Source: Sphingomicrobium sp.
Lineage (GTDB): Bacteria > Pseudomonadota > Alphaproteobacteria > Sphingomonadales > Sphingomonadaceae
NCBI GenBank assembly: GCA_036563485.1
Contig: DATCMI010000001.1
Span: forward strand, 1,799,501-1,863,500
Direction of reading: 5' to 3'
Length of the DNA stretch: 64,000 nucleotides
Part shown: positions 1-64,000 of the stretch, piece by piece
Layout of the letters: every line of letters begins with the position of its first letter
Numbering within the stretch: position 1 is the stretch's first letter
Translations under genes and position numbers: made by a program
The notes under the pieces: generated by a model
Databases searched by the model: none
Told to the model about the DNA's origin: nothing
The model's input: only the letters and a program-made list of their open reading frames with translations

Positions 1-942
1 CACTTCGCGCCTGGGAAGGAAGGTCGCAAGCCACGTCCCCTTGGCTGGTCCGCCGCTGAAGATGCTCAAATAATAAGCGAAGACGAACAACGGCCAGTTG
101 CCGACGGGCGCCAGCCGCCCCGCACTTAGCCGCTTTCGCGTCGCGCCGTCTTCGATCGTCACTGAGGTCAGATTGCCGGCGACCAGCCATGACCGACCTT
201 CGCGCGTCTTGATCGTCACCGTGTCGACCGATGACGGAATTTGGACGTCGTCGGTGCGCAAGCCACCGACGTCGGCGTGAAATTCGCCGGGCTCGAGCAT
301 GGTCCGCAAGACGATGGCGGCCTGTCGCGTGGCGCGAAAGCGCAGCTCGCTCCTGCTGTCCGAATGCCGGGACGAGGTTGCCAGCCAGGCGAGGCCGAAG
401 TGTTCGAAAAGCTGACGGGCGAGATTCGCCCTGTGCGAGGCGCTGCCCGCCAGTCGATAATGGACCAGCCGGTCGCCCGGATCGACGGGTGTGAACGCGG
501 CATTTTCCGCGTGCAGGCGCGCGATGAGCCGCGGCCCCGCGATCCGCTGAACCGCGAAGAGCCCAAAGAAGGCGAGCGGAAGAAGGCCGTAGGACAGCGG
601 ACGAACCCCCACCGCGACCTCGGCGGCCAGGACGGCCATCCCGGCTAGGAAGCAGAAACCCTGGAGCAGCTGCACCCGGAAGGCGACCAGGATCATGTTG
701 AGGATCGGCACCGACAAGGGAATGGCGAGCAGCAGCCCCGCCAGCAGGAAGTCGAAGGAAGAGACCGGGGAACGGCCGGTGCGGAAGAGATAGAAGCCTA
801 CCCAGCCGGCGATTGCGACAGGGACGAACGGGAGCAGTAGCGCGATCAGGCGGTGATAGGGGTAGGGCAGCGTCCACCAGAAGCGGACCTGGAAGCCAAG
901 CAGGCGAAGCAGGCGGGCGAGCGGCAGCATGACCCACCGCAT
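1..942 (-). CDS. Membrane protein of unknown function, C-terminus cut by the window edge
   Basis: An open reading frame starts at the ATG at 942 (MRWVMLPLARLL) and stays open for 314 codons to the left edge, so the C-terminus is missing. A second in-frame ATG lies at 930. The first 150 residues hold about four hydrophobic segments, roughly residues 31-52, 65-85, 88-110 and 118-132. A more polar stretch follows, rich in His, Arg and Asp, that looks like a folded soluble domain, and another short hydrophobic stretch lies near the end. I do not recognise a family. The codon pattern (C/G in third positions, hydrophobic runs in frame) supports a real gene. It lies 119 bp downstream of purC on the same strand and is probably a separate gene. 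Confidence 0.6.
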   Translation of the reverse strand, partial: MRWVMLPLARLLRLLGFQVRFWWTLPYPYHRLIALLLPFVPVAIAGWVGFYLFRTGRSPVSSFDFLLAGLLLAIPLSVPILNMILVAFRVQLLQGFCFLAGMAVLAAEVAVGVRPLSYGLLPLAFFGLFAVQRIAGPRLIARLHAENAAFTPVDPGDRLVHYRLAGSASHRANLARQLFEHFGLAWLATSSRHSDSRSELRFRATRQAAIVLRTMLEPGEFHADVGGLRTDDVQIPSSVDTVTIKTREGRSWLVAGNLTSVTIEDGATRKRLSAGRLAPVGNWPLFVFAYYLSIFSGGPAKGTWLATFLPRREV

Positions 943-1061
943 CCAGAAACCCAGCCTTGGCAATGCTGCTGACGACACGCGCGGCGACCCCCTAAAGGGC
1001 CTATCGCACGTCAGTCGTCAAGAATCGGTGACTGCCCGCGAGCGGCGGGCGCCGGCGTGGC

Positions 1062-1841
1062 TTACTTCCCGCGCTTCTTCCGGTGCTCGTCGAAGTCCAG
1101 CACGGCGACTTCCTCGTCGGGCTGGAGAAGACCGAGGCGCCGCGCCACTTCCTGATAGGCTTCCTCAACGCCGCCGAGATCTTGACGGAAGCGGTCCTTG
1201 TCGAGCTTCTGGCTGGTCTTCGTGTCCCACAGGCGGCAGCCGTCCGGGCTGATCTCGTCGGCGAGGATCACGCGGCTGTAATCGCCGTCCCAGACGCGGC
1301 CGAACTCCAGCTTAAAGTCGATCAGGCGGATGCCGATCGCCGAGAACATGCCCGACAGGAAGTCGTTCACGCGGATCGCCATGTCGGCGATGTCGTTCAT
1401 TTCGTCCTGCGTCGCCCAGCCGAAGCAGGCGATATGTTCGTCGGCGATCATCGGGTCGCCCAGCGCATCGTCCTTGTAATAATATTCGATGATCGTGCGC
1501 GGGAGCTGCGTGCCCTCCTCGATCCCGAGGCGCTTGGACAGCGAGCCGGCCGCGACGTTGCGGACCACCACCTCGATCGGCACGATCTCGACCTGGCGGA
1601 TCAGCTGCTCGCGCATGTTGACGCGGCGGATGAAGTGCGTCGGAACGCCGATCGTCTGCAGCGCCGTGAAGATATGCTCGGAAATGCGGTTGTTGATCAC
1701 CCCCTTGCCGCTGATCGTGCCGCGCTTCTGCGCGTTGAAGGCGGTCGCATCGTCCTTGAAGTATTGGATCAGCGTGCCCGGCTCTGGACCCTCGTAGAGG
1801 ATCTTGGCCTTGCCTTCGTAGATCTGGCGGCGACGAGCCAT
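1062..1841 (-). CDS. purC: Phosphoribosylaminoimidazole-succinocarboxamide synthase (SAICAR synthetase)
   Basis: PurC joins CAIR and aspartate with ATP to form SAICAR in de novo purine synthesis, in the cytoplasm. The 259-residue product has the usual bacterial length. It begins with the family hallmark ([16 protein letters not shown], residues 3-18), followed by the [13 protein letters not shown] region near residue 40, the [13 protein letters not shown] segment near residue 115, and LIDFKLEFG near residue 195. The start ATG at 1841 fits the family N-terminus. Genes purS/purQ/purL, which often follow purC, are not seen here; purB is in this window at 56.7-58.0 kb on the same strand. The identification is secure. 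Confidence 0.97.
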
Positions 1842-1909
1842 AACTGGGGCGGCACTCCAACGGCGGGAAAGGAGCGGGGGCTATAGGCGAGCCGCTTGGG
1901 CTCCGCAAT

Positions 1910-2758
1910 TCAGCGGGGAGCCTCCAGCGCGCATTTCAGGGCGGGCGCCTGCATCGGCACGTGATTGCGGCCGACGACCACGAACGGACGCTCGCCGGAT
2001 TTCACCGCGGCGGTGAGGAGCTCGACCATGTGGCGGTTGCGGTTGTTGCTGTCGGCCCGGTTGATCGCAGCGACGAAAACGCCGCCGGTTTTGTTGTCGT
2101 CTGCAAGCGGCGAGAACCAGCTCGCCGGCAGCGTGCGCCAGTCGCGGTGAGGCCAGTAACGGGCTGCGGCGGCGGTCAGCCCGGCCAGGTCGGTAAAGGG
2201 CAGGGCTTCGGGGGGCATCATCTTCGCGGCTTTGGCGAGCAGGGCCGTCATCGCGGCATTGAGCTGGGCGCCGCTTTTGTTCTCGCGGTCTCTGAGGCGC
2301 GCGGCTTCGCGCAACGTGAAGAAGAGGAAGACCTGGTCCGGCGGGAAGCTTGCCGCGAGGCTTTTCAGCTGAGCGCCGGGCGACGGTTCGAGCGAGCGAG
2401 TGGAGATGGCGGCCTTCTTGGCGAGGAAGCGGACGTAGCCCGCCTCGCCGGTTTCACGAATGGTGGTCTCGGCATCGGCGCGGATGCCGCGGTCAGGACC
2501 CTCGAAGAAGGCAAGCGTCGGCTTCGCGGTGACGAAGTTGCGGGCGATGCGGGTGAATTGTTCGTGCGCCGGATCGCGCGAATGTTCCGCGCCGATGATC
2601 GTCAGCGTCGGTGCGGACGCGGCAGGCCAACGGAAGTCCCACTGCTGGTCGGGCTCTTCATGCCATGCGGCATAGTCGATCAGGTCGCACTTTGCGGGAG
2701 CCTGCGGAGCAGCGGCGACGGCGGATACTGCGAGGAGCAGCGATGAAACGGCGAGCAT
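1910..2758 (-). CDS. Secreted TIKI/TraB/EreA-like protein
   Basis: The product is 282 residues with a typical signal peptide (hydrophobic residues 2-18, cleavage near AAA-PQA). It carries the four features of the TIKI superfamily (TraB/PrgY, GumN, EreA, ChaN): a first GxxH motif (GAEH, 56-59), a conserved Glu in FFEG (86), an Arg near the C-terminus (NRNRH, about 240-242), and a second GxxH motif (GRNH, 263-266). Members are metal-dependent proteases, esterases or haem-binding proteins. The conserved residues suggest an active metal site, but the substrate cannot be told. It is monocistronic, and its upstream region carries nested inverted repeats (2772-2813). The family call is inference from motif spacing. 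Confidence 0.7.
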   Translation of the reverse strand: MLAVSSLLLAVSAVAAAPQAPAKCDLIDYAAWHEEPDQQWDFRWPAASAPTLTIIGAEHSRDPAHEQFTRIARNFVTAKPTLAFFEGPDRGIRADAETTIRETGEAGYVRFLAKKAAISTRSLEPSPGAQLKSLAASFPPDQVFLFFTLREAARLRDRENKSGAQLNAAMTALLAKAAKMMPPEALPFTDLAGLTAAAARYWPHRDWRTLPASWFSPLADDNKTGGVFVAAINRADSNNRNRHMVELLTAAVKSGERPFVVVGRNHVPMQAPALKCALEAPR

Positions 2759-2771
2759 GAAAACGGCCTCA

Positions 2772-2813
2772 CAAACTAGTGTGTTGCTGCTATGATACAG
2801 CAGGTCGTTTGTA
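2772..2813. promoter_or_regulatory. Nested inverted repeats upstream of the TIKI-like gene (candidate operator)
   Basis: Just upstream of the ATG at 2758 an outer repeat, ACAAAC (2772-2777) and GTTTGT (2808-2813), encloses an inner one, TGCTG (2786-2790) and CAGCA (2799-2803). The segment is AT-richer than its surroundings, as expected for a promoter. The symmetry suggests binding of a dimeric repressor. No adjacent regulator gene explains it. Confidence 0.35.
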
Positions 2814-2865
2814 AAGCCCGTGAGGCGAGGAGCGCGGCTGCGTGCGACCGCGCTCCCCTAATCTG

Positions 2866-3051
2866 TCAGTGCGGGCGAACGCGCTTGGGCTGCTCACGCC
2901 ACGGGGCATCGAACTCGATGCGGTGAAGGGCCTCTAACGTGGCGACAATCGCACGGCCGAGACGGGCGAAGCCCGCGTCCAGCGCCCTGTTCATCTCGGC
3001 GCGGCCCGCCTGGTAGTTCCGGTCATAAATTTCATCGACCATCGTAACCAT
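2866..3051 (-). CDS. Small hypothetical protein
   Basis: A 61-residue reading frame begins MVTMVDEIYDRNYQAGRAEM and ends QPKRVRPH. It is amphipathic and helical in character, with no signal peptide or membrane segment. I chose the ATG at 3051 because AGAAGG lies about 9 nt upstream; an ATG at 3042 with AAGG upstream is equally possible, and a TTG at 3078 would extend it. It sits directly downstream of another small frame (3075-3197) on the same strand, probably in one transcript. No family recognised. Confidence 0.6.
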   Translation of the reverse strand: MVTMVDEIYDRNYQAGRAEMNRALDAGFARLGRAIVATLEALHRIEFDAPWREQPKRVRPH

Positions 3052-3074
3052 CCTTTCGTGCCTTCTTGAGCGCT

Positions 3075-3197
3075 TCAAAGAGCGAGTGAATATTCGTCGA
3101 CCAGCCCGTCGGTGGTGCGCAGGACCTGGTCGATCAGCTGCAGCCGGCGCTCAGCGTCAAGACGGCGCCAGGGGGCCACTCGCCGGGTGGGGTTCAT
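3075..3197 (-). CDS. Small hypothetical protein, upstream partner of the 2866-3051 gene
   Basis: A short frame of about 40 codons (MNPTRRVAPWRRLDAERRLQ, ending DEYSLAL) precedes the 2866-3051 gene. The frame is open up to 3329, which would give 84 residues, but the upstream part looks non-coding. The Arg-rich helix with Leu/Ile spacing suggests a real small protein. No strong ribosome binding site is visible, so support is modest. It is divergent from the LysR gene at 3446, which makes 3200-3440 a shared promoter region. Confidence 0.4.
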   Translation of the reverse strand: MNPTRRVAPWRRLDAERRLQLIDQVLRTTDGLVDEYSLAL

Positions 3198-3445
3198 TGC
3201 AGTCGAAAAGCTCACGTTGCGCTCTGCGTGGGCGCTGGACGCAGCAATGTTGTGGCCATGAATCACGGCGCGTCTCCTTGCCTGTTCGGGGCCGCCGGCG
3301 ATGGGGGCTGGGGAGGGGAGGGATCTCATCCGCCGGCGGCTTGGCGATCATCTAGGATTCGCCAGTTTGTTTCGCCAATCAAACGCTCGACAGCAGCTAT
3401 AAACCTGACTTATGATTGTGCCTGCTTCCGCTAGGATTCAGGCCG

Positions 3446-4414
3446 ATGCGACGACTTCCCCCGCTTGCTTCCGTTCGCGCGTTCGAGGCTGCGGCCCGGA
3501 CCGAGAATTTCACCGCCGCCGCGGCCGAACTTGGGATGACCCAGGCTGCCGTTTCCTACCAGGTGAGGAGCCTGGAAGAGCGGCTGGGAGCGCCGCTGTT
3601 CGTGCGCGAAAAGGGAAGGGTGCGGCTGACCCCGCTCGGGCAGCGACTGCTGCCGTCGCTGTCGAGTGCGTTCGACGCCATCGAGACGGCGTTCGCGAGC
3701 CACCGCGAGGAAGACGAGTCGCTGCTGACGGTCACAACGACGCATACGTTCGCGAACACGTGGCTGGCGTGGCGGCTCGGCGCCTTCCAGATGGAGCATC
3801 CGGACTTGGCCGTCCGCATGACCACCAGCAACGAGGTCATAGACCTGCGCTCCGGCGACGCCGACGTCGCGGTGCGGGCAGGGCGCGGCGGTTGGGAAGG
3901 GCTGGAGGAGCATCGGCTGTTCACGTCGAGCTTTACGCCGATGGCGAGCCCGGACTGCATCGCCGAGATCGAGCGGAAGCTCGGCCGCTCGATCGAACCC
4001 GCCGATCTCTTAGATCAGAACCGGATCAGCGCTTCGGATGAATGGTGGCACCAATGGTTCGCCGACAATGGCGTCCCCGCCGATGAGTCGGTGTTCCGCA
4101 GGCCCGGCGTGCGCCTCGAGAACCAGGCGAACGAGGGGCACGCGGCTATGGCGGGGCAGGGCTTCGCGCTGCTGACGCCCTTGCTGTGGAAGGGCGACAT
4201 TGTGGCTGGCCGACTGTGCCCCGTGTTCCCCGACCGGATTTCCAGCCGCGGCTGGGCCTATTGGCTCGCCTATCCGACGGAGCGGCGGATGGTGCCGAAG
4301 GTCAAGCGCTTCCGCGAATGGCTGCTGACCGAAATGCGGGGCGCCGTCGAGCAGATGGGCGACGCCGAGCCGAGCAACGCGGAAGTCGCCTCGGCGCAAT
4401 CACGCGCCGCCTAG
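3446..4414 (+). CDS. LysR-family transcriptional regulator, GcvA-like
   Basis: The 322-residue protein has an N-terminal winged helix-turn-helix (LPPLASVRAFEAAARTENFT, then MTQAAVSYQVRSLEERLG) and a C-terminal effector-binding domain of the GcvA/AmpR type (ending in FREWLL). AGGA about 8 nt upstream supports the ATG at 3446. GcvA-like regulators usually bind the intergenic region of a divergent gene; here the divergent neighbours are two small hypothetical genes. GcvA-like proteins regulate glycine cleavage, beta-lactamases or many catabolic genes, so the target is unknown. The gene is followed by parC after 65 bp and is probably unrelated to it. Confidence 0.88.
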   Translation: MRRLPPLASVRAFEAAARTENFTAAAAELGMTQAAVSYQVRSLEERLGAPLFVREKGRVRLTPLGQRLLPSLSSAFDAIETAFASHREEDESLLTVTTTHTFANTWLAWRLGAFQMEHPDLAVRMTTSNEVIDLRSGDADVAVRAGRGGWEGLEEHRLFTSSFTPMASPDCIAEIERKLGRSIEPADLLDQNRISASDEWWHQWFADNGVPADESVFRRPGVRLENQANEGHAAMAGQGFALLTPLLWKGDIVAGRLCPVFPDRISSRGWAYWLAYPTERRMVPKVKRFREWLLTEMRGAVEQMGDAEPSNAEVASAQSRAA

Positions 4415-4479
4415 ATTTCTGTGGAAGGTGTGGGCGCGAAGCGGTGACAGCGCGCGGCGGCCGTTGCTAGGCTTGGTAC

Positions 4480-6708
4480 ATGGCCGACACTGACGACCTT
4501 TCCTCGATCATAGAGACCCCGTTCGATGCGGCGCTCTCCGAGCGCTACCTCGTCTATGCACTGTCGACGATCACCGCGCGATCGCTCCCGGACGTCCGTG
4601 ACGGGTTGAAACCGGTGCATCGGCGGCTGCTGTGGGCGATGCGGCTGCTTCGGCTCGATCCTGCCGGCGCCTACAAGAAGAGCGCGCGCGTGGTCGGCGA
4701 CGTCATCGGCAAATACCACCCGCACGGCGACCAGTCCGTCTACGACGCGATGGTCCGCCTCGCGCAGAGCTTCGCCCTTCGTTACCCATTGGTCGACGGG
4801 CAAGGGAATTTCGGCAACATCGACGGCGATAATGCCGCTGCCTACCGCTACACCGAAGCGCGGCTGACGCCGATCGCGATGCAGCTGATGGCCGGCCTCG
4901 ACGAAGGCACGGTCGACTTCCGGGCGACCTACAACGGCGAGGAAGAAGAGCCGGAGGTTTTTCCTGGCCTGTTCCCGAACCTGCTCGCCAACGGCGCGAG
5001 CGGCATTGCCGTCGGCATGGCCACCAGCATCCCGCCGCACAATGTCAGCGAGCTGATCGATGCCGCCATCCACCTAATCGACAATCCCAAGGCCGAGCCG
5101 CAGGCGCTGATGGACTTCGTCGCTGGACCCGACTTTCCGACCGGCGGCGTTTTGGTCGACAGCAGGGCGAGCATTGCCGAAGCCTATGTGACGGGTCGCG
5201 GCTCGTTCCGCCTTCGCGCGCGGGTGGAGAAAGTCGCGGAGAAGGGCGGGAGCTGGCACCTGCTGGTCAGCGAGATTCCGTACGGGGTGCCCAAGGCAAA
5301 GCTGATCGAACAGATCGCCCAGCTGATCGCCGACAAGAAGCTGCCGATCCTGGCCGACGTGAAGGACGAGAGCGACGAACAGGTGCGGCTGATCCTGGAG
5401 CCGCGCGCACGGACCGTGGATCCGGACCTGCTGCTCGAGAGCCTCTATCGCCTCACCGACCTGGAAGTCCGATTCCCGCTCAACCTCAACGTGCTCGACG
5501 CGACCCGCACGCCGGGAGTGATGAGCCTCAAGGACGCGCTGGCGGCGTGGCTCTCCTTCCAGTTCGAGGTGCTGGTCCGCCGCAGCCAGGTGCGGATCGG
5601 CAAGATCGACGATCGCCTGGAGCTGCTCGAGGGCTTCCTCATCGCTTTCCTCAACCTCGATCGCGTCATCGAGATCATTCGCGCCGAGGATGAGCCCAAG
5701 CCGGTGCTGATGAGCGAATTCTCGCTCACCGACCGACAGGCCGAAGCGATCCTCAACATGCGGCTGCGATCGTTGCGGCGCCTGGAGGAAATGGAGATCG
5801 GGCGCGAGCGCGACGCTTTGTCGAAGGAGCGTGAGGAGCTTGCGCGCCTGATCGAGGACAAGGGCCGGCAGCGCCGGCGGATGAAGAAGGACCTCGAGGC
5901 GGTGAAGGCGAAGTTCGGCGACGACCGGCGGACGCGCATCGAGGAAGCGGGCGTCGCACGCGAGATCGACTGGTCGGCGATGATCGAGAAGGAGCCGATC
6001 ACGGTCATCCTTTCGCAGCGCGGATGGATCCGGGCGATGAAGGGGCATCTCGCGCTAGAGCAGGTTACCGACCTCAAGTGGCGCGAAGGCGATGGCCCGT
6101 TCATCTATTTCCACGCGCAGACCACCGACCGGCTGGCGCTCTTCGCGTCCAACGGGCGGGTCTACACGCTTGCGGGCGACAAGCTGCCGAGCGCGCGCGG
6201 CTTCGGCGAGCCCGTGCGCCTGCTGATCGACCTGGATGCCGAGGTCGAGATCGTCCAGCTGATCGTCGCCAGGCCCGAGATGAAGCTGCTAATCGCCACC
6301 AGCGACGGGCGCGGGTTCGTGACGAGCGGCGATTCCACGCTGGCCGAGACGCGCAAAGGCAAGCAGCTCGTGAACACCCGTGCCGGCTCGAATGTGTCGG
6401 TGGTGAAGCCGGTGCCGCAGGGCGCCGACTCCGTGGCGGTCGTCGGCGAGAACCGGAAGATGGTCGTCTTTCCATTAAGCGAGCTGCCGGAGCTGGCTCG
6501 CGGGCAGGGGGTCATGCTGCAACGGTACCGCGACGGCGGCTTGAGCGACGCCGTCGCCTTCCGGCTCGAGGACGGCCTCAGCTGGGCGCTCGGAGGCGAG
6601 ACGGGGCGGACGCGAACGGAAACGGACCTGTCACCATGGCGAGCCGCGCGCGGTGCTGCAGGACGCATGCCGCCGATCGGCTTTCCGCGGAATAACCGCT
6701 TCGGCTGA
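4480..6708 (+). CDS. parC: DNA topoisomerase IV subunit A
   Basis: ParC is the DNA breakage-reunion subunit of topoisomerase IV, which decatenates daughter chromosomes. The 742-residue product begins with the ParC/GyrA core ([25 protein letters not shown] region, residues 23-42). It contains the quinolone-pocket segment [12 protein letters not shown] (80-91) and the catalytic tyrosine in AYRYTEARL (Y124). A degenerate beta-propeller C-terminal domain follows. At the position equivalent to Ser80 of E. coli ParC this protein has Gln85, and Asp89 is at the Glu84 position. The absence of GyrA-box repeats and the length favour ParC over GyrA. ParE is not in the window. Confidence 0.93.
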
Positions 6709-6791
6709 GCCGTTAACCAACCGCAGTTAACAATTGCGCGCAGCACGTAAAAGATACTTCGAATTAACCCATCTCGCCCATAGAGGCGCAC

Positions 6792-8537
6792 ATGCCGGCT
6801 CTAGCACCCCGGCCGGTACCTCTGCCGAGGCGCCGGCGGATCGACGATCAAGCTTCGCATCCGCACCTCGCCGCGGCTGACGATCGCGGTCTGCTCGACG
6901 CGCTCCCGATCGCGGCCGCCATCTTTACCCTGAACGGCCGCAAGCTGTGGGTCGAGGCGATGAACTCGCGGTTCCTGGAGCTTGCCGGATGCAGCGGTGA
7001 TGCGGCGGGCTTTGCCGAGACGTTCAAGCGCTATGCACAGGACTCAGGCGGTCCATTCATCGCCGCCTTCCTGAATGATTGCGCAGGAGCACCCGACGAA
7101 CTCGAGATTTCCGAGGGCGAGGGGGTCAGCCGGCGGTTCTTGACGCTCAAGCTTTCGCCGCTGGCGAGCGGCCCTGGCGGAACGCCGCGGGTGCTGCTTA
7201 GCGTCGTCGACCGCACCGTCGAGGTCAGGGCGGAGAACAACCTGCGCGCCGAAATGCTGCGCGACAGCCTTACTGGCCTGCCGAACCGCCTAGGCTTCAG
7301 CGAGGCTGTCGAGAAAGCGGGCGAGAGCATCGAGCGCGACCTCGAACATGCGGTGCTGGTCGTCGACATGCTGCGCTTCAGCCGAATCAACGAGTCGATG
7401 GGCAGCCTGGCCGGCGACGAACTGCTCATCACCTTTGCGCGACGGCTGATCCTGGCGCTTCGGGCCGGCGACGTGCTGGCGCGGACCGGCGGAAACGAAT
7501 TCGGTGTGCTAGTGTCGCTGCGGCGCGGTGTCGAGGATGCGCTGAAGGCGGCCGAGCGCATCCAGGAAGTCATGGCGACGCCATTCAAGCTCTCCGAGAT
7601 GGAGATTCGCGTCGAGTGCGCGATCGGCGTCGCGCTGATGACCGCCGGGCAAGACCCCGAAGAGCTGTTCCGCAACGCGCAGTTCGCGGTCAAGCAGGCG
7701 AAGGTCGCGGGACGCCCGCAGGTTTACGAGCCGAAGCAGGCGACGGAGGCGCGGCGCCGCTTTTCCGTCGAGACGGAGCTGCGGAGAGCTCTCGACAAGG
7801 ATGAGCTCAAGCTTTTTTATCAACCGCTGATCAATCTGAAGAGCGGCGAGGTCGCTGGCTTCGAGGCTCTTGCGCGCTGGACTCATGTGGACCGCGGCGA
7901 GATCAGCCCGACCGAGTTCATCCCGGTCGCCGAAGAATCTGGCCTGATCCTTCAGCTTGGCCGCTGGGCGATGGATAAGGCGGCGCAGACGCTTGCCGCC
8001 TGGGACCGAGAAGTCGGCGAACCTCTACCACTTTACGTTGGCGTCAACCTGTCGGCAATTCAGGTCGCGCGGGACGACATCGCCGCGGTAGTATCCAGCG
8101 CGCTCAGGTCGAGCGGGCTGACCGGCGATCGGCTGACTCTCGAGCTGACCGAAAGCTCGATCGTGCAGGACCCGGCGCGCGCGACCCGCGTCTTCGATGC
8201 GCTCAAGGCCCTCGATGCGACCGTCGCAATGGACGATTTTGGGACAGGTTATTCGAGCCTGGCCTATCTCCAGCGGCTGCCGATCGATGTGTTGAAAATC
8301 GACAAGAGCTTCGTCTCGGGAATGATGGTCGACCCGGACGCGGTCGCGATCGTCCGGGCGGTGCTTAGCCTTGCCGAGGCGCTCGGCATGTCGACAACGG
8401 CCGAGGGGATCGAGACGGTCGAGCTTGCAACGACTTTGGCGACGCTCGGCTGTGCATCCGGGCAGGGTTATTATTTCGCCAAGCCGCTCGCGGCGGAGGC
8501 GGCCCTCGAGTTCTGGAGATCGCGCAAGCGCGCATAG
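6792..8537 (+). CDS. PAS-GGDEF-EAL protein, probable c-di-GMP phosphodiesterase with degenerate cyclase domain
   Basis: The 581-residue protein has no membrane segment or signal peptide. Residues 30-145 look like a PAS-type sensor. The GGDEF domain (about 155-315) has the DSLTGLPNR motif but its active site reads GGNEF (233-237), with Asp replaced by Asn. The RxxD inhibitory site (RAGD, 224-227) lies exactly five residues before it and is intact. The EAL domain (about 325-575) keeps E358-A-L, N419, E451, the DDFGTGYSS loop (481-489), K502, E538/E541 and Q558, so hydrolysis of c-di-GMP is expected. GAGG lies upstream of the ATG. It is probably monocistronic. Confidence 0.9.
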   Translation: MPALAPRPVPLPRRRRIDDQASHPHLAAADDRGLLDALPIAAAIFTLNGRKLWVEAMNSRFLELAGCSGDAAGFAETFKRYAQDSGGPFIAAFLNDCAGAPDELEISEGEGVSRRFLTLKLSPLASGPGGTPRVLLSVVDRTVEVRAENNLRAEMLRDSLTGLPNRLGFSEAVEKAGESIERDLEHAVLVVDMLRFSRINESMGSLAGDELLITFARRLILALRAGDVLARTGGNEFGVLVSLRRGVEDALKAAERIQEVMATPFKLSEMEIRVECAIGVALMTAGQDPEELFRNAQFAVKQAKVAGRPQVYEPKQATEARRRFSVETELRRALDKDELKLFYQPLINLKSGEVAGFEALARWTHVDRGEISPTEFIPVAEESGLILQLGRWAMDKAAQTLAAWDREVGEPLPLYVGVNLSAIQVARDDIAAVVSSALRSSGLTGDRLTLELTESSIVQDPARATRVFDALKALDATVAMDDFGTGYSSLAYLQRLPIDVLKIDKSFVSGMMVDPDAVAIVRAVLSLAEALGMSTTAEGIETVELATTLATLGCASGQGYYFAKPLAAEAALEFWRSRKRA

Positions 8538-8550
8538 CCGCGGGGCGGCG

Positions 8551-8575
8551 GGAACTCTGAAGTTCGATCGCGGTT
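8551..8575 (+). promoter_or_regulatory. EcfG-like promoter for the 8605 gene
   Basis: GGAAC at 8551-8555, then 16 nt, then GGTT at 8572-8575. The alphaproteobacterial EcfG general stress sigma factor recognises GGAAC-N16/17-CGTT, so there is one mismatch in the -10 element. Transcription would begin near 8582, just before the ribosome binding site of the 86-residue secreted protein. Confidence 0.4.
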
Positions 8576-8604
8576 GAAATCTCCGACAGGGGAGACGATC
8601 GCGC

Positions 8605-8865
8605 ATGCGCAAGCCGCTTGCCATCGCTGGTGCCCTGGCTGCGCTGCTGCCGAGTGCGGCCATGGCACAGATGAAGATTATCGAACCGGCCGAGGTGGCC
8701 GACGTCGCCCGAGCACGCGCGCTCGACCTGCGGATCACGGAAATTTCTCCCGCGACTCCGGGGCCCCCACTGGTTCGCGGCATGATTGTGAGCCGAGAGG
8801 TGGCACCAGACGCGAGGATCGGGATCGGCCTGTCCAGCCTTTACGCGGAAGAAAGGCCCCGGTGA
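8605..8865 (+). CDS. Small secreted protein of unknown function
   Basis: The 86-residue product has a clear signal peptide (MRKPLAIAGALAALLPSAAM, cleavage after AMA near residue 21), leaving a mature protein of about 65 residues with no cysteines. GGGGAG upstream supports the ATG at 8605. An EcfG-like promoter (8551-8575) lies directly upstream, which would make this a stress-induced periplasmic protein. I do not recognise a family. The region from 8866 to 9025 after it holds no gene that I can support. Confidence 0.65.
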   Translation: MRKPLAIAGALAALLPSAAMAQMKIIEPAEVADVARARALDLRITEISPATPGPPLVRGMIVSREVAPDARIGIGLSSLYAEERPR

Positions 8866-9025
8866 GTTCCGCGTCGATGGTGGACCGCACCGCGGACGGA
8901 AACCTGCCGTGACCTTTACGATGCGGTTCTGAACGCACACGCAAATTGCGCTAAGTTATAGCAAAGGCGTCATATTCGACGGATATCCGGTCAGCCGAAC
9001 CGAGGTCGTCAAAAAGGATTTCAAG

Positions 9026-9199
9026 GTGCAGAGCGACAATTTGGACTATTTGCGCCGGCGTGAGCTGGCAGAGCGCGCTGCCGCGAAGAATGCGACGTCC
9101 GGCGCCGCGCGCCGTGTCCATCAGGAACTGGCGCAAAGCTATGCCGAGCTTTCGCGTAGCGTCAGCGCCGCGACAGCCGGCCCGGGGAGCGCTTCCTAA
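9026..9199 (+). CDS. Small hypothetical protein (57 residues, GTG start)
   Basis: A frame starting at GTG 9026, with AAGGA seven nt upstream, encodes a 57-residue, Ala/Arg/Glu-rich helical protein (VQSDNLDYLRRRELAERAAA, ending GPGSAS). It contains ARRVHQELAQSYAELS, the composition of a short helical hairpin. There is no ATG, which makes it easy to miss. Its TAA stop overlaps the TAG stop of the convergent cca gene by four nt (9196-9199). The codon bias matches its neighbours. No function is known to me. Confidence 0.6.
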   Translation: MQSDNLDYLRRRELAERAAAKNATSGAARRVHQELAQSYAELSRSVSAATAGPGSAS

Positions 9200-10386
9200 G
9201 CCGCTTCGGCAATGGCCGAAGCTACGATTCCTTCGAACGCTTCGCCGGTCGGAAAATTCGCACCAACCCATTGATCTTCGATGCGGCGCAAGGTCCGCGC
9301 GACGATCGGTCCCGCGGGCAGTCCGCGGGCGATGAGGGCCCCACCGCCAATCGGCAGGCGCGGCGGCTGCCACTCGCGAATGCGGCGGGCCTCATCCGCC
9401 CTGCCGGCGAGCAGCAGCAAATCCACCGCGCAATCCGGGCCAAGGCGGTAGGAGAGTGCTTCGGGCGAGGCTTCGTCATGCGGCTGCGCGACGCAGGAGA
9501 GCCGCTTGCGCGCCTTGTTGGACAGCTTGAGCCTAACAGCGACGCTCTCTGCGACTTGGGGGGCGCGCGGCAGCAAGGCTGAAAGACGGCGAAGGCCGCT
9601 CGGCTCGAGGCCTGCCCCTCTCTCCGCGGCGAGCAGTCGCTCGAGTTCTTCAACTCGGCCTGCCGAGATCTCTGGGAGCACGGGCTTGAGAATCTCGCGG
9701 GCCAGCATGGTGGCTACCGTCATGCTCGGGTCGGTAAGCGCAAGGAGCTTCAGCAACTCATCGGCTATCCGCTCGCGCGACAATGCCATCAGGTCGTTGG
9801 CGCGGGCGGTGCACGCGTCCAGCGCATCCTGGTCCGGCTCTCCAGCCCCGAAGCGGGCGTGAAAGCGGAAAAAGCGGAGAATTCGGAGATGATCCTCGGC
9901 GATGCGCTTGAGCGGGTCGCCGATGAAACGGACATGCCGCGCCCTCAGGTCGTCGAGGCCGCCAAAATAGTCGAACAGCTCGCCGCTCGCCGGATCGGCC
10001 GAGAGCGCATTGATGGTGAAATCGCGCCGGGCCGCGTCCTCCTTCCAGTCGTCGGTGAACGCGACCGTGGCCCGGCGTCCGTCCGTCGTCACGTCCCGGC
10101 GCAACGTAGTCACTTCATAAGGATGTCCGTCGCTGACGGCAGTGACGGTGCCGTGGTCGATGCCGGTCGGCACCGCCTTGATACGCGCTGCCTCGAGGCG
10201 GCTCACAACCTCGTCGGGTTGAAGCTTCGTAGCGAGGTCGACGTCGCTGACCGGCAAGTCGAGGAGTTCGTCGCGAACCGCACCCCCGACATAGCGGGTC
10301 AAGCCTTCGTCGCCGCCGAGCGCAGCGAGCAGCCGTTGCATGCCCGGCCGCGAGCGCCACTTGTCTGGATCAAGGCTCAGCTCCAC
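9196..10386 (-). CDS. cca: CCA tRNA nucleotidyltransferase / poly(A) polymerase family
   Basis: This class II nucleotidyltransferase adds or repairs the 3'-CCA end of tRNA. The active-site region is clear: YVGGAVRDELLDLPVSDVDL, with the two metal-binding Asp residues in the DVD motif, then RRDFTINALS and a GDPLKRIAEDHLRILRFFRF segment typical of the RNA-binding neck. I place the start at the GTG at 10386 (VELSLDPDKWRSRPG), which gives 396 residues and overlaps the end of the upstream Nudix gene by 10 nt; the frame extends to 10452 without a better start. The gene forms an operon with the Nudix and DUF1285 genes. Confidence 0.9.
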   Translation of the reverse strand: MELSLDPDKWRSRPGMQRLLAALGGDEGLTRYVGGAVRDELLDLPVSDVDLATKLQPDEVVSRLEAARIKAVPTGIDHGTVTAVSDGHPYEVTTLRRDVTTDGRRATVAFTDDWKEDAARRDFTINALSADPASGELFDYFGGLDDLRARHVRFIGDPLKRIAEDHLRILRFFRFHARFGAGEPDQDALDACTARANDLMALSRERIADELLKLLALTDPSMTVATMLAREILKPVLPEISAGRVEELERLLAAERGAGLEPSGLRRLSALLPRAPQVAESVAVRLKLSNKARKRLSCVAQPHDEASPEALSYRLGPDCAVDLLLLAGRADEARRIREWQPPRLPIGGGALIARGLPAGPIVARTLRRIEDQWVGANFPTGEAFEGIVASAIAEAA

Positions 10387-10961
10387 CGCAGCCTCCGCGA
10401 CAGGTTGACGAGCATCGCCGCGGTCGCGCCCCAGATTCTTCGCTCGCCCCACATGATCTCGTAATAGTGCCGCTCTCGTCCCTGGAACAGCGCGCTTCGC
10501 CGTTGCTGGTTCGCCGGATCCAGGACGAAGGCGAGCGGCGCTTCGAACAGGTCGGCGACCTCGCGTTCATGTGGCCGAAGTGGCAGCCCGGGCGGGATCA
10601 CCGCGACTACGGGCGTCACGATGTAGCCGGTTATGGTGCGATACTGGTCGACCTGGCCGACGACCTCCGCGGCTGAACGAGGGAGGTCGATCTCCTCATG
10701 GGCTTCGCGCAGCGCCGCGGCGACGGCGTCCTCACCATCGTCGATCCGTCCGCCCGGCAAAGCGATTTGACCGGCGTGCGTGCGCATGTCTGCGCGGCGA
10801 ACGGTCAGGATCAGCCCGGGATCGGGGCGATCGGTCACCGCCACCAGGACGGCAGCATGAACGGAGGCGTTGGCGCGGACCTCGACATCGTCGCCGCCGA
10901 TCAGGGGTCCTGGGCTTGGCTCGGCGAGGGAAGCGCGCAGCCGCTCGGCAATTCCGGTCAC
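10377..10961 (-). CDS. Nudix hydrolase, CoA pyrophosphatase type (NudL-like)
   Basis: The 194-residue protein has the extended motif of CoA pyrophosphatases, LTVRRADMRTHAGQIALPGG (52-71), followed by the Nudix box (GRIDDGEDAVAAALREAHEE, 71-90). The penultimate Gly of the box is Asp (EEIDL), a small departure. Such enzymes hydrolyse CoA derivatives to phosphopantetheine and 3',5'-ADP. The start is GTG at 10961, overlapping the TGA of the DUF1285 gene (GTGA), and its end overlaps cca, so the three genes are translationally coupled. Substrate preference is inferred only from the motif. Confidence 0.85.
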   Translation of the reverse strand: MTGIAERLRASLAEPSPGPLIGGDDVEVRANASVHAAVLVAVTDRPDPGLILTVRRADMRTHAGQIALPGGRIDDGEDAVAAALREAHEEIDLPRSAAEVVGQVDQYRTITGYIVTPVVAVIPPGLPLRPHEREVADLFEAPLAFVLDPANQQRRSALFQGRERHYYEIMWGERRIWGATAAMLVNLSRRLRWS

Positions 10962-11539
10962 GAAGCATCCAGGGGGAAGAAGTGCCCGCTGCTCCAGACG
11001 CCCGGCGGATCCGCGCCGTCGGCGAGAGCAAGTTCCGCGAGCTCGTAATAGACCGGCCGCGCGAGCTCGGCCTCAAGGCCGTGACGGACGAGCAGGCGGG
11101 GCGAGGGGCCTTGGTCTGTCTCGACGATCTGCAGGGGATGATCGGCGTCGAGGATCACCGCATCGCCGCTGTCCAGGCGGAAGGCGATTACACCGTCGCG
11201 GCCTTCGCCTTCGCTATGCAGTTCGACGGCGCGGAACGCGGTGCTCTCCACTTCGATGTCGAGCTTTTCGACTGGGGTGACGAGGACGTGACTGCCGTCC
11301 GCCTCGCGCCGTAGGATGGTCGAGAAGAGGCGGACCATCGCTTCCCGCTCGATCCGCCTTCCCTGATGGTACCAGGTGCCGTCCCGGGCGATCCGCATGC
11401 CGGATTGGCCGCAATGATCGGGGTTCCAGCGATCGACCGGCGGCAGGCGGCGCTCGTCGAGCAGCTGCTGAAGTTGCGAAAGGCTGACGCCTTGCAAGTC
11501 GATCGGTGGGCGGCTCTCGGGCACGGCTCCACTAGGCAC
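10958..11539 (-). CDS. DUF1285 domain protein
   Basis: About 193 residues with the DUF1285 pattern: NPDHCGQSGMRIARDGTWYH, then GRRIEREAMVRLFSTILRRE, VTPVEKLDIEVE and a C-terminal YYELAELAL. The function of this family is not established, though structures show a two-domain beta fold. The frame is open to 11632, but upstream residues look non-coding. I suggest GTG at 11539, or GTG at 11524, leaving room for a promoter shared with divergent folM. It is the first gene of the DUF1285-Nudix-cca operon, a conserved arrangement in sphingomonads as far as I know. Confidence 0.78.
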   Translation of the reverse strand: MPSGAVPESRPPIDLQGVSLSQLQQLLDERRLPPVDRWNPDHCGQSGMRIARDGTWYHQGRRIEREAMVRLFSTILRREADGSHVLVTPVEKLDIEVESTAFRAVELHSEGEGRDGVIAFRLDSGDAVILDADHPLQIVETDQGPSPRLLVRHGLEAELARPVYYELAELALADGADPPGVWSSGHFFPLDAS

Positions 11540-11603
11540 GCGAAGGCAGGCGAGGCAATCCAAAGCCTTGCGCGAGCGCCTCTGCTCGGTCAGTCGGTGG
11601 CGC

Positions 11604-12338
11604 ATGACGCCACAGCGCACCGCGATCGTCACCGGCGCTGCCCGACGGGTGGGGCGAGCGATCGCCGATGCCCTTCTCGCCGACGGGTGGGCCGTAGTCG
11701 CGCACGTGCATCATGAGAATGACGACGTGCCTGCCGGCGCGGCCAAGGGCGTCGCGGACCTTGTGGACCCTGGCTGTGCCGAAACGATCTTTGCGGCGGC
11801 GGAGGGGCTGCCGCCGGTGCGTTTGCTGGTGAACAATGCCGCGCGCTTCGCCTGGGACGGGTTTGGCGAGTTCAACGCTGGCGAGTTCGACACGCACATG
11901 GCGGTCAACGTGCGAGCGCCGGCGCTGCTGATCGAGCGCTTTGCGGCAGTGCAAGAGAATGAGCGGGATTCGCTGATCGTGAACATCCTGGACGCCAAGC
12001 TGGCCGCGCCGAACCCCGACTATCTCAGCTATACTCTGTCCAAGCAGGCGCTTGCCGGCTTGACCGAACTGGCGGCGCGCGCACTTGGGCCCCGCGGGAT
12101 CAGGGTCAACGCGATCGCGCCTGCGCTGATGCTTCAGTCGCCGGGGCAGAGCGAGGAGAATTTCAAAAGGATGCACGGCCACAATCCACTAGGGCGCGGC
12201 GTATCACCGGCGGAGGTCGTCGAGGCGCTGGGCTATTTCGTCGGGGCGCAGTGCGTCACCGGCCAGACCATTGTCATCGACGGTGGGCAGCGGTTCCTTG
12301 GGCTGGAGCGCGACGTACAGTTCATGGAGGGCGAATGA
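11604..12338 (+). CDS. Short-chain dehydrogenase, FolM-like (dihydromonapterin/dihydrofolate reductase type)
   Basis: The 244-residue Rossmann protein starts with TAIVTGAARRVGRAIADALL. The TGxxxRxG form, rather than TGxxxGxG, is typical of pteridine reductases and FolM. It keeps LVNNAARF and the catalytic YTLSK of the short-chain dehydrogenase family. Its stop overlaps the start of folB (ATGA), which supports a pterin/folate role. The ATG at 11604 is preferred over 11568 because the family N-terminus fits. Substrate specificity is inference from the motif and the folB neighbour. Confidence 0.82.
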   Translation: MTPQRTAIVTGAARRVGRAIADALLADGWAVVAHVHHENDDVPAGAAKGVADLVDPGCAETIFAAAEGLPPVRLLVNNAARFAWDGFGEFNAGEFDTHMAVNVRAPALLIERFAAVQENERDSLIVNILDAKLAAPNPDYLSYTLSKQALAGLTELAARALGPRGIRVNAIAPALMLQSPGQSEENFKRMHGHNPLGRGVSPAEVVEALGYFVGAQCVTGQTIVIDGGQRFLGLERDVQFMEGE

Positions 12339-12754
12339 GCGAGCCTAAGCTGGTGGGGCTGGTACCCGAGCGGCTGCGCGTCCGAAGCGCGCGTATCCTG
12401 CTGGAAGGCATGGAAGTGGTTACCGACATCGGCTTCCACGACTTCGAGGTCGGAGCGCCGCAGCGGCTGCTGGTGACGGTTGAAATCTGGCTTGAGGACA
12501 GGGACCTTCCGGCTGAAGACGATCCGGAGCTTGCCTGGAATTATGACTTCCTCCGCAGGGAGGTCGAAGAGGTTGCGAAAACCCGGCGATTCAACCTGCA
12601 GGAGACTTTCGCCCACGTGGTGTTCGAGCGTCTGGCTGCTTTCCGTGGTGTCCGGGATCTCAGGGTCCGCACGTCGAAGCCGGACGTCTATGCGGACGCG
12701 CAGGGCGTCGGTGTTGAAATTGCGTCCTTTTCCGGAGTTTGGCCCGACGCTTAG
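12335..12754 (+). CDS. folB: Dihydroneopterin aldolase
   Basis: FolB converts 7,8-dihydroneopterin to 6-hydroxymethyl-dihydropterin in folate synthesis. The 139-residue product has the FolB/FolX pattern: VRSARILLEGMEVVTDIGFH, then QRLLVTVEIWL, the YDFLRREVEEVA helix, the NLQETFAHVV segment with the conserved Glu, and the C-terminal VRTSKPDVYADAQGVGVEI. It starts inside the folM stop. The rest of the folate pathway is not adjacent; folC lies at 22.9 kb. Confidence 0.9.
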   Translation: MSEPKLVGLVPERLRVRSARILLEGMEVVTDIGFHDFEVGAPQRLLVTVEIWLEDRDLPAEDDPELAWNYDFLRREVEEVAKTRRFNLQETFAHVVFERLAAFRGVRDLRVRTSKPDVYADAQGVGVEIASFSGVWPDA

Positions 12755-12960
12755 ATGATGTTTGCGCGAAAGGGGGTTTCACGCCTTCCGCCTCTGGAAC
12801 AAAATCCGTTGCGCGGCCTTTGAGCCAGTTATAAGGAAGCGCGCTTGCCGCTGATGTCATGGTATTACATCGGCGGATCCAAGAAGCGGCAGGGCGCGCG
12901 TCGGAACGCCCAGTCTTGGCCGCGGGCAACCGCGGCGTGTCGAGGAGAATTGCGGGTTAA

Positions 12961-13641
12961 ATGTCCTACGCGCAACGCAAAGAGCTGACCGGCAACCGGA
13001 CGTTCTCGATCGTGATGACTGCTGCCGTCGTGGGCGGCCTGATGTATGCGATCGTGACCGGCCTTGCTTACCAGGTCATCAAGAAGACGGCTGAGGACCT
13101 CAAGGTCGTCGATATCGAGCAGCCGCCGCCCCCTCCGCCGGAGGAGCCGCCTCCCCCGCCGAAGGATATGCCCAAGGTCCCGCCGCCGCCGATGACGCCG
13201 CCGCCGGTGGTCAGGATCAATACGCCAGAGCCGCCGATCCGGACGGTCGAAGCGCCGCCGGTGCTTCCGCCGGTCGCTCCGCCGGTCATGTCGCCGCCCC
13301 GCCCGCCGGCGCCCCCGGCTCCGGCACCGGCGCCGCGCAAGGTCCAGTCGGCGCAGAGCTCGAAGGGTGACCTTCGCGGCCTGTTCACCGGCGATGACTA
13401 CCCTGCCGCAGCCATGTCTTCGGGTGCGGAGGGAACTGCCCAGGCGCAGCTGACGATTGGCGCTGACGGCCGCGTGACCGGGTGCAACATCATCCGTTCG
13501 GCCGGCAACGGTGCCCTGGATTCGGCGACCTGCAACATCCTGCGCCGCCGCGCCAAGTTTACCCCAGCGCGCGACAGCAACGGCAATGCGACGACGGATA
13601 CGATTACGACGCCGCCCATTACCTGGCGTCTCGAAGGCTAA
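12961..13641 (+). CDS. tonB: TonB-family energy transducer
   Basis: TonB carries energy from the inner-membrane ExbB/ExbD motor to outer-membrane TonB-dependent receptors. The 226-residue product has one N-terminal membrane anchor (about residues 15-38), a long Pro/Glu/Lys-rich linker (54-135) that spans the periplasm, and a C-terminal TonB domain (about 145-226; YPAAAM, GxDGRVTGCNIIRSAGNG). It is first in a tonB-exbB-exbD-exbD cluster with short gaps. The 206 bp upstream of it hold no gene and presumably the promoter; weak TATAAG-like boxes occur near 12831, but I cannot fix a promoter. Confidence 0.93.
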   Translation: MSYAQRKELTGNRTFSIVMTAAVVGGLMYAIVTGLAYQVIKKTAEDLKVVDIEQPPPPPPEEPPPPPKDMPKVPPPPMTPPPVVRINTPEPPIRTVEAPPVLPPVAPPVMSPPRPPAPPAPAPAPRKVQSAQSSKGDLRGLFTGDDYPAAAMSSGAEGTAQAQLTIGADGRVTGCNIIRSAGNGALDSATCNILRRRAKFTPARDSNGNATTDTITTPPITWRLEG

Positions 13642-13691
13642 TCACACTTTAGATCGTCTGAACCCAGATATTTTCAGAAGGAAGTTCGAGC

Positions 13692-14513
13692 ATGCAAGAA
13701 GCAGCACACGGTGGTGAGAGCCCTTATGGCCTCCTCCCGGCTCTCCAGCAGGGCGGTATCATCGCTTGGTCGGTGTTCATCATCCTCGTCGGAATGTCGA
13801 TTTTCTCATTCTACATTCTCTTTACGAAGCTGATGCAGCAGCAGAAGATCATCAGCCAGGGCCGCAAGGTCCGGTCCAGCTTCTGGAATTCCAGCAATCT
13901 GCGCGAAGCCGCGACGAAGCTGGATGACCGCAGCGCCTACCGCTCCATCGTCGACGACGCGCTCGTCGCCCAGGACCAGCACGGCAAGCTGACCGACCCG
14001 ATCGACCAGCATGACTGGATGGCCAACAGCCTGGCGCGCAGCCAGGGTGCGATCGGCGCCCGTCTCGGCGAAGGCCTGGCCTTCCTCGCGACCGTCGGTT
14101 CGACCGCGCCGTTCATCGGCCTGTTCGGTACCGTCGTCGGCATCTACCGCGCGCTGATCAAGATCGGTGCTGCTGGCCAGGCGTCGATCGACGCGGTCGC
14201 CGGCCCGGTCGGTGAGGCGCTCATCATGACCGCGCTCGGCCTGGTCGTCGCGGTTCCGGCTGTGCTTGCCTACAACTGGCTGATCCGCCGCAACAAGTCG
14301 ATCATGGAAGACCTCGCGGCCTTCACGAACGACCTTCACGGCTATCTGATGTCTGACGGCAAGGTGAAGCCGCAGCTCGGCGGCCGCACGGGTCCGGCCG
14401 TCAAGGAGACTGCCGCGACCAAGACTGGCGGAGCCCCGACGCAGCCGGGCAGCGAACCGCTTCGTACCGGCCGCACCCAGAGCTCCGCTCAGGCGACGCC
14501 GACCGTCAAGTAA
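13692..14513 (+). CDS. exbB: ExbB/TolQ-family proton channel protein
   Basis: The 273-residue product has an extended N-terminus, a first membrane helix (about 22-46), a cytoplasmic loop, and two further helices around 133-155 and 175-200. It has the family core FLATVGSTAPFIGLFGTVVG followed by IMTALGLVVAVPAVLAYN. The soluble C-terminal tail (230-273) is Thr/Gly/Pro-rich and disordered. AGGA lies nine nt before the ATG. It pairs with the two ExbD genes that follow to form the proton-driven motor for TonB. A 46-nt stem-loop separates it from the first exbD. Confidence 0.93.
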   Translation: MQEAAHGGESPYGLLPALQQGGIIAWSVFIILVGMSIFSFYILFTKLMQQQKIISQGRKVRSSFWNSSNLREAATKLDDRSAYRSIVDDALVAQDQHGKLTDPIDQHDWMANSLARSQGAIGARLGEGLAFLATVGSTAPFIGLFGTVVGIYRALIKIGAAGQASIDAVAGPVGEALIMTALGLVVAVPAVLAYNWLIRRNKSIMEDLAAFTNDLHGYLMSDGKVKPQLGGRTGPAVKETAATKTGGAPTQPGSEPLRTGRTQSSAQATPTVK

Positions 14514-14518
14514 GCAGC

Positions 14519-14564
14519 AAAACGGGCGGAGCCCGGCTCATGCAGCCGCGGTTCCGCCCCGTTT
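14519..14564 (+). other. Intercistronic stem-loop between exbB and exbD
   Basis: An imperfect inverted repeat pairs AAAACGGGCGGA (from 14519) with TTCCGCCCCGTTT (to 14564), with one bulged base, around a loop of about 20 nt. It is followed by GAAGCAGGA, not a U-run, so it is unlikely to be a full terminator. It could set the ExbB:ExbD ratio by partial termination or by protecting the exbB mRNA 3' end. Confidence 0.55.
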
Positions 14565-14587
14565 GAAGCAGGAAAGAAACCAGCCGT

Positions 14588-15070
14588 ATGGCAGGAACAG
14601 TAATCCAAGACGGCGATGAAGACGCCGCCATGTCGGACATCAACGTCGTTCCGTTGACCGACGTCATGCTGGTGCTTCTGATCATCTTCCTGATCACCGT
14701 GCCGGTCGTAGTCCAGCAGGTGCCCGTCGAAATTCCGAAGCTCCGCTATGAGCCGACGACGACCAAGCCGGAGAACGTCTCGCTGAGCGTTCGCAGCGGC
14801 CCTGGCGGTGCTTGCGAAGTCTACTGGCTGCTTGAGAAGGTCGACCAGAAGCAGCTGCTCGACAAAGCGGTCAAGAAGCTGGAAGACCAGATCAAGGCCG
14901 TCGGCGGCACCGCGAACATCACCGAAGACAATATGCCGGAAGCGCATATTCGTGGTGACGTGAACACCCAGTACAAGTGCATCGGTGCAGCGATCGTGAC
15001 GATGCAGGCAGCAGGTTTCCAGCGCGTCGGATTCATTTCCGAGCCGCCTGCGAACAACGCTGCAGGTTAG
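14588..15070 (+). CDS. exbD: ExbD/TolR-family biopolymer transport protein, copy 1
   Basis: The 160-residue protein has a short cytoplasmic N-terminus, one membrane helix with the essential protonated Asp (MSDINVVPLTDVMLVLLIIF, D25), and a periplasmic domain. The region around residues 60-80 contains a lone Cys (GGACEVYW), and another Cys occurs near the end (YKCIG), a pair that could form a disulfide; the second copy lacks both. It works with ExbB and TonB at the inner membrane. GGAAAG upstream acts as the ribosome binding site. Confidence 0.9.
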   Translation: MAGTVIQDGDEDAAMSDINVVPLTDVMLVLLIIFLITVPVVVQQVPVEIPKLRYEPTTTKPENVSLSVRSGPGGACEVYWLLEKVDQKQLLDKAVKKLEDQIKAVGGTANITEDNMPEAHIRGDVNTQYKCIGAAIVTMQAAGFQRVGFISEPPANNAAG

Positions 15071-15082
15071 GAGTAGCTCGCC

Positions 15083-15514
15083 ATGTCAATGCAGACCACT
15101 AGCGACAATAACAGCGGCGAGCCGATGCTGGACATCAACGTGACGCCGCTGATCGACGTCATGCTGGTTCTCCTGATCATGTTCATCATCACCCTGCCGA
15201 TCCAGACTCATGCCGTGAAGCTGGACCTGCCCCAGGCGACGAACGAGCCGCCGCCGCCCGTCGATCCGGTGAAGAACACGGTCGGCGTGACGGCGCAGGA
15301 CCAGATCACCTGGAACGGCAATCCGATCAACGCCGCCCAGCTGCGCGAATATCTCGACGTTACGCAGCAGATGAACCCGGTTCCCGAGCTGCACCTGCAG
15401 CCGGACGCGACTGCGCGCTACGAGACGGTTGACCAGGTGCTGGTCATCACCAAGCAGGCGCACGTCCAGAAGATGGGCTTCGTCGGCAACGAATATTACC
15501 AGAACGTCTTCTAA
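15083..15514 (+). CDS. exbD: ExbD/TolR-family biopolymer transport protein, copy 2
   Basis: A second ExbD paralogue, 143 residues, follows copy 1 after 12 nt. It has the same DINVTPLIDVMLVLLIMFII signature with Asp at position 25 and a shorter periplasmic domain ending QKMGFVGNEYYQNVF. Two ExbD paralogues in tandem are common in sphingomonads and xanthomonads, where one may be needed only for certain receptors. A strong terminator (15538-15566) closes the operon. Confidence 0.92.
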   Translation: MSMQTTSDNNSGEPMLDINVTPLIDVMLVLLIMFIITLPIQTHAVKLDLPQATNEPPPPVDPVKNTVGVTAQDQITWNGNPINAAQLREYLDVTQQMNPVPELHLQPDATARYETVDQVLVITKQAHVQKMGFVGNEYYQNVF

Positions 15515-15537
15515 GCGCGCGCGCTTAGAGGCGGAGA

Positions 15538-15566
15538 GGGCGGTTCCTTCGGGAGCCGCCCTTTTC
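15538..15566 (+). terminator. Rho-independent terminator of tonB-exbB-exbD-exbD
   Basis: A 10-bp stem (GGGCGGTTCC with GGAGCCGCCC, one G-U pair) around a TTCG tetraloop is followed by CTTTTC. It lies 24 nt after the second exbD stop codon. Confidence 0.85.
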
Positions 15567-15600
15567 ATATGTCCAGCATACTGGCGCTCGAGAAACTGCC

Positions 15601-16974
15601 ATGCCATTGCTCGCACCAATGAATGACCAGCGCCGCTTCGCCGTCGTCATCCTTGCCGCCGGGCAGGGCACGCGCATGCGCTCCGACACCCATAAGGTCT
15701 TGCACCCGATCGCCAGCAGGCCGCTGCTGCTCCACCTGCTCGACTGCGTCGATGCGCTCGGTGCCGAGAACAGGGTTGTCGTCGTCGGCAAGGGCCGCGA
15801 GCAGGTCGAGAAGGCGATCAACGGGCGCAACGTTTCGATTGCGATCCAAGCAGAGCAGAAGGGCACGGGTCATGCCGTGCAGCAGGCCGAGGAAGCACTC
15901 CGCGCCTATGACGGTCCGGTCATCATCCTCTACGGCGATACCCCATTCGTCGAAGCCGATACGTTGCGGCGGATGCTCGACCGCCTTGAAGGTGACGACG
16001 GCCCGGGCATCGTCGTGCTCGCCTCTCGGCCCGACGATCCGCTGAAGTACGGGCGCATCATCCTTGGCGAAGGGGACCGCATCGCCAAGATGGTCGAGTA
16101 TAAGGATGCGACCGAGGCAGAGCGCGCGGTGCGCTTGTGCAATTCGGGCATGATGGCCGTCCGCGGCCCGGACCTGTTCCGCTGGCTTACGAAGGTCGGC
16201 AACGACAATGCGGCGGGCGAATACTACCTCCCTGACATCGTCAACATCGCGGCTGCGGAGGGTCGCGAGGCGGTGGTGATTGAGGGCGATCCGTACGAGA
16301 CGGCGGGCGTGAACAGCCGCGCCGAGCTCGCACATCTGGAGCTGGAATGGCAGCGGCGCCGGCGCGAGCAGGTGCTCGACGAAGGCGCGACGTTGATCGA
16401 TCCGGAAAGCGTCTGGTTTGCCTACGACACCAAGCTCGGCCGCGACGTCACGGTCGAGCCGCACGTCGTCTTCGGTCCGGGGGTGCAGGTGGGCGACGGC
16501 GCGACCATCCATGCATTCAGCCATATCGAAGGAGCGAGCATCGGGGCGAAGGCGAGCATCGGCCCGTTCGCGCGGATCCGGCCCGGCACGCGGCTGGCCG
16601 AGCGGACCAAGGTCGGCAATTTTGTCGAGCTGAAAAAAGCGACGGTCGGCGAAGGCGCCAAGGTCAATCACCTGTCGTACGTCGGCGACACGGCGGTCGG
16701 CGCGCGCGCCAACATCGGCGCCGGCACGATCACCTGCAATTATGACGGCTTCGGCAAGTATCAGACCGACATTGGCGAGGGTGCGTTCATCGGCTCGAAC
16801 ACGGCGCTTGTTGCGCCGGTGAGGGTTGGTCAGGGGGCAATCGTCGGCGCCGGATCCGTGATCACGCGCGACGTGGAGCCGGATAGCCTGGCCGTCGAAC
16901 GCAATGAACAGAAGACGATCGCCGGCTGGGCGCGGCGGTTTCGTGAACGAATGACCGGGAAGGCGGCCGAGTAG
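15601..16974 (+). CDS. glmU: Bifunctional UDP-N-acetylglucosamine pyrophosphorylase / glucosamine-1-phosphate N-acetyltransferase
   Basis: GlmU catalyses the last two steps to UDP-GlcNAc, the precursor of peptidoglycan and lipid A. The 457-residue product has the N-terminal pyrophosphorylase motif (LAAGQGTRMRS, then KVLHPI), the YGDTPF and NSGMM segments, and a C-terminal left-handed beta-helix of hexapeptide repeats (from about residue 255). This part includes NFVELKKATVGEGAKVNHLSY-type active-site residues and GAGTITCNYDG. The start is ATG 15601, or ATG 15619 (MNDQRRF). It directly abuts glmS. Confidence 0.97.
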   Translation: MPLLAPMNDQRRFAVVILAAGQGTRMRSDTHKVLHPIASRPLLLHLLDCVDALGAENRVVVVGKGREQVEKAINGRNVSIAIQAEQKGTGHAVQQAEEALRAYDGPVIILYGDTPFVEADTLRRMLDRLEGDDGPGIVVLASRPDDPLKYGRIILGEGDRIAKMVEYKDATEAERAVRLCNSGMMAVRGPDLFRWLTKVGNDNAAGEYYLPDIVNIAAAEGREAVVIEGDPYETAGVNSRAELAHLELEWQRRRREQVLDEGATLIDPESVWFAYDTKLGRDVTVEPHVVFGPGVQVGDGATIHAFSHIEGASIGAKASIGPFARIRPGTRLAERTKVGNFVELKKATVGEGAKVNHLSYVGDTAVGARANIGAGTITCNYDGFGKYQTDIGEGAFIGSNTALVAPVRVGQGAIVGAGSVITRDVEPDSLAVERNEQKTIAGWARRFRERMTGKAAE

Positions 16975-18798
16975 ATGTGCGGAATTGTCGGGATCGTCGG
17001 CACCAGCGACGTAGCGCAGCGGCTGTTCGACGGGCTGAAGCGGCTTGAATATCGGGGCTACGACTCGGCGGGCATCTGTACGATCAACAATGGCGCGCTC
17101 GAGCGGCGCCGGGCGGAAGGCAAGCTCGACAATCTCGCCCGTGAGCTGCAGGCCGAGCCGCTCCGCGGGATCACCGGGGTTGCGCATACGCGCTGGGCGA
17201 CACACGGGGCACCGACGGTCAGCAACGCCCATCCGCATATCATCGGCGGCGTGGCGCTGGTCCACAACGGCATCATCGAGAATTTCAAGCCGCTTCGGGA
17301 CGAGCTGATTGCCGAGGGACGCGAGTTCAGGAGCGAGACCGATACCGAAGTCGTCGGCCACCTCGTCGCTCGTGAGATCGAGCGCGGCGCCGGGCCGCAG
17401 GACGCGGTCGCGACCGTTCTGCCGCGGCTGACGGGCGCATTCGCGATCGCATTCCTGTTCCGCGATCACCCCGACCTGATCATCGGCGCACGGCGCGGGG
17501 CGCCGCTGACCGTCGGCTATGGCGACGGTGAGAATTACCTCGGCTCCGACGCACTTGCGGTTGCGCCGTGGACCCAGCGTATTGCCTATCTCGACGAGGG
17601 CGACTGGGCGGTGGTTCACCGCGACCACATCGAGATCTTCGACGCCAACAACAATCGCGTCGAACGCGAGGTCGTCCAGTCCGGCGCGTCGTCGGCGCCG
17701 GTCGAGAAGGGCAATTACCGCCACTACATGCAAAAGGAGATCTTCGAGCAGCCGATCGTGGTTGCCCAGACGCTCCAAAGCTATGTCCGGCCATTCGAAG
17801 GCGAGGTCGCGCTGCCGACCGGCGACCTTGATCTTGCCGAGGTCAACAGGGTCACCATCGTCGCCTGCGGCACGAGCTATTATGCGGGGCTCGTCGCAAA
17901 ATATTGGATCGAGCAGTTCGCGCGCGTGCCGGTCGACATCGATGTGGCATCCGAGTTCCGCTACCGCCAGCCGGTGCTGGAGCCGGGCGGCCTGGCGCTG
18001 TTCATCAGCCAGTCGGGCGAGACGGCGGACACGCTGGCGGCGCTGCGGCATGCTCGAGCGGAGCAGCAGCGCATTGCCGTTGTGGTCAACGTGCCGACCA
18101 GCTCAATGGCGCGCGAAGCGGACCTGTTGCTGCCGACGCATGCGGGGCCGGAGATCGGCGTCGCATCGACCAAGGCGTTCACGTGCCAGCTCGCGGTGCT
18201 TGCGGCGCTCGCGGCCAACCTAGCGCGCGCGAAGGGGCGTCTGAGCGGCGACGAGGAGCGCGATGTCGTCGAGAATCTGCAGATGGCCCCGGCTGCGCTC
18301 AACGCTGCGCTCAACCATGACGACGATATTGCAGCGATGGCGCACCTCGTCGCTCCGGCTCGCGACGTGCTCTACCTCGGCCGCGGGCCCGATTACCCGA
18401 TGGCGCTCGAAGGTGCGCTGAAGCTCAAGGAAATCAGCTACATCCACGCCGAAGGTTATGCCGCGGGCGAGATGAAGCATGGGCCGATCGCACTGATCGA
18501 CGACAATGTGCCGGTCATCGTCCTCGCCCCGTCAGGGCCGCTGTTCGAGAAGACGGTCAGTAACATGCAGGAGGTCCGCGCCCGCGGCGGCAAGATCGTC
18601 CTGATCAGCGACGCCGAAGGGATTGCCGAAGCGGGCCATGGCTGCATTGCGACCATCGAGATGCCGCGCGTGCATCCGTTGATCGCACCGCTCGTCTATG
18701 CCGTACCGGTGCAGCTGCTCGCCTACCATGTGGCGGTGCTCAAAGGCACCGACGTCGATCAGCCGCGCAACCTGGCCAAGAGCGTTACCGTCGAGTGA
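16975..18798 (+). CDS. glmS: Glutamine-fructose-6-phosphate aminotransferase (isomerizing)
   Basis: GlmS makes glucosamine-6-phosphate from fructose-6-phosphate and glutamine, the first committed step to UDP-GlcNAc. The 607 residues begin MCGIVGIVG, where Cys2 becomes the N-terminal nucleophile of the glutaminase. The glutaminase motifs RWATHGAPT, NGIIENF and SETDTE are present. Two SIS sugar isomerase domains follow (GTSYYAGLVAKYW; SQSGETADT; LGRGPDYPMALEGALKLKE) and the C-terminus ends AKSVTVE. The ATG begins at the base after the glmU stop, so the two are co-transcribed. There is no glmS ribozyme-like leader, as expected for this group. Confidence 0.97.
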   Translation: MCGIVGIVGTSDVAQRLFDGLKRLEYRGYDSAGICTINNGALERRRAEGKLDNLARELQAEPLRGITGVAHTRWATHGAPTVSNAHPHIIGGVALVHNGIIENFKPLRDELIAEGREFRSETDTEVVGHLVAREIERGAGPQDAVATVLPRLTGAFAIAFLFRDHPDLIIGARRGAPLTVGYGDGENYLGSDALAVAPWTQRIAYLDEGDWAVVHRDHIEIFDANNNRVEREVVQSGASSAPVEKGNYRHYMQKEIFEQPIVVAQTLQSYVRPFEGEVALPTGDLDLAEVNRVTIVACGTSYYAGLVAKYWIEQFARVPVDIDVASEFRYRQPVLEPGGLALFISQSGETADTLAALRHARAEQQRIAVVVNVPTSSMAREADLLLPTHAGPEIGVASTKAFTCQLAVLAALAANLARAKGRLSGDEERDVVENLQMAPAALNAALNHDDDIAAMAHLVAPARDVLYLGRGPDYPMALEGALKLKEISYIHAEGYAAGEMKHGPIALIDDNVPVIVLAPSGPLFEKTVSNMQEVRARGGKIVLISDAEGIAEAGHGCIATIEMPRVHPLIAPLVYAVPVQLLAYHVAVLKGTDVDQPRNLAKSVTVE

Positions 18799-18805
18799 GG
18801 AGTCT

Positions 18806-19315
18806 CTAGACCGAGACTTCGTTCATCGTCGTCAGTTCGGGCTCCGGCAGGCGGTCCTTGAACTGAGCCTTCAGCTCCTTCTTGCGCGCGGCGAGCTGCT
18901 CACCGATCGCGTCGAGGTCGAGCTTGCCCTTGCGCGCCTGCGAGAAGATGCCGCCGGCACCTTCCTCCTCCTCGACATGATGCTCGATTTCTTCCTGGAG
19001 CACCTTCACCTTGGTGTCGAAGAAGTCGTCAGACCCGCTTTCATTCGCTTCAATTTCCGCGATCATCAGCTTGGCCGCGTCGTGTTCGACATAACCTTCC
19101 TTGATGTCCTCTTCGTCCACCACCTCTTTGCAGGCCGGGTAGAAGATTTCCTCTTCGAGCATCGAGTGGATCGTCAACTCGAGGCAGATCTGCCGCGCAA
19201 GCTTTTGCTTTCGCCCGTCGCCCTTGGCTGATTCGAAGTCCTTGAACAGCTTTTCGACTTCGCGATGGTCTTCCTTGAGAAGCGCAATGGCGTCCTGGGA
19301 TTTGCTCTCGGCCAT
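18806..19315 (-). CDS. Hemerythrin HHE-domain protein
   Basis: The 169-residue acidic helical protein carries hemerythrin cation-binding motifs: HREVEKLFKDFE near residue 17, HSMLEEEIFYPA near 60, and HHVEEEEGA near 125. These predict a di-iron site in a four-helix bundle, as in small oxygen- or NO-sensing or iron-handling proteins. The ATG at 19315 is chosen because AGGAGA lies eight nt upstream. An EcfG-like promoter (19350-19375) precedes it, so it is probably a stress-regulon member. It converges with glmS with a 7-nt gap. Confidence 0.85.
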   Translation of the reverse strand: MAESKSQDAIALLKEDHREVEKLFKDFESAKGDGRKQKLARQICLELTIHSMLEEEIFYPACKEVVDEEDIKEGYVEHDAAKLMIAEIEANESGSDDFFDTKVKVLQEEIEHHVEEEEGAGGIFSQARKGKLDLDAIGEQLAARKKELKAQFKDRLPEPELTTMNEVSV

Positions 19316-19349
19316 TTGGCTCGTCTCCTGTTGATCTTTCAGGAGGCGA

Positions 19350-19375
19350 AACAAACCGGCGTGCTCGTATGTTCC
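19350..19375 (-). promoter_or_regulatory. EcfG-like promoter for the hemerythrin gene
   Basis: Read on the minus strand: GGAAC (19375-19371), 17 nt, then TGTT (19353-19350). This is one mismatch from GGAAC-N16/17-CGTT. The position leaves a leader of about 25-30 nt containing the AGGAGA site. Confidence 0.45.
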
Positions 19376-19385
19376 TGCCGGCGCG

Positions 19386-19634
19386 ATGCGTCATGAGAAT
19401 GTCACATTGGCCAAGGGCGCAAGCCTCGACTGGAAGGCCGCAGGCTATCTGATCTCGATCGCCAGCGTCCTGTTTCTGGGGGCGGTCGCCGCAGCGAAGG
19501 AAAATCCGCCTTCCTGGTATTATCCCGCGCTGATCATCGGCATGCTGACTTCAATCGCCGGCATGGGCTGCCGCTACATGGCGCACCTGCACCAGAAGCG
19601 GGAGATCGCGAGGGCGAAGCAGGGCGGCGCCTAG
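19386..19634 (+). CDS. Small inner-membrane protein of unknown function
   Basis: The 82-residue protein has two predicted membrane helices (about 19-39 and 46-64) separated by a short ENPPSWY turn, and a basic cytoplasmic tail (HQKREIARAKQGGA). The start ATG at 19386 is the first in frame. It is divergent from the hemerythrin gene, and its stop overlaps that of the convergent serine hydrolase gene by four nt (CTAG). No family recognised. Confidence 0.65.
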   Translation: MRHENVTLAKGASLDWKAAGYLISIASVLFLGAVAAAKENPPSWYYPALIIGMLTSIAGMGCRYMAHLHQKREIARAKQGGA

Positions 19635-20914
19635 CGCGGATTGTCGCCGCTGCTTTCGGGCTCCGCTGCCTCGGCAGCTGGCTCGCTGGGCTTCTTGTCG
19701 AGCTCCAGCCAATCGCGGGCGGGCAGGTGGTGGATCATGTCCATGACTTCGAATTCAAGCCCACCCGGCTGCCAAGTGTCGCTGTTCCACAAGGCGACGA
19801 CGCCGCTTTTCTTCTGCGGGTCGAAGAGGATGAAGGAGCGGTAGCCGCGGATGCCGCCGCGGTGGCCGACGATGCGGTGACCCGCATAATCGTAGCTGCG
19901 CCAGCCGTATCCGTACCAGGCGGTGCCGATGCGCTCGAGGAACTTGCGGAGGCGGGCCCGTTCGCCGGGCGTCTTCACATAAGGCGCATGGAGGATCCTG
20001 AGTGCCTTGGCGTCGAGCACGTCGGGCATGTCACCCATTTGGGCGATCATCCACAGGGCCATGTCCTTGATGTTGCTGTTGACGCCGCCGGCGGCCGGAA
20101 CCTTGTAGTAAGTATCGACAATCGGCGCCGGACGGCGGCCACTGAAGTGGGGACGAGCCCAGCTTCGGTTCGATTGAAGCCCTGCCATCGAGACGCTGCC
20201 GCTGGTCATGCCGATGGGATTGAACAGCTTGCGCTTGACCGCCTGTTCGTAAGGCATGCCGGTGACGCGCGACACCGCTTCGCTGGCCGCGTCATAGGCG
20301 ACGTTCTGATAGGCCCAGCAGGTCTTGGGCGCGCAGATGCCGTCGAGGGTGACCAGCTGCGATCTAAGGAAGCTCGGGTCCTGTCCTTCCTCGAGCTTGT
20401 TGTCGAAGGCATGCCGGTAGAGGCCGAGGCGGTGGGACAGGACGTCGCCGACAGTTGCGACATTTTCATTGCCGCGGGGGAGGTGAAGGTCTGGGGCGTA
20501 GTTGGCGATCGGCGCGTCGAGGTCGATCTTGCGTTCTTGAGCGAGCTTCACAACCATCGTCGCGCCGAGGCCCTTGGATACCGAGGCCCAGCGGAAGACC
20601 GTCTGCGGTGTGACCGGATCGCCCGAGCCCGCCAGCGTTTCACCATAGCCCTTGAGGAAGGTGATCCGCCCGTTTTCGACGATCCCCACCGCGAGTCCGA
20701 CCATGGTCGGACGTTGCATCAGAGCCTGCAGGCGACGGTCTATCGCGTCATAGTCGATGTCCTGGCGTGCGGCCGTCGAGACTTTGCCGAGGGTAACTTG
20801 TGCGGCAGTGGGCTTGGGCGTGTCCTGGCCCGCAGAGTCCGGGCGCAAGACCAGCAGCGACCCGGCAACGACAGCGGCCAGCGTGCTGAGCCCAAAGACA
20901 TGACCGAGCTTCAA
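19631..20914 (-). CDS. Serine hydrolase of the beta-lactamase / D,D-peptidase fold
   Basis: The 427-residue protein has an N-terminal signal or anchor (residues 5-23) and a beta-lactamase class C-like domain. The nucleophile motif SxxK is SVSK (111-114), the second motif is YQN (202-204), and HRGG (351-354) takes the place of KTG. Such proteins include esterases, peptidases and penicillin-binding relatives; true AmpC activity is not implied. The C-terminal 30 residues are Pro/Glu/Ala-rich. It is periplasmic by prediction. Its stop overlaps the convergent small membrane gene in a CTAG. Confidence 0.87.
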   Translation of the reverse strand: MKLGHVFGLSTLAAVVAGSLLVLRPDSAGQDTPKPTAAQVTLGKVSTAARQDIDYDAIDRRLQALMQRPTMVGLAVGIVENGRITFLKGYGETLAGSGDPVTPQTVFRWASVSKGLGATMVVKLAQERKIDLDAPIANYAPDLHLPRGNENVATVGDVLSHRLGLYRHAFDNKLEEGQDPSFLRSQLVTLDGICAPKTCWAYQNVAYDAASEAVSRVTGMPYEQAVKRKLFNPIGMTSGSVSMAGLQSNRSWARPHFSGRRPAPIVDTYYKVPAAGGVNSNIKDMALWMIAQMGDMPDVLDAKALRILHAPYVKTPGERARLRKFLERIGTAWYGYGWRSYDYAGHRIVGHRGGIRGYRSFILFDPQKKSGVVALWNSDTWQPGGLEFEVMDMIHHLPARDWLELDKKPSEPAAEAAEPESSGDNPR

Positions 20915-21064
20915 AGGAAATTTCTCCCAACCCCGGAAGCATCTGTGGCGGGCCCGGAGTCGGCTCTCAAGACGCTTCAGCTGTGTTGCGGTGAAGCGAG
21001 TCGGTTGCGCGACGAACTGCGCTGCTGCTGGAAATGACGAGACGCGTCGCGTAGACGCGGCCGA

Positions 21065-21352
21065 ATGCGATTTCTCTCGACGGTCATCTGGGCACTGTTG
21101 GCGGTGGTGATCGCCCTTTTCGCCTACCGCAATTGGGCAGACGTCACGCTCAACCTGTGGGGCAACATCCAGGCCGATGTGAAGATACCGGTGCTGCTGT
21201 TCACCTTTTTCCTGCTCGGCTTCCTGCCGACATGGCTACTAATGCGTGCGAGGCTTTGGGGGTGCAGGCGCCGGCTGGAGGCGGTGGAGCGGACGCGTGC
21301 GTCAATCGGTCCGGCGGAGCCGCCCGCTGTGCAGGAACCGATCGTCGAATGA
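21065..21352 (+). CDS. lapA: LapA-domain (DUF1049) membrane protein
   Basis: The 95-residue protein has two membrane helices (about 4-22 and 41-62) around a short loop (RNWADVTLNLWGN), the form of the lipopolysaccharide assembly protein A domain. In E. coli LapA works with LapB in control of LPS synthesis. Its stop codon overlaps the pyrF start (ATGA). In alphaproteobacteria this gene commonly precedes pyrF or trp genes. The family call rests on topology and position. Confidence 0.75.
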   Translation: MRFLSTVIWALLAVVIALFAYRNWADVTLNLWGNIQADVKIPVLLFTFFLLGFLPTWLLMRARLWGCRRRLEAVERTRASIGPAEPPAVQEPIVE

Positions 21353-22035
21353 ACCCGATCTTCGTCGCGATCGACACGCCGGAGCTGCCCCGCGCGATGG
21401 AGATTGCGCAGGCGGTTCGGGACCATGCAGGGGGGCTGAAGCTCGGGCTGGAGTTCTTTTCGGCTCACGGGCCCGGCGGCGTAAGCGAAGTGGCGTCGCT
21501 TGGACTGCCGATCTTTCTCGACCTGAAGCTGCACGACATTCCGAACACTGTCGCCAAGGCGGTCAAGGCGCTTGGCCCTATTAATCCGGCGATCCTCACA
21601 GTGCATGCGGCAGGGGGCGGGGCGATGTTGCGGGCCGCGAAAGAGGCGGCTTCGGCGGTTACCAAAGTGGTCGGGGTGACCGTTTTGACCAGCCTCGACG
21701 AAGCCGATCTGCGGGAGGCGGGCGTGAGCGGGTCTCCTGCGGAGCAGGTCCAGCGCCTCGCGGCACTCGCACGCAAGTCCGGGATCGACGGGATCGTCTG
21801 CTCGGGCGCGGAAGTCGGTGCGGCGCGTCGGGCATGGGGCGACGGCTTCTTCGTCGTGCCGGGGGTCCGTCCAGCCGGGGCGGAAGTCGGTGACCAGAAG
21901 AGAGTGACGACGCCGGCACAGGCGCTGGAAGACGGGGCGTCGGTGCTGGTTATCGGCCGGCCGATCACCGGCGCCACCGATCCTCGGCAGGCGATCATGG
22001 ACATTGCCGCGTCCCTGGCGCAGACGCCCGCCTGA
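21349..22035 (+). CDS. pyrF: Orotidine-5'-phosphate decarboxylase
   Basis: PyrF decarboxylates OMP to UMP, the last step of pyrimidine synthesis. The 228-residue TIM barrel has the catalytic DLKLHDIPNTV (D58, K60, D63) and the phosphate-binding GVRPAG and VIGRPIT segments. It overlaps lapA by four nt and is followed by accD after 20 nt. In many sphingomonads trpF-trpB-trpA stand between pyrF and accD; here they are absent. Confidence 0.96.
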   Translation: MNPIFVAIDTPELPRAMEIAQAVRDHAGGLKLGLEFFSAHGPGGVSEVASLGLPIFLDLKLHDIPNTVAKAVKALGPINPAILTVHAAGGGAMLRAAKEAASAVTKVVGVTVLTSLDEADLREAGVSGSPAEQVQRLAALARKSGIDGIVCSGAEVGAARRAWGDGFFVVPGVRPAGAEVGDQKRVTTPAQALEDGASVLVIGRPITGATDPRQAIMDIAASLAQTPA

Positions 22036-22055
22036 AATCTTAGGAAGCGAAGACG

Positions 22056-22913
22056 ATGAGCTGGTTGAGCCGAGTCCGCAGCGGCATTCCCTTCTTGCCG
22101 AAGCGGCAGAGCGTGGAGAACCTTTGGCACAAATGCTCCAAGTGCAGCACGATGGTGTTCGTCAAAGAGTGGGAAGAGAATTACAGCGTCTGCCCGCGCT
22201 GCAACTTCCACGACCGGATCGGGCCGCCGAAGCGCTTCGAGCAATTGTTCGACGCCGGGCAGTATGAACTGCTGCCGGCGCCGGAGGTCCGCGAGGACCC
22301 GCTGCGGTTCAAGGACACCAAGCGCTACACCGATCGCCTGAAAGCGGCCCGATCCGCGAACGGTGAGCGGGACGCGCTGGTGAATGCTCGGGGCAGGATC
22401 GACGGGCACAAGGTGATCGTCGGCGTGCAGGATTTCGCGTTCATGGGCGGCTCGATGGGGATTGCCGTGGGCGCCGCATTCGTCGCCGGCGTGCGCGCGG
22501 CGATTGCCGACAAATGCCCCTACATACTCTTCACGGCTGCGGGCGGTGCGCGGATGCAGGAGGGCATCCTCAGCCTGATGCAGATGCCCAAGACGACCGT
22601 CGCGCTCGCGGAGCTCAAAGAAGCGGGGCTGCCTTACATCGTCGTGCTGACGGACCCGACGACGGGCGGGGTCACGGCATCTTATGCGATGCTGGGCGAC
22701 GTGCAGATCGCCGAGCCGGGCGCGCTGATCGGTTTCGCCGGGCAGCGGGTGATCGAGCAGACCATCCGCGAAAAGTTGCCGGAAGGGTTCCAGCGTGCGG
22801 AGTATCTGCTCGAGCACGGCATGATCGACATGGTCGTGTGGCGCGGCGACCTGAAGGAGAAGCTGGCGCTGCTGATCGGGTACCTGGCGCCGGAGACGAA
22901 AGAGGCCGCCTGA
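22056..22913 (+). CDS. accD: Acetyl-CoA carboxylase carboxyltransferase subunit beta
   Basis: AccD forms the carboxyltransferase of acetyl-CoA carboxylase with AccA, making malonyl-CoA. The 285 residues begin with the zinc ribbon (C27, C30, C46, C49; [12 protein letters not shown] and CPRCNFH) and carry the crotonase-like core with [11 protein letters not shown] and [22 protein letters not shown] upstream supports the ATG. It shares one base with the folC start (TGATG). Coupling of accD to folC is a conserved bacterial arrangement. Confidence 0.97.
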
Positions 22914-24211
22914 TGGCGGACTTTGCTCGGTCGGAGCATCCTGACGTCCAAGCGCAGCTGAACCGCCTTTCGAAGACATCGCCGCTTGGAGACCGGCTTG
23001 GCCTCGAACGCGTGTCCGCGGTGCTTGAGCGGCTCGGCCGGCCGCAGGACCAGCTCCCGCCCGTGTTCCATGTCGCCGGGACCAACGGCAAAGGATCGAC
23101 GGTTGCCTTCCTCCGCGCGGCACTCGAGGCGGCCGGCCATAAAGTGCATGTGTTCACCAGCCCGCATCTGGTGCGGTTCAACGAACGGATCAGGGTTGCC
23201 GGCAAGCTGATCGAGGACGAGGCGCTCGCCGCCACGCTGGCGGAGGTCATCGATGCGGGCGAGGGGATCGAGCCAAGCTTTTTCGAAGTCGCGACAGTGG
23301 CGGCATTCGTGGCTTTCGCGCGCGAGCAGGCGGATGCCTGCGTGCTGGAGGTCGGCCTCGGCGGGCGGTTGGATGCGACCAACGTGATCGATTGCCCGCT
23401 GGTGACGGGAATCACGAACCTGGGGCTGGATCACCAGCAGTTCCTTGGAAACTCGCTGCCGGAGATCGCGGGTGAGAAGGCGGGCATTGCGAAGCGCGGC
23501 GTGCCGCTGGTGACGCAGCCTTATCCAGCTGCTGCGGCGAGCCGGGTCGGGGAGATCGCTCATGAGCGCGCCGCGCTCTGGCTGCCGCGCGGCGGTGAGT
23601 GGGACGCGATCGCTCAGCAGGGCAAGCTCCGCTACCACGATCACCGCGGTGAGATCGAACTGCCGCTCCCGAGATTGGCGGGGCGTTTTCAGACGATGAA
23701 TGCAGCGCTGGCGGTCGCGATGCTCCGCCACCAGGACGCACTTCGGGTGCCCTTGTCAGCCATGGCGGCGGGAATCGGCTGGGCCGACTGGCCGGCACGG
23801 CTGCAGCGGCTGAATCAGGGCCCGCTCACCGGCGAGCGCGAGGTGTGGCTGGACGGCGGTCACAACCCGAGCGCCGCCCGCCAAGTCGCCGCGTTCGTGA
23901 AGCAGAAGTTCGCGGACGGACGCCCGCTGCACCTTGTTTTCGCGAGCCTATCGACGAAGGACCCGCGGGGAATGCTCGAGCCGTTCAGCACGCTGGTCGC
24001 TGGAGTGCACATGGTCCCCATTCCGGAGCACGCCTGCTTTCCACCGGTCGAGCTGTTGGAAGACGCTAGGGGACTCGGCCTGAGGGCCGAGGCTCACGAG
24101 GGGGTCGCAGACGCGCTCGAGCAAATACCGGCTGGAGCGCGGGTGCTGATCTTCGGCTCGCTTTACCTCGCGGGGAGCGTGCTTAAGGCGAACGATCAAG
24201 TTCCGGACTGA
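22913..24211 (+). CDS. folC: Bifunctional folylpolyglutamate synthase / dihydrofolate synthase
   Basis: FolC adds glutamate to dihydropteroate and further glutamates to folates. The 432-residue product has the Mur-ligase-like P-loop (AGTNGKGST, about 55-63), the FTSPHLVRFNERI segment, VGLGGRLDATN, and the C-terminal WLDGGHNP. The start ATG overlaps the accD stop. The last 16 nt overlap the end of the convergent MFS gene. A FolC this size in one copy normally supplies both activities. Confidence 0.96.
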   Translation: MADFARSEHPDVQAQLNRLSKTSPLGDRLGLERVSAVLERLGRPQDQLPPVFHVAGTNGKGSTVAFLRAALEAAGHKVHVFTSPHLVRFNERIRVAGKLIEDEALAATLAEVIDAGEGIEPSFFEVATVAAFVAFAREQADACVLEVGLGGRLDATNVIDCPLVTGITNLGLDHQQFLGNSLPEIAGEKAGIAKRGVPLVTQPYPAAAASRVGEIAHERAALWLPRGGEWDAIAQQGKLRYHDHRGEIELPLPRLAGRFQTMNAALAVAMLRHQDALRVPLSAMAAGIGWADWPARLQRLNQGPLTGEREVWLDGGHNPSAARQVAAFVKQKFADGRPLHLVFASLSTKDPRGMLEPFSTLVAGVHMVPIPEHACFPPVELLEDARGLGLRAEAHEGVADALEQIPAGARVLIFGSLYLAGSVLKANDQVPD

Positions 24212-25581
24212 ACGGGTTTTCCCGTTTCCTGCTGGGGATGTTCGGCACGGACGTCCCCGCTGCCCTCGACACCGGCGGTGCCAATCGACTGGTCGATGAG
24301 TCCGGCCCGCATCATGATCCAGAAGAGGATGATGCCCGGAAGCGCCGCTGCGGTTGTGAGCAGGTAGAAGTTCACATAACCCATGGCATCGATCAGCGAG
24401 CCCGCGGTGGTGCCGGTCAGGAACCGTCCGACGATGCTCGCTGCCGCCGAGATCAAGGCATATTGGGACGCGGTGAAGCGCAGGTCGCAAAGCGCCGAGA
24501 AATAAGCGACGACACAGACGCCGCCGATACCGCTGGCCGTGTTCTCGAACCCGATGGCGGCGGCCATACCGATGTTGCTGTGGCCGCTCATCGCCAGCAG
24601 CGCGAAGCTGAAGTTGGAGACCGCCATCAGGATGAGGCTGATCAGAACCGAACGCTTCATTCCGAGCTGGGCGTAGAGGATGCCGCCGATGAAGATGCCG
24701 ATCAGATAGGCCCAGAAGCCAACGCCGACATCCCAGATAGCGATCTCGTCATTCGTGAACCCGAGATCGTCGAAGAGCAGGCGGAAGGTGAGGTTCGCGA
24801 GCGTGTCACCGATCTTGTGCAGCAGGATGAAGAGCAGGACGAGGAACGCGCCCTTGCGCTGGAAGAACTCCACAAACGGCCGCCAAACGGCAGCGACGGC
24901 ACCCCCGACGCCTTTGCGTTCGCTCCGGACGTGCCGCCGTTCGGGTTCGCCCATGATCAGAGCCGTCAGCATCGCGGGGAGAGCCAAGGCCGCGCAGGCG
25001 AGGTAGGCGGCCTCCCAGCCTTGGCGGGCGGCGACGACCAACGCTAGCGCGCCGGCCCCGGCCGAGCCGATCCGCCAGCCGTACTGCGACATGCCTGAGC
25101 CGACGCCGAGCTGCCGCGGCTCAAGAATCTCAATGCGATAGGCGTCGATGACGATATCGAAGCTGGCGCCGGCAATGCCCAGCAGGATCGCGGCAGTCAC
25201 GACGCCGCTGATTCCATCCGCGGGATCGACCAGGGCGAGATTGGCGACAGCGGCGATCACCAGCGCCCCTGTGACCAGCATCCACGAAACGCGCTGCCCG
25301 AGGCGGCCGAGGACCGGCAGGCGAACGCCGTCCACGATCCACGCCCAAAGAAATTTGAAGTTGTAAGCCAGGAAGACCAGCGTGAAGGCGGTGATCGTCG
25401 ACTTGTCGATGCCGCCCTGCTTGAGGCGCGTCGTCAGCGTCGCGCCGATCATCGCATAGGGAAAACCTGACGAGATGCCGAGGAAGAGCGCCGCGAGAGG
25501 TGCGGATTCGGTGTACGGGCGCACACCCGCCGGCAGCACAGCCCGCCAGCCCGATACCTCTTGCGCCTGTGCTTCCGCCAT
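24196..25581 (-). CDS. MFS transporter, AmpG-like
   Basis: The 461-residue protein has about 12-14 membrane helices. The N-terminal region LAALFLGISSGFPYAMIG, then KFLWAWIVDGVRLP, closely matches the AmpG muropeptide permease family, which imports anhydro-muropeptides for peptidoglycan recycling. The start ATG at 25581 has AAGGGGG upstream. The C-terminal tail is Gly/Ser/Glu-rich. There is no ampD or nagZ next to it, so the substrate is inferred only from family resemblance; other AmpG-like MFS proteins carry other cargo. Confidence 0.85.
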   Translation of the reverse strand: MAEAQAQEVSGWRAVLPAGVRPYTESAPLAALFLGISSGFPYAMIGATLTTRLKQGGIDKSTITAFTLVFLAYNFKFLWAWIVDGVRLPVLGRLGQRVSWMLVTGALVIAAVANLALVDPADGISGVVTAAILLGIAGASFDIVIDAYRIEILEPRQLGVGSGMSQYGWRIGSAGAGALALVVAARQGWEAAYLACAALALPAMLTALIMGEPERRHVRSERKGVGGAVAAVWRPFVEFFQRKGAFLVLLFILLHKIGDTLANLTFRLLFDDLGFTNDEIAIWDVGVGFWAYLIGIFIGGILYAQLGMKRSVLISLILMAVSNFSFALLAMSGHSNIGMAAAIGFENTASGIGGVCVVAYFSALCDLRFTASQYALISAAASIVGRFLTGTTAGSLIDAMGYVNFYLLTTAAALPGIILFWIMMRAGLIDQSIGTAGVEGSGDVRAEHPQQETGKPVQSGT

Positions 25582-25665
25582 CGATGAACCCCCTTGCAAC
25601 CTGATTGCCGCCGAAGATTAGCCAGCTTTCACGGGCTGCCTAGCCCCGCGATGAACGGAAGCTCT

Positions 25666-26103
25666 TTAGCTGTCGCCGTCGGTGGCGATGAACAGCTCTA
25701 CGCCCTTCGGCGGCTTGACCTTTTCACCTTGCATGTGGCGATCGACGCATTCGATCGCCTTGCACAGCTGGCGTTCGCTGTAAGGCTTGAGCACGCAGCC
25801 AATTGCGAACTCGGCGGCGCTTGGGAATGCGTGACCCGTTGCGAAAAGCGTGGGGATGCCCTTCTTTTTCGCGACGCGGGCGAGGTCGATGCCCGTCTGG
25901 TCCTTCTTCAGGCGAACGTCGCTGAGGATCAGGTCGACCTGCTCGCGGTCGATGATCTCTAGCGCTTCTTCGAGGTCGTCGACCGTCGCTACGACCTCGT
26001 AGCCTGCGTCGCCGAGCATATTTTCATTCTCGAAGGCGGTCAGCGGTTCATCCTCGACGATGAGGATGCGCTTGACGACGCGCTTGCGCTTCCCGAACAG
26101 CAT
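25666..26103 (-). CDS. Single-domain response regulator
   Basis: The 145-residue protein is one receiver domain with no output domain. It has the acidic pair E17/D18 (ILIVEDEP), the phospho-acceptor D62 (LILSDVRL), T89 (FATGHA) and K106 (VLKPYS), so it should be phosphorylated. A basic N-terminal extension (MLFGKRKRVVKR) precedes it. Such proteins serve as phosphate shuttles or act on HWE/HisKA2 kinases in alphaproteobacteria, for example in general stress control. No kinase is adjacent. Its ATG is only 11 bp from the divergent pseudouridine synthase start. Confidence 0.9.
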   Translation of the reverse strand: MLFGKRKRVVKRILIVEDEPLTAFENENMLGDAGYEVVATVDDLEEALEIIDREQVDLILSDVRLKKDQTGIDLARVAKKKGIPTLFATGHAFPSAAEFAIGCVLKPYSERQLCKAIECVDRHMQGEKVKPPKGVELFIATDGDS

Positions 26104-26114
26104 GTGAAACCCCA

Positions 26115-26927
26115 ATGACCTCGCCACCGCAACGTCCGAATAAGCGTCAAGTGCCGCCGACGCGCAAGCGAGGCCGCGCTGTGCCCGCCGCGCCACAACC
26201 ACGCGAGGGCGGGGCGCAGCGCATCGCCAAGCTCCTCGCCCGCGCCGGTATAGCATCGCGCCGTGAGATCGAGCGGATGATCGCCGACGGGCGCATCAGC
26301 CTCAACGGGGAAAAGCTGACCACGCCGGCAACGCTTCTGGAGAGCCTGGAAGGCGTGACAGTCGACGGAAAGGCGGTGCGTCCGGCAGCGGCGACACGCT
26401 TGTTCCGGTTCTACAAGCCGCAGCGAGCCATCACCGCAGAGCGGGATCCCAAGGGACGCCCGACGATCTACGACAAGCTGCCCTCCGGGCTGCCGCGGTT
26501 GATGCCAGTTGGGCGGCTGGACTTCCTGACCGAGGGCCTGCTGCTGCTGACGAACGATGGCGAGCTGAAGCGTCAGTTGGAGCTTCCGCGCACGGGAATC
26601 GTCCGCACCTACCGTGCGCGAGCCTTCGGTGAGGTGACGCAGGCGCAGCTCGAGGATCTGGCGGATGGCGTCACGATCGAAGGCATGCATTACGGCTCGA
26701 TCAACGCGAACCTGGAACGGAGAACCGGGCGCAACTGCTGGATCGAGATGAGCCTTACGGAAGGCAAGAACCGAGAAGTGCGGCGGGTTCTCGAGCATTT
26801 GGGGCTACAGGTGTCGCGGCTGATCCGGACCTCTTACGGGCCGTTCACGATTGCGGGCATGGAGCCGGGGGACGCGGACGAGATCGCCGCCAGCGATATC
26901 GGCGCATTCCGCAAAACGCTGGGATGA
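26115..26927 (+). CDS. Pseudouridine synthase of the RsuA/RluB family
   Basis: The enzyme isomerises specific uridines in rRNA. The 270-residue product has a basic disordered N-terminus (1-35), an S4 RNA-binding domain (RIAKLLARAGIASRREIERM, 36-55), and the catalytic domain with Asp136 in VGRLDFLTEGLLLLTND. The GKNREVRRVLEHLG segment is typical of the family. RluB (23S U2605) is more likely than RsuA because of the S4 region and length, but I cannot separate them with certainty. It overlaps rsmD by four nt, forming an rRNA-modification operon. Confidence 0.9.
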   Translation: MTSPPQRPNKRQVPPTRKRGRAVPAAPQPREGGAQRIAKLLARAGIASRREIERMIADGRISLNGEKLTTPATLLESLEGVTVDGKAVRPAAATRLFRFYKPQRAITAERDPKGRPTIYDKLPSGLPRLMPVGRLDFLTEGLLLLTNDGELKRQLELPRTGIVRTYRARAFGEVTQAQLEDLADGVTIEGMHYGSINANLERRTGRNCWIEMSLTEGKNREVRRVLEHLGLQVSRLIRTSYGPFTIAGMEPGDADEIAASDIGAFRKTLG

Positions 26928-27460
26928 GGATCATCGCCGGCGAATGGCGCGGGCGAACCATCGACGCGCCGCAGGGGGGCACGCGTCCGACTGCCGACCG
27001 CGTTCGCGAAGCCCTGTTCTCGATGCTGATAAGCCGTCTCGGCAGTTTTGATGGACTGCGCGTCGCGGACCTGTTCGCCGGGAGCGGCGCATTCGGCCTC
27101 GAAGCCCTGTCGCGTGGCGCCGCGACGGCCACATTCGTCGAAAACGATGCCGCTGCAGCCGCGGTGATCAAGCGCAACGCGGAAAAGCTCGGCGCGACTG
27201 AGCGGACACGCGTTTTGTTGGGCTCGGCGCTGGCATTGCCCCGCAGCGAACCGTTCGACCTGGTTTTTGCAGACCCGCCCTATGCGAGCGGATCAGGCAC
27301 GGAAGTTGCCCAGGCTATCCAGCAAGCGGGCTGGGCTGCGGCCGGGGCGTGGATCGCGATAGAGACAAGCCGCGGGGAGCCGGTCGAGCCGGGCTCCCTA
27401 GCGGTCGATGCGGTCCGCGAAGCGGGGCGCGCGCGGCTTACGCTTCTGCGCTGCCCTTAG
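26924..27460 (+). CDS. rsmD: 16S rRNA (guanine(966)-N(2))-methyltransferase
   Basis: RsmD methylates G966 in the 30S P-site region. The 178-residue Rossmann methyltransferase begins MRIIAGEWRGRTI and has the RPTADRVREALFSML segment, the SAM-binding DLFAGSGAFGLEALSRG, and the catalytic DPPY (117-120). The start overlaps the pseudouridine synthase stop. Its last 23 nt overlap the convergent Lys/Ala-rich gene. Confidence 0.95.
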   Translation: MRIIAGEWRGRTIDAPQGGTRPTADRVREALFSMLISRLGSFDGLRVADLFAGSGAFGLEALSRGAATATFVENDAAAAAVIKRNAEKLGATERTRVLLGSALALPRSEPFDLVFADPPYASGSGTEVAQAIQQAGWAAAGAWIAIETSRGEPVEPGSLAVDAVREAGRARLTLLRCP

Positions 27461-27836
27461 ACTGCTTGGCGGCTTCGCGGATCTCGTCGAATTCATTGGC
27501 GAGACGGCGGCCGATCGCCGCAGCCGCGGCTTTGCCGGCTTCCTTGACGGCCTTGCCCGCCTTCTTGCCACGGCGCCCGTCCTGACTGTTGAACCCGTGC
27601 TCAGCCAGAGCGGCGAGGGCGGCGGTGGCCGCCACAGCCATCAGCTCGGCGACGAGCGGGCTCTGAAGCAGCTTGATGAAAGCATCGCCCATGCCTTCCT
27701 TGGCCGAGGAGCCGCCGCCGTTGCCGCCGCTGGTGGAGGAGGTGGTTGCGACCGCGGTGGTCTTTTTCTCGCCGCTGCCGGTCTTGCCGCCGCTGGTGCC
27801 GCTCTTGGTGCCGCTCTTCGTTGTGGCCTTGGCCAT
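27438..27836 (-). CDS. Low-complexity Lys/Ala/Gly-rich protein of unknown function
   Basis: The 132-residue basic protein has a Ser/Thr/Gly/Lys-rich disordered N-terminus (MAKATTKSGTKSGTSGGKTG), a short hydrophobic helical segment (about 55-80, LLQSPLVAELMAVAATAALA), and an Ala/Lys helical region (GKKAGKAVKEAGKAAAAAIG) like histone H1 tails. AGGAG precedes the ATG. It could bind DNA or membrane; I cannot assign a function. Two inverted repeats lie between it and the upstream L,D-transpeptidase gene. Confidence 0.7.
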   Translation of the reverse strand: MAKATTKSGTKSGTSGGKTGSGEKKTTAVATTSSTSGGNGGGSSAKEGMGDAFIKLLQSPLVAELMAVAATAALAALAEHGFNSQDGRRGKKAGKAVKEAGKAAAAAIGRRLANEFDEIREAAKQSKGSAEA

Positions 27837-27868
27837 TCTGTTCTCCTGGTTGGCTGTTGCACCTCAAA

Positions 27869-27897
27869 CTCGCGGGAGACGGTGCGTATCCCGCGAG
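27869..27897 (-). other. Perfect 9-bp inverted repeat in the leader of the Lys/Ala-rich gene
   Basis: CTCGCGGGA (27869-27877) pairs with TCCCGCGAG (27889-27897) around 11 nt. On the minus strand TTT follows, so it may be a weak terminator of the L,D-transpeptidase gene or a leader structure, 33 nt before the next start codon. Confidence 0.5.
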
Positions 27898-27932
27898 CGA
27901 GGTTCGGCCCAAGAAACGGGCCTATGCCGCTG

Positions 27933-27960
27933 GGGCCGCGCCGGGTACGCAGCGCGGCCC
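27933..27960 (-). other. Perfect 8-bp inverted repeat after the L,D-transpeptidase gene
   Basis: GGGCCGCG (27933-27940) pairs with CGCGGCCC (27953-27960) around 12 nt, seven nt after the L,D-transpeptidase stop. No U-run follows. It probably stabilises the mRNA end or acts with the second repeat at 27869-27897. Confidence 0.45.
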
Positions 27961-27967
27961 TCGGCAG

Positions 27968-28522
27968 CTACGCGCCGATATAAACGGGTGTCCCGACGTC
28001 GGTCACCGAATAGAGTTTCTTGGCAAATGACGCGGGGAGACGGACACAGCCGTGGCTGGCGGGCCGTCCCGGAATGGCGCCGGCGTGCAGCGCAATTCCG
28101 TATTGATCGATGAACTGAGTGAACGGCATCGGAGCGTTGTCGTACTTGCGCGAGCGATGCATCGTCTTCTTGGTGTGGACTGAGAAGATGCCGGTCGGCG
28201 TCGGATGCGAGCTCCTGCCGCTGGACACCGTGGTCACGGCCATCAGCGTATCGCCACGATAGAGGTAGGCGAGCTGATCGCTGAGACTGACGACGACACG
28301 TTCAGTGCCGGCGCTTTCCGGGACATCGCGCCAGACATATTGTCCGGGCTTCAAAGTCTTCGGTCCGAACGCCTCAAGCATATCGGAACGCGCCTGCACG
28401 GCGGCGTCGGTCGCCTGCATCTTGGCTTCATAAGTCTCCAGCGCGGACGCCGGCGTAATCGCAGTCGTAGTCGCAAAAACGCACGAACCCGTCAGCGCCA
28501 GCGCGAGTGCTAGCTGCTTCAT
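27968..28522 (-). CDS. L,D-transpeptidase (YkuD domain)
   Basis: The 184-residue protein has a signal peptide (1-28) and a YkuD catalytic domain (about 74-184) with H146, the ASHGCVRLP motif (H157, C159) and the final VTDVGTPVYIGA. It forms 3-3 peptidoglycan cross-links or attaches proteins in the periplasm. The motif is complete, so activity is likely. A second, larger L,D-transpeptidase is at 37.5 kb. Confidence 0.92.
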   Translation of the reverse strand: MKQLALALALTGSCVFATTTAITPASALETYEAKMQATDAAVQARSDMLEAFGPKTLKPGQYVWRDVPESAGTERVVVSLSDQLAYLYRGDTLMAVTTVSSGRSSHPTPTGIFSVHTKKTMHRSRKYDNAPMPFTQFIDQYGIALHAGAIPGRPASHGCVRLPASFAKKLYSVTDVGTPVYIGA

Positions 28523-28684
28523 TTTACACCTGAAATTAGTTGTTGACTTTTGCGGTGGAAATGCATCGGCAGCGAGTCGGGTTCCGCGGAATCGACTTGT
28601 TGCCCGTTCGGCTCCGATCAGGCGCCCCGGAAATGAACCGGGTCAGCCTCGCCGAGTTAGGTCATTCGAAAGGCAGGGTGACCG

Positions 28685-29521
28685 ATGTCAGACCGCGAAG
28701 AGCTGGTGCAGGAAGAAAAGCGCAAGTCGCCACTTTCCGGCCGTGAAATTGAGGAAGCGAGCGAGAAATCGAGCACAAGCGCGAAGGTCGTCCACGAGGC
28801 CGTCCGCATCGAAGGCACCGAGGAAATCGAGCGGCCGGCAAGCTCGCTGTGGTGGTCCGGGCTCGCGGCGGGGCTGACCATGGGATGCTCGATGATCGGG
28901 CAGGGCCTTTTGATGGCCGAGCTTCCCGAAGCGCAGTGGCAACATCTGGTTGCGAGCTTCGGCTACACGCTCGGCTTCCTGTTCGTGACGATGGCGCGGC
29001 AGCAGCTGTTCACGGAAACGACCCTGACTGCCATGCTCCCCTTCCTGCATGGGACCCATCCGGCGCGCGATGTCGTCCGCTTTTGGGCGATCGTGTTCGC
29101 GGCCAACATGGTCGGAACGCTGCTTCTGGCGGCAGCGGCCACCATCCCTGGATTGTTTCCACGGGAGACCGTGCACGCTTTTACAAAGCTTGGCGTCGAA
29201 GCGGTTGAGCCCGGCTTCTTCGCTGTCCTGATCAAGGCGGTGTTCGCAGGGTGGCTGATCGCCCTGATGGTGTGGCTAATGCCTGCAGCTTCGTCCGCCA
29301 AGTTCCTCGTCATCGTTGCAGTCACGTGGCTGATCGCTGCGGCGAAATTTTCCCACGTCATCGCCGGTTCGATCGAAACAGCGTTCGCAGCGATGCAGGG
29401 CGATATAAGCTGGGGACAACATCTGGTCGGCTTTCTGATCCCGGCGTTCATCGGCAATTCGATCGGCGGGATCGTCTTCGTCGCGCTACTCAACCACGCG
29501 CAGGTCAAACAGGAAATCTGA
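28685..29521 (+). CDS. Formate/nitrite transporter family protein (FocA/NirC, YfdC-like)
   Basis: The 278-residue protein has a charged cytoplasmic N-terminus (1-52) and six membrane helices of the FNT fold (about 57-80, 88-107, 128-150, 178-198, 205-230 and 246-268), including GLAAGLTMGCSMIGQGLL and QQLFTETTLTAMLPFL. No formate or nitrite enzyme lies nearby, so substrate is unknown. The extended N-terminus resembles the YfdC branch. The upstream 160 bp carries a loose EcfG-like box (TGAAC-N16-AGTT), too weak to call. Confidence 0.88.
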   Translation: MSDREELVQEEKRKSPLSGREIEEASEKSSTSAKVVHEAVRIEGTEEIERPASSLWWSGLAAGLTMGCSMIGQGLLMAELPEAQWQHLVASFGYTLGFLFVTMARQQLFTETTLTAMLPFLHGTHPARDVVRFWAIVFAANMVGTLLLAAAATIPGLFPRETVHAFTKLGVEAVEPGFFAVLIKAVFAGWLIALMVWLMPAASSAKFLVIVAVTWLIAAAKFSHVIAGSIETAFAAMQGDISWGQHLVGFLIPAFIGNSIGGIVFVALLNHAQVKQEI

Positions 29522-29554
29522 CGAGTTCGCGCGATCTAACATGAATTATTTCAC

Positions 29555-29579
29555 GCAACCCGTTGATGCGGTGGGCGTT
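29555..29579 (+). promoter_or_regulatory. EcfG-like promoter for the 29614 small gene
   Basis: GCAAC (29555-29559), 16 nt, CGTT (29576-29579, extended TTAG). One mismatch in the -35 element and a perfect -10 element relative to GGAAC-N16/17-CGTT. Confidence 0.4.
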
Positions 29580-29613
29580 TAGGGAGCCAAGTAGCAACTG
29601 CTCTGGTTCGACA

Positions 29614-29784
29614 ATGAATGTCTCTTCGCCCGATTGGGCCAGTTTCCCCGCGGCGCTCCAGCCCCTGAGCTCGGCGCTGCGTTCAGCTTTCAAAGCCGAG
29701 AATGGATTGCCGGCAAACTTGCTCCGGCTGCTCAGCAGGATGGGTGGTGAGTCGGGGGGCGGCCGTCCCGAGGAGCGGCGTTAG
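29614..29784 (+). CDS. Small protein with weak NepR-like helix pattern
   Basis: The 56-residue frame (MNVSSPDWASFPAALQPLSS...) contains LRSAFKAENGLPANLLRLLS, which recalls the two short helices of NepR anti-sigma factors (LRxxY...PxxLLxLLxxL), although the spacing is two to three residues shorter. Its stop overlaps the stop of the convergent DUF72 gene by four nt (TTAG). An EcfG-like promoter precedes it. If it is a NepR relative, it would bind EcfG or PhyR. The start codon lacks a strong ribosome binding site. The assignment is tentative. Confidence 0.45.
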   Translation: MNVSSPDWASFPAALQPLSSALRSAFKAENGLPANLLRLLSRMGGESGGGRPEERR

Positions 29785-30503
29785 AAGCCCGTTCCTAAGG
29801 CGCGCATGAGTGCAATTGCGTCCCCTGCACCTGCCGACGACGCAGTATTATCGAAGATACACCAGCAATCTCTAGCGTCGAAGGCGCCGATCGCGGCGGC
29901 GAGTTCGTCGATGCGGTCGCGGTAACTCGAACGGTAGGCCACCGGCGATCCGTGCAGCCGCCAGTAGTTCAGTCCTCCCCATCCTCCGGGCCTTGCCGCA
30001 GCCTCGTTGAGGGCAGGATCGGCCGCGACCCGCGCCACCCGGAACTCAGTGAGGAGGGCATCGCCTTCTGAGGTGAACCAGCTGAGATGGCGCGGCTCGC
30101 ATACGATCGCGGCGGCCGTTCGTCTCTGAAGGCTGGAGAAGAAGACGGTGACCACGTCAGCGTCGAACTCGAGCTTGGGCGGGAGCTGGATCAGCAGCAC
30201 GGCCAGCTTGTCGCCCAACCTCCCAGCTTCGCTGATGAAGGCATCAAGTTCGTCTTCGCACCCTACGAGCTTGCGTACGTGCGTGATCGCCTTCGGCACC
30301 TTCACCGAGAAGCGAAAATCAGATGGAACGCTCTCGCGCCAGCGTTCCCAGGTCGAAAGTCGGTGGGGTCGATGAAACGAGCTGTTGATCTCGGCGACGG
30401 GAAAGTGGGCGGCATAGCGCTCGAGCCCCGAACCCTCGGTCGGGAAGACGCTCGCGAGGTCACGCGGGATCGACCATCCGGCAGTGCCGATTTTGACGTT
30501 CAT
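29781..30503 (-). CDS. DUF72 domain protein
   Basis: The 240-residue TIM-barrel-like protein starts MNVKIGTAGWSIPRDLASVF and contains the DUF72 features GLERYAAHFPVAEINSSFHR, FSVKVPKAITHVRKL, LLIQLPPKLEFD, YWRLHGSP and CWCIFDNTASSAG. Its biochemical function is not established. The start is ATG at 30503. It is divergent from the small gene at 30618. Confidence 0.9.
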   Translation of the reverse strand: MNVKIGTAGWSIPRDLASVFPTEGSGLERYAAHFPVAEINSSFHRPHRLSTWERWRESVPSDFRFSVKVPKAITHVRKLVGCEDELDAFISEAGRLGDKLAVLLIQLPPKLEFDADVVTVFFSSLQRRTAAAIVCEPRHLSWFTSEGDALLTEFRVARVAADPALNEAAARPGGWGGLNYWRLHGSPVAYRSSYRDRIDELAAAIGAFDARDCWCIFDNTASSAGAGDAIALMRALGTGF

Positions 30504-30569
30504 GAGGGCGACAACGACGCGACCCGGCGCGCGGTTCTTTCACCCGGTCGAAGCAGGAAGGTTTCGGCC

Positions 30570-30594
30570 GGAACGGGCGGCCTCCTCGAACGCT
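30570..30594 (+). promoter_or_regulatory. EcfG-like promoter for the 30618 small gene
   Basis: GGAAC (30570-30574), 16 nt, CGCT (30591-30594): perfect -35 and one mismatch in -10. The predicted start near 30601 leaves a 17-nt leader with AAAGGAG. Confidence 0.4.
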
Positions 30595-30617
30595 GGACGG
30601 GCAAAAGGAGAAGCAAG

Positions 30618-30758
30618 ATGTTGAGACGAATGATCTTTGCAGCCGGCATGGGCTATCTGATGCGCCGCTTCATGGGCGGGCGCGGGATGTCCCCCGGCTA
30701 TTCGCGTTCGGGAATGGGCTGGGGCCGCTCCGGCTTTGGTGGCCGCGGCCGCTGGTAG
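30618..30758 (+). CDS. Small Gly/Arg/Met-rich protein
   Basis: A 46-residue frame with a strong ribosome binding site (AAAGGAG, 8 nt before ATG) encodes MLRRMIFAAGMGYLMRRFMG followed by a Gly/Arg/Ser tail ending GGRGRW. The N-terminal amphipathic segment with Arg clusters may associate with membrane. It is shorter than usual gene-finding cut-offs. The EcfG-like promoter upstream suggests stress induction. It converges with uvrD with a 10-bp gap. Confidence 0.6.
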   Translation: MLRRMIFAAGMGYLMRRFMGGRGMSPGYSRSGMGWGRSGFGGRGRW

Positions 30759-30768
30759 TCCATGACGA

Positions 30769-33057
30769 TCAGCCGGCCGTGACGAAGCTGTCTAAGACCT
30801 TCTTGCGGCCGGCATGTTCGAAATCGATCTCGAGCTTGTTGCCTTCGATCACGGCGATGGTTCCGTAGCCGAACTTCCCGTGGAACACGCGTTGGCCGAG
30901 GGACAAGTCGGTGCGGCCCTTGTTGCCCAGGGACACGGCTGACGCGCGTGATTCGATTACCCGCGCCGGCTCGGCGTTGAACCGGCCGCCGCTGGCGCGC
31001 TGCCAGCCGGGACCCCGAGTGCTTGCGCGGTTCGACTGAGCGGCAGCAAGGTGAGCGAACGGATCGGTCCGCCCCGACCATTGCGCCCGCCACAGGCTCT
31101 CGCCCCCCGTCATGGTGGTCTCTTCCTCGATGTGGTCCTTTGGCAGTTCGCCCAGGAACCGCGACGGTATCGAGCTGGTCCACTGACCGTAGATGCGCCG
31201 GTTCGCGGCGTGCAGGATGGTACAGCGGCGCCGCGCGCGGGTGATCGCGACGTAAGCGAGACGGCGTTCTTCCTCGAGGCTAGCGAGCCCGCCCTCGTCC
31301 AGCGCCCGTTGTGACGGGAACACGCCTTCTTCCCAGCCGGCGAGGAAAAGGGTGTCGAACTCAAGTCCCTTGGCCGCGTGGATTGTCATGATCGTGACGC
31401 GTTCGCCTTGGCGCGCCTCGTCATTGTCCATGACCAAGCTGACATGCTCGAGAAAAGCCTGGAGCGATTCATATTCTTCCATGGCGCGCGTGAGCTCGGC
31501 GAGGTTCTCGAGACGGCCCGCGCTTTCGGCCGAGCGGTCGGCCTGAAGCATTGCGGTGTAGCCGCTTTCGTCCAGCATGATCCGAGCGAGCTCGGGGTGC
31601 GGTAGCTCCGACGCCATCTGCCGCCATCGCGCAACTTCGGCGACGAAGGCTCCAAGGCTGCGGCGGGCTTGGGGAGTCAGCTCATCGCTGTCGAGGAGGG
31701 TTGCTGCGGCGAGGAGCAGCGGCTGTCCGGTCGCCCCGGCATGACGATGAATGGTCGCGATCGCTTTGTCGCCGAGTCCCCGCTTGGGCGTGTTGACGAT
31801 CCGCTCGAAAGCAAGGTCGTCGGCGGGCTGGGTGATCAGGCGAAGATAGGCGATGGCATCCCGGATCTCGGCGCGCTCATAGAAGCGGAAGCCGCCGATG
31901 ATCTGATACGAAAGCCCGATCGCGATGAAGCGCTCTTCGAACTCGCGGGTTTGGAACTGAGCGCGAACGAGGATGGCGATGTCGTCAAGGCTGCCGCCGG
32001 AGCGCATATGTGATTCGGCCTGCTCGCCGACGCGCCGTGCTTCTTCGGGACCGTCCCATACCCCAATGATGCGCACCTTCTCGCCTTCGCCGGTGTCGGT
32101 CCAAAGCCGTTTGCCGAGACGCCCGGTGTTGTGGGCGATCAGCCCGTCGGCCGCCGCGAGGATGTGCGAGGTCGAGCGGTAATTCTGTTCGAGGCGGATG
32201 ATGGCCGCGCCCGGGAAGTCCTTTTCGAAGCGAAGGATGTTAGCGACCTCCGCCCCGCGCCACGAATAGATCGACTGGTCGTCGTCACCGACGCAGCAGA
32301 GGTTCCGGCGCGGCTCGGCGAGTAGGCGCAGCCATTCGTACTGGCCCTGGTTCGAGTCCTGATATTCGTCGACGAGAATGTAGCGGAAGCGGTCGCGATA
32401 GGCTTCGAGCACGTCGGAGTGAGTGCGGAAGATGACGAGCATGTGGAGCAGCAGGTCGCCGAAATCGCAGGCGTTCAGCGTACGCAGGCGCTGCTGGTAC
32501 TGAGCGTAGAGTTCAGCGCCGCGGCCGGCGGCGAAAGCTTCCGCTTCGCCTGCGTCAATTTGCGACGGCGTCCATCCCCGGTTCTTCCAGCGGTCGATCA
32601 GGCCGGCGAGCTGACGGGCCGGCCAGCGCTTCTCGTCGAGGTTCGCGGCCTGGATCAGCTGCTTGAGCACGCGCAGCTGATCGTCGGTATCGAGGATGGT
32701 GAAGTTCGATTGCAGGCCGACCAGTTCCGCATGGGTCCGGAGCATGCGCGCGGCTACGGAGTGGAAGGTGCCGAGCCACGGCATCCCTTCAATCGCGCCG
32801 CCGGAGATGCGGGACACGCGCTCCTTCATCTCGCGCGCCGCCTTGTTCGTGAAGGTGACGGCCAAGATCTGGCTTGGCCATGCCCGGCGGCTGGCAATCA
32901 GGTGCGCAAGGCGAGCGGTCAGCGCGGACGTCTTGCCTGTGCCGGCGCCGGCCAGGACCAAGACGGGCCCCTCGGTGGTGAGCACAGCCTCCCGCTGCGG
33001 CGGGTTGAGCCCGTGAAGATAGGGCGGATCGTGGGCGAGAGTGGCGGATTCGGGCAC
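30769..33057 (-). CDS. uvrD: ATP-dependent DNA helicase of the UvrD/PcrA/Rep family
   Basis: This superfamily 1A helicase unwinds DNA 3'-5' in excision and mismatch repair. The sequence has LNPPQREAVLTTEGPVLVLA with the Q motif, the P-loop GAGTGKTSALTARLAHL, DEYQDSN (motif II), GDDDQSIYSWRGAE (III), TIHAAKGLEFDTLFL (V) and VAITRARRRC (VI). The C-terminal Tudor-like segment GQRVFHGKFGYGTIAVIEG is typical of PcrA/UvrD. The frame is open to 33246. I choose the GTG at 33057 (VPESATLAHD), giving 762 residues as in the family, but no clear ribosome binding site decides this. Confidence 0.93.
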   Translation of the reverse strand: MPESATLAHDPPYLHGLNPPQREAVLTTEGPVLVLAGAGTGKTSALTARLAHLIASRRAWPSQILAVTFTNKAAREMKERVSRISGGAIEGMPWLGTFHSVAARMLRTHAELVGLQSNFTILDTDDQLRVLKQLIQAANLDEKRWPARQLAGLIDRWKNRGWTPSQIDAGEAEAFAAGRGAELYAQYQQRLRTLNACDFGDLLLHMLVIFRTHSDVLEAYRDRFRYILVDEYQDSNQGQYEWLRLLAEPRRNLCCVGDDDQSIYSWRGAEVANILRFEKDFPGAAIIRLEQNYRSTSHILAAADGLIAHNTGRLGKRLWTDTGEGEKVRIIGVWDGPEEARRVGEQAESHMRSGGSLDDIAILVRAQFQTREFEERFIAIGLSYQIIGGFRFYERAEIRDAIAYLRLITQPADDLAFERIVNTPKRGLGDKAIATIHRHAGATGQPLLLAAATLLDSDELTPQARRSLGAFVAEVARWRQMASELPHPELARIMLDESGYTAMLQADRSAESAGRLENLAELTRAMEEYESLQAFLEHVSLVMDNDEARQGERVTIMTIHAAKGLEFDTLFLAGWEEGVFPSQRALDEGGLASLEEERRLAYVAITRARRRCTILHAANRRIYGQWTSSIPSRFLGELPKDHIEEETTMTGGESLWRAQWSGRTDPFAHLAAAQSNRASTRGPGWQRASGGRFNAEPARVIESRASAVSLGNKGRTDLSLGQRVFHGKFGYGTIAVIEGNKLEIDFEHAGRKKVLDSFVTAG

Positions 33058-33199
33058 AGGTCCGAAGTAGGGGGAGGGGAACGGAACGGCAACCGAGGAG
33101 GCGCGATCCGGCAGTTGCGGGAAGGTTCCCCTGATTGTGCCCGATATCCACGGTATCCACAGGGTCAACCCCGCATTTTCCGCTTCCGCGACTCGGCAG

Positions 33200-33738
33200 C
33201 GAGGAGCATAAGGAATGGGTGATCGGGACGGCGGTCCCGGCCTCATCGGAAGACCGGAAACGGGAAGAAGATGCGGCAGGTGACCAAAGGTCCGATCTCC
33301 GCCGGCAGGAATTGGGAAGCACCTTTCGAGGTTCTTCTCGGGCCAGCCGGGAAGAGGCGCCGGAAGAGTCGATTTTCCTCAAGCGCGACGCGGCTCCTGA
33401 AGGTCTTCGGACCGGAGGTGAGCAAAGCGAAACGCGAGAGAGGTCGACCCAAGAAGGGCCGCGGAACACCGGGCGGTTTTGGCCCATGAGACCTCGGTTT
33501 CATGAGGACGGGCCGGAAGAGCGAAAGGCAAGCGAACCTTCGGGCGGCGCAGTCGAGTAGGTCCAAGGCTCCTCGCAAGAGGGAGCGGCACGGTAGGAAG
33601 CGACGCCTGAGCTGGTGAGCCAGGATCGAGAAGCGGGGTCACAAACGGTTTTACCGGGAGGGACCAAGGTAGATCGAACACCGGCAGATCCTTCGCTCGG
33701 CGCAGTGGGGGCTGGCAGAAATGCCGGCCCCCATTTCT
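33200..33738 (+). ncRNA. Candidate long structured non-coding RNA
   Basis: The 880 bp between uvrD and the next gene hold no convincing protein gene. From about 33200 the plus strand is purine-rich and packed with local hairpins: CGGGAC/GTCCCG (33224-33239); ACCT-TTCG-AGGT (from 33322); CTCC/GGAG enclosing GGTC-TTCG-GACC (33394-33417); GGCCCATGA/TCATG..GGGCC (33481-33514); a GCTCCTC-GCAA-GAGGGAGC GNRA hairpin (33568-33586); CTGG/CCAG (33612-33623); and nested GGTC/GACC with CGG/CCG (33637-33665). It ends in a strong terminator (33705-33738). UUCG and GNRA tetraloops joined by A/G linkers are typical of large RNAs. It lacks the conserved cores of RNase P, tmRNA and SRP RNA. Short frames across it (72 and 141 codons) look like products of the purine bias. 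The 5' end is a guess. Confidence 0.45.
33705..33738 (+). terminator. Rho-independent terminator after the structured region
   Basis: GGGGGCTGGCA, a GAAA loop, and TGCCGGCCCCC form an 11-bp stem with one U-G pair, followed by ATTTCTGTTT. It has no protein gene directly upstream on the plus strand, so it implies a non-coding transcript ending here. Confidence 0.8.
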
Positions 33739-33935
33739 GTTTGAACTCGCCGCATTCGATGCCCTGCGCGACCCCTAATCTTTAAAATCATGCCTTTGTT
33801 GAAGAAGGCGGAAACGAAAGTCAGCCTGCGCGTTCAGCGATTCAGGTGGGCGGCGGCAATTGTGCCGCTGGAGCGGCGGGTGACCCCGCGAAGTACTCCT
33901 TTGCGGGACCCGTGTTGGGCGCGAAGGAGTGTCAC

Positions 33936-34484
33936 GTGCTCAAGATCGCCGCTCTCATCATCGCCTCGGCCGCAGGATCGCTGGCCACCGCAGCAACCAC
34001 CAGCAGCTCCGAAGCGATGCTCGCCTCGCATTCGCCGTGGTGGGAAAAAGTGACGGTCACCATGAGCGGCGACGGCAACCCGCAATCCTGCCGCTACGAA
34101 ACAAGCGTGAAGCCCAGCGCGACCGAACATTGCGATGTTGCGTCCACCCAAGCAGCTGCGATCGGCAAGAGTTCGTCGGGCGACGGCACCGTTACCCGGA
34201 TCACTTTCGAGCGCCGCTTCACGCCCGGCGAGACGCCGGTGAAACCGGAACTTTCGACGGGCGACACTTTGCTCGGTGGGCAGGTGATGGCGATCAACAT
34301 TGGCAATGACGGCAAGGTCAAAGGCTGCAAGGTAGTCGCCATGTCGGGAGCGATGCGTCCGGAATATAGCTGTGCCGACGCAAGCGCGGAGCGGTTCGAG
34401 GCCAGCCTTGGGACCGGTAAGCCGACAGAGCGGCAAGGCTATATGACCATCATCGTGTACGGCCATTCTGAATATATGGTTTGA
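33936..34484 (+). CDS. Secreted protein of unknown function
   Basis: A 182-residue protein starts at GTG 33936, with AGGAG six nt upstream. It has a signal peptide (about 1-20, cleavage near ATA-ATT) and a mature domain with four spaced cysteines (near SCRYE, HCDVA, GCKVV and SCADA) that could form two disulfides. The segment VMAINIGNDGKVKGCKVVAM resembles the TonB-C-like repeats in periplasmic proteins (cf. INxDGxVxxCxVxxSSG). That likeness suggests a stand-alone TonB C-terminal-like fold. I know of no assigned function. Confidence 0.65.
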   Translation: MLKIAALIIASAAGSLATAATTSSSEAMLASHSPWWEKVTVTMSGDGNPQSCRYETSVKPSATEHCDVASTQAAAIGKSSSGDGTVTRITFERRFTPGETPVKPELSTGDTLLGGQVMAINIGNDGKVKGCKVVAMSGAMRPEYSCADASAERFEASLGTGKPTERQGYMTIIVYGHSEYMV

Positions 34485-34508
34485 ACGAACCAAACGGGTA
34501 AATAGTTC

Positions 34509-34537
34509 TTGACATCGTAACGCTCTTTAGGTACACG
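34509..34537 (+). promoter_or_regulatory. Sigma-70-type promoter before a candidate small RNA
   Basis: A consensus TTGACA (34509-34514), 17 nt, and TACACG (34532-34537). The -35 is perfect and the -10 is weak. No protein gene follows within 120 bp. Confidence 0.4.
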
Positions 34538-34543
34538 TCAGGA

Positions 34544-34622
34544 ACAGTCAAGAATAGCGAGTCGGGCCAGCCGGTCCGCTCCGAACGGGCGGCGCCTTCA
34601 AAGAGGCGGCCGCCCGTTTCTT
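34544..34622 (+). ncRNA. Candidate small RNA of about 80 nt
   Basis: Between the promoter at 34509-34537 and the terminator at 34584-34622 lies a segment of roughly 40 nt with no start codon-like frame. It contains a short GGCCAGCCGGTCC hairpin-like element. A promoter-to-terminator unit of this size without an open frame fits a small RNA. The alternative is that the terminator serves the secreted-protein gene ending at 34484. Confidence 0.35.
34584..34622 (+). terminator. Rho-independent terminator
   Basis: AACGGGCGGC (34584-34593) pairs with GCCGCCCGTT (34609-34618) around 15 nt, followed by TCTTTGG. It ends transcription from the 33936 gene and/or the candidate small RNA. Confidence 0.75.
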
Positions 34623-34667
34623 TGGTGATCAGCGCCACGCGCCGGTCGGTAACGGTCGGGCAAATGA

Positions 34668-35159
34668 GTGGTGCGAAGCGACGTTGAGGTGTCGAACGCC
34701 GCTCGCGGGCGGCTGCGGCACTTGATCAGTCAGCCGCTATCGGTCGGCGGGCTGCTGGAGTTCGATGCGGAGTTCGAACTCTGCGCGCATCGCAACCAGC
34801 TGCCGCCCAGGATGGAGGGTTGGCGGACATGGTTGCTGCTTGCTGGGCGGGGATTTGGAAAGACGCGCGCGGCGCCGAATGGGTCTTCAACCTTGCGAAC
34901 GGCAAACCGCGGCTGCGGATCGCCCTTGTCGGCGGGACGATCGCGGAAGCTCGCCCAATCACAGGTTCGGTTGGTTCATGCGCTGCGCGGCAAAAGCGCG
35001 CGCGCCGAACCGATCGCCCTGAAGTTCGAGAGCGGGACGGCCTTCTTTGCCGGTGAGTTTCCGGACCTCGAAGCGGAGCTCGGCGGATTGATCGCGGGCG
35101 GCGGGTATCAGGGACCGGAAGATCGCCGGACCGCGCGGACGCGATGGTTTGAGCTATGA
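34668..35159 (+). pseudogene. Gene transfer agent / phage terminase large subunit remnant
   Basis: The frame at 34668 encodes LEFDAEFELCAHRNQLPP..GWRTWLLLAGRGFGKTRA, the N-terminal region and Walker A motif of GTA-type terminase large subunits. At about 34870 the match jumps frame to GAEWVFNLANGKPRLRIALV, then VGGTIAEAR. It returns to the first frame near 35060 with EFPDLEAELGGLIAGGGYQG, the characteristic C-terminal end, then shifts again to TGRSPDRADAMV with TGA (35150) in place of the expected Trp codon. The middle of the ATPase and all of the nuclease (some 250 codons) are deleted. It is a dead gene with several frameshifts. Together with 36215-37512 it marks a collapsed GTA cluster. Confidence 0.8.
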
Positions 35160-35248
35160 CGGTCCTGAGCGAGACGAGGAGCGGAGTGCCGCGCGTGCGG
35201 AGGTTGTGATAAGAGTAGCAGCGAGTCGAACGGCAAGGGGGACGTGCC

Positions 35249-36073
35249 ATGGCGACCGTTGCGGGCAATTTCGAAATTCGTGAACGCAGGCCGGACAATT
35301 TGTCTGGGACACCGCGCGCCCATTCCGTCGATCGCTGGATCTTCGTCGGGATGGCGCTTTGGTTTATCTTGATCGTGCTGGTCGGGTTCGTGCCGGATTC
35401 GATGATGAAGCTGGGCATGATCAAGGCCGGCATGCGGCCGCCGTTCCCGCTGGTGCTGCACCTTCATGCGTTGCTGATGGGATCGTTCTTGCTGCTCCTT
35501 CTGGCGCAGACGGTAATGGTCGCAACCGGTCGCTGTGGGCTGCACAAGCAGGTTGGCATCGCCGCGTTCTTACTGGTTCCGGCGCTGGTGGTCGTCGGCC
35601 TGATCCTGGCACCGACGATGTATTACCAGGTGTGGGGCGGAGCGAAGTTCGGCCCGCCGCCGGTTCGTGAGGCACTGGCTCCAGTGGTGCCGCTCGTCGA
35701 GAACATCCTGCTGCTGCAGATCAGCGGCGGGCTGCTGTTCGCTTTGTTCATGGGCATTGCACTTGGAGCGCGAACCAACCGCCCGGGTCTGCACAAGAGA
35801 ATCATCTTCTTGGCGACAGCAGTGCCGATCGAGGCCGCAATCGATCGGATGTTCTGGTTGCCGTCGACAATGCCCGCGGCTCCCTTGTCGGGGCAGATGT
35901 TTGTGTTGCTGGCGGTCGCGCCGATGTTGGTGTGGGACGTGCTGCGCAACCGGCGGGTTCATGAGGCCTATAAGGTTTGGCTTGCGGTGTTCCTGCCGGT
36001 GATTGCGCTGGTGAATTTGGCCTGGGACAAGCCGTGGTGGCATGCTGCGGCGCAGCGGATCATGGGGGTTTAA
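35249..36073 (+). CDS. Polytopic membrane protein of unknown function
   Basis: The intact 274-residue protein has about seven membrane helices (near 30-48, 66-92, 100-124, 148-172, 186-204, 213-230 and 240-256). His residues lie at helix ends (LHLHALLMGSF; HKQVGIAAFL; LHKRIIFL), a pattern seen in haem- or copper-associated membrane proteins such as DUF2306-like families. AAGGGGG precedes the ATG. It lies between two decayed GTA fragments but is not a GTA gene. Its integrity contrasts with the debris around it, so it was probably inserted or brought near by the deletion. Confidence 0.75.
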   Translation: MATVAGNFEIRERRPDNLSGTPRAHSVDRWIFVGMALWFILIVLVGFVPDSMMKLGMIKAGMRPPFPLVLHLHALLMGSFLLLLLAQTVMVATGRCGLHKQVGIAAFLLVPALVVVGLILAPTMYYQVWGGAKFGPPPVREALAPVVPLVENILLLQISGGLLFALFMGIALGARTNRPGLHKRIIFLATAVPIEAAIDRMFWLPSTMPAAPLSGQMFVLLAVAPMLVWDVLRNRRVHEAYKVWLAVFLPVIALVNLAWDKPWWHAAAQRIMGV

Positions 36074-36214
36074 CCGCGTGGTTCGGCGCAAGCCGTCAGT
36101 GGATCGACTGTAATGACGACAAACGGTCGTCGTCCCCGCCAACTCTCGTACTCTCTTCGACGCAAAGGCTGCGTTCGCCTAGCGAACATGCGTTTACGCT
36201 CGGGTACTCAGTCA

Positions 36215-37512
36215 GGAACGATCGATGGGGTGATCGTTCGCGACCATCCCCACGTTCTAAATCTTTGCTGACGACGGGTCGGTGCCCTCCTCTCGGACGG
36301 CTCCGACGGACACATAAAACTCAACATCACGGGCGCCGAGTTGGCCGGCTATGCGGTTTACGGCAGCTCCGTCCGAGCGGCCTTGGAGCCGCTGGTAAGC
36401 AGCTTTGTTGTGCACCTATACGACGGCGGGTCCGCTTTGCGGCCGCCCGATCAACAGACCGCGTGGGCCACTAGCGATCACCAGCTTGGCAGCAGCTGGA
36501 ATGGAAAAGAGGGAGCTCGCATTGAGCGAGAGCATCAGGCCTCAGGCGGCCCCGCGGTGTTGAGGATGTCGTACTATGATGCCGCACGCGACTATCAGTC
36601 GGCGGAGGCGAGAGCCCGTGCGGGTGGCAAGGGTGTGCGTGAGGAGCAGATTGAGCTCCCAGCCGTACTTGCCGCGTCGGACGCAAAGTCGCTCGTGCAT
36701 GAGATCATCGCAGCGCGGTCGACACGCCGGGACAGGCTCACTCTCCGGCTGCCGCCGTCCTTCGCCGCTCTCGAGCCAGGTGAACACATCCGCTTACCCA
36801 CCGATCCGAGAACGTGGACGGTGGAAAAATGCACCATAGAGGGGTTTGTCGTGACCGCGGAACTTACCCCCCGATGAGGCAACTTCCCACGATAGCTGCC
36901 GAGCCTGGTCGGATCATCGGCAGTCCGGACAATCCACTCGAACCGGTCATGCTCGCGCTGTTCGAAGCGCCGACGGAGTTGCGGCAGAACCCGGAGCCAC
37001 TGCTCTTGCTCGCAGCGAGTTCTCCCGGCCCCAGCTGGAGACGCTATGGCGTAGAAATCCGCCACGCGGAGCAGAGCTACGCCATGCGGACGTCCGGACG
37101 AAGGTCGGTGCTAGGCCGTGCCGCCGCAGGGATCGAGGCCACGGCGGACTGTTGTGAAGTCATGCTCCATGATCCGGAGCAATGGCTCACCAGCTGTACC
37201 GACGAAGACCTGCGGAGCGGCGCAAATCTTGCTCTGCTAGGCCGAGAGGTCATTCAGTTCGGTCGCTGTACGCCGAAGGGGGGCGGGCGCTTCGAGCTCG
37301 GGCGATTGGCGCGTGGACGACTTGGCACGAGCGGGATTGAACATCCACGATCTGTTCCGTTTGTGCTTCTTGATCGCGGTTCGTTGGAACCGGTGCGCTT
37401 GCCCGTTTGGGTGCCCGGCGAGACCGTGGAAGCAACCATTCCCGGCACAGAGGCACGAACAGTGCTTACGCCGACCATTGCTGGTCAGGATCCAGTCTTC
37501 ACCAAATACTAG
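36215..37512 (+). pseudogene. GTA host-specificity / tail protein remnant (C-terminal part)
   Basis: Several frames together encode the C-terminal third of the large GTA tail protein with the TIM-barrel-like domain. The first is a damaged segment at 36215-36340 (SGTIDGVIVRDHPHVLNL, then an in-frame TGA, then GALLSDGSDGHIKLNITGAE). The frame to 36877 carries RMSYYDAARDYQSAEARARA and REEQIELPAVLAASDAKSL. A shifted frame from 36874 then carries GANLALLGREVIQFGRCTPK and GGGRFELGRLARGRLGTSG. The upstream two thirds are missing. The frame change at 36874 is an ATGA overlap, so the last piece could still be translated. Its stop overlaps that of the convergent L,D-transpeptidase gene. Confidence 0.8.
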
Positions 37513-38819
37513 CTACCGTTCGAAGCCATCCGCGGCGCCTTCGTATCCCAGCCGTAAACGTCGGGAAGATAGGTCAGCTTGCCGTCGCGTACCTGCGCGG
37601 TGGTATAGGTCAGGTAGATGGGAACTCCGCGCGGCAGCTGCACCTGAATTTCAGCGTCAGTGCCTGGTGCCACCGGCTCCGATCCGAGGAGCCAACGGCC
37701 GAAGCGCTTGGCATCTTCAAGACGAACACAGCCGTTCGACAGGTACCGGCTGGAGCGCGCGAAATACTCCTTGTGCGGCGTGTCGTGGAGGAAGATGTCG
37801 AGGTTGTTGGGGAAGGGAAATTTCAGATCCCCCATGCTATTGTCGTCCTGCGGCTTCTGACGAATGCGAATCTGCGTCTTGCCTGAAGCCACCGATTTCC
37901 AATCAACCTTGCTGTTCGGCACGACCTCTGCAGCGGCGGTCCAATCCTTCATGACTTGGTAGCCACGGCTCCTCAGGTAGGAATCCCCCATAGTCAGATA
38001 GTTCTGAGCGATCTTGCGGACGAGGTGGTCAGGCGCGTTCCAATAGGGATTATAGACCATGTAGTACATGATGCTGGCGATCATCGGCGTCTTGTAGTCG
38101 GTCTTGCCCACGACGATTTTCATCGAGTCCACGGGGCGGCCATTCTCGAACATCGTCATCAGCTGAGTGCCGGAATCGACGACGATGAACTTGCCCGTGG
38201 CGGGAATGGAGCGGACGCGGTCAAGGTTTGCGAGCAGCCGCGCGTCGGGCGCCATTGTGCCGCTGGCCTGCGCCTGCATCCAGGCAGCATCCCGCAACTG
38301 CTTGTACAGCGGGTTGATGTCCGAGACTGTCGCGACGTGGCTAGCAAGCGAGGGGGCAGCCTTCGCCGTCAGAAGAATGGACTCAACGCCGGTCCCTTGC
38401 GGGCGCAACTGGTCATAGGAATAAACCATGCCCGGCGTGGGCCGTTTAACCGCCTGCACATACTGAACCCATGCGCCGGAAAGCACGCGATCGGCAGCGG
38501 CAACATCAGCCGGGTTGCCCGTAGCAGCCCGAGCAGTTGCTGCACGCACTTGCGCGGCGAGCTGCGGCCCACCCGCGAAGCCATCGATGGGTGCACGATC
38601 CAGGACTGCCGCCAGCTGCGCAGCTGCCTGTACTTGCCCGCCCCCCCGGAACCAGATTGGTCCGGGGTTGAAGGTGCGGTAGAAATTGTCGACGGCTGCA
38701 GCGAGTGCTTCCTGCGAATAGCCGGACACAGCGACCGGCTGCGCGACTGACACGCTGGCACTCGATGCCGCCACAGCGCCGAGCCACAGACCCGCAGATT
38801 TCCAATTCACCAGCCGCAC
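37509..38819 (-). CDS. L,D-transpeptidase of the YcbB/LdtD type
   Basis: The 436-residue periplasmic protein has a signal peptide (about 1-26), a large scaffold domain and a C-terminal YkuD domain. The catalytic region reads FLHDTPHKEYFARSSRYLSN followed by GCVRLED, so Cys364 is preceded by Asn362 rather than the usual His (SNGC for SHGC). The length, the HDTPxKxxF motif and the order match LdtD/YcbB, which makes 3-3 cross-links independent of penicillin-binding proteins. The start ATG at 38819 is preceded by GGGGGA. Monocistronic. Confidence 0.9.
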   Translation of the reverse strand: MRLVNWKSAGLWLGAVAASSASVSVAQPVAVSGYSQEALAAAVDNFYRTFNPGPIWFRGGGQVQAAAQLAAVLDRAPIDGFAGGPQLAAQVRAATARAATGNPADVAAADRVLSGAWVQYVQAVKRPTPGMVYSYDQLRPQGTGVESILLTAKAAPSLASHVATVSDINPLYKQLRDAAWMQAQASGTMAPDARLLANLDRVRSIPATGKFIVVDSGTQLMTMFENGRPVDSMKIVVGKTDYKTPMIASIMYYMVYNPYWNAPDHLVRKIAQNYLTMGDSYLRSRGYQVMKDWTAAAEVVPNSKVDWKSVASGKTQIRIRQKPQDDNSMGDLKFPFPNNLDIFLHDTPHKEYFARSSRYLSNGCVRLEDAKRFGRWLLGSEPVAPGTDAEIQVQLPRGVPIYLTYTTAQVRDGKLTYLPDVYGWDTKAPRMASNGS

Positions 38820-39005
38820 ACCATCCCCCTTCAGTTTGTTCGATAAGGCTACGCGGCTTTATTCCATAGCCAAGCTGCATTCGGCATGAACCGGCATTCG
38901 CTTGGGGGCTGTTGCCTGTACGCAACCCGTGGTGGTCAGCGCTTGTCTTTTTCTCTCCTGCCGCGATAGGCGGGCCGTTCAGAAAAGCACGCTGAAGGGA
39001 TATCC

Positions 39006-39785
39006 ATGAAGATCGACGGCACCGCTGCAGTAGTCACGGGAGGCGCATCTGGCCTTGGCGAGGCAACTGCCCGCGAACTGGCGCGCCGCGGCGCGAAGGT
39101 TGCAGTGTTCGACCGGGACCAAGAGCGTGGTGAGAAGGTCGCAAGCGAAATCGGCGGCATTTTCTGCGAAGTCGACGTGACGTCGGACGAAAAGGTCGCC
39201 GCAGCGTTCGCCAAAGCCCGGGAAGCCCACGGGCAGGAGAGGATCCTGGTTAACTGCGCTGGCGTCGCGAACGCAGCAAAGACCGTTGGACGAGACAAGG
39301 AAACCAAGGCTGCGAAGCGATACCCGATTCAGCAGTTCGAACTGGCGATACAGATCAACCTGATCGGTACGTTCCGCTGCATCGCCAACGCTTCTTTTGG
39401 AATGGTCGATGCCGAGCCGATGGAAGACGGCGAGAAGGGCGTGATCATCAATACGGCGTCCGTGGCCGCAGAAGACGGGCAGATCGGCCAGGCTGCCTAT
39501 TCCGCCTCGAAGGGCGGGGTTCTGGCGATGACCCTACCGATTGCTCGTGACCTGATGGGCGAGGGTGTCCGAGTCAACACGATCCTACCCGGCGTGTTCA
39601 AGACACCGATGGTCGGCATGATGCCGCAGAACGTCCAGGATGCGCTGGGCGCGCAGGTGCCGTTTCCCAAGCGGCTCGGGCAGCCCGAAGAATATGCGCG
39701 GCTCGCCTGCTTCCTCATCGAAAACCCCTACATGAACGCGGCATCCGTTCGGCTTGACGGCGGCATTCGGATGGCGCCGCGTTGA
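39006..39785 (+). CDS. Short-chain dehydrogenase, 3-hydroxyacyl-CoA dehydrogenase type II-like
   Basis: The 259-residue Rossmann enzyme has TGGASGLGEATARELARRGA, the D at the end of beta-2 (VFDRD, NAD-preferring), NCAGVANA, NTASVAAEDGQIGQ with the catalytic Ser, and YSASKGG with Tyr and Lys. The insertion with ETKAAKRYPIQQFELAIQIN and the ending LDGGIRMAPR match HSD10-like 3-hydroxyacyl-CoA dehydrogenases of beta-oxidation and branched-chain degradation. Its stop overlaps the cysQ start (TTGA). Substrate is inference. Confidence 0.88.
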   Translation: MKIDGTAAVVTGGASGLGEATARELARRGAKVAVFDRDQERGEKVASEIGGIFCEVDVTSDEKVAAAFAKAREAHGQERILVNCAGVANAAKTVGRDKETKAAKRYPIQQFELAIQINLIGTFRCIANASFGMVDAEPMEDGEKGVIINTASVAAEDGQIGQAAYSASKGGVLAMTLPIARDLMGEGVRVNTILPGVFKTPMVGMMPQNVQDALGAQVPFPKRLGQPEEYARLACFLIENPYMNAASVRLDGGIRMAPR

Positions 39786-40612
39786 ACTCCGACTATTTGG
39801 GGCTAGTCGATGAACTAGCCGAGGCGGCGAAGCAGGCAGGCGAGGCGATCCTTCAGATCGTCAGGCGCGGCTTCGAGGTCGAGCTCAAGAGCGATACGTC
39901 GCCGGTCACAGAGGCGGACCGTGCGGCAGAGCTGGTGATCCTCGCCGCGCTGGCCCGAGCCGCACCGGGAGTGCCGGTGATCGCCGAGGAAGAAGTCGCC
40001 GCAGGCCGCATTCCGGCACACGATGATACCTATTTCCTGGTCGATCCGCTCGATGGCACCAAGGAGTTCATTCGAGGTGGCGACGATTACACGGTCAACA
40101 TCGGCCTGATCGAGCGCGGCACTCCCAAAGTGGGCGTCGTTTTCGCACCTGCAACGAGACGGTTGCACGGCGGCTGCGTCGGGGAGGGCGCCTGGCTGGA
40201 CGAAGGCGATGGGCGGCAAGTCATCAAAACCCGTGAGCGGCCGCAGGAGCTAACCGCCGTCGCATCCAAGTCGCACCTCAATCAGGCGACAATCGACTAT
40301 CTGCAAGCGGCGGCCGGCAAGTGCGGCTATGTTTCCGTGGGCTCGTCCTTGAAGTTTTGCATCGTCGCGGAAGGGCGCGCTGACATCTATCCACGGGCAG
40401 CGCCGACCAGCGAGTGGGATACGGCCGCAGGCCATGCAGTCTTGGTTGCGGCCGGAGGCCTTGTCGACGGTCCCGACGGCGATGCGCTTCGCTACGGCAA
40501 GCGCGCATTCCTCAATCGAGCCTTCGTCGCGACATCCGGTTGGAAGGCGCCACGGCTCGAACCATTCCTCGAGCCCTTCTCCGGCGGTGGAGAGCTGCCC
40601 GCCGGCGTCTAA
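39782..40612 (+). CDS. cysQ: 3'(2'),5'-bisphosphate nucleotidase CysQ
   Basis: CysQ removes 3'-phosphoadenosine-5'-phosphate, the by-product of sulfate activation. The 276-residue inositol-monophosphatase-fold protein has the metal sites E70 (VIAEEE), D88 and D91 in VDPLDGTKEFIRG, and WDTAAGHAVLVAAGG. The start is TTG at 39782, which overlaps the preceding stop; no ATG fits the family N-terminus. It agrees with the sulfate uptake operon at 58-63 kb. Its stop overlaps the convergent gene by four nt. Confidence 0.93.
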   Translation: MNSDYLGLVDELAEAAKQAGEAILQIVRRGFEVELKSDTSPVTEADRAAELVILAALARAAPGVPVIAEEEVAAGRIPAHDDTYFLVDPLDGTKEFIRGGDDYTVNIGLIERGTPKVGVVFAPATRRLHGGCVGEGAWLDEGDGRQVIKTRERPQELTAVASKSHLNQATIDYLQAAAGKCGYVSVGSSLKFCIVAEGRADIYPRAAPTSEWDTAAGHAVLVAAGGLVDGPDGDALRYGKRAFLNRAFVATSGWKAPRLEPFLEPFSGGGELPAGV

Positions 40613-40905
40613 GCGGCGGGATTTTCCTCGACCTGACCCTCCGCGTCAGGGGGTTGAATCGGCCAAGGTTGTATCCATTCTGGACGAAAATTCGGCCGTG
40701 GGAGCGTGGGCCGTCGCAGCTGCATCGCTTCGACCTGCAACCTCACAAGCTCGATATGTGCACAAAGTTCGACGGCCTCTAGCCGTCCCTCGGCCGCACC
40801 GAGCTCCCTCGCAAGACGCCGCGCCTCGCCAAGCGCTACGGAGAGCTCGGCAAGCCAGCGTGCGCGCTCTGCCGCAAGTGACTCTCTTGATCCTTTCACG
40901 AACAC
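40609..40905 (-). CDS. Hypothetical protein, helical, Pro-rich C-terminus
   Basis: A 98-residue frame (GTG start at 40905 or at 40899) encodes a long Ala/Arg/Glu/Leu helix (AAERARWLAELSVALGEARR and beyond, to about residue 66), likely a coiled coil, and a Pro/Trp-rich tail (RPEWIQPWPIQPPD). Frame and composition look genuine. Its stop codon overlaps that of cysQ by four nt, as in five other tail-to-tail pairs here. No family recognised. Confidence 0.6.
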   Translation of the reverse strand: MFVKGSRESLAAERARWLAELSVALGEARRLARELGAAEGRLEAVELCAHIELVRLQVEAMQLRRPTLPRPNFRPEWIQPWPIQPPDAEGQVEENPAA

Positions 40906-41053
40906 GCCCCCGGGTCGCTTGCGCTGCTTCTATCGTCCTCAGTTAGTTTTTCATTAGCTCTGCACCGTTCTGGAGCCGAAATTGCCTGACTTTTCTCCAG
41001 AATGCGCGTTATCCAAGTCATGCTCGGTCAGTTTCGATTGCCAGGGGACACCC

Positions 41054-41980
41054 ATGGACGCGATCCAGACGTTCACAGCCGAGCACTCCTATTTAGATCA
41101 GCCGCCAGTCCTGATTAGCGCAAGCAGCGAAGCCGCGCAGGAACGGGCCGTGCGGACGGTGACTAGCACAGGGCGGCGTATCGCCGGTTGTGTTCCGATC
41201 GAAGCCGCCATGGAGCGGATCGACCTGCAGATCTCGGCGACCGCTGTGTGGATCGAACTCGATCGGGATTGCGGCGGCGCCATGGATGCGCTGCTGACCG
41301 GCGTCAGCGATGACGTGCGCGCGGGCCGTTACGCGGCGGTTGTATCGAGCACCCGTCCGCTGGTCGATGCCGTCGCTGCCGGCGTCGATGAGGGGCGCGT
41401 CGAATTCCTCGTGGACGCGGATGAAGCGGAACGCGCTGCCGCGCTGGCTATCGCAACGAGCGAAGCAGTTATTCGAGGCCAAAGGTTGTCCGATATCGCT
41501 TCGGACCAAAACGCCGCCCGGCTGCGGCAGCTTAGCGATGAGGTGAGCCGGATCGCAGCCACACTTTCACGGCTTTCGGCTGCTCCGCCGGCCGTTGCGG
41601 CCAGGGCGGAGGTCCCTAGTTCCGCCGAGCCGGCGCCCGAGGTCTCTGCGGATACCGTCCGCGGCGTTATCCGCGCGCGGCGGCTGAGGACGCGTTATTT
41701 CGCTGACCACCTGTTTGCCGACCCCGCATGGGATATGCTTCTCGACCTTTTCCAGGCCGAGATCGCGCAGCTTCGCGTGCCGGTTTCGAGCCTTTGCATT
41801 GCCGCGGCCGTGCCCGCTACCACCGCGCTTCGTTGGCTCAAGACCAGGGTGGAGGAAGGCATTTTTATCCGCCGTGCCGACCCGCACGACGGCAGGCGCG
41901 TGTTCGTCGAACTCGCCCCGGCGTCGAGCGACGCGATGCGCCGCTACTTCGCGGAGGTTGGCAAAGCCGCGGCGATTTGA
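41054..41980 (+). CDS. Winged-helix (MarR-like) regulator with an N-terminal receiver-like domain
   Basis: The 308-residue protein starts MDAIQTFTAEHSYLDQPPVL, with AGGGG upstream. Residues 20-130 have the alternating beta-alpha pattern of a receiver (VWIELDRDCGGAMDALL; RYAAVVSSTRPLVDAVAAG) but without a clear phospho-Asp pocket. Residues 150-180 form a helical coiled segment. Residues 215-305 form a winged helix of MarR type (VSSLCIAAAVPATTALRWLK, then RRADPHDGRRVFVELA). Its stop codon directly abuts the 3' end of the convergent tRNA-Val gene. Targets unknown. Confidence 0.78.
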   Translation: MDAIQTFTAEHSYLDQPPVLISASSEAAQERAVRTVTSTGRRIAGCVPIEAAMERIDLQISATAVWIELDRDCGGAMDALLTGVSDDVRAGRYAAVVSSTRPLVDAVAAGVDEGRVEFLVDADEAERAAALAIATSEAVIRGQRLSDIASDQNAARLRQLSDEVSRIAATLSRLSAAPPAVAARAEVPSSAEPAPEVSADTVRGVIRARRLRTRYFADHLFADPAWDMLLDLFQAEIAQLRVPVSSLCIAAAVPATTALRWLKTRVEEGIFIRRADPHDGRRVFVELAPASSDAMRRYFAEVGKAAAI

Positions 41981-42056
41981 TGGTGGGCGGTGACGGGCTC
42001 GAACCGCCGACCCTCTCGGTGTAAACGAGATGCTCTACCAACTGAGCTAACCGCCC
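41981..42056 (-). tRNA. tRNA-Val (anticodon UAC)
   Basis: The minus strand gives a 76-nt cloverleaf: acceptor GGGCGGT/ACCGCCC (7 bp), D-arm GCTC-AGTTGGTA-GAGC, anticodon arm TCTCG-TTTACAC-CGAGA with anticodon TAC, variable loop GGGTC, T-arm GGCGG-TTCGAGC-CCGTC, and an encoded CCA end at 41981-41983. The 3' end starts at the base after the stop of the convergent regulator. Confidence 0.97.
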
Positions 42057-42092
42057 GGGCTTGATGCGCGGTGCCATGCCAGGCCGATCAGG

Positions 42093-42197
42093 TCAAAGGC
42101 TTATCCAGCCTGTGAGCGCAAGCAGGATCAAAGTGCCGGCAGCACTGAGGAGCAGCGAAAGCATGCAGCCGGTGCGGTTCGAGAAGAACAGGAACAT
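42093..42197 (-). CDS. Very small membrane protein (34 residues)
   Basis: A 34-residue frame encodes MFLFFSNRTGCMLSLLLSAA followed by GTLILLALTGWISL: a short polar head and one long membrane helix (about 12-32). It begins 24 bp after the XRE regulator stop on the same strand and is probably co-transcribed. Short proteins with the FxSNRxGC head followed by one membrane helix recur in sphingomonads, as I recall. There is no clear ribosome binding site. Shorter than usual annotation cut-offs. Confidence 0.55.
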   Translation of the reverse strand: MFLFFSNRTGCMLSLLLSAAGTLILLALTGWISL

Positions 42198-42221
42198 GCC
42201 GGCCCAAACGCTGCGCCGGCC

Positions 42222-42788
42222 CTACAAGGTCCGCACGAGTTTCACCGCCACGCCTAGCCAAGGAGGATTGGCCACGATCTGTTGCCTACCACCGGGTTCC
42301 AGCGGCAAGATCTGCAGCTTCTCGGCGTCACGATTGATTAGCCTCCCAAAGAGGAACCGACCGGCCGGACGGGGCACGAGCACATCGCGGTTCAACGCCC
42401 GGCCATAGTCCTCCGGAACTAGGCTTTCGCACCATAGCTCGTCGCCCGAGCGGTAATCGCCGAGGCTCCCGGCGACGATCAGCGCCATCTGCCCAGCTTC
42501 GACCCGCGGCGGGACGACGATCGCCGCCTTCCTCGGCGCCGCAGCACCGCCGGGTCCGAGGATCGCAACCACATTGAGCTCGCTCACGTCCCCGCCGCCG
42601 GCGACAAGATCCTGGGCATCGACACCGAGCGCATTGGCGATGCGGTTCAGCCAACCAACGGAGACAGTTCGCGTGCCGGTCTCGAGACGGCCGATGGTTT
42701 GTGCGGTCGTCGGCGGGTCGCAACGGCGAGCAACGTCATCGAGCGTCAGCCCGCGCGCACGGCGCACTTCTCGAATTCTCGTAATCAT
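42222..42788 (-). CDS. XRE-family transcriptional regulator with a peptidase S24-like C-terminal part
   Basis: The 188-residue protein has an N-terminal helix-turn-helix (MITRIREVRRARGLTLDDVA, then TTAQTIGRLETGTRTVSVGW) and a C-terminal domain (about 90-188) with ALIVAGSLGDYRSGDELWCE, RDVLVPRPAGRFLFGRLI, the beta-ribbon arrangement of S24/LexA-like sensor domains without a visible catalytic Ser-Lys pair. GGAGGGG precedes the ATG at 42788. It is divergent from the DUF6456 gene. It may be a phage-repressor-like or metabolic regulator; target unknown. Confidence 0.85.
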   Translation of the reverse strand: MITRIREVRRARGLTLDDVARRCDPPTTAQTIGRLETGTRTVSVGWLNRIANALGVDAQDLVAGGGDVSELNVVAILGPGGAAAPRKAAIVVPPRVEAGQMALIVAGSLGDYRSGDELWCESLVPEDYGRALNRDVLVPRPAGRFLFGRLINRDAEKLQILPLEPGGRQQIVANPPWLGVAVKLVRTL

Positions 42789-42881
42789 GCCCCCTCCGCG
42801 ATAACCAAACCGGTTTTTCTCCTGTCCTACATCTTCGCCGCTGTGGCAAGCGGAACCTAACGATTCGGAGGAGCGGCGGGG

Positions 42882-43379
42882 ATGCAAGGAATGAAGGAAG
42901 CTAAACTGTTGGAAGAGCAGCCGATGATCGGGGATGCGTCGGCCGTCGGCGGTGTTCAGTTGAGCCGTAGCCGCTCAGTCACCGTGAACATCACCGAGTC
43001 ACCCCTGGGATGGCTGTTCGCGCGGGGGCATCTAACGAGGCGCCAGTTCGACGCCGGCGAACGCTTGCGGTCTGATTGGGAGCGGGCGCAGCTCGCGCCC
43101 CGGCTCACCATGTCGTGGGATCAGGCCCCGATGGCACGAACCCGCGGCGGAGCAGCGCACGCGCCGGACCTGAACGGATCCCAACTCGACGCCAAGCGGC
43201 GCTTCGACGAAGCCGTGGCGGCGGCTGGGCCCGGCCTTGCTGACATCCTGTGGCGGATAGTCTGTGCCGGCGAAGGCATGCGGGAGGCGGAGACGGCGCT
43301 GGCCTGGCCTGCGCGGGCCGGCAAGCTGGTTCTCACGCTCGCGCTGGACCGCGTCGCAGCTTATTACCGAATAGGCTGA
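42882..43379 (+). CDS. DUF6456 domain protein
   Basis: The 165-residue protein carries the DUF6456 pattern: ITESPLGWLFARGHLTRRQF, DAGERLRSDWERAQLAPRLT, then LAWPARAGKLVLTLALDRVA at the C-terminus. This domain occurs mostly in alphaproteobacteria, often fused to a helix-turn-helix, and is suspected to be a regulator. Position next to a divergent XRE gene supports a regulatory role. The start could be ATG 42882 or the ATG three codons later. Confidence 0.82.
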   Translation: MQGMKEAKLLEEQPMIGDASAVGGVQLSRSRSVTVNITESPLGWLFARGHLTRRQFDAGERLRSDWERAQLAPRLTMSWDQAPMARTRGGAAHAPDLNGSQLDAKRRFDEAVAAAGPGLADILWRIVCAGEGMREAETALAWPARAGKLVLTLALDRVAAYYRIG

Positions 43380-43382
43380 AGC

Positions 43383-43535
43383 CTAGTCCTTGCGGCTGCC
43401 GCGATGATCGGCGGGAGCACCTGCATGCGAGACGCTCGAGCTCTTCGCGTCTTTGTCTCGCTTTTGAACACGGTCGCGGACCGTCGGATCCCGCATGTTG
43501 TTGCGGGCTTCGTCCTTGCCGCTGTTGCTGCGCAT
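43383..43535 (-). CDS. Small charged protein (50 residues)
   Basis: A 50-residue frame with AAAGGTGAG before the ATG at 43535 encodes a strongly polar, probably disordered protein (MRSNSGKDEARNNMRDPTVR... ending GAPADHRGSRKD). It has almost no hydrophobic residues, as in hydrophilin-type stress proteins. It sits between DUF6456 (3-nt convergent gap) and the glutathione transferase gene. A good EcfG-like promoter (43569-43593) drives it. I know of no assigned function. Confidence 0.6.
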   Translation of the reverse strand: MRSNSGKDEARNNMRDPTVRDRVQKRDKDAKSSSVSHAGAPADHRGSRKD

Positions 43536-43568
43536 CTGCTCACCTTTCGCTGTGATATTGTCCAGCTC

Positions 43569-43593
43569 AACGAGCGGCGGCAGGGGAGTTTCC
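43569..43593 (-). promoter_or_regulatory. EcfG-like promoter for the 43535 small gene
   Basis: On the minus strand: GGAAA (43593-43589), 16 nt, CGTT (43572-43569). One mismatch in -35, perfect -10. Predicted leader is about 27 nt. Confidence 0.45.
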
Positions 43594-43616
43594 GTTCGAC
43601 AAGAAGGATTAGGCGC

Positions 43617-44267
43617 ATGATTCTGTACGGTTCGTCGCTCTCGCCATTTGTACGCAAGGTCCTGGCCTTCGCGGCCGAGAAGGGCATCGAACTCGAACTT
43701 CAGGCGGGCGGCATTCCACGGCCAACCGCGGAATTCCTCGAAGCGAGCCCATTCGGGAAGATGCCCGCCCTTCGCGACGAAGATTTCGCGCTCGCCGATT
43801 CCAGCGCCATCATCCACTATTTGGAAGCAAAGCAGCCCGAGCCGGCGCTGATTCCGAGCGATCCCCAAATGCGTGGCAAGACGATCTGGTTCGAGGAGTT
43901 CGCGGATACGATCCTTTTCGCCTGCGGGGCGAAGATCTTCTTCAACCTAGTGGTCGCGCCGCGCTTTCTCGGTCGTCCCGGCGATCCCGAGGTTGCCCGG
44001 AACGCCGAGCTCAACGACTTGCCCCCAGTGCTGGACTATCTTGAGCGGGTCGTGCCGGACGGGGACGGATATCTGGTTGGGGACCAGCTTACGCTCGCGG
44101 ACATCGCCGTTTCGTCACCTTTTGCAAACTTCCGCCACACTGGGACGCGGGTCGATCCGGATCGCTACCCGCGGACGGTCGCTTACGTCGACCGCATTCT
44201 CGCGCGGCCGTCATTCGCGCCGTGGATCGAGCGCGAAACCGAAATTCTGGCGCGTACAGCGGCATGA
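43617..44267 (+). CDS. Glutathione S-transferase family protein
   Basis: The 216-residue protein has a thioredoxin-fold N-terminal domain (MILYGSSLSPFVRKVLAFAA; substrate-side SPFGKMPAL; DSSAIIHYLE) and an all-helical C-terminal domain (YLVGDQLTLADIAVSSPFAN). The Ser of SPFVRKV is the likely catalytic residue for glutathione. AAGGATTAGG lies upstream of the ATG at 43617. It could detoxify electrophiles or reduce peroxides. Substrate unknown. A bidirectional terminator follows. Confidence 0.92.
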   Translation: MILYGSSLSPFVRKVLAFAAEKGIELELQAGGIPRPTAEFLEASPFGKMPALRDEDFALADSSAIIHYLEAKQPEPALIPSDPQMRGKTIWFEEFADTILFACGAKIFFNLVVAPRFLGRPGDPEVARNAELNDLPPVLDYLERVVPDGDGYLVGDQLTLADIAVSSPFANFRHTGTRVDPDRYPRTVAYVDRILARPSFAPWIERETEILARTAA

Positions 44268-44274
44268 ACGAAAA

Positions 44275-44304
44275 GGCGCCGCGCCTCGGCTGAGGCGCGG
44301 CGCC
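44275..44304 (-). terminator. Bidirectional terminator between the GST and Gly-rich genes
   Basis: A perfect 13-bp inverted repeat, GGCGCCGCGCCTC with GAGGCGCGGCGCC, around GGCT. On the minus strand TTTTCG follows; on the plus strand AATTTG follows. It serves convergent genes 43617-44267 and 44327-45034. Confidence 0.85.
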
Positions 44305-44326
44305 AATTTGGTAGGCGAAGACTCGG

Positions 44327-45034
44327 TTAGAAGCCGCCGCCAGAGCCGCCGGAGCCGCCGCCGCCCGTGAAGCCGCCGCCGCCGCCGGTCGAACCGGAGC
44401 CGGATTCGTCTTCTTCATCGTCGAGCGCGCCGCGGCCCTGTTCGGCGAAATCGCTGCCGCCGGTGGCATTGGCGCTGGATGCGCTGCCTTGGCCGCCGCT
44501 TCCGCCTTCCTGCAGGTAATCGTCCGAGCCGGTGCCCTGGGCTCCGATGAACCCTTCACCGGTGGTCGCAGTGTCGCTGCTGCCGCCGCCCGGGCCGCCC
44601 TGGCTGCCGTAGCCGGTCTCGCCGCCGCCCAGATCGGAAGCATTGCCGAGGTCACCGGCGCCCGCGGTTCCGCCGCCCTGCTGGTCGAGCGTCGCCGTAT
44701 CGCCGCCTTGCGAGCCCTGGGCCTGACCGCTCGAGCTCTGGCCGCCAAAGTCCGCGCCCTGACTCAGCGTCGTACCGCTGCCCGTCGCGCTGTCATTGCC
44801 GCCGATCGGCTGGCCACTCATGCCGCCACCCTGGCTCGTCTCGTCGCTGCTCTGGCCGCCGAAGCCGCCATCCGAGCCCTGGCTGCTCATCGTCTGCTGC
44901 GAACCCAGGCCGCCGGACTGCTGCTGTCCCTGCTGCCCGAACTCGTTCTGCTGGCTCTGCTGGCCGGTCGTCTGCTGCTGACCACCGCTGCTCGCGTTGG
45001 TGTCGAACCGATCGTCGTCCCGTTCTTCAGCCAT
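44327..45034 (-). CDS. Low-complexity Gly/Gln/Ser-rich protein
   Basis: The 235-residue acidic protein consists almost wholly of Gly, Gln, Ser, Thr, Asp and Glu in short irregular repeats such as GQQ, QGSQGG and GGGSSD (for example GGQQQTTGQQSQQNEFGQQG). It ends in a Gly-Ser tract (GGGGGFTGGGGSGGSGGGF). No signal peptide, Cys or membrane segment is present; it should be disordered, with a prion-like composition. AGGAGG precedes the ATG. An EcfG-like promoter (45079-45104) suggests stress induction. I do not know a function; related Gly/Gln-rich proteins are listed as hypothetical in sphingomonads. Confidence 0.75.
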   Translation of the reverse strand: MAEERDDDRFDTNASSGGQQQTTGQQSQQNEFGQQGQQQSGGLGSQQTMSSQGSDGGFGGQSSDETSQGGGMSGQPIGGNDSATGSGTTLSQGADFGGQSSSGQAQGSQGGDTATLDQQGGGTAGAGDLGNASDLGGGETGYGSQGGPGGGSSDTATTGEGFIGAQGTGSDDYLQEGGSGGQGSASSANATGGSDFAEQGRGALDDEEDESGSGSTGGGGGFTGGGGSGGSGGGF

Positions 45035-45078
45035 ATCGGAATCTCCTCCTATGGCCCCCGCTGTGCTCTGCGACGTTA

Positions 45079-45104
45079 AACATGGGGTGGGCGGCCCCCG
45101 TTCC
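45079..45104 (-). promoter_or_regulatory. EcfG-like promoter for the Gly/Gln-rich gene
   Basis: On the minus strand: GGAAC (45104-45100), 17 nt, TGTT (45082-45079). Perfect -35, one mismatch in -10; the arrangement is identical to that before the hemerythrin gene. Confidence 0.45.
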
Positions 45105-45139
45105 GCTTCGCCAACGAGCTTTGCGACGAACGGCTCGGC

Positions 45140-45178
45140 GCAAAGAAAAGGCCGCCGCCCGGCGGGGCAGCGGCCTTG
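45140..45178 (-). terminator. Terminator of the rpsF-rpsR-rplI operon
   Basis: On the minus strand AAGGCCGC pairs with GCGGCCTT around a GC-rich loop, followed by TTCTTTGC. It lies 24 nt after the rplI stop codon. Confidence 0.85.
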
Positions 45179-45201
45179 AACTTTCCAGTCGGAGGAGAAG
45201 C

Positions 45202-45810
45202 CTAGGCGTTCTCGTCCGCGCCCTCATCAGCCGGAGCAGCAGCCGCGGCTTCGGCGGTGGCGCCCGGCTCGGCGTTCGGATCGTAATCCTCGGTGAACGC
45301 CGCGGTGTCCCGCTCGAACATCTGCGCCATGACGTCGACGCCCTGGGCCTGCAGTTCGGCTTCTTCCGGCGAGCGGGCGACGTTGACCTTGACCGTCACC
45401 GACACTTCCGGGTGAAGCGCGATCTTCACGTCGTGCATGCCGATCGCCTTGATCGGGCGGTCGAGCACGACCTGGCTCTTCGTCACGCTCGCGCCGTCGG
45501 CCTCAAGAGCTTCGATGATGTCACGAGCACTTACCGAACCGTAGAGCTGGCCGGTGTTCGACGCTTGGCGGATGAGCTGGACGGTCTTGCCGTCGATGCC
45601 CTTCGATGCCTTTTCGGCGTCGCCGCGACGGTTAGCGTTTTCTTCCTCAATCCGCGCGCGGTTCGCCTCGAACAGCTTGCGATTCGATTCATTGGCGCGG
45701 AGCGCCTTCTTGCGCGGTAAAAGATAGTTGCGGGCGAACCCGTCCTTGACCTTCACCACGTCGCCAATGGCGCCGAGCTTCTCGACGCGCTCAAGCAGAA
45801 TGACTTCCAT
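45202..45810 (-). CDS. rplI: 50S ribosomal protein L9
   Basis: L9 binds 23S rRNA near the base of the L1 stalk and affects reading-frame fidelity. The 202-residue product starts MEVILLERVEKLGAIGDVVK with KDGFARNYLLPRKKALRA, the L9 signature. It has a long central helix and a C-terminal domain (GSVSARDIIEAL, then HPEVSVTVKVNVARSPEEAE). The extra acidic Ala/Glu-rich tail of about 50 residues makes it longer than the usual 150, as is common in sphingomonads. Third gene of the rpsF-rpsR-rplI operon. Confidence 0.97.
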   Translation of the reverse strand: MEVILLERVEKLGAIGDVVKVKDGFARNYLLPRKKALRANESNRKLFEANRARIEEENANRRGDAEKASKGIDGKTVQLIRQASNTGQLYGSVSARDIIEALEADGASVTKSQVVLDRPIKAIGMHDVKIALHPEVSVTVKVNVARSPEEAELQAQGVDVMAQMFERDTAAFTEDYDPNAEPGATAEAAAAAPADEGADENA

Positions 45811-45824
45811 GACTTAAGCGCTCC

Positions 45825-46049
45825 TTACTTCACGACGTAGGGAAGAAGGCCGATGTGGCGGGCGCGCTTGATGGCGCGGGCCAGCTCACGCTGCTTCTTC
45901 GAGGAGACCGCGGTGATGCGGCTCGGAACGATCTTGCCGCGCTCGGATACGAAACCCTGAAGCAGGCGAACGTCCTTGTAGTCGATGCGCGGGGCGTCCT
46001 TGCCCGAGAACGGGCAAGACTTGCGGCGGCGGAAAAATGCACGGGCCAT
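45825..46049 (-). CDS. rpsR: 30S ribosomal protein S18
   Basis: The 74-residue product ([20 protein letters not shown], then [20 protein letters not shown] and the family end [13 protein letters not shown]) is S18. It pairs with S6 on the 30S platform. Its ATG overlaps the rpsF stop (the two share base 46049), and rplI follows after 14 nt. Confidence 0.98.
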
Positions 46050-46459
46050 TATTCAGCCTCCTCTTCGCGGGCGCGGAAGCTGCCGCGTTCCTCGCGGTCA
46101 CCGCGCTCGCCGCGGTCACCACGCGAGCGCTCTTTCTCGCTACGGCGCATCATCGCCGAAGGGCCGCTCTCATGCTCATCGACCTTGAGGGTCAGAAAGC
46201 GGATCACGTCTTCGTTGATGTTCGACTGGCGCTCGAGTTCGGCAACGGCCTGCGCCGGCGCATCGAGGTCGAGCATCACGTAGTGAGCCTTGCGATTCTT
46301 GGCGATGCGATAGGCGAGCGAACGGAGACCCCAGGTCTCGGTCTTCACGACCTGCCCGCCATTGTCCTGGACGATCTTGGTAGCGTTTTCCGCAAGCGCA
46401 TCGACCTGGGCCTGGGCGAGGTCCTGACGCGCGAGGAAAACATGCTCGTAAAGCGGCAT
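46049..46459 (-). CDS. rpsF: 30S ribosomal protein S6
   Basis: The 136-residue product starts [20 protein letters not shown] and has [20 protein letters not shown], the S6 core, with [20 protein letters not shown] and an Arg/Glu-rich C-terminal tail. The ATG at 46459 fits the family start. It is first in the operon with rpsR and rplI. The leader contains an inverted repeat around a CCG-bearing loop (about 46501-46525) that might be the S6:S18 autoregulatory RNA element. Confidence 0.97.
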
Positions 46460-46525
46460 GCTTCTTCTCTTTGTTGGCCGATCGCTGACGCCGCCCAATG
46501 CGAACGCCCCTCCGGCTGTCGTTCC

Positions 46526-46560
46526 AAAAAACACTGGGGCGCGAGACCTGCTCGCACCCC
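46526..46560 (-). terminator. Strong terminator between the MarR gene and rpsF
   Basis: On the minus strand GGGGTGCGAG pairs with CTCGCGCCCC (one U-G) around CAGGT, followed by AGTGTTTTTT. It ends the MarR-regulator transcript and lies upstream of the rpsF promoter/leader. Confidence 0.88.
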
Positions 46561-46595
46561 ATCTCCGGCGCCTATGGCCAAAAGGCCGCGGAAAA

Positions 46596-47075
46596 TCAAG
46601 CTGCAGAGGCGGCCTGGCCTAAGTCTGGGCAGCAGCCGCGAAGCCGGTCGAGCAGGCCAGCGAGCTGCGCCGCTTCGTCATCGCTTAGATGATCGCCGAT
46701 CAGCGACTGGATGGCGGCCGCATGGGCCGCCCACATCCGCTTGCGCAGGTCCTTGCCCGCCTGCGTGATCCTCACGATCTGCCCGCGCCCGTCCTCCTTG
46801 CAAATGTCGCGCTCGACAAGGCCGGCGCTCTCCAACCGGTCGATCAGGCGCGAGAGATTGGATTGGGGGAAGAGCAATCGGTCCTGGACATCGCGGGGGC
46901 GGGACGGCCCCTCGCGCTCCAACTCCCAAAGCAGGTCATACCACTCGATCGGCGGGAAGCCCGCGTCCTTCACGGCGCGCTCGATGCCGAGGACGACGCA
47001 GCGCTGGGCGCGCACGAGTCGCACGAATGCGGCCACGACCGGGTCGCTCGGGATCACTGGTGTGCAATCGTTCAT
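46596..47075 (-). CDS. MarR-family transcriptional regulator
   Basis: The 159-residue protein has the winged-helix pattern [40 protein letters not shown], then [20 protein letters not shown] and a dimerisation helix. Cys residues near the N-terminus (DCTP; QRCVV) and in the C-terminal CCPD could sense oxidants or electrophiles. AAGGAAG precedes the ATG at 47075. It is divergent from a glutathione transferase-doxX pair, and the 97-bp gap holds three copies of ATGCANNTGCAT (47096-47155), its likely operator. The logic resembles electrophile-responsive MarR regulators. Confidence 0.92.
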
Positions 47076-47095
47076 GAAACTTCCTTAGCATTTAC

Positions 47096-47155
47096 ATGCA
47101 TTTGCATCAAGTTTGACATTTAGATGCAAATGCATCATGTTCAATGCAGTTGCAT
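47096..47155. promoter_or_regulatory. Triple ATGCANNTGCAT operator between the MarR and GST genes
   Basis: Three palindromes: ATGCATTTGCAT (47096-47107), ATGCAAATGCAT (47124-47135) and ATGCAGTTGCAT (47144-47155), with centres 28 and 20 bp apart. A TTGACA (47112-47117) for the GST direction is followed by 17 nt holding the middle site and a CATGTT -10-like box. Repressor binding there would block the GST promoter; the first site can control the MarR gene itself. Confidence 0.8.
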
Positions 47156-47172
47156 CGAAACGGAGCGACCCA

Positions 47173-47868
47173 ATGCCTGAACGCCTTCGCCTCATCAGTC
47201 ACAAGCTGTGCCCCTTCGTGCAGCGCGCCGTCATCGTCGCCAAAGAGAAGGAGATCCCGTTCGAGCGAGTCGACGTCGATCTCGCCAACAAGCCGGACTG
47301 GTTCCTGAAGCTCTCGCCAACCGGCAAGGTCCCGGTGCTCGAAGTGACCGAAACAGACGGCTCGACTCACGTGCTGTTCGAAAGCTCGGTGATCGCCGAA
47401 TATCTGGACGAAATCTCCGGCGAGCCGCTGCTGCCGCGCCAGCCGATCTCCAAAGCCCGGCAGCGCGCCTGGGTCGAGTTTGCTTCGGCGACCATCGCCG
47501 ACATCGGCAAGCTTTATACCGCGCCGACCGAGGACGCCTATGCTGATGCGGCGCGGGCCTTGCGCGACCGGCTGCTCCAGCTTGAGCAGCAGGTCGAAGG
47601 TCCTTGGTTCGCGGGCAGCCGTTTCGGGTTGGTCGATGCAGCGTTCGCGCCGGCCTTCCGCTACCTCGAAGTGTTTGATTGGCGCATCGGGCGTGAGGTC
47701 GTGGAGCGGCCTGCAAAGGTCCGCGCCTGGTCGGATGCGCTCACAAAAAGGGACTCGGTCCGGACTGCCGTCCGCGACGATTATCCTGAACAGCTTATCG
47801 ACTTCGTCATCGCCAAGAACTCGCATTTAGGCCGGTTGCTCGAGCGGCACGCACTCGAACTGGCCTGA
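47173..47868 (+). CDS. Glutathione S-transferase family protein
   Basis: The 231-residue protein has the N-terminal thioredoxin-like domain (RLISHKLCPFVQRAVIVAKE; catalytic-site CPFVQR as in omega-class or dehydroascorbate-reductase-like enzymes), LSPTGKVPVLEV, the ESSVIAEYLDE glutathione-binding Glu-Ser, and a helical C-terminal domain. The Cys in CPF suggests thiol-transfer rather than conjugation activity. The ATG at 47173 follows GGAG. It is divergent from the MarR gene and followed by doxX, likely one regulon. Confidence 0.92.
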   Translation: MPERLRLISHKLCPFVQRAVIVAKEKEIPFERVDVDLANKPDWFLKLSPTGKVPVLEVTETDGSTHVLFESSVIAEYLDEISGEPLLPRQPISKARQRAWVEFASATIADIGKLYTAPTEDAYADAARALRDRLLQLEQQVEGPWFAGSRFGLVDAAFAPAFRYLEVFDWRIGREVVERPAKVRAWSDALTKRDSVRTAVRDDYPEQLIDFVIAKNSHLGRLLERHALELA

Positions 47869-47871
47869 ACC

Positions 47872-47922
47872 GGTGGCGCCCTCCCGGTCTTCCCTCCTCC
47901 CCAGCCGCGGGAGGGCGTCACC
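47872..47922 (+). other. Strong intercistronic stem-loop between GST and doxX
   Basis: GGTGGCGCCCTCCC (47872-47885) pairs with GGGAGGGCGTCACC (47909-47922) over 14 bp with a single G-U pair, around 23 nt. It starts three nt after the GST stop and ends 20 nt before the doxX start. TTACCTTCC follows, not a U-run. Confidence 0.7.
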
Positions 47923-47942
47923 TTACCTTCCGGAGAACTGAA

Positions 47943-48401
47943 ATGCACAACGAACAATCCTCGTCGATCACCGCCGGCGTGACGCTTCTCAGGGTCGCCC
48001 TCGGTATCATGTACCTCGCGCACAGCATCGTCCTTAAAGTCATGGTGTTCGGGCTTGCCGGCACTGCGGGCTATTTCGTCTCGCTCGGCCTGCCTCGGTG
48101 GCTCGCTTATGCGACGATCGGTGCGGAAGCGATCGGCGGCGCCGCCATCCTGCTTGGCATCAAGGCAAGATGGTTCGCGCTCGCGCTTAGCCCCATCCTG
48201 GTTGGCGCCTTGTTCACTGCCCATGCCAATAATGGCTGGGTCTTCAGCGCACCTGGGGGCGGATGGGAATATCCAGCATATCTCGTCGTCCTCTCGTTCG
48301 CACAATTCCTGCTTGGGGACGGGGCGCTCGCCCTCAATCCGTCGAAGCGCCTTGGTGCGTCGGTCCGCCCCAGCGGGAACGTGAATCCGGCGCTCGCCTG
48401 A
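47943..48401 (+). CDS. DoxX family membrane protein
   Basis: The 152-residue protein has four membrane helices (about 12-35, 54-75, 80-100 and 112-132) and the DoxX pattern VTLLRVALGIMYLAHS, GLPRWLAYATIGAEAIGGAA and VLSFAQFLLGDGALAL. DoxX proteins associate with oxidoreductases and thiol/oxidative stress responses. GGAG lies eight nt before the ATG. Coupling to a glutathione transferase under a MarR regulator fits an electrophile response. Confidence 0.88.
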   Translation: MHNEQSSSITAGVTLLRVALGIMYLAHSIVLKVMVFGLAGTAGYFVSLGLPRWLAYATIGAEAIGGAAILLGIKARWFALALSPILVGALFTAHANNGWVFSAPGGGWEYPAYLVVLSFAQFLLGDGALALNPSKRLGASVRPSGNVNPALA

Positions 48402-48452
48402 CAACCACTTCCTAATTGCAAGACCTGGCGTCGCCGTGGCACATCCGTTGCC

Positions 48453-49616
48453 ATGGCGACGCCTCTTAGATCTGTCGAGCCGACGCTCGATCCGCTCGAC
48501 GACATGAGCCTGCCCGGCTGGCTCTATTGCCACCCGGAGTTCTTCGCCGCCGAGCAGAAGGCGTTCCTCCGCGCCGCGCCGCAAGTCGTTTGTCACGAGA
48601 GCGAGATCGCCCAGCCCGGCGAATGGCGCAGCCTCGAATATCTCGGCGAGAGCGTGATCGTCATGCGCGGCGACGATGGCGAGGTGCGCGCCTTTTCGAA
48701 CGTCTGCCGCCACCGCGGCTCCCGCCTGGTCGACGGAACCGGCGGCTGCGCCAAGGTCCTGACCTGTCCTTATCACGCCTGGAGCTATGCCCGCGACGGG
48801 CGGCTGGTCGGCGTCCCGCATCGGCATGAGTATCCGGGACTGCAGACCGAAGAGCTGAGCCTGGTTCCCGTCGCACTGGAGAATTGGCGAGGCTTCCTGT
48901 TTGTCACCCTGCAGCAGGGCGCGCCATCGGTGGCCGAGATGATGGCGCCCTATGAAGAGGAAGTGGCACCTTATCGCTTCGAGGACCTGCGTGTGCTCGG
49001 CCGGGTCACGCTCCGCCCGCGGCCACTCAACTGGAAGACCATTGCCGACAATTATTCAGACCATTTGCACATCGCCGTCGGCCATCCAGGGCTCAGCCGC
49101 CTATTCGGCCGCAATTATCGGATTCAAGCGGAAGAGTGGGTCGACCGCATGGAAGGCGACCTGGTCGACAAGCCGTCGGCCAATCCGTCGGAACGCGCCT
49201 ATCAAGCGCTGCTCCCACGCGCCGACCACCTGCCCGAGAGCCACCGGCGCAAGTGGCTCTATTACAAGCTGTTCCCGAACGTTGCCTTCGACATCTACCC
49301 TGACCAGGTCGATTTCATGCAGTTCCTGCCGGTCAGCGCCACGGAGACGGTGATCCGCGAGATCAGCTACGTGCTTCCTGACGACGGGCGCGAGATGCGG
49401 GCGGCGCGCTACCTCAACTGGCGCATCAACCGCCGCGTCAATGCCGAGGACACGGAGCTGATTACCCGCGTCCAGCTCGGCATGCAGTCGCCGACCTACG
49501 AAGCGGGACCGTTGGGAAGGAGCGAGGTGTGCCTGCGCAGCTTTGCCAACAAGCTCCGCACCCTTATTCCCGAGGCGCGGCTCGCATCTCCGCCGCCACC
49601 CGGCTGGAGCGGCTGA
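48453..49616 (+). CDS. Rieske-type aromatic ring-hydroxylating oxygenase, alpha subunit
   Basis: The 387-residue protein has a Rieske [2Fe-2S] site (NVCRHRGSR, C85/H87; LTCPYHAW, C105/H108) and a mononuclear iron domain with WKTIADNYSDHLHIAVGHPG (H206, H211 as iron ligands; D203 as the bridging acid), with a later AEDTELITRVQLGMQS segment supplying the third ligand. Such proteins demethylate or hydroxylate quaternary amines or aromatics. No reductase or ferredoxin gene is adjacent, so the electron donor is encoded elsewhere. Substrate unknown. The 3' end overlaps the convergent permease gene by 53 bp. Confidence 0.92.
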   Translation: MATPLRSVEPTLDPLDDMSLPGWLYCHPEFFAAEQKAFLRAAPQVVCHESEIAQPGEWRSLEYLGESVIVMRGDDGEVRAFSNVCRHRGSRLVDGTGGCAKVLTCPYHAWSYARDGRLVGVPHRHEYPGLQTEELSLVPVALENWRGFLFVTLQQGAPSVAEMMAPYEEEVAPYRFEDLRVLGRVTLRPRPLNWKTIADNYSDHLHIAVGHPGLSRLFGRNYRIQAEEWVDRMEGDLVDKPSANPSERAYQALLPRADHLPESHRRKWLYYKLFPNVAFDIYPDQVDFMQFLPVSATETVIREISYVLPDDGREMRAARYLNWRINRRVNAEDTELITRVQLGMQSPTYEAGPLGRSEVCLRSFANKLRTLIPEARLASPPPPGWSG

Positions 49617-50904
49617 ACCGCCGCGCGATGAGGCGGACGGGCAGGCCCGCGATGGCCAGCCCGAAGCCCCAGAGAGTCGCTTCGAGCCCCGCGCCAACGA
49701 ACATCACCAGCGAATAGACGACGCCGATCAGGGCGATCACCGTCCATTTGCCCATCACTCCGAGCTTCATCGCTGCGGCCGCGCAAACGACGTACAGAAC
49801 CAGCGCCGCCACGGTCGAGACAAGCGTGATGAACACGTAGACGCCGACGAAGTCCTTCGAAGAGCTCGCAAGGACAAGGATTGCGGCAATGGTGGCCACG
49901 ACGAGCAAGGCACCGACAGGCGCACCGAAGCGATTGGTGCGGACAAACAAGCGCGGAAGGTCGCCCGCATTGGCGATCGTCCGGCTGAGCTCTGCGGCGA
50001 ACAGCAGTAGCGCATTGGCGGTGCCGAAAGCGCTCACGGCTGCAATGATGGCGACGAGGATGCCGGCGATCGAACCGAGGATCGGAGCGATCGCGTCTGC
50101 GAAGGGGGCGCCGCTCGTCGCTGCCGCTGCACTCGGCAGGAGCATCAGGCAGGCGACGGTCGAAAGCAGGTAAATGACCGCCGTGAACCCGGTCCCGAAG
50201 ATGGTGGCCTTCGGCACCGTGTCCGTCGAGTTTCGAGTGACATTCGCCGTGACCGCTGCAGCCTCGAACCCGGTCAGTGAGAACAGCATCAGCGCACCCG
50301 CAATTGCGATGGCGCCCAGGGACAGCGGCACTGGGTCGAGCGGTTCGAGCGGCTGGCCAGAGAGCAGGCGAATGATGACGAGCAACACGACCGCAATGAG
50401 CGGGATCAGTTTGATCAGTGTGGCGACGACCTGAAGGACGCCTGCCGAACGAGCGCCCCTCATGTTGACCATGGTGAGGATGGCGATGCTTGCAAGCGCG
50501 ACGGCAATCAGCCCCGGTCCGGACACGACGATGGGCCACACATGGCCAAGGGCGCCGGCGACTGCGACCGACACCCCGGCAACGCCGGTGATCTGTGAGA
50601 TGATGTAGCTCCACAGCGTGACGAACGCCGCGGTCTCGCCAAAGGCGCTTGTCACATAAGCGAACGGGCCGCCCGGGATCTGCGCCGCCAGCCGCGCCAG
50701 GCAGAAGGCGAGGCACATGGTCCCGAAGCCCGTGACGAGGAATGCGACGACGAGGTTGAGGCCGTGCGGCGCAAGCGTGGTCGGCAGCAAATAGATGCCG
50801 GAGCCGACCATCGTCCCGACGACCATGGCGGCGCTCATCCATTTGCCGAGCATCCGCGATGCGGGCTCGGGATGAGTGTCGATCGGCGGAATTTCGTGGG
50901 CCAT
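49564..50904 (-). CDS. APC-family amino acid permease
   Basis: The 446-residue protein has about 12 membrane helices. It has the APC signature MVVGTMVGSGIYLLPTTLAP in helix 1, GGPFAYVTSAFGETAAFVTL, and FSLTGFEAAAVTANVTRNST in the helix 6 region. The ATG at 50904 is preferred over 50991 because the family begins close to the first helix. The closest type by eye is the arginine/agmatine or basic amino acid exchanger group. It is divergent from fabD, 86 bp apart. Substrate is inferred only at superfamily level. Confidence 0.88.
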   Translation of the reverse strand: MAHEIPPIDTHPEPASRMLGKWMSAAMVVGTMVGSGIYLLPTTLAPHGLNLVVAFLVTGFGTMCLAFCLARLAAQIPGGPFAYVTSAFGETAAFVTLWSYIISQITGVAGVSVAVAGALGHVWPIVVSGPGLIAVALASIAILTMVNMRGARSAGVLQVVATLIKLIPLIAVVLLVIIRLLSGQPLEPLDPVPLSLGAIAIAGALMLFSLTGFEAAAVTANVTRNSTDTVPKATIFGTGFTAVIYLLSTVACLMLLPSAAAATSGAPFADAIAPILGSIAGILVAIIAAVSAFGTANALLLFAAELSRTIANAGDLPRLFVRTNRFGAPVGALLVVATIAAILVLASSSKDFVGVYVFITLVSTVAALVLYVVCAAAAMKLGVMGKWTVIALIGVVYSLVMFVGAGLEATLWGFGLAIAGLPVRLIARRFSRSSRVAAEMRAAPRE

Positions 50905-50990
50905 GGCGCCGCTTTGCACTCCTCGCCAGGGTTGGCAATCGGATTGGCCGCGCCTAACCGCCCCGGGTTCGACCAAGTGCAGAGGCTTCA

Positions 50991-51917
50991 ATGCGGGCTT
51001 TCATTTTTCCGGGCCAGGGTAGCCAATCGTTGGGCATGGGCGCCGCCCTCGCGGATGCGAGTCGCGCCGCCAAGGACGTGTTCGACGAGGTCGACGAGGC
51101 GCTGGCGCAGAACCTCTTCCGGATCATGCGCGAAGGTCCGGACGATGAGCTGAAGCTTACCGAAAATGCCCAGCCGGCGATCATGGCCCATTCGATCGCA
51201 GTGTTGCGGACGCTCGGCGTGGATGTCGGAGACGCGGCAAGCTTTGTCGCCGGGCACAGCCTCGGCGAATATTCGGCCTTGTGCGCGGCCGGCTCGTTCG
51301 ATCTTGCGAACACCGCCAAGCTGCTGAAGCTACGCGGGCAGGCGATGCAGGCGGCAGTGCCGGTGGGGGAAGGCGCCATGGCAGCGCTACTCGGCGCGGA
51401 CCTCGACCTTGCGCAGAAGATCGCATCGGCCGCCGCTGAGGATGGCGTGTGCACCGTCGCAAATGACAACGACCCCTCGCAGGTCGTGGTTTCCGGAAGC
51501 AAGGCCGCGATCGACCGTGCGATCGCCATGGCGAAGGACATGGGCGCTAAGCGGGCCGTCCCCTTGCCGGTTTCGGCGCCGTTCCATTGCCCGTTGATGC
51601 AGCCGGCCGCCGACGCCATGCGCGACGCGCTCAGCTATGTCATCGTCGAGCAGCCGGCGGTTCCCGTTTACGCCAATGTCACCGCGCAGCCGGAAAGCGA
51701 TCCCGACACCATCCGCAACCAGCTCGTCGATCAGGTTACCGGCATGGTTCGCTGGCGCGAGAGCGTCGCCAATATGTTCGAGTCCGGCGTGCACGAGTTC
51801 GTCGAGGTCGGCGGCAAGGTGCTCGGTCCGATGGTCAAGCGGATCGCGCCGGATGCGAAAGTAATTAGCCTCGTCACCATCGAAGACATCGAAGCCGCGG
51901 CCAAGGAGATTGCATGA
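50991..51917 (+). CDS. fabD: Malonyl-CoA:acyl-carrier-protein transacylase
   Basis: FabD loads malonyl groups onto ACP for fatty-acid synthesis. The 308-residue product starts MRAFIFPGQGSQSLGMG, has the nucleophile motif GHSLGEYSAL (S90), the oxyanion Gln (GQGSQ), the Arg (LRGQAMQ) and catalytic His (SAPFHCPLM, H199). It overlaps fabG by four nt (ATGA). Confidence 0.97.
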   Translation: MRAFIFPGQGSQSLGMGAALADASRAAKDVFDEVDEALAQNLFRIMREGPDDELKLTENAQPAIMAHSIAVLRTLGVDVGDAASFVAGHSLGEYSALCAAGSFDLANTAKLLKLRGQAMQAAVPVGEGAMAALLGADLDLAQKIASAAAEDGVCTVANDNDPSQVVVSGSKAAIDRAIAMAKDMGAKRAVPLPVSAPFHCPLMQPAADAMRDALSYVIVEQPAVPVYANVTAQPESDPDTIRNQLVDQVTGMVRWRESVANMFESGVHEFVEVGGKVLGPMVKRIAPDAKVISLVTIEDIEAAAKEIA

Positions 51918-52657
51918 TGTTCGATCTCAGCGGAATGACCGCCCTGGTCACCGGCGCTTCAGGCGGTCTCGGCAGTTCCATTGCCAAGGCGCTTGCGGCA
52001 CAGGGCGCGCGGCTCGCCGTTAGCGGCAGCAATGTCGAGAAGCTTGAGCGGTTTCGCGGGGAGCTGGGCGGCGACCATGTCGCGCTCGGCTGCAATCTCT
52101 CCGATGGCGCCGCCGTCGACCAGCTCATCCCGCAGGCTGTTGAAGCGCTCGGCGGCAAGCTCGACATCCTCGTCAACAATGCCGGCATCACCCGCGACAA
52201 TCTGCTGATGCGGATGAAGGACGACGAATTCGAGGAGGTCATCCGCGTCAATGTCGAAGCTGCGTTCCGCCTGATGCGCGCGGCGGCCAAGCCGATGATG
52301 AAGGCGCGCTTTGGGCGCATCATTTCGATCACCTCCGTAGTCGGCGTGACCGGCAATCCGGGCCAGGCGAACTACGTCGCCTCCAAGGCGGCGCTGATCG
52401 GCATGACCAAGGCGGTTGCGCAGGAGCTCGCCAGCCGAAGCATCACCGTGAACGCGATTGCGCCGGGCTTCATGGCGTCGGCGATGACGGACGCGCTGAA
52501 CGAGCAGCAGCGCTCAGCTATTTTGTCGCGCATCCCGATGGGAGCGATGGGCAGCGGCGACGATATCGGCGCCGCCTGCGTCTACCTCGCCAGCCGCGAA
52601 GCCGGCTATGTGACCGGCCAGACGCTGCACGTGAACGGCGGCATGGCGATGCCCTAA
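51914..52657 (+). CDS. fabG: 3-oxoacyl-[acyl-carrier-protein] reductase
   Basis: FabG reduces 3-oxoacyl-ACP with NADPH. The 247-residue Rossmann enzyme has TGASGGLGSSIAKAL, NNAGITRDNLLMRM, S141, YVASK (Y154, K158) and the ending GQTLHVNGGMAMP. The N-terminal ATGATG gives start choices at 51914 and 51917. acpP, which usually follows fabG, is absent; dnaK follows instead, behind its own promoter. Confidence 0.96.
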   Translation: MMFDLSGMTALVTGASGGLGSSIAKALAAQGARLAVSGSNVEKLERFRGELGGDHVALGCNLSDGAAVDQLIPQAVEALGGKLDILVNNAGITRDNLLMRMKDDEFEEVIRVNVEAAFRLMRAAAKPMMKARFGRIISITSVVGVTGNPGQANYVASKAALIGMTKAVAQELASRSITVNAIAPGFMASAMTDALNEQQRSAILSRIPMGAMGSGDDIGAACVYLASREAGYVTGQTLHVNGGMAMP

Positions 52658-52672
52658 AGGGCAGCTTGCCCC

Positions 52673-52695
52673 GTGCAGCTGCATTGTAGCTGCAC
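52673..52695. promoter_or_regulatory. Perfect 8-bp inverted repeat upstream of the dnaK promoter
   Basis: GTGCAGCT (52673-52680), 7 nt, AGCTGCAC (52688-52695). It ends two nt before the dnaK RpoH -35 box. It is not the HrcA CIRCE element (TTAGCACTC-N9-GAGTGCTAA). It could terminate fabG or bind a regulator. Confidence 0.5.
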
Positions 52696-52697
52696 TC

Positions 52698-52726
52698 CTT
52701 GTCGTCGGTTCCGCCGCACCTATATC
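52698..52726 (+). promoter_or_regulatory. RpoH (sigma-32) heat-shock promoter of dnaK
   Basis: CTTG (52698-52701), 17 nt, CCTATATC (52719-52726). This matches the alphaproteobacterial RpoH consensus CTTG-N17/18-CYTATNT. The start would be near 52733, giving a leader of about 68 nt before dnaK. Confidence 0.85.
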
Positions 52727-52800
52727 CCGAAGAGAAATCAACGGACCGGCTGCCTGATGGGGGCCGGTCGTGGGGCTGAAGAGAAGAGGGATATAGAAAT

Positions 52801-54744
<1,944 letters not shown>

Positions 54745-54814
54745 TCATGCGGCGCGGCTTCCCAGTGCGGGGGGTCGCGCCGTCTGCTGTAATGCGTAGG
54801 GGCGGGACCGAGTG

Positions 54815-55936
54815 ATGGTCGAGCAGGACTATTACGAGCTGCTGGGCATTCAGCGCGGCGCTGACGATGCGACGATCAAGGCCGCCTATCGGCGGATGGC
54901 GAAGGAATATCATCCTGACCGCCACAATGGCTGCGGCGACAAGGAAGCGCAGTTCAAGGCCATCAACCAGGCCTATGACGTCCTCAAGGACCCGCAGAAG
55001 CGTGCGGCTTACGACCGCTTCGGCCATGCTGCCTTCCAGAATGGCGGCGGCGGCGCCGATCCTTTCGGTGACGCCGGCTTCAACGGCTTTTCCGACATAT
55101 TCTCGACCATTTTCGGCGAGTTCATGGATCAGCGCGGCCCGCGGCAAAACGCCGCGCGCGGGGCGGATCTCCGCTACGATATTGAGCTCAGCCTCGAAGA
55201 AGCGTTTAACGGGGTCGAGAAGACCATCACCATCGATGCGCTCGCGACCTGCGAGAGCTGCGAGGGGCGCGGCTGCACCGGCCTCGACCGTTGCGCCAGC
55301 CATTGCCAGACCTGCGGCGGGGCCGGGAAGATCCGCACGCAGCAAGGCTTCTTCATGGTCGAGCGCGGCTGTCCCAACTGCCGCGGTTCCGGCGAAGTCA
55401 TCAGCAACCCCTGTCCAACCTGCCATGGCGAAGGGCGCGCAATTGCCCAGCGCAAGCTATCGGTGAAGATCCCGGCCGGTGTCGATGAAGGCACCCGCAT
55501 ACGCGTTGCCGGCGAAGGCGAGGCGGGTGTGCGCTCCGCCGCCAGCGGCGACCTCTACCTGTTCGTGCACATGAAGCCGCACCCGATCTACGTGCGCGAC
55601 GGAACGACTCTGGTCGCCGACTGCCCGGTCAGCTTCACGACGGCGGCGCTCGGCGGCGCGATCAGCCTCCCCGGCATCGACGGCAATATGGTCGAGCTGA
55701 AGATACCCGCGGGCACCCAGTCCGGCGAACAGCTGCGTCATCGCGGCTCCGGCATGAGTGCGATCAACGCTCGCGGCCGCGGCGACCTGGTCGCGCGTGT
55801 CCATGTCGAGACGCCAACGCGCATGTCGGCCAAGCAGAAGAAACTGCTGGAAGAATTTCGTGAGACGGAAACGGGCGACGAATGTCCGGCGTCGAAGAGT
55901 TTCTTTGGTCGCGTCCGCGATTATTTCGGCGCCTAG
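54815..55936 (+). CDS. dnaJ: Molecular chaperone DnaJ (Hsp40)
   Basis: The 373-residue co-chaperone has an N-terminal J domain ([20 protein letters not shown], with HPD at 33-35), a short Gly/Phe region, four zinc-binding CxxCxGxG-type repeats ([39 protein letters not shown]) and two C-terminal substrate domains. I use the ATG at 54815; a GTG three nt earlier is possible. The gap after dnaK is 70 bp. The stop overlaps that of the convergent PAS-GAF gene (CTAG). Confidence 0.98.
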
Positions 55937-56721
55937 AGTAGCATTCCGAAAATCTGCGCGAACAGCTCCGCCGCCGCGTGGAGCTCGAACGAAGGCGGCC
56001 GCGCGGCACGGTTGTCGCATTCGAAGTGGCCGATCGTTTCTCGGTCGACGATGACGGGCACCCGCAGCACCGATGAAATACCGGCGCTTCGTAGAGCCTC
56101 AAGCTGATCGGGCGAGGGCGCACGCAACATCGCGCCGGGGATCGGATGATCGTGCTTCGCCGGGAACAGCGAAATCGGTTCGGCATTCGCGTCCGCGACG
56201 ATCGGCGGCAGCTCGCCGGCCACCTCCAGCGCAGCCATTGACCCGCGCGCGCTTTCGATCCGCTCTCCGCCCATGGTCAAGATGGTCCGGTCGAAGCCGG
56301 TGAGCGCGCGCATCCGCCGCGCGGCGCCGTCCATCAGCCGTTTGCGGTCGCCGCGTTCGAGCCCTTCAATCAGCCGGCTTACGGAACCGAGCCAGTCGCC
56401 GACGCCCTGTTCCGGGCTCTCGAGTGCTTCCAGCAAGATGGTGGAGTCCAGCGACTGAAATGCAAAGTCGAACCGCTCCGGCTGGTCGAACAAGCGCACG
56501 CGGTAGGCGCGAGCGATGCCGCTGCTGCTGCGCTGCCTCGCCAGGCTGTTGCGCAGGTCATGCAGCGGCTGCGCCATCGTGAATTCGGAGATCGGCTCGC
56601 CGACGAGGCGCTGGTGATATTCGCCGATGAACCCATGGGCGTTGCACGAGGCGCGAAGGATCAGCCAGTCCGGCGACAGTTCGAGGAAAAAGCCGGCCGA
56701 CTGGATTTGCGCTTCACTCAC
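55933..56721 (-). CDS. Truncated phytochrome-like PAS-GAF protein, no chromophore Cys
   Basis: The 262-residue protein starts directly at the PAS domain of bacteriophytochromes (IQSAGFFLELSPDWLILRAS, residues 6-25) and continues into a GAF domain (about 115-262; RMRALTGFDRTILTM, with DHPIPGAM where DIPxxA is expected). The N-terminal extension that bears the biliverdin-binding Cys is missing, and there is no PHY or kinase domain, so it is unlikely to be a red-light photoreceptor. It starts with GTG at 56721, overlapping the purB stop (GTGA), so it is translated from the purB mRNA. Confidence 0.72.
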   Translation of the reverse strand: MSEAQIQSAGFFLELSPDWLILRASCNAHGFIGEYHQRLVGEPISEFTMAQPLHDLRNSLARQRSSSGIARAYRVRLFDQPERFDFAFQSLDSTILLEALESPEQGVGDWLGSVSRLIEGLERGDRKRLMDGAARRMRALTGFDRTILTMGGERIESARGSMAALEVAGELPPIVADANAEPISLFPAKHDHPIPGAMLRAPSPDQLEALRSAGISSVLRVPVIVDRETIGHFECDNRAARPPSFELHAAAELFAQIFGMLL

Positions 56722-58037
56722 TGGCCAAACACCCGGTCAAAGATCGTGTCGACGTGCTTCAGATGGTAATCAAGGTCGAACAGCTCATCGAGCTGCTCGC
56801 CGGATAGCCGCTCCGCCACCTGCGGATCGTCCTTCAGCAATTGCAGCAGCGAAAGCTGTCCGTCCGACTCCCAGACTTTCATCGCGTTCCGTTGGACCAG
56901 CGAATAGGAATCCTCGCGGCTCAGGCCAGCCTGGGTAAGCGCGAGCAGCACCCGCTGCGAGTGGACGAGCCCGCCCATCCGGTCGAGGTTCTTCTGCATC
57001 CGCTCGGGGTAGGCGACGAGCTTGTCCACGACGCTCGTCAGCCGCGCGAGCGCGAAGTCCAATGTGATCGTCGCGTCGGGCCCGATGAAGCGCTCGACCG
57101 ACGAGTGGGAGATGTCGCGCTCATGCCACAAGGCGACATTCTCCAGCGCCGGCGTGACATACCCACGGACCATGCGCGCGAGCCCGGTCAGGTTCTCAGT
57201 CAGCACAGGGTTGCGCTTGTGCGGCATCGCCGAGCTGCCCTTCTGGCCGGGCGAGAAATATTCCTCAGCCTCCAGCACCTCGGTGCGCTGCAGGTGGCGG
57301 ACTTCGACGGCGAGCCGTTCGATCGACGAGGCAATGACGCCGAGGGTGGCAAAGAACATCGCGTGTCGGTCACGCGGGATCACCTGGGTCGAGACGGGCT
57401 CGACCGATAGGCCGAGTTCGCCAGCGACGCGCTCTTCGACCCGCGGATCGATGTTGGCGAATGTGCCAACCGCACCGGAGATCGCGCAGGTCGCCACATC
57501 GTCGCGCGCGGCCCGGAGCCGCTCGCGATTGCGCGCGAACTCGGCATAGGCCTGGGCAAGCTTCAGCCCGAAGGTGACCGGCTCAGCATGGATTCCGTGG
57601 CTGCGGCCGATGGTTGGCGTCATCTTATGCTCCAGGGCGCGGCGCTTGATCGCTTCGAGCAGTGCGTCGAGGTCCTTAAGCAGCAGATCGGCAGCTTCCT
57701 TCAGCTGCACGGCAAGTGCGGTGTCGAGCACGTCGGAGCTGGTCATCCCCTGGTGCAGCCAGCGCCGCTCGGGCCCGAGCTTCTCGCCGGCCCACGTCAG
57801 GAAAGCGATCACGTCATGCTTGGTCACCGCCTCGATCGCATCGATCGCGTCGATGTCGATGTCGCCGAGGGCGTTGCTGTCATAAGCCGCGCGAATGGTC
57901 CTCGCGTCCTGCGCAGGGATCATCCCGATTTCACCCATCGCCTCGGCGGCGAAGACTTCGATCTGCCACCAGATGCGGTAGCGGTTTTCCGGCGACCAGA
58001 TGGCCGCCATCTCGGGACGGGAATAGCGGGGAACCAT
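56718..58037 (-). CDS. purB: Adenylosuccinate lyase
   Basis: PurB acts twice in purine synthesis, releasing fumarate from SAICAR and from adenylosuccinate. The 439-residue fumarase-superfamily enzyme starts MVPRYSRPEMAAIWSPENRY. It has the TSSDVLDTALAVQL region, the SHGIHAEPVTFG segment with the catalytic His, and the signature GSSAMPHKRNPV. A perfect 10-bp hairpin (58041-58065) ends three nt before the start codon, with no ribosome binding site between. Its stop overlaps the PAS-GAF start. Confidence 0.97.
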   Translation of the reverse strand: MVPRYSRPEMAAIWSPENRYRIWWQIEVFAAEAMGEIGMIPAQDARTIRAAYDSNALGDIDIDAIDAIEAVTKHDVIAFLTWAGEKLGPERRWLHQGMTSSDVLDTALAVQLKEAADLLLKDLDALLEAIKRRALEHKMTPTIGRSHGIHAEPVTFGLKLAQAYAEFARNRERLRAARDDVATCAISGAVGTFANIDPRVEERVAGELGLSVEPVSTQVIPRDRHAMFFATLGVIASSIERLAVEVRHLQRTEVLEAEEYFSPGQKGSSAMPHKRNPVLTENLTGLARMVRGYVTPALENVALWHERDISHSSVERFIGPDATITLDFALARLTSVVDKLVAYPERMQKNLDRMGGLVHSQRVLLALTQAGLSREDSYSLVQRNAMKVWESDGQLSLLQLLKDDPQVAERLSGEQLDELFDLDYHLKHVDTIFDRVFGQ

Positions 58038-58040
58038 GGC

Positions 58041-58065
58041 CGCGGCGGCTAGCAGAGCCGCCGCG
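58041..58065 (-). promoter_or_regulatory. Perfect 10-bp hairpin immediately before the purB start codon
   Basis: On the minus strand CGCGGCGGCT (58065-58056), loop CTGCT, AGCCGCCGCG (58050-58041), then GCC and ATG (58037). The stem takes the place of the Shine-Dalgarno region. It may control purB translation, or end the sulfate-operon transcript; no U-run follows. Confidence 0.65.
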
Positions 58066-58105
58066 GGGGTTCAAATATGCTTCGGCTGCTTCAAGCCGTT
58101 CGGCA

Positions 58106-58816
58106 CTAGCTGAGGAAGCTGGCGACGAACGGCGTCGCGGGAGCCGTAGCTACCTCGTCGAGCGGCGCGAACTGCTCGATGCGGCCGCTGTTGAGCACGG
58201 CCACGCGGTCGGCGAGCGCGAACGCCTCCTCCTGGTCGTGGGTGACGAAAATCGAGGTGAGGCCGAGCTCGTCGTGGATCGTGCGAAGCGCGCCGCGCAG
58301 CTCGCGCCGGACTTTTGCGTCGAGGGCGCCAAACGGCTCGTCGAGCAGCAGGATACGAGGCTCGCGCGCAAGTGCCCGTGCCAATGCGACCCGCTGCCGC
58401 TGCCCGCCTGACAGCTGGCTCGGATAGCGGCCGCCAAGGCCGGGCAACTGAACAAGGTCGAGCAATTGGTCGACGCGCTGCATGATGTCCGCCTTCGATG
58501 GCCCGCCTTTCATCACCTCCAGGCCGAAGGCGATGTTCCGCGCGACTGTCATATGCCCGAACAAGGCATAATGCTGGAACACGAACCCGATCCCGCGCGA
58601 GGCGGGTCTGTCGGACGTCACATCCTGGCCGTCAAAGTAGACGCGTCCCTGCTGCGGCGCCTCCAGTCCAGCCAGGATCCGCAACAGCGTCGTCTTGCCC
58701 GACCCTGATGGGCCGAGGAGTGCGACGAACTCGCCGTCGCTGATGGCAAGCGACACGTCTTCGAGTGCCGGATAGGCGGAAAAGCTCTTCGAGACATTCT
58801 CGACGCGGATCGACAT
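58106..58816 (-). CDS. cysA: Sulfate ABC transporter ATP-binding protein, short form
   Basis: The 236-residue ATPase has Walker [12 protein letters not shown] (35-45), Q-loop [14 protein letters not shown], signature [15 protein letters not shown], Walker [17 protein letters not shown] and the H-loop [15 protein letters not shown]. It powers sulfate/thiosulfate import through CysT/CysW. It ends at [15 protein letters not shown], so the C-terminal TOBE/regulatory domain of about 100 residues, usual in CysA (350-365 residues), is absent. The ATG at 58816 begins one base after the cysW stop. Last gene of the sulfate operon. Confidence 0.93.
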
Positions 58817-58817
58817 C

Positions 58818-59660
58818 TCAGTGACGCCCTGTTGCTGCGAGCTGCGCGCGGTGCCGCCATTCGAGCGCGGTCTTGAGCGCGAGCGTGACGAGGGCGAGCA
58901 GCGTAAGGAGGGAGGCGACCGCAAAGGCGCCGACGAAATCATAGTCGTTGTAAAGCGCCTCGACCTGCAGCGGCATGGTATTGGTCTGTCCACGTATATG
59001 CCCCGAAACGACGCTGACCGCGCCGAACTCGCCCATCGCCCGGGCGTTGCACAGCAGCACGCCGTAGAGCAGCGCGAAGCGGATGTTGGGAAGCGTGACG
59101 TGCCAGAAGGCCTGCCATCCGCTCGCGCCGAGCGTCAGAGCCGCTTCCTCGTCGGCGCGCCCCTGCGCGGTCATCAGCGGCACGAGCTGGCGGGCGACGA
59201 AGGGCAGGGTCACGAACACAGTCGCAAGCACCAGTCCCGGAAGCGCGAATATGATGCGAATGTCCTTGTCTTCGAGCCAGGGACCGAACCACCCCTGCGC
59301 GCCGAACAGCAGGACCCAGACTAGGCCCGACACAACCGGCGACACCGAGAAGGGGAGCTCGATCAAGGCGATCAGCGTCGCCTTGCCGCGGAAGTCGAAC
59401 TTGGCGATGGCCCACGCCGCGGCGACACCGAAGATGGTGTTGAGCGGTACGGCGATCGCGGCGACCAGCAGCGTCAGCTTGATCGATGCTCGCGCGTCGG
59501 CTTCGCTGATCGAGGTCATCCAGAGCTCGATCCCCTTGCGAAACGCTTCGACCAGCACGGCGCCGAGGGGCAGCACCAGCATCACGCCGACATAAAGGAG
59601 CGCCGCTCCGATCAGCAGCACCTTGACCCCGCGCGTCTCGCCAAGGCCGCCCGCGCTCAC
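58818..59660 (-). CDS. cysW: Sulfate ABC transporter permease CysW
   Basis: The 280-residue inner-membrane protein has six membrane helices and the permease coupling motif ([20 protein letters not shown], then [11 protein letters not shown]). The ending [20 protein letters not shown] is typical of CysW. It pairs with CysT to form the sulfate channel. Its start overlaps the end of cysT by four nt. Confidence 0.95.
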
Positions 59661-60490
59661 GTCATCCTCTTGTGCTGCCAGTTCTGCAGCAGGTTGAGCG
59701 CGAGCAGCGCGGCGAAGGAGATGAACAGCATGACCGTCGCGATGGCGGCTGCGCCGGCATAATCATATTCTTCGAGGTGGGTGATGATCAGCAGCGGCGC
59801 GATCTCGGACTTGAACGGCATGTTCCCCGCGATGAAGATCACGGAGCCATATTCGCCGGCGCCCCGAGAGAAGGCGAGGGCAAAGCCCGTCGCAAGGGCA
59901 GGCGCCAGCGTCGGCAGGATGACGCGGAAGAAGGTCTGCAGCCGCGTCGCCCCAAGCGTGAGCGCGGCTTCCTCAATCTCCTTCGATGCCTCGGCGAGTA
60001 CGGGCTCGACGGTCCGCACGACGAATGGCAGGCCGATGAAGGTGAGCGCCAGCACGACGCCCGCGGGCTTGTAGGCGATCGGCAAGCCCAAGGGATCGAA
60101 GATCCGCCCGACCGGCCCTGTGTCGGCATAGAGCGCCGTCAGAGCGATACCGGCGACGGCCGTTGGCAGTGCAAAGGGCAGGTCGATCAGCGCGCTCAGG
60201 AAACGGCGGCCAGGGAAGCGGTAGCGGACGAGAACCCACGCGACGAGCAATCCAAAGACGCAGTTGATCGCCGCCGCAATCGCCGCGCCGCCGAACGACA
60301 GACGATAAGCGGCGATCGCTCGCGGCGAGCCTGCGGCTTTCCAGAACTCGCCCCATCCGTCGGTGACGCTGCGCAGCAGCACAGCGCTCAACGGGATCAG
60401 GACGATGAGCGAAAGCCAAAGGATCGTGATGGCCAGGGAAAGGCCGAATCCCGGGAGTGGGGAGGACCGGCGCGCAACTCCGCTGGGCAT
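59657..60490 (-). CDS. cysT: Sulfate ABC transporter permease CysT
   Basis: The 277-residue permease (CysT, also called CysU) has six membrane helices, LPFALPTAVAGIALTALYAD, the coupling loop [20 protein letters not shown] and the ending RGAGEYGSVIFIAGNMPFKS, which distinguishes CysT from CysW. A GTG at 60493 is an alternative start with better spacing to GGGAG. It lies 19 nt after the porin gene. Confidence 0.95.
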   Translation of the reverse strand: MPSGVARRSSPLPGFGLSLAITILWLSLIVLIPLSAVLLRSVTDGWGEFWKAAGSPRAIAAYRLSFGGAAIAAAINCVFGLLVAWVLVRYRFPGRRFLSALIDLPFALPTAVAGIALTALYADTGPVGRIFDPLGLPIAYKPAGVVLALTFIGLPFVVRTVEPVLAEASKEIEEAALTLGATRLQTFFRVILPTLAPALATGFALAFSRGAGEYGSVIFIAGNMPFKSEIAPLLIITHLEEYDYAGAAAIATVMLFISFAALLALNLLQNWQHKRMT

Positions 60491-60509
60491 CACGAAGCTT
60501 GTGCTCCCG

Positions 60510-61967
60510 TCAGAAATCGAGGTGAAGACGGGTGGCGAAGGCGTCGCCCTTCGTCTTTGCGCCGACGGGATCGAGCGGCGTGTTGTCGCCGCTGAAGCGG
60601 ATGTAGTTCACCATCAGCTTCGCATAGGGGTTCAGGTACCAGTTCAACCCGGCGGTGAGGCTCGTCGCTTCATTGCCGGCGCGCGCCGCGACCGGCGTGT
60701 CCTTGAGGTTGAGGTGGTCGTACCGCAAGGCGATCTCGAAGGCGCCGAGCCCACCGTCGCCAAAGGAGCTGAACGGCTTGATGCGGTCGAAATTGCCGCC
60801 CTTGAACCCGCGCGTCTCTCCAGTGAGCATGTAAGCGGCGTACCCGTAAAAGCCCGTGAAATGCGCGTTGGGCGCATCCGTGCGGTCGAGCCATAGTCGC
60901 CCGGCCTCGCCTGCGACAGTGAGTGCTCCGAGCACGCCGGCCGCCTCCACGCCGCCATAACGCAGCGAGCGCGTGTTGATAATGACGCCGCTGTCGGCGA
61001 TGTTGCCGCCGTCGACACGCACGTTCGGCCGGTCGTTCAGCCTCACCGCGTCCGCCACGTCGCCGGACTTCAGGTGCGTCCGGTAAAAGCCCGAGATGCC
61101 AAGGTGCAGCACCTTGCCCGTGTCGAAGATCGGCTCCCAGGTGGCGCGGCCGTTGACGCCCCAGCTCTCCCCGGGCGCAGCACCGCTACCCCGGCTGATG
61201 CTTTCATTGTCGCCGAACAGCCCTGCTGCAATGTTGATATTCTCCTTGGGCGCGTACGCCGCTGAGAAGCCGATCCGGCGCTCGGCACCGGCATTGCCGA
61301 ACGCGTTGGTGAACATGCCGCGTTCCAGGAAGACGTTGTAATTGTCGCTGTTGTTGGACTCGAGCCCGAACGGCGCCTTGTGCTGCCCGAGCGTCAGCAC
61401 GGTCTTGGGGATCTTGGTGTACTGCAAATAAGCGTCGGTGATGCCGACCGAATTGCCTGCGAAATCGACCTCCACGCGATAGTTCAGCCATTTGAATGCC
61501 GTGCCTTCAAAGCCCAGGCGTGCGCGGCGGAACGCCGTTCCGTCATTGTAGGCGTAGCTCCCTTCGCGCTCGTTGAAGACCCCGAAATCCGCATCGATGA
61601 CGCCGCGCGGCTTGAAGGTGAAGCTGCCGTCCGGATCGGAGATCGTCGGCGCCCAGCCGAACTGCGCATTCTTGGCCGCACGCGTCTCAACGCTTTCGAT
61701 TCGGCCTTCGTTGAGCTCCGCCTGCTGCTCGAGCTGCGCGTTGCGTGCTTCGAGCTGCTTTATGCGCGCTTCCAAGGCGTTGAGCCGGTCCAGCACGGGA
61801 TCGCCGGTGAGCTTTGCCGGTTCGGCTTGCGGCTGCTCGTCATCGGCAGGCGCGAGCGTGTCGAGCGTGGAATCGTCGGCCGTCTGCGGCTGGGCTTGCT
61901 GGGCGAATGCGGGGGTGGTGAGGGCGAGCGCCGAGGCGCCCGCAAATAGCAGGATGCGCGTCATCAT
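60510..61967 (-). CDS. OprP/OprO-like outer-membrane porin in the sulfate operon
   Basis: The 485-residue protein has a signal peptide (about 1-22), an acidic linker, an N-terminal coiled coil (RLNALEARIKQLEARNAQLE, near 64-95) and a beta-barrel region with the phosphate-selective porin pattern (FTFKPRGVIDADFGVFNERE; RRARLGFEGTAFKWLNYRVE; LGQHKAPFGLE; ATRLHLDF at the C-terminus with final Phe). Between sbp and cysT it most likely admits sulfate or another oxyanion. The anion preference is inference. ATGATG at the start gives two choices. Confidence 0.9.
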   Translation of the reverse strand: MMTRILLFAGASALALTTPAFAQQAQPQTADDSTLDTLAPADDEQPQAEPAKLTGDPVLDRLNALEARIKQLEARNAQLEQQAELNEGRIESVETRAAKNAQFGWAPTISDPDGSFTFKPRGVIDADFGVFNEREGSYAYNDGTAFRRARLGFEGTAFKWLNYRVEVDFAGNSVGITDAYLQYTKIPKTVLTLGQHKAPFGLESNNSDNYNVFLERGMFTNAFGNAGAERRIGFSAAYAPKENINIAAGLFGDNESISRGSGAAPGESWGVNGRATWEPIFDTGKVLHLGISGFYRTHLKSGDVADAVRLNDRPNVRVDGGNIADSGVIINTRSLRYGGVEAAGVLGALTVAGEAGRLWLDRTDAPNAHFTGFYGYAAYMLTGETRGFKGGNFDRIKPFSSFGDGGLGAFEIALRYDHLNLKDTPVAARAGNEATSLTAGLNWYLNPYAKLMVNYIRFSGDNTPLDPVGAKTKGDAFATRLHLDF

Positions 61968-61993
61968 CGTCTATGTCCCTGTGGCTTAAAAGC

Positions 61994-62992
61994 TTAGCGC
62001 TTGGCTGCTTCGAATTCCTGGTCGAACAGGCCGCCGTCGTTGAAGTGCACGGATTGGGCCTTGGCCCAACCACCGAAGTTCCGGTCGATCTGGAACAGCT
62101 GCATGTTGCGGAACTGCCCCTTGTACTTCGCCGCCACCGCCGGGTTGCGCGGACGGAAGTAATTGCGCGCGATCACTTCCTGCGCCTCAGGCGTATAGAG
62201 GAACTTCAAATAGGCTTCCGCCGCGGCGCGCGAACCCTCCCGGTCGACGACCTTGTCGACGACGGCGACCGGCGGCTCCGCGAGGATCGAGACCGACGGA
62301 TAGACAATGTCGAACTTGCCGGGCGCCAGCTTCTTGACGGTGAGTAGCGCTTCATTTTCCCAGGCGATCAGCACGTCGCCCTGGCCGCGCTCGACGAAGG
62401 TCGTCGTCGCGCCGCGGGCGCCGCTGTCGAGCACCGGAACGTTGCGCAGGACCTTGGCGAGGAAGAGCTTCGCCTGCTGCGGCGACCCATACTTCTTCTG
62501 CGCGTAGCCCCAGGCCGCGAGATAATTCCAGCGCGCGCCGCCGCTCGTCTTCGGGTTGGGCGTGATCACCTTGATGCCCGGCCGGATGAGGTCGTCCCAG
62601 TCCTGGATCTTCTTCGGATTGCCTTTGCGGACCAGAAGCACGATCGTCGAATAATAAGGCGTGCTGTTGTTCGGCAGGCGCTTCTGCCAGTTCGGCGCGA
62701 TCAGCCCCTTCTTCGCAATGGCGTCGACGTCATAGCCCAGCGCGAGCGTGACGACGTCCGCGGGAAGGCCGTCGATCACCGCGCGCGCCTGCTTCCCCGA
62801 CCCGCCGTGACTTTGCTTGATGGTGATCGGCTTGCCGTAGCGCTTTTTGAAGACGGCATTGATCTGCTGGTACAGCTCGCGGGTCGGATCGTAGGACACG
62901 TTGAGCAGTTCGGTAGGTGCGGCGCTTGCGCTGGCCGGCAAAATGGCCGTCGACAATGCCGCGGCTAAGGCGAACTTCCTGATGATCGTCAT
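61994..62992 (-). CDS. sbp: Periplasmic sulfate-binding protein
   Basis: The 332-residue substrate-binding protein has a signal peptide (1-25). It has the sulfate-binder motifs [74 protein letters not shown] and [14 protein letters not shown]. It is first in the operon sbp-porin-cysT-cysW-cysA. A perfect palindrome (63031-63045) upstream may bind the regulator. Confidence 0.95.
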
Positions 62993-63030
62993 GGACCGAC
63001 TCCCCTATTGAGCGGCCTGCTTCTAGATCC

Positions 63031-63045
63031 CTAGTCAATGACTAG
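63031..63045. promoter_or_regulatory. Perfect palindrome upstream of the sulfate operon
   Basis: CTAGTCA-A-TGACTAG, 15 bp with one central base, lies 39 bp upstream of the sbp start in an AT-rich stretch. It is a good candidate operator for a sulfur-responsive regulator; I cannot name the regulator. Confidence 0.6.
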
Positions 63046-63110
63046 ACAATAGATGTGATTCTCATTTTGGCGCTGCCGGACAACGCTTCGGCGACGCTGA
63101 TGAATGCTGG

Positions 63111-63806
63111 CTAGATCAGTCCCATGGCGCGCATGCTGGTGCGGCCCTCCGCGCCGACAATCACATGGTCGTGCACCGTCACCTTCATGTGCCTGCCAGC
63201 TTCGACAAGGTCGCGCGTTAGGCGGATGTCCTGGCTGCTAGGCGTCGGATCGCCGCTCGGATGATTGTGGACGATGATGATCGCTGTGGCGCCCAGCGCA
63301 ATGGCTCGGGCAATGACTTCGCGGACGTGGACCGCGGCTTCGTCGACCGAACCCTGCCACAGCGCCTCGTTGGCGATCAGCATGTTCTTTGCGTTGAGGA
63401 ACAGGATCCGCACTTCCTCGACTCGGTGATGCGCCATTGCCGCGTGCAGGTAATCGCCGAGCGCGTCCCAGCTCGAGAGCACAGGGCGGCTCTCCATCCG
63501 GGTCTCCAGCAGGCGCAGGGCCGCCGCCTGAGCAATCTTCAGCGCCGCGATGGTCGCATCGCTCAGCCCTTCGCGGCGCAGCGTGTCGGCGCTTGCGGAC
63601 AGGAGAGGGCCGATTCCGCCAAAGTCGTGGATCAGTCGCTTGGCAAGCGGCTTGGTGTCGACGCGCGGCAGCGTCAGCGTCAGTAAATATTCAATCAGTT
63701 CATAGTCTTGGAAGGCGTCTGCTCCGGCATCGAGCAGTCGCTTGCGCAATCGGGCGCGATGTCCGCCGCTGTCATTCTTGCGATCGATGCTGACGTGCCC
63801 GTTCAT
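63111..63806 (-). CDS. radC: RadC family JAB-domain protein
   Basis: The 231-residue protein has an N-terminal helix-hairpin-helix-like part (ELIEYLLTLTLPRVDTKPLA, then FGGIGPLLSAS) and a C-terminal JAMM/MPN domain with the metal motif HNHPSGDPTPSSQD, plus ALWQGSVDEAAVHVREVIA. RadC-like proteins are widely conserved, but their role in DNA repair is not well established. The ATG at 63806 has AGGAG five nt upstream. It is divergent from the right-edge frame. Confidence 0.93.
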   Translation of the reverse strand: MNGHVSIDRKNDSGGHRARLRKRLLDAGADAFQDYELIEYLLTLTLPRVDTKPLAKRLIHDFGGIGPLLSASADTLRREGLSDATIAALKIAQAAALRLLETRMESRPVLSSWDALGDYLHAAMAHHRVEEVRILFLNAKNMLIANEALWQGSVDEAAVHVREVIARAIALGATAIIIVHNHPSGDPTPSSQDIRLTRDLVEAGRHMKVTVHDHVIVGAEGRTSMRAMGLI

Positions 63807-63921
63807 GCCGCTCCTGCCGCGACCAATCCGAGCAGTTGCGACTAGAACACAGCTGCGGCTTGGATGAAAGAGGTCGTGCCGCATCTGGAACGGTGATGCT
63901 TGGCGAGGGTTAGAAGGCGCG

Positions 63922-64000
63922 ATGGATCGACGGACGGGAGACGAGGGGGTCGCAGCGGCGGGGGAGACGCGCGTCGTCCGCGCCCGTCGCCCCTTATGGG
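63922..64000 (+). CDS. Possible start of a gene cut by the right edge
   Basis: An ATG at 63922 with AGAAGG four nt upstream opens a frame (MDRRTGDEGVAAAGETRVVR, then ARRPLW) that runs to the edge without a stop. Only 26 codons are visible, too few to identify. It could be chance. Confidence 0.3.
   Translation, partial: MDRRTGDEGVAAAGETRVVRARRPLW

Follow-up and report, generated by a model that had tools for sequence, protein, structure and literature searches.

An apparently new family of large structured RNAs in sphingomonads, with a predicted cell-cycle-type promoter

What is encoded by the stretch that separates a uvrD/pcrA-type helicase gene from the next downstream frame in a Sphingomicrobium genome, and, if its product is an RNA, when would that RNA be made and what might it do? 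The stretch lies in 64,000 nt of Sphingomicrobium sp. (assembly GCA_036563485.1, contig DATCMI010000001.1, positions 1,799,501-1,863,500 of the forward strand), which were analysed as a whole and are called the window here. A preliminary description, made from the letters of the window, had proposed a long, hairpin-rich noncoding RNA at this place. The evidence set out below supports 33218-33742 as a putative standalone structured-RNA gene, with its own predicted promoter (33143-33212) and an intrinsic terminator.

The locus, its homologues and known genes

The RNA gene and the hairpins that can be read directly from its sequence are as follows.

33218-33742, plus strand: structured noncoding RNA of about 525 nt, both ends putative, drawn from homology, covariation and folding energy
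33321-33332, plus strand: hairpin ACCT-UUCG-AGGT
33402-33413, plus strand: hairpin GGUC-UUCG-GACC
33481-33514, plus strand: nested pair GGCCC/GGGCC with CAUGA/UCAUG
33537-33544, plus strand: hairpin CC-UUCG-GG
33568-33586, plus strand: GCAA-capped stem
33704-33742, plus strand: intrinsic terminator, stem 33705-33736 followed by TTTCTG, with compensatory changes

All hairpins named in the preliminary description are present, ACCT-UUCG-AGGT lying one base from the place first given for it. The purine richness that had been remarked on is likewise borne out, since 33218-33742 is 59.4% purine on the plus strand (z 2.6 against the window), and a skew as strong in either direction occurs in 5 of 605 window 525-mers. 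Compared with dinucleotide shuffles, the folding energy of the region has a z of -3.34 on the plus strand and -2.47 on the minus strand, with none of 100 shuffles folding as well on either strand; because both strands beat their shuffles, energy alone prefers the plus strand only mildly.

Homology of the region goes well beyond chance: by blastn it is matched in 52 of the 61 genomes of the same genus, its own one counted, and a DNA search of the family matched 52 of 298 genomes, many of them over only about the last 50 bases. An alignment of 32 sequences contains islands of near-identity at GTGATCGGG, CCGATCTCC, GGCGCCGGAAGAG (core1), CCAAGAAGGGCCG (core2), GCGACGCCTGAGC (core3) and GCTCGGCGCAG (core4), as well as at the terminator. 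Core1 and core2, at a loose distance, were sought in 84,980 species genomes; 74 loci came out, of which 37 also carry core3 and then core4, while in a thirty-eighth (L174) core3 stands close to a contig end. By their titles the 38 loci come from Sphingomonas (S. sediminicola and S. daechungensis, two culturable species, among them), Sphingomicrobium, Sphingobium boeckii and metagenome bins called Sphingomonadales, Alphaproteobacteria or Proteobacteria, and the RNA is present in at least 37 contigs of this one-genome-per-species collection. The other 36 loci, which are without core3 followed by core4 and come mostly from unrelated phyla, were taken as chance matches, one Sphingomonas locus (L104) included. 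Merging of identical bodies left 61 matches, 60 of which were used as the set of distinct homologues.

R1, a covariance model built on the 3' domain, matches 22 of the 298 family genomes at E<1e-7. At E<=1e-3 it matches 135 of the 298, and 104 of 246 genomes of the order, and the weak matches were not accepted as members because it is mostly the terminator hairpin that lies behind their score. Class-wide, R1 matches 4 of 190 genomes, namely the window's own, one family member and two others; the two weak matches outside the family are terminators behind protein genes. Viral contigs gave four pattern matches, three of them without core3, and on one viral-classed contig (L237, IMGVR_UViG_3300025909_000161) the RNA adjoins uvrD, so that the contig appears to be chromosomal, at least there. 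A plasmid search gave no match to the RNA. As these searches stand, the predicted RNA has so far been found only in sphingomonads.

The size of the region falls within the range of RNase P RNA and tmRNA, which invites the reading that it is a housekeeping RNA (RNase P, tmRNA, 6S or SRP) or else an overlooked protein gene, a reading whose probability we regard as negligible. Among the 60 loci, the distances between successive cores are spread over all three phases (26/21/13, 21/20/19 and 22/22/16), and no frame is open across core1 in all 60, the shortest stop-free span being 8-23 codons in the six frames. The distances and the lack of a common open frame rule out a conserved protein, and the earlier statement that no convincing gene is present agrees with the absence of a conserved reading frame among the 60 homologues. 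As for RNase P RNA, RF00010 has no match in 32900-34000 at E<=10, and the RNase P RNA of the same genome lies elsewhere (C1:49240-49614, 281.5 bits). In the window ARAGORN found a single tRNA but no tmRNA, Rfam has no tmRNA match in the region, and the cores of RNase P, tmRNA and SRP RNA, which had already been judged missing by eye, have no match there at E<=10, nor has 6S RNA.

The Rfam scan that the preliminary description had asked for gave no family at cut-off over the region. Run on the window at gathering score, Rfam 15 (4227 families) returned only a tRNA elsewhere. This sole match at cut-off is a tRNA-Val (TAC) at 41981-42056 on the minus strand. At E<=10 the region has four matches, all far under cut-off, the best being McaS with 25.4 bits against a cut-off of 42; McaS and BjrC68, which cover the terminator end, were rejected as lying below cut-off. 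Comparison of eight diverged loci with Rfam at E<=1 listed six matches, all of them below cut-off. One of the loci, L077, has a sub-threshold match to the Caulobacter small RNA CC2171 at 2854-3017 on its minus strand (E 4.9e-8, 51 bits against 75), which was set aside, being about 1 kb away from the RNA. Searches of open-licence PMC papers gave no description of the sphingomonad RNA among the papers listed; of two papers on RNA discovery, one names odc1 of S. echinoides as the only sphingomonad element in its main text (PMC8632094), and the main text of the other holds no sphingomonad names (PMC11109978). Lying outside all Rfam 15 families at cut-off, the large RNA family looks new.

The junction core and its variable arms

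A consensus fold was computed with RNAalifold on the 32 aligned sequences, and pairs were counted on the 60 homologues. The elements of the proposed fold, in order along the RNA, are these.

33221-33297, plus strand: 5' domain closed by P1, GATCGG 33221-33226 with CCGATC 33292-33297 (RNAalifold)
33302-33350, plus strand: P2, CCGG 33302-33305 with CCGG 33347-33350, a variable hairpin within (32-sequence RNAalifold)
33357-33703, plus strand: junction core closed by PA, GCGCC 33357-33361 with GGCGC 33699-33703 (60 sequences)
33362-33365, plus strand: J1, joining strand GGAA, nearly invariant
33368-33448, plus strand: Px, 33368-33374 with 33442-33448, closing a variable hairpin (covariation)
33449-33455, plus strand: J2, joining strand CCAAGAA, purine-rich and nearly invariant (alignments)
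33456-33608, plus strand: PC, GGGCCGC 33456-33462 with GCG-AC-GCCT 33600-33608 (covariation in part)
33463-33599, plus strand: length-variable arm closed by PC
33609-33698, plus strand: P3, GAGC 33609-33612 with GCTC 33695-33698 (covariation in part)

RNAalifold placed 67 pairs on the 32 sequences, 22 of them changed on both sides. The shared core of the 60 homologues reads as a four-way junction of PA, Px, PC and P3, an arrangement first suggested by reading outgroup sequences and here predicted from comparative evidence. Compensatory changes, which the preliminary description had proposed looking for, are plentiful in Px and occur in PC, P3 and the terminator as well; kinship among the sequences inflates all of the shuffle tests given below.

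The best case is Px, which is paired at its five variable positions in 58, 58, 60, 53 and 52 of the 60 homologues, and three of whose positions show all four Watson-Crick pairs. Its first position, for instance, is TA in 18 homologues, AT in 19, CG in 13, GC in 7 and GT in 1, and the corresponding shuffles pair on average in 23.3 and at most in 36. Positions 1-4 lie above the best of 5000 shuffles, and the fifth ties with the best. In a sliding control, 94% of pairs form in the register used, against at most 48% at six other offsets, the register having been picked after the fact from this control, since an earlier one was one base off (48% paired).

The support for the remaining helices of the junction differs from pair to pair. 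In PC, the pair 33462/33600 is formed in 58 of 60 homologues by CG, TG, GC and AT (0 of 2000 shuffles reach that) and the next in 23 of 60 (18 of 2000 do), the inner pairs are all but invariant and are placed by position, and the outermost positions are no better than shuffles over all 60. The third pair of P3 is formed in all 60 (GC in 58, TG in 2, these being close relatives; 0 of 2000 shuffles); beyond its first pairs P3 is no better than shuffles over all 60, and its sliding control is weak, with 64% against at most 54% at other offsets. Single outgroups extend both helices with sequence of their own, P3 by unrelated complementary sequence that forms ten perfect pairs in L074 and eight in L034, and PC by GUG/CAC, AUGC/GCAU or CUG/CAG. 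Covariation thus supports Px, and PC and P3 in part, as elements of the predicted fold. When the 3' part is folded alone, core3 is predicted to pair with core4 instead, as a rival to this arrangement.

The outer closing stems vary too little for such an argument. PA is paired in 60 of 60 homologues and scarcely changes (GT in 4 of 60 at one pair); it is proposed as the closing stem from its position, covariation giving no proof of it. The P1 pairs are invariant in 32 of 32 sequences, so they are compatible with covariation and unproved by it, and the P2 pair 96/201 has a two-sided change in 5 of 32 and is broken in 1. The terminator covaries among the 32 sequences, with GC, AU and CG at one pair (28/2/2) and CG and UA at another (30/2). 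The strong terminator that had been noted without a protein gene ahead of it was accordingly found again as a conserved, covarying stem at 33705-33736.

The conserved parts of the RNA are 33357-33374, 33442-33462, 33600-33612 and 33695-33738 on the plus strand. Of the hairpins that had been put forward as the heart of the RNA, the terminator is indeed conserved, but the other stems sit in variable arms outside the core. The GCAA-capped stem, the pair at 33481-33514 and the UUCG stem at 33537 are within the arm between core2 and core3, which ranges from 50 to 337 nt among the 60 homologues, and the other two UUCG stems are inside the variable hairpins of P2 and Px.

Large size and invariant junction letters amid variable arms could also point to a catalytic RNA or, as with OLE, ROOL and GOLLD, to an RNA-only assembly; the junction would be the site of catalysis or of assembly, and two copies might be joined through the invariant palindrome GGCGCC. 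OLE, ROOL and GOLLD do form homo-oligomers, according to PMC12286853. The palindrome, however, is equally well explained by PA pairing, and catalysis or RNA-only assembly is held to be improbable.

The predicted promoter and the bodies behind it

The elements upstream of the RNA are the following.

33143-33161, plus strand: two DnaA-box-like repeats 11 bp apart, GATATCCA and GTATCCACA (alignments)
33153-33161, plus strand: the second DnaA-box-like repeat, GTATCCACA, one mismatch from the consensus TTATCCACA
33184-33212, plus strand: sigma70-type -35 TTCCGC (33184-33189), 17-bp spacer and -10 CATAAG (33207-33212), placed by eye from the family alignment
33190-33194, plus strand: GACTC, a GANTC (CcrM-type methylation) site directly behind the -35, at about -29
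about 33218, plus strand: putative 5' end of the transcript, at the GGTGATCGGG start

Relative to this putative start, the second DnaA box is centred at about -62. In a guided motif search of the 60 loci, among which L134, without upstream sequence, is still counted, TTATCCACA occurs with at most one mismatch in 58 and exactly in 48, and GANTC is at its site in 52, 51 of them in a YGAKTCG-like context. In the window itself the context is CGACTCG (33189-33195), the other strand of which, CGAGTCG, fits the GcrA motif YGAKTCG. GcrA has been proposed to activate methylated promoters with this motif (PMC7987155), and gcrA is present in the same genome at G000:C1:1793322-1793945, some 39 kb away from the RNA. 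Of the loci whose upstream sequence is available, seven are without GANTC at the site (L012, L042, L090, L093, L095, L100 and L168), so that control by GcrA and CcrM would not be universal; L012, L093 and L095 carry GANTC elsewhere between DnaA box and start. There is no TTAA in 33090-33220, which was the test made for a CtrA site.

Nearly every homologue has upstream a form of GATATCCCCGTTATCCACAGG, with GCGACTCG mostly 24-25 bases on, and after it a -10-like box placed by eye. Less guided than the motif counts on the 60 loci is a search for the exact pattern TTATCCACAG, 20-34 bases, GCGACTCG, which occurs at 19 places in 18 of the 298 family genomes (reversed control, 1). Behind the pattern, eighteen of these places have an RNA marked by core motifs, by an R1 match or by a like terminator; the nineteenth (L188) has no terminator in 620 bases. 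Across the class, 3 of 289 genomes hold the exact pattern, and none of the three places has core motifs or such a terminator in 620 bases downstream. A 22-mer around the window's own DnaA box has one match in the genome at up to three mismatches. On this evidence the predicted promoter travels with the RNA. A second pattern, CGACTCG, 3-9 bases, CATGANANCTT, was seen 12 times, in 11 of 298 genomes, against 0 for its control, and was rejected as a clean marker, because one of the five new places listed (L223, in G236) enters a protein-like stretch without such a terminator.

The predicted DnaA box and the predicted GcrA/CcrM-type site together make the promoter resemble cell-cycle promoters of Caulobacter, where GANTC lies at -28/-29 in ctrA P1 and at -24 in podJ P2, the latter with a DnaA motif at -82, and where mipZ P2 has DnaA motifs at -52 and -83 (PMC4287350). 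GANTC between -35 and -10 goes there with activation at 40-60 min; GANTC within 50 bp is found at only 31% of GcrA-bound cell-cycle start sites, and DnaA- and GcrA-controlled starts have many different profiles (PMC4287350), so that the promoter sites do not fix the timing. These Caulobacter promoters have a similar arrangement of sites but drive protein genes, as described in the same paper, whereas the product of the sphingomonad promoter would be a structured RNA.

The DnaA boxes have also to be weighed as the thing itself, that is, as a DNA element that titrates DnaA or is linked to an origin, with a transcript that has no role. The compensatory changes, however, act on the fold of the RNA, downstream of the boxes, and the DNA element is given a very small chance. 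The GC skew of 20 stretches and the window is a weak signal that neither marks nor excludes an origin here. In the genus the boxes at 33143-33161 also lie upstream of the divergent uvrD, on which they might act.

Covariation, a conserved promoter and terminator, the absence of a frame and the absence of an Rfam family all agree with the original reading of a long structured noncoding RNA. At several loci from several genera (L039, L175, L176 and L228-L230), promoter and terminator enclose a body without a recognisable core, and such bodies behind the same predicted promoter may be this RNA as it occurs in other genera of sphingomonads. At L188 and L220, too, a DnaA-box or GANTC promoter stands before a long body without a recognised core. 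Two tandem copies about 440-480 bp apart occur in each of L037 (G273), L038 (G310) and L040 (G226), with promoter and terminator alike and bodies diverged, as in a duplicated RNA gene drifting apart.

Neighbouring genes and candidate roles

Because the RNA lies upstream of a frame (33846-34484), it might be a cis-acting leader or riboswitch of that gene. This is very improbable: the RNA ends in a conserved terminator, and the downstream frame, which has no Pfam family, is matched at 6 of the 32 loci from the window's genus, one of the 6 being the window itself, and at none of 24 others, the downstream genes varying between genera. On the upstream side, the minus-strand helicase gene with UvrD domains is matched at 31 of the 32 genus loci and at none of the 24 others; in 30 of these loci the start of uvrD lies upstream on the opposite strand, in L015 it is the end of uvrD, in the other orientation, and L020 has no uvrD in the stretch examined. 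Elsewhere the neighbours include FtsK, Omp85, RsmB/F, a TbpB-like protein and two oxidoreductases, and of 18 neighbour proteins scanned 6 have a Pfam family and 12 have none. Since the neighbours differ between genera, action in trans is most likely for the RNA. At 36341-37512 on the plus strand, some 2.6 kb farther downstream, two overlapping frames match Phage-tail_3 and Rcc01698_C and appear to be pieces of one tail gene split between frames, which we take to be of the gene-transfer-agent kind.

The reading that we prefer, at about even odds, is a free-standing gene of a trans-acting structured RNA whose synthesis is timed to replication and whose junction serves to bind a protein or to build up an RNA-protein particle. 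Transcription by RNA polymerase carrying the housekeeping sigma factor would begin at about 33218 and end at the terminator near 33742. The timing of this synthesis to replication would most likely come from DnaA, bound near -62, and from GcrA, bound near -29 at the GANTC site, as we infer from the position and conservation of the promoter sites. The RNA would then fold into a 5' domain and a four-way junction with GGAA and CCAAGAA joints, from which species-variable arms extend, and the junction would most likely be the working part, binding a protein or building an RNA-protein particle in S phase. A bolder version, possible and clearly less probable than the reading just given, makes this family a class of replication-clock RNAs, switched on by DnaA and by fork passage (GcrA at CcrM-methylated DNA), with the junction holding an S-phase particle of RNA and protein or of RNA only. 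Promoter and terminator would be fixed in such a class and the body fast-evolving, so that copies in many genera would be recognisable only by promoter and terminator.

The main rival to protein binding is base pairing, by which exposed stretches would pair with cell-cycle mRNAs, as proposed for CcnA and EcpR1, on a larger scaffold. The cell-cycle-type promoter sites, the conserved CCGAUCUCC and the purine-rich unpaired stretches would all suit such a regulator, yet conservation is strongest in the helices and the junction and not in a single exposed seed, and the arms and their loops change freely; base pairing is entertained as a tentative alternative. CcnA of Caulobacter crescentus, likewise a noncoding RNA of an alphaproteobacterium, has its expression coupled to cell-cycle regulators, but its gene is described as short, situated in the replication origin and activated, it is presumed, by CtrA (PMC8959179), whereas the sphingomonad RNA is about 525 nt long, has no TTAA in 33090-33220 and has neighbours that vary between genera. 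EcpR1 of Sinorhizobium meliloti, also an alphaproteobacterial RNA linked to cell-cycle control, is set apart by its description as a trans-encoded small RNA (PMC4414408).

By its build, the sphingomonad RNA belongs among large free-standing RNAs, being longer than 300 nt, with covarying helices, a promoter and terminator recognised by sequence, and no frame. Few large structured RNAs are without a known role, and the ones that have been solved are unusual assemblies or enzymes. OLE, ROOL and GOLLD occur in other taxa, and we know of no DnaA-box/GANTC promoter for any of them. They too are large, free-standing and strongly structured (PMC12286853); the sphingomonad RNA differs in reaching no Rfam cut-off and in its promoter with a DnaA box and a GANTC site. 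Large free-standing structured RNAs are thus known as such, and the sphingomonad family, which matches none of them, appears to add a promoter of the cell-cycle type. It supplies a ready family for Rfam; its core, backed by covariation, is open to probing straight away, and its promoter gives a prediction of when the RNA is made. If that timing is true, it would link a large RNA to the DnaA/GcrA/CcrM circuit of sphingomonads.
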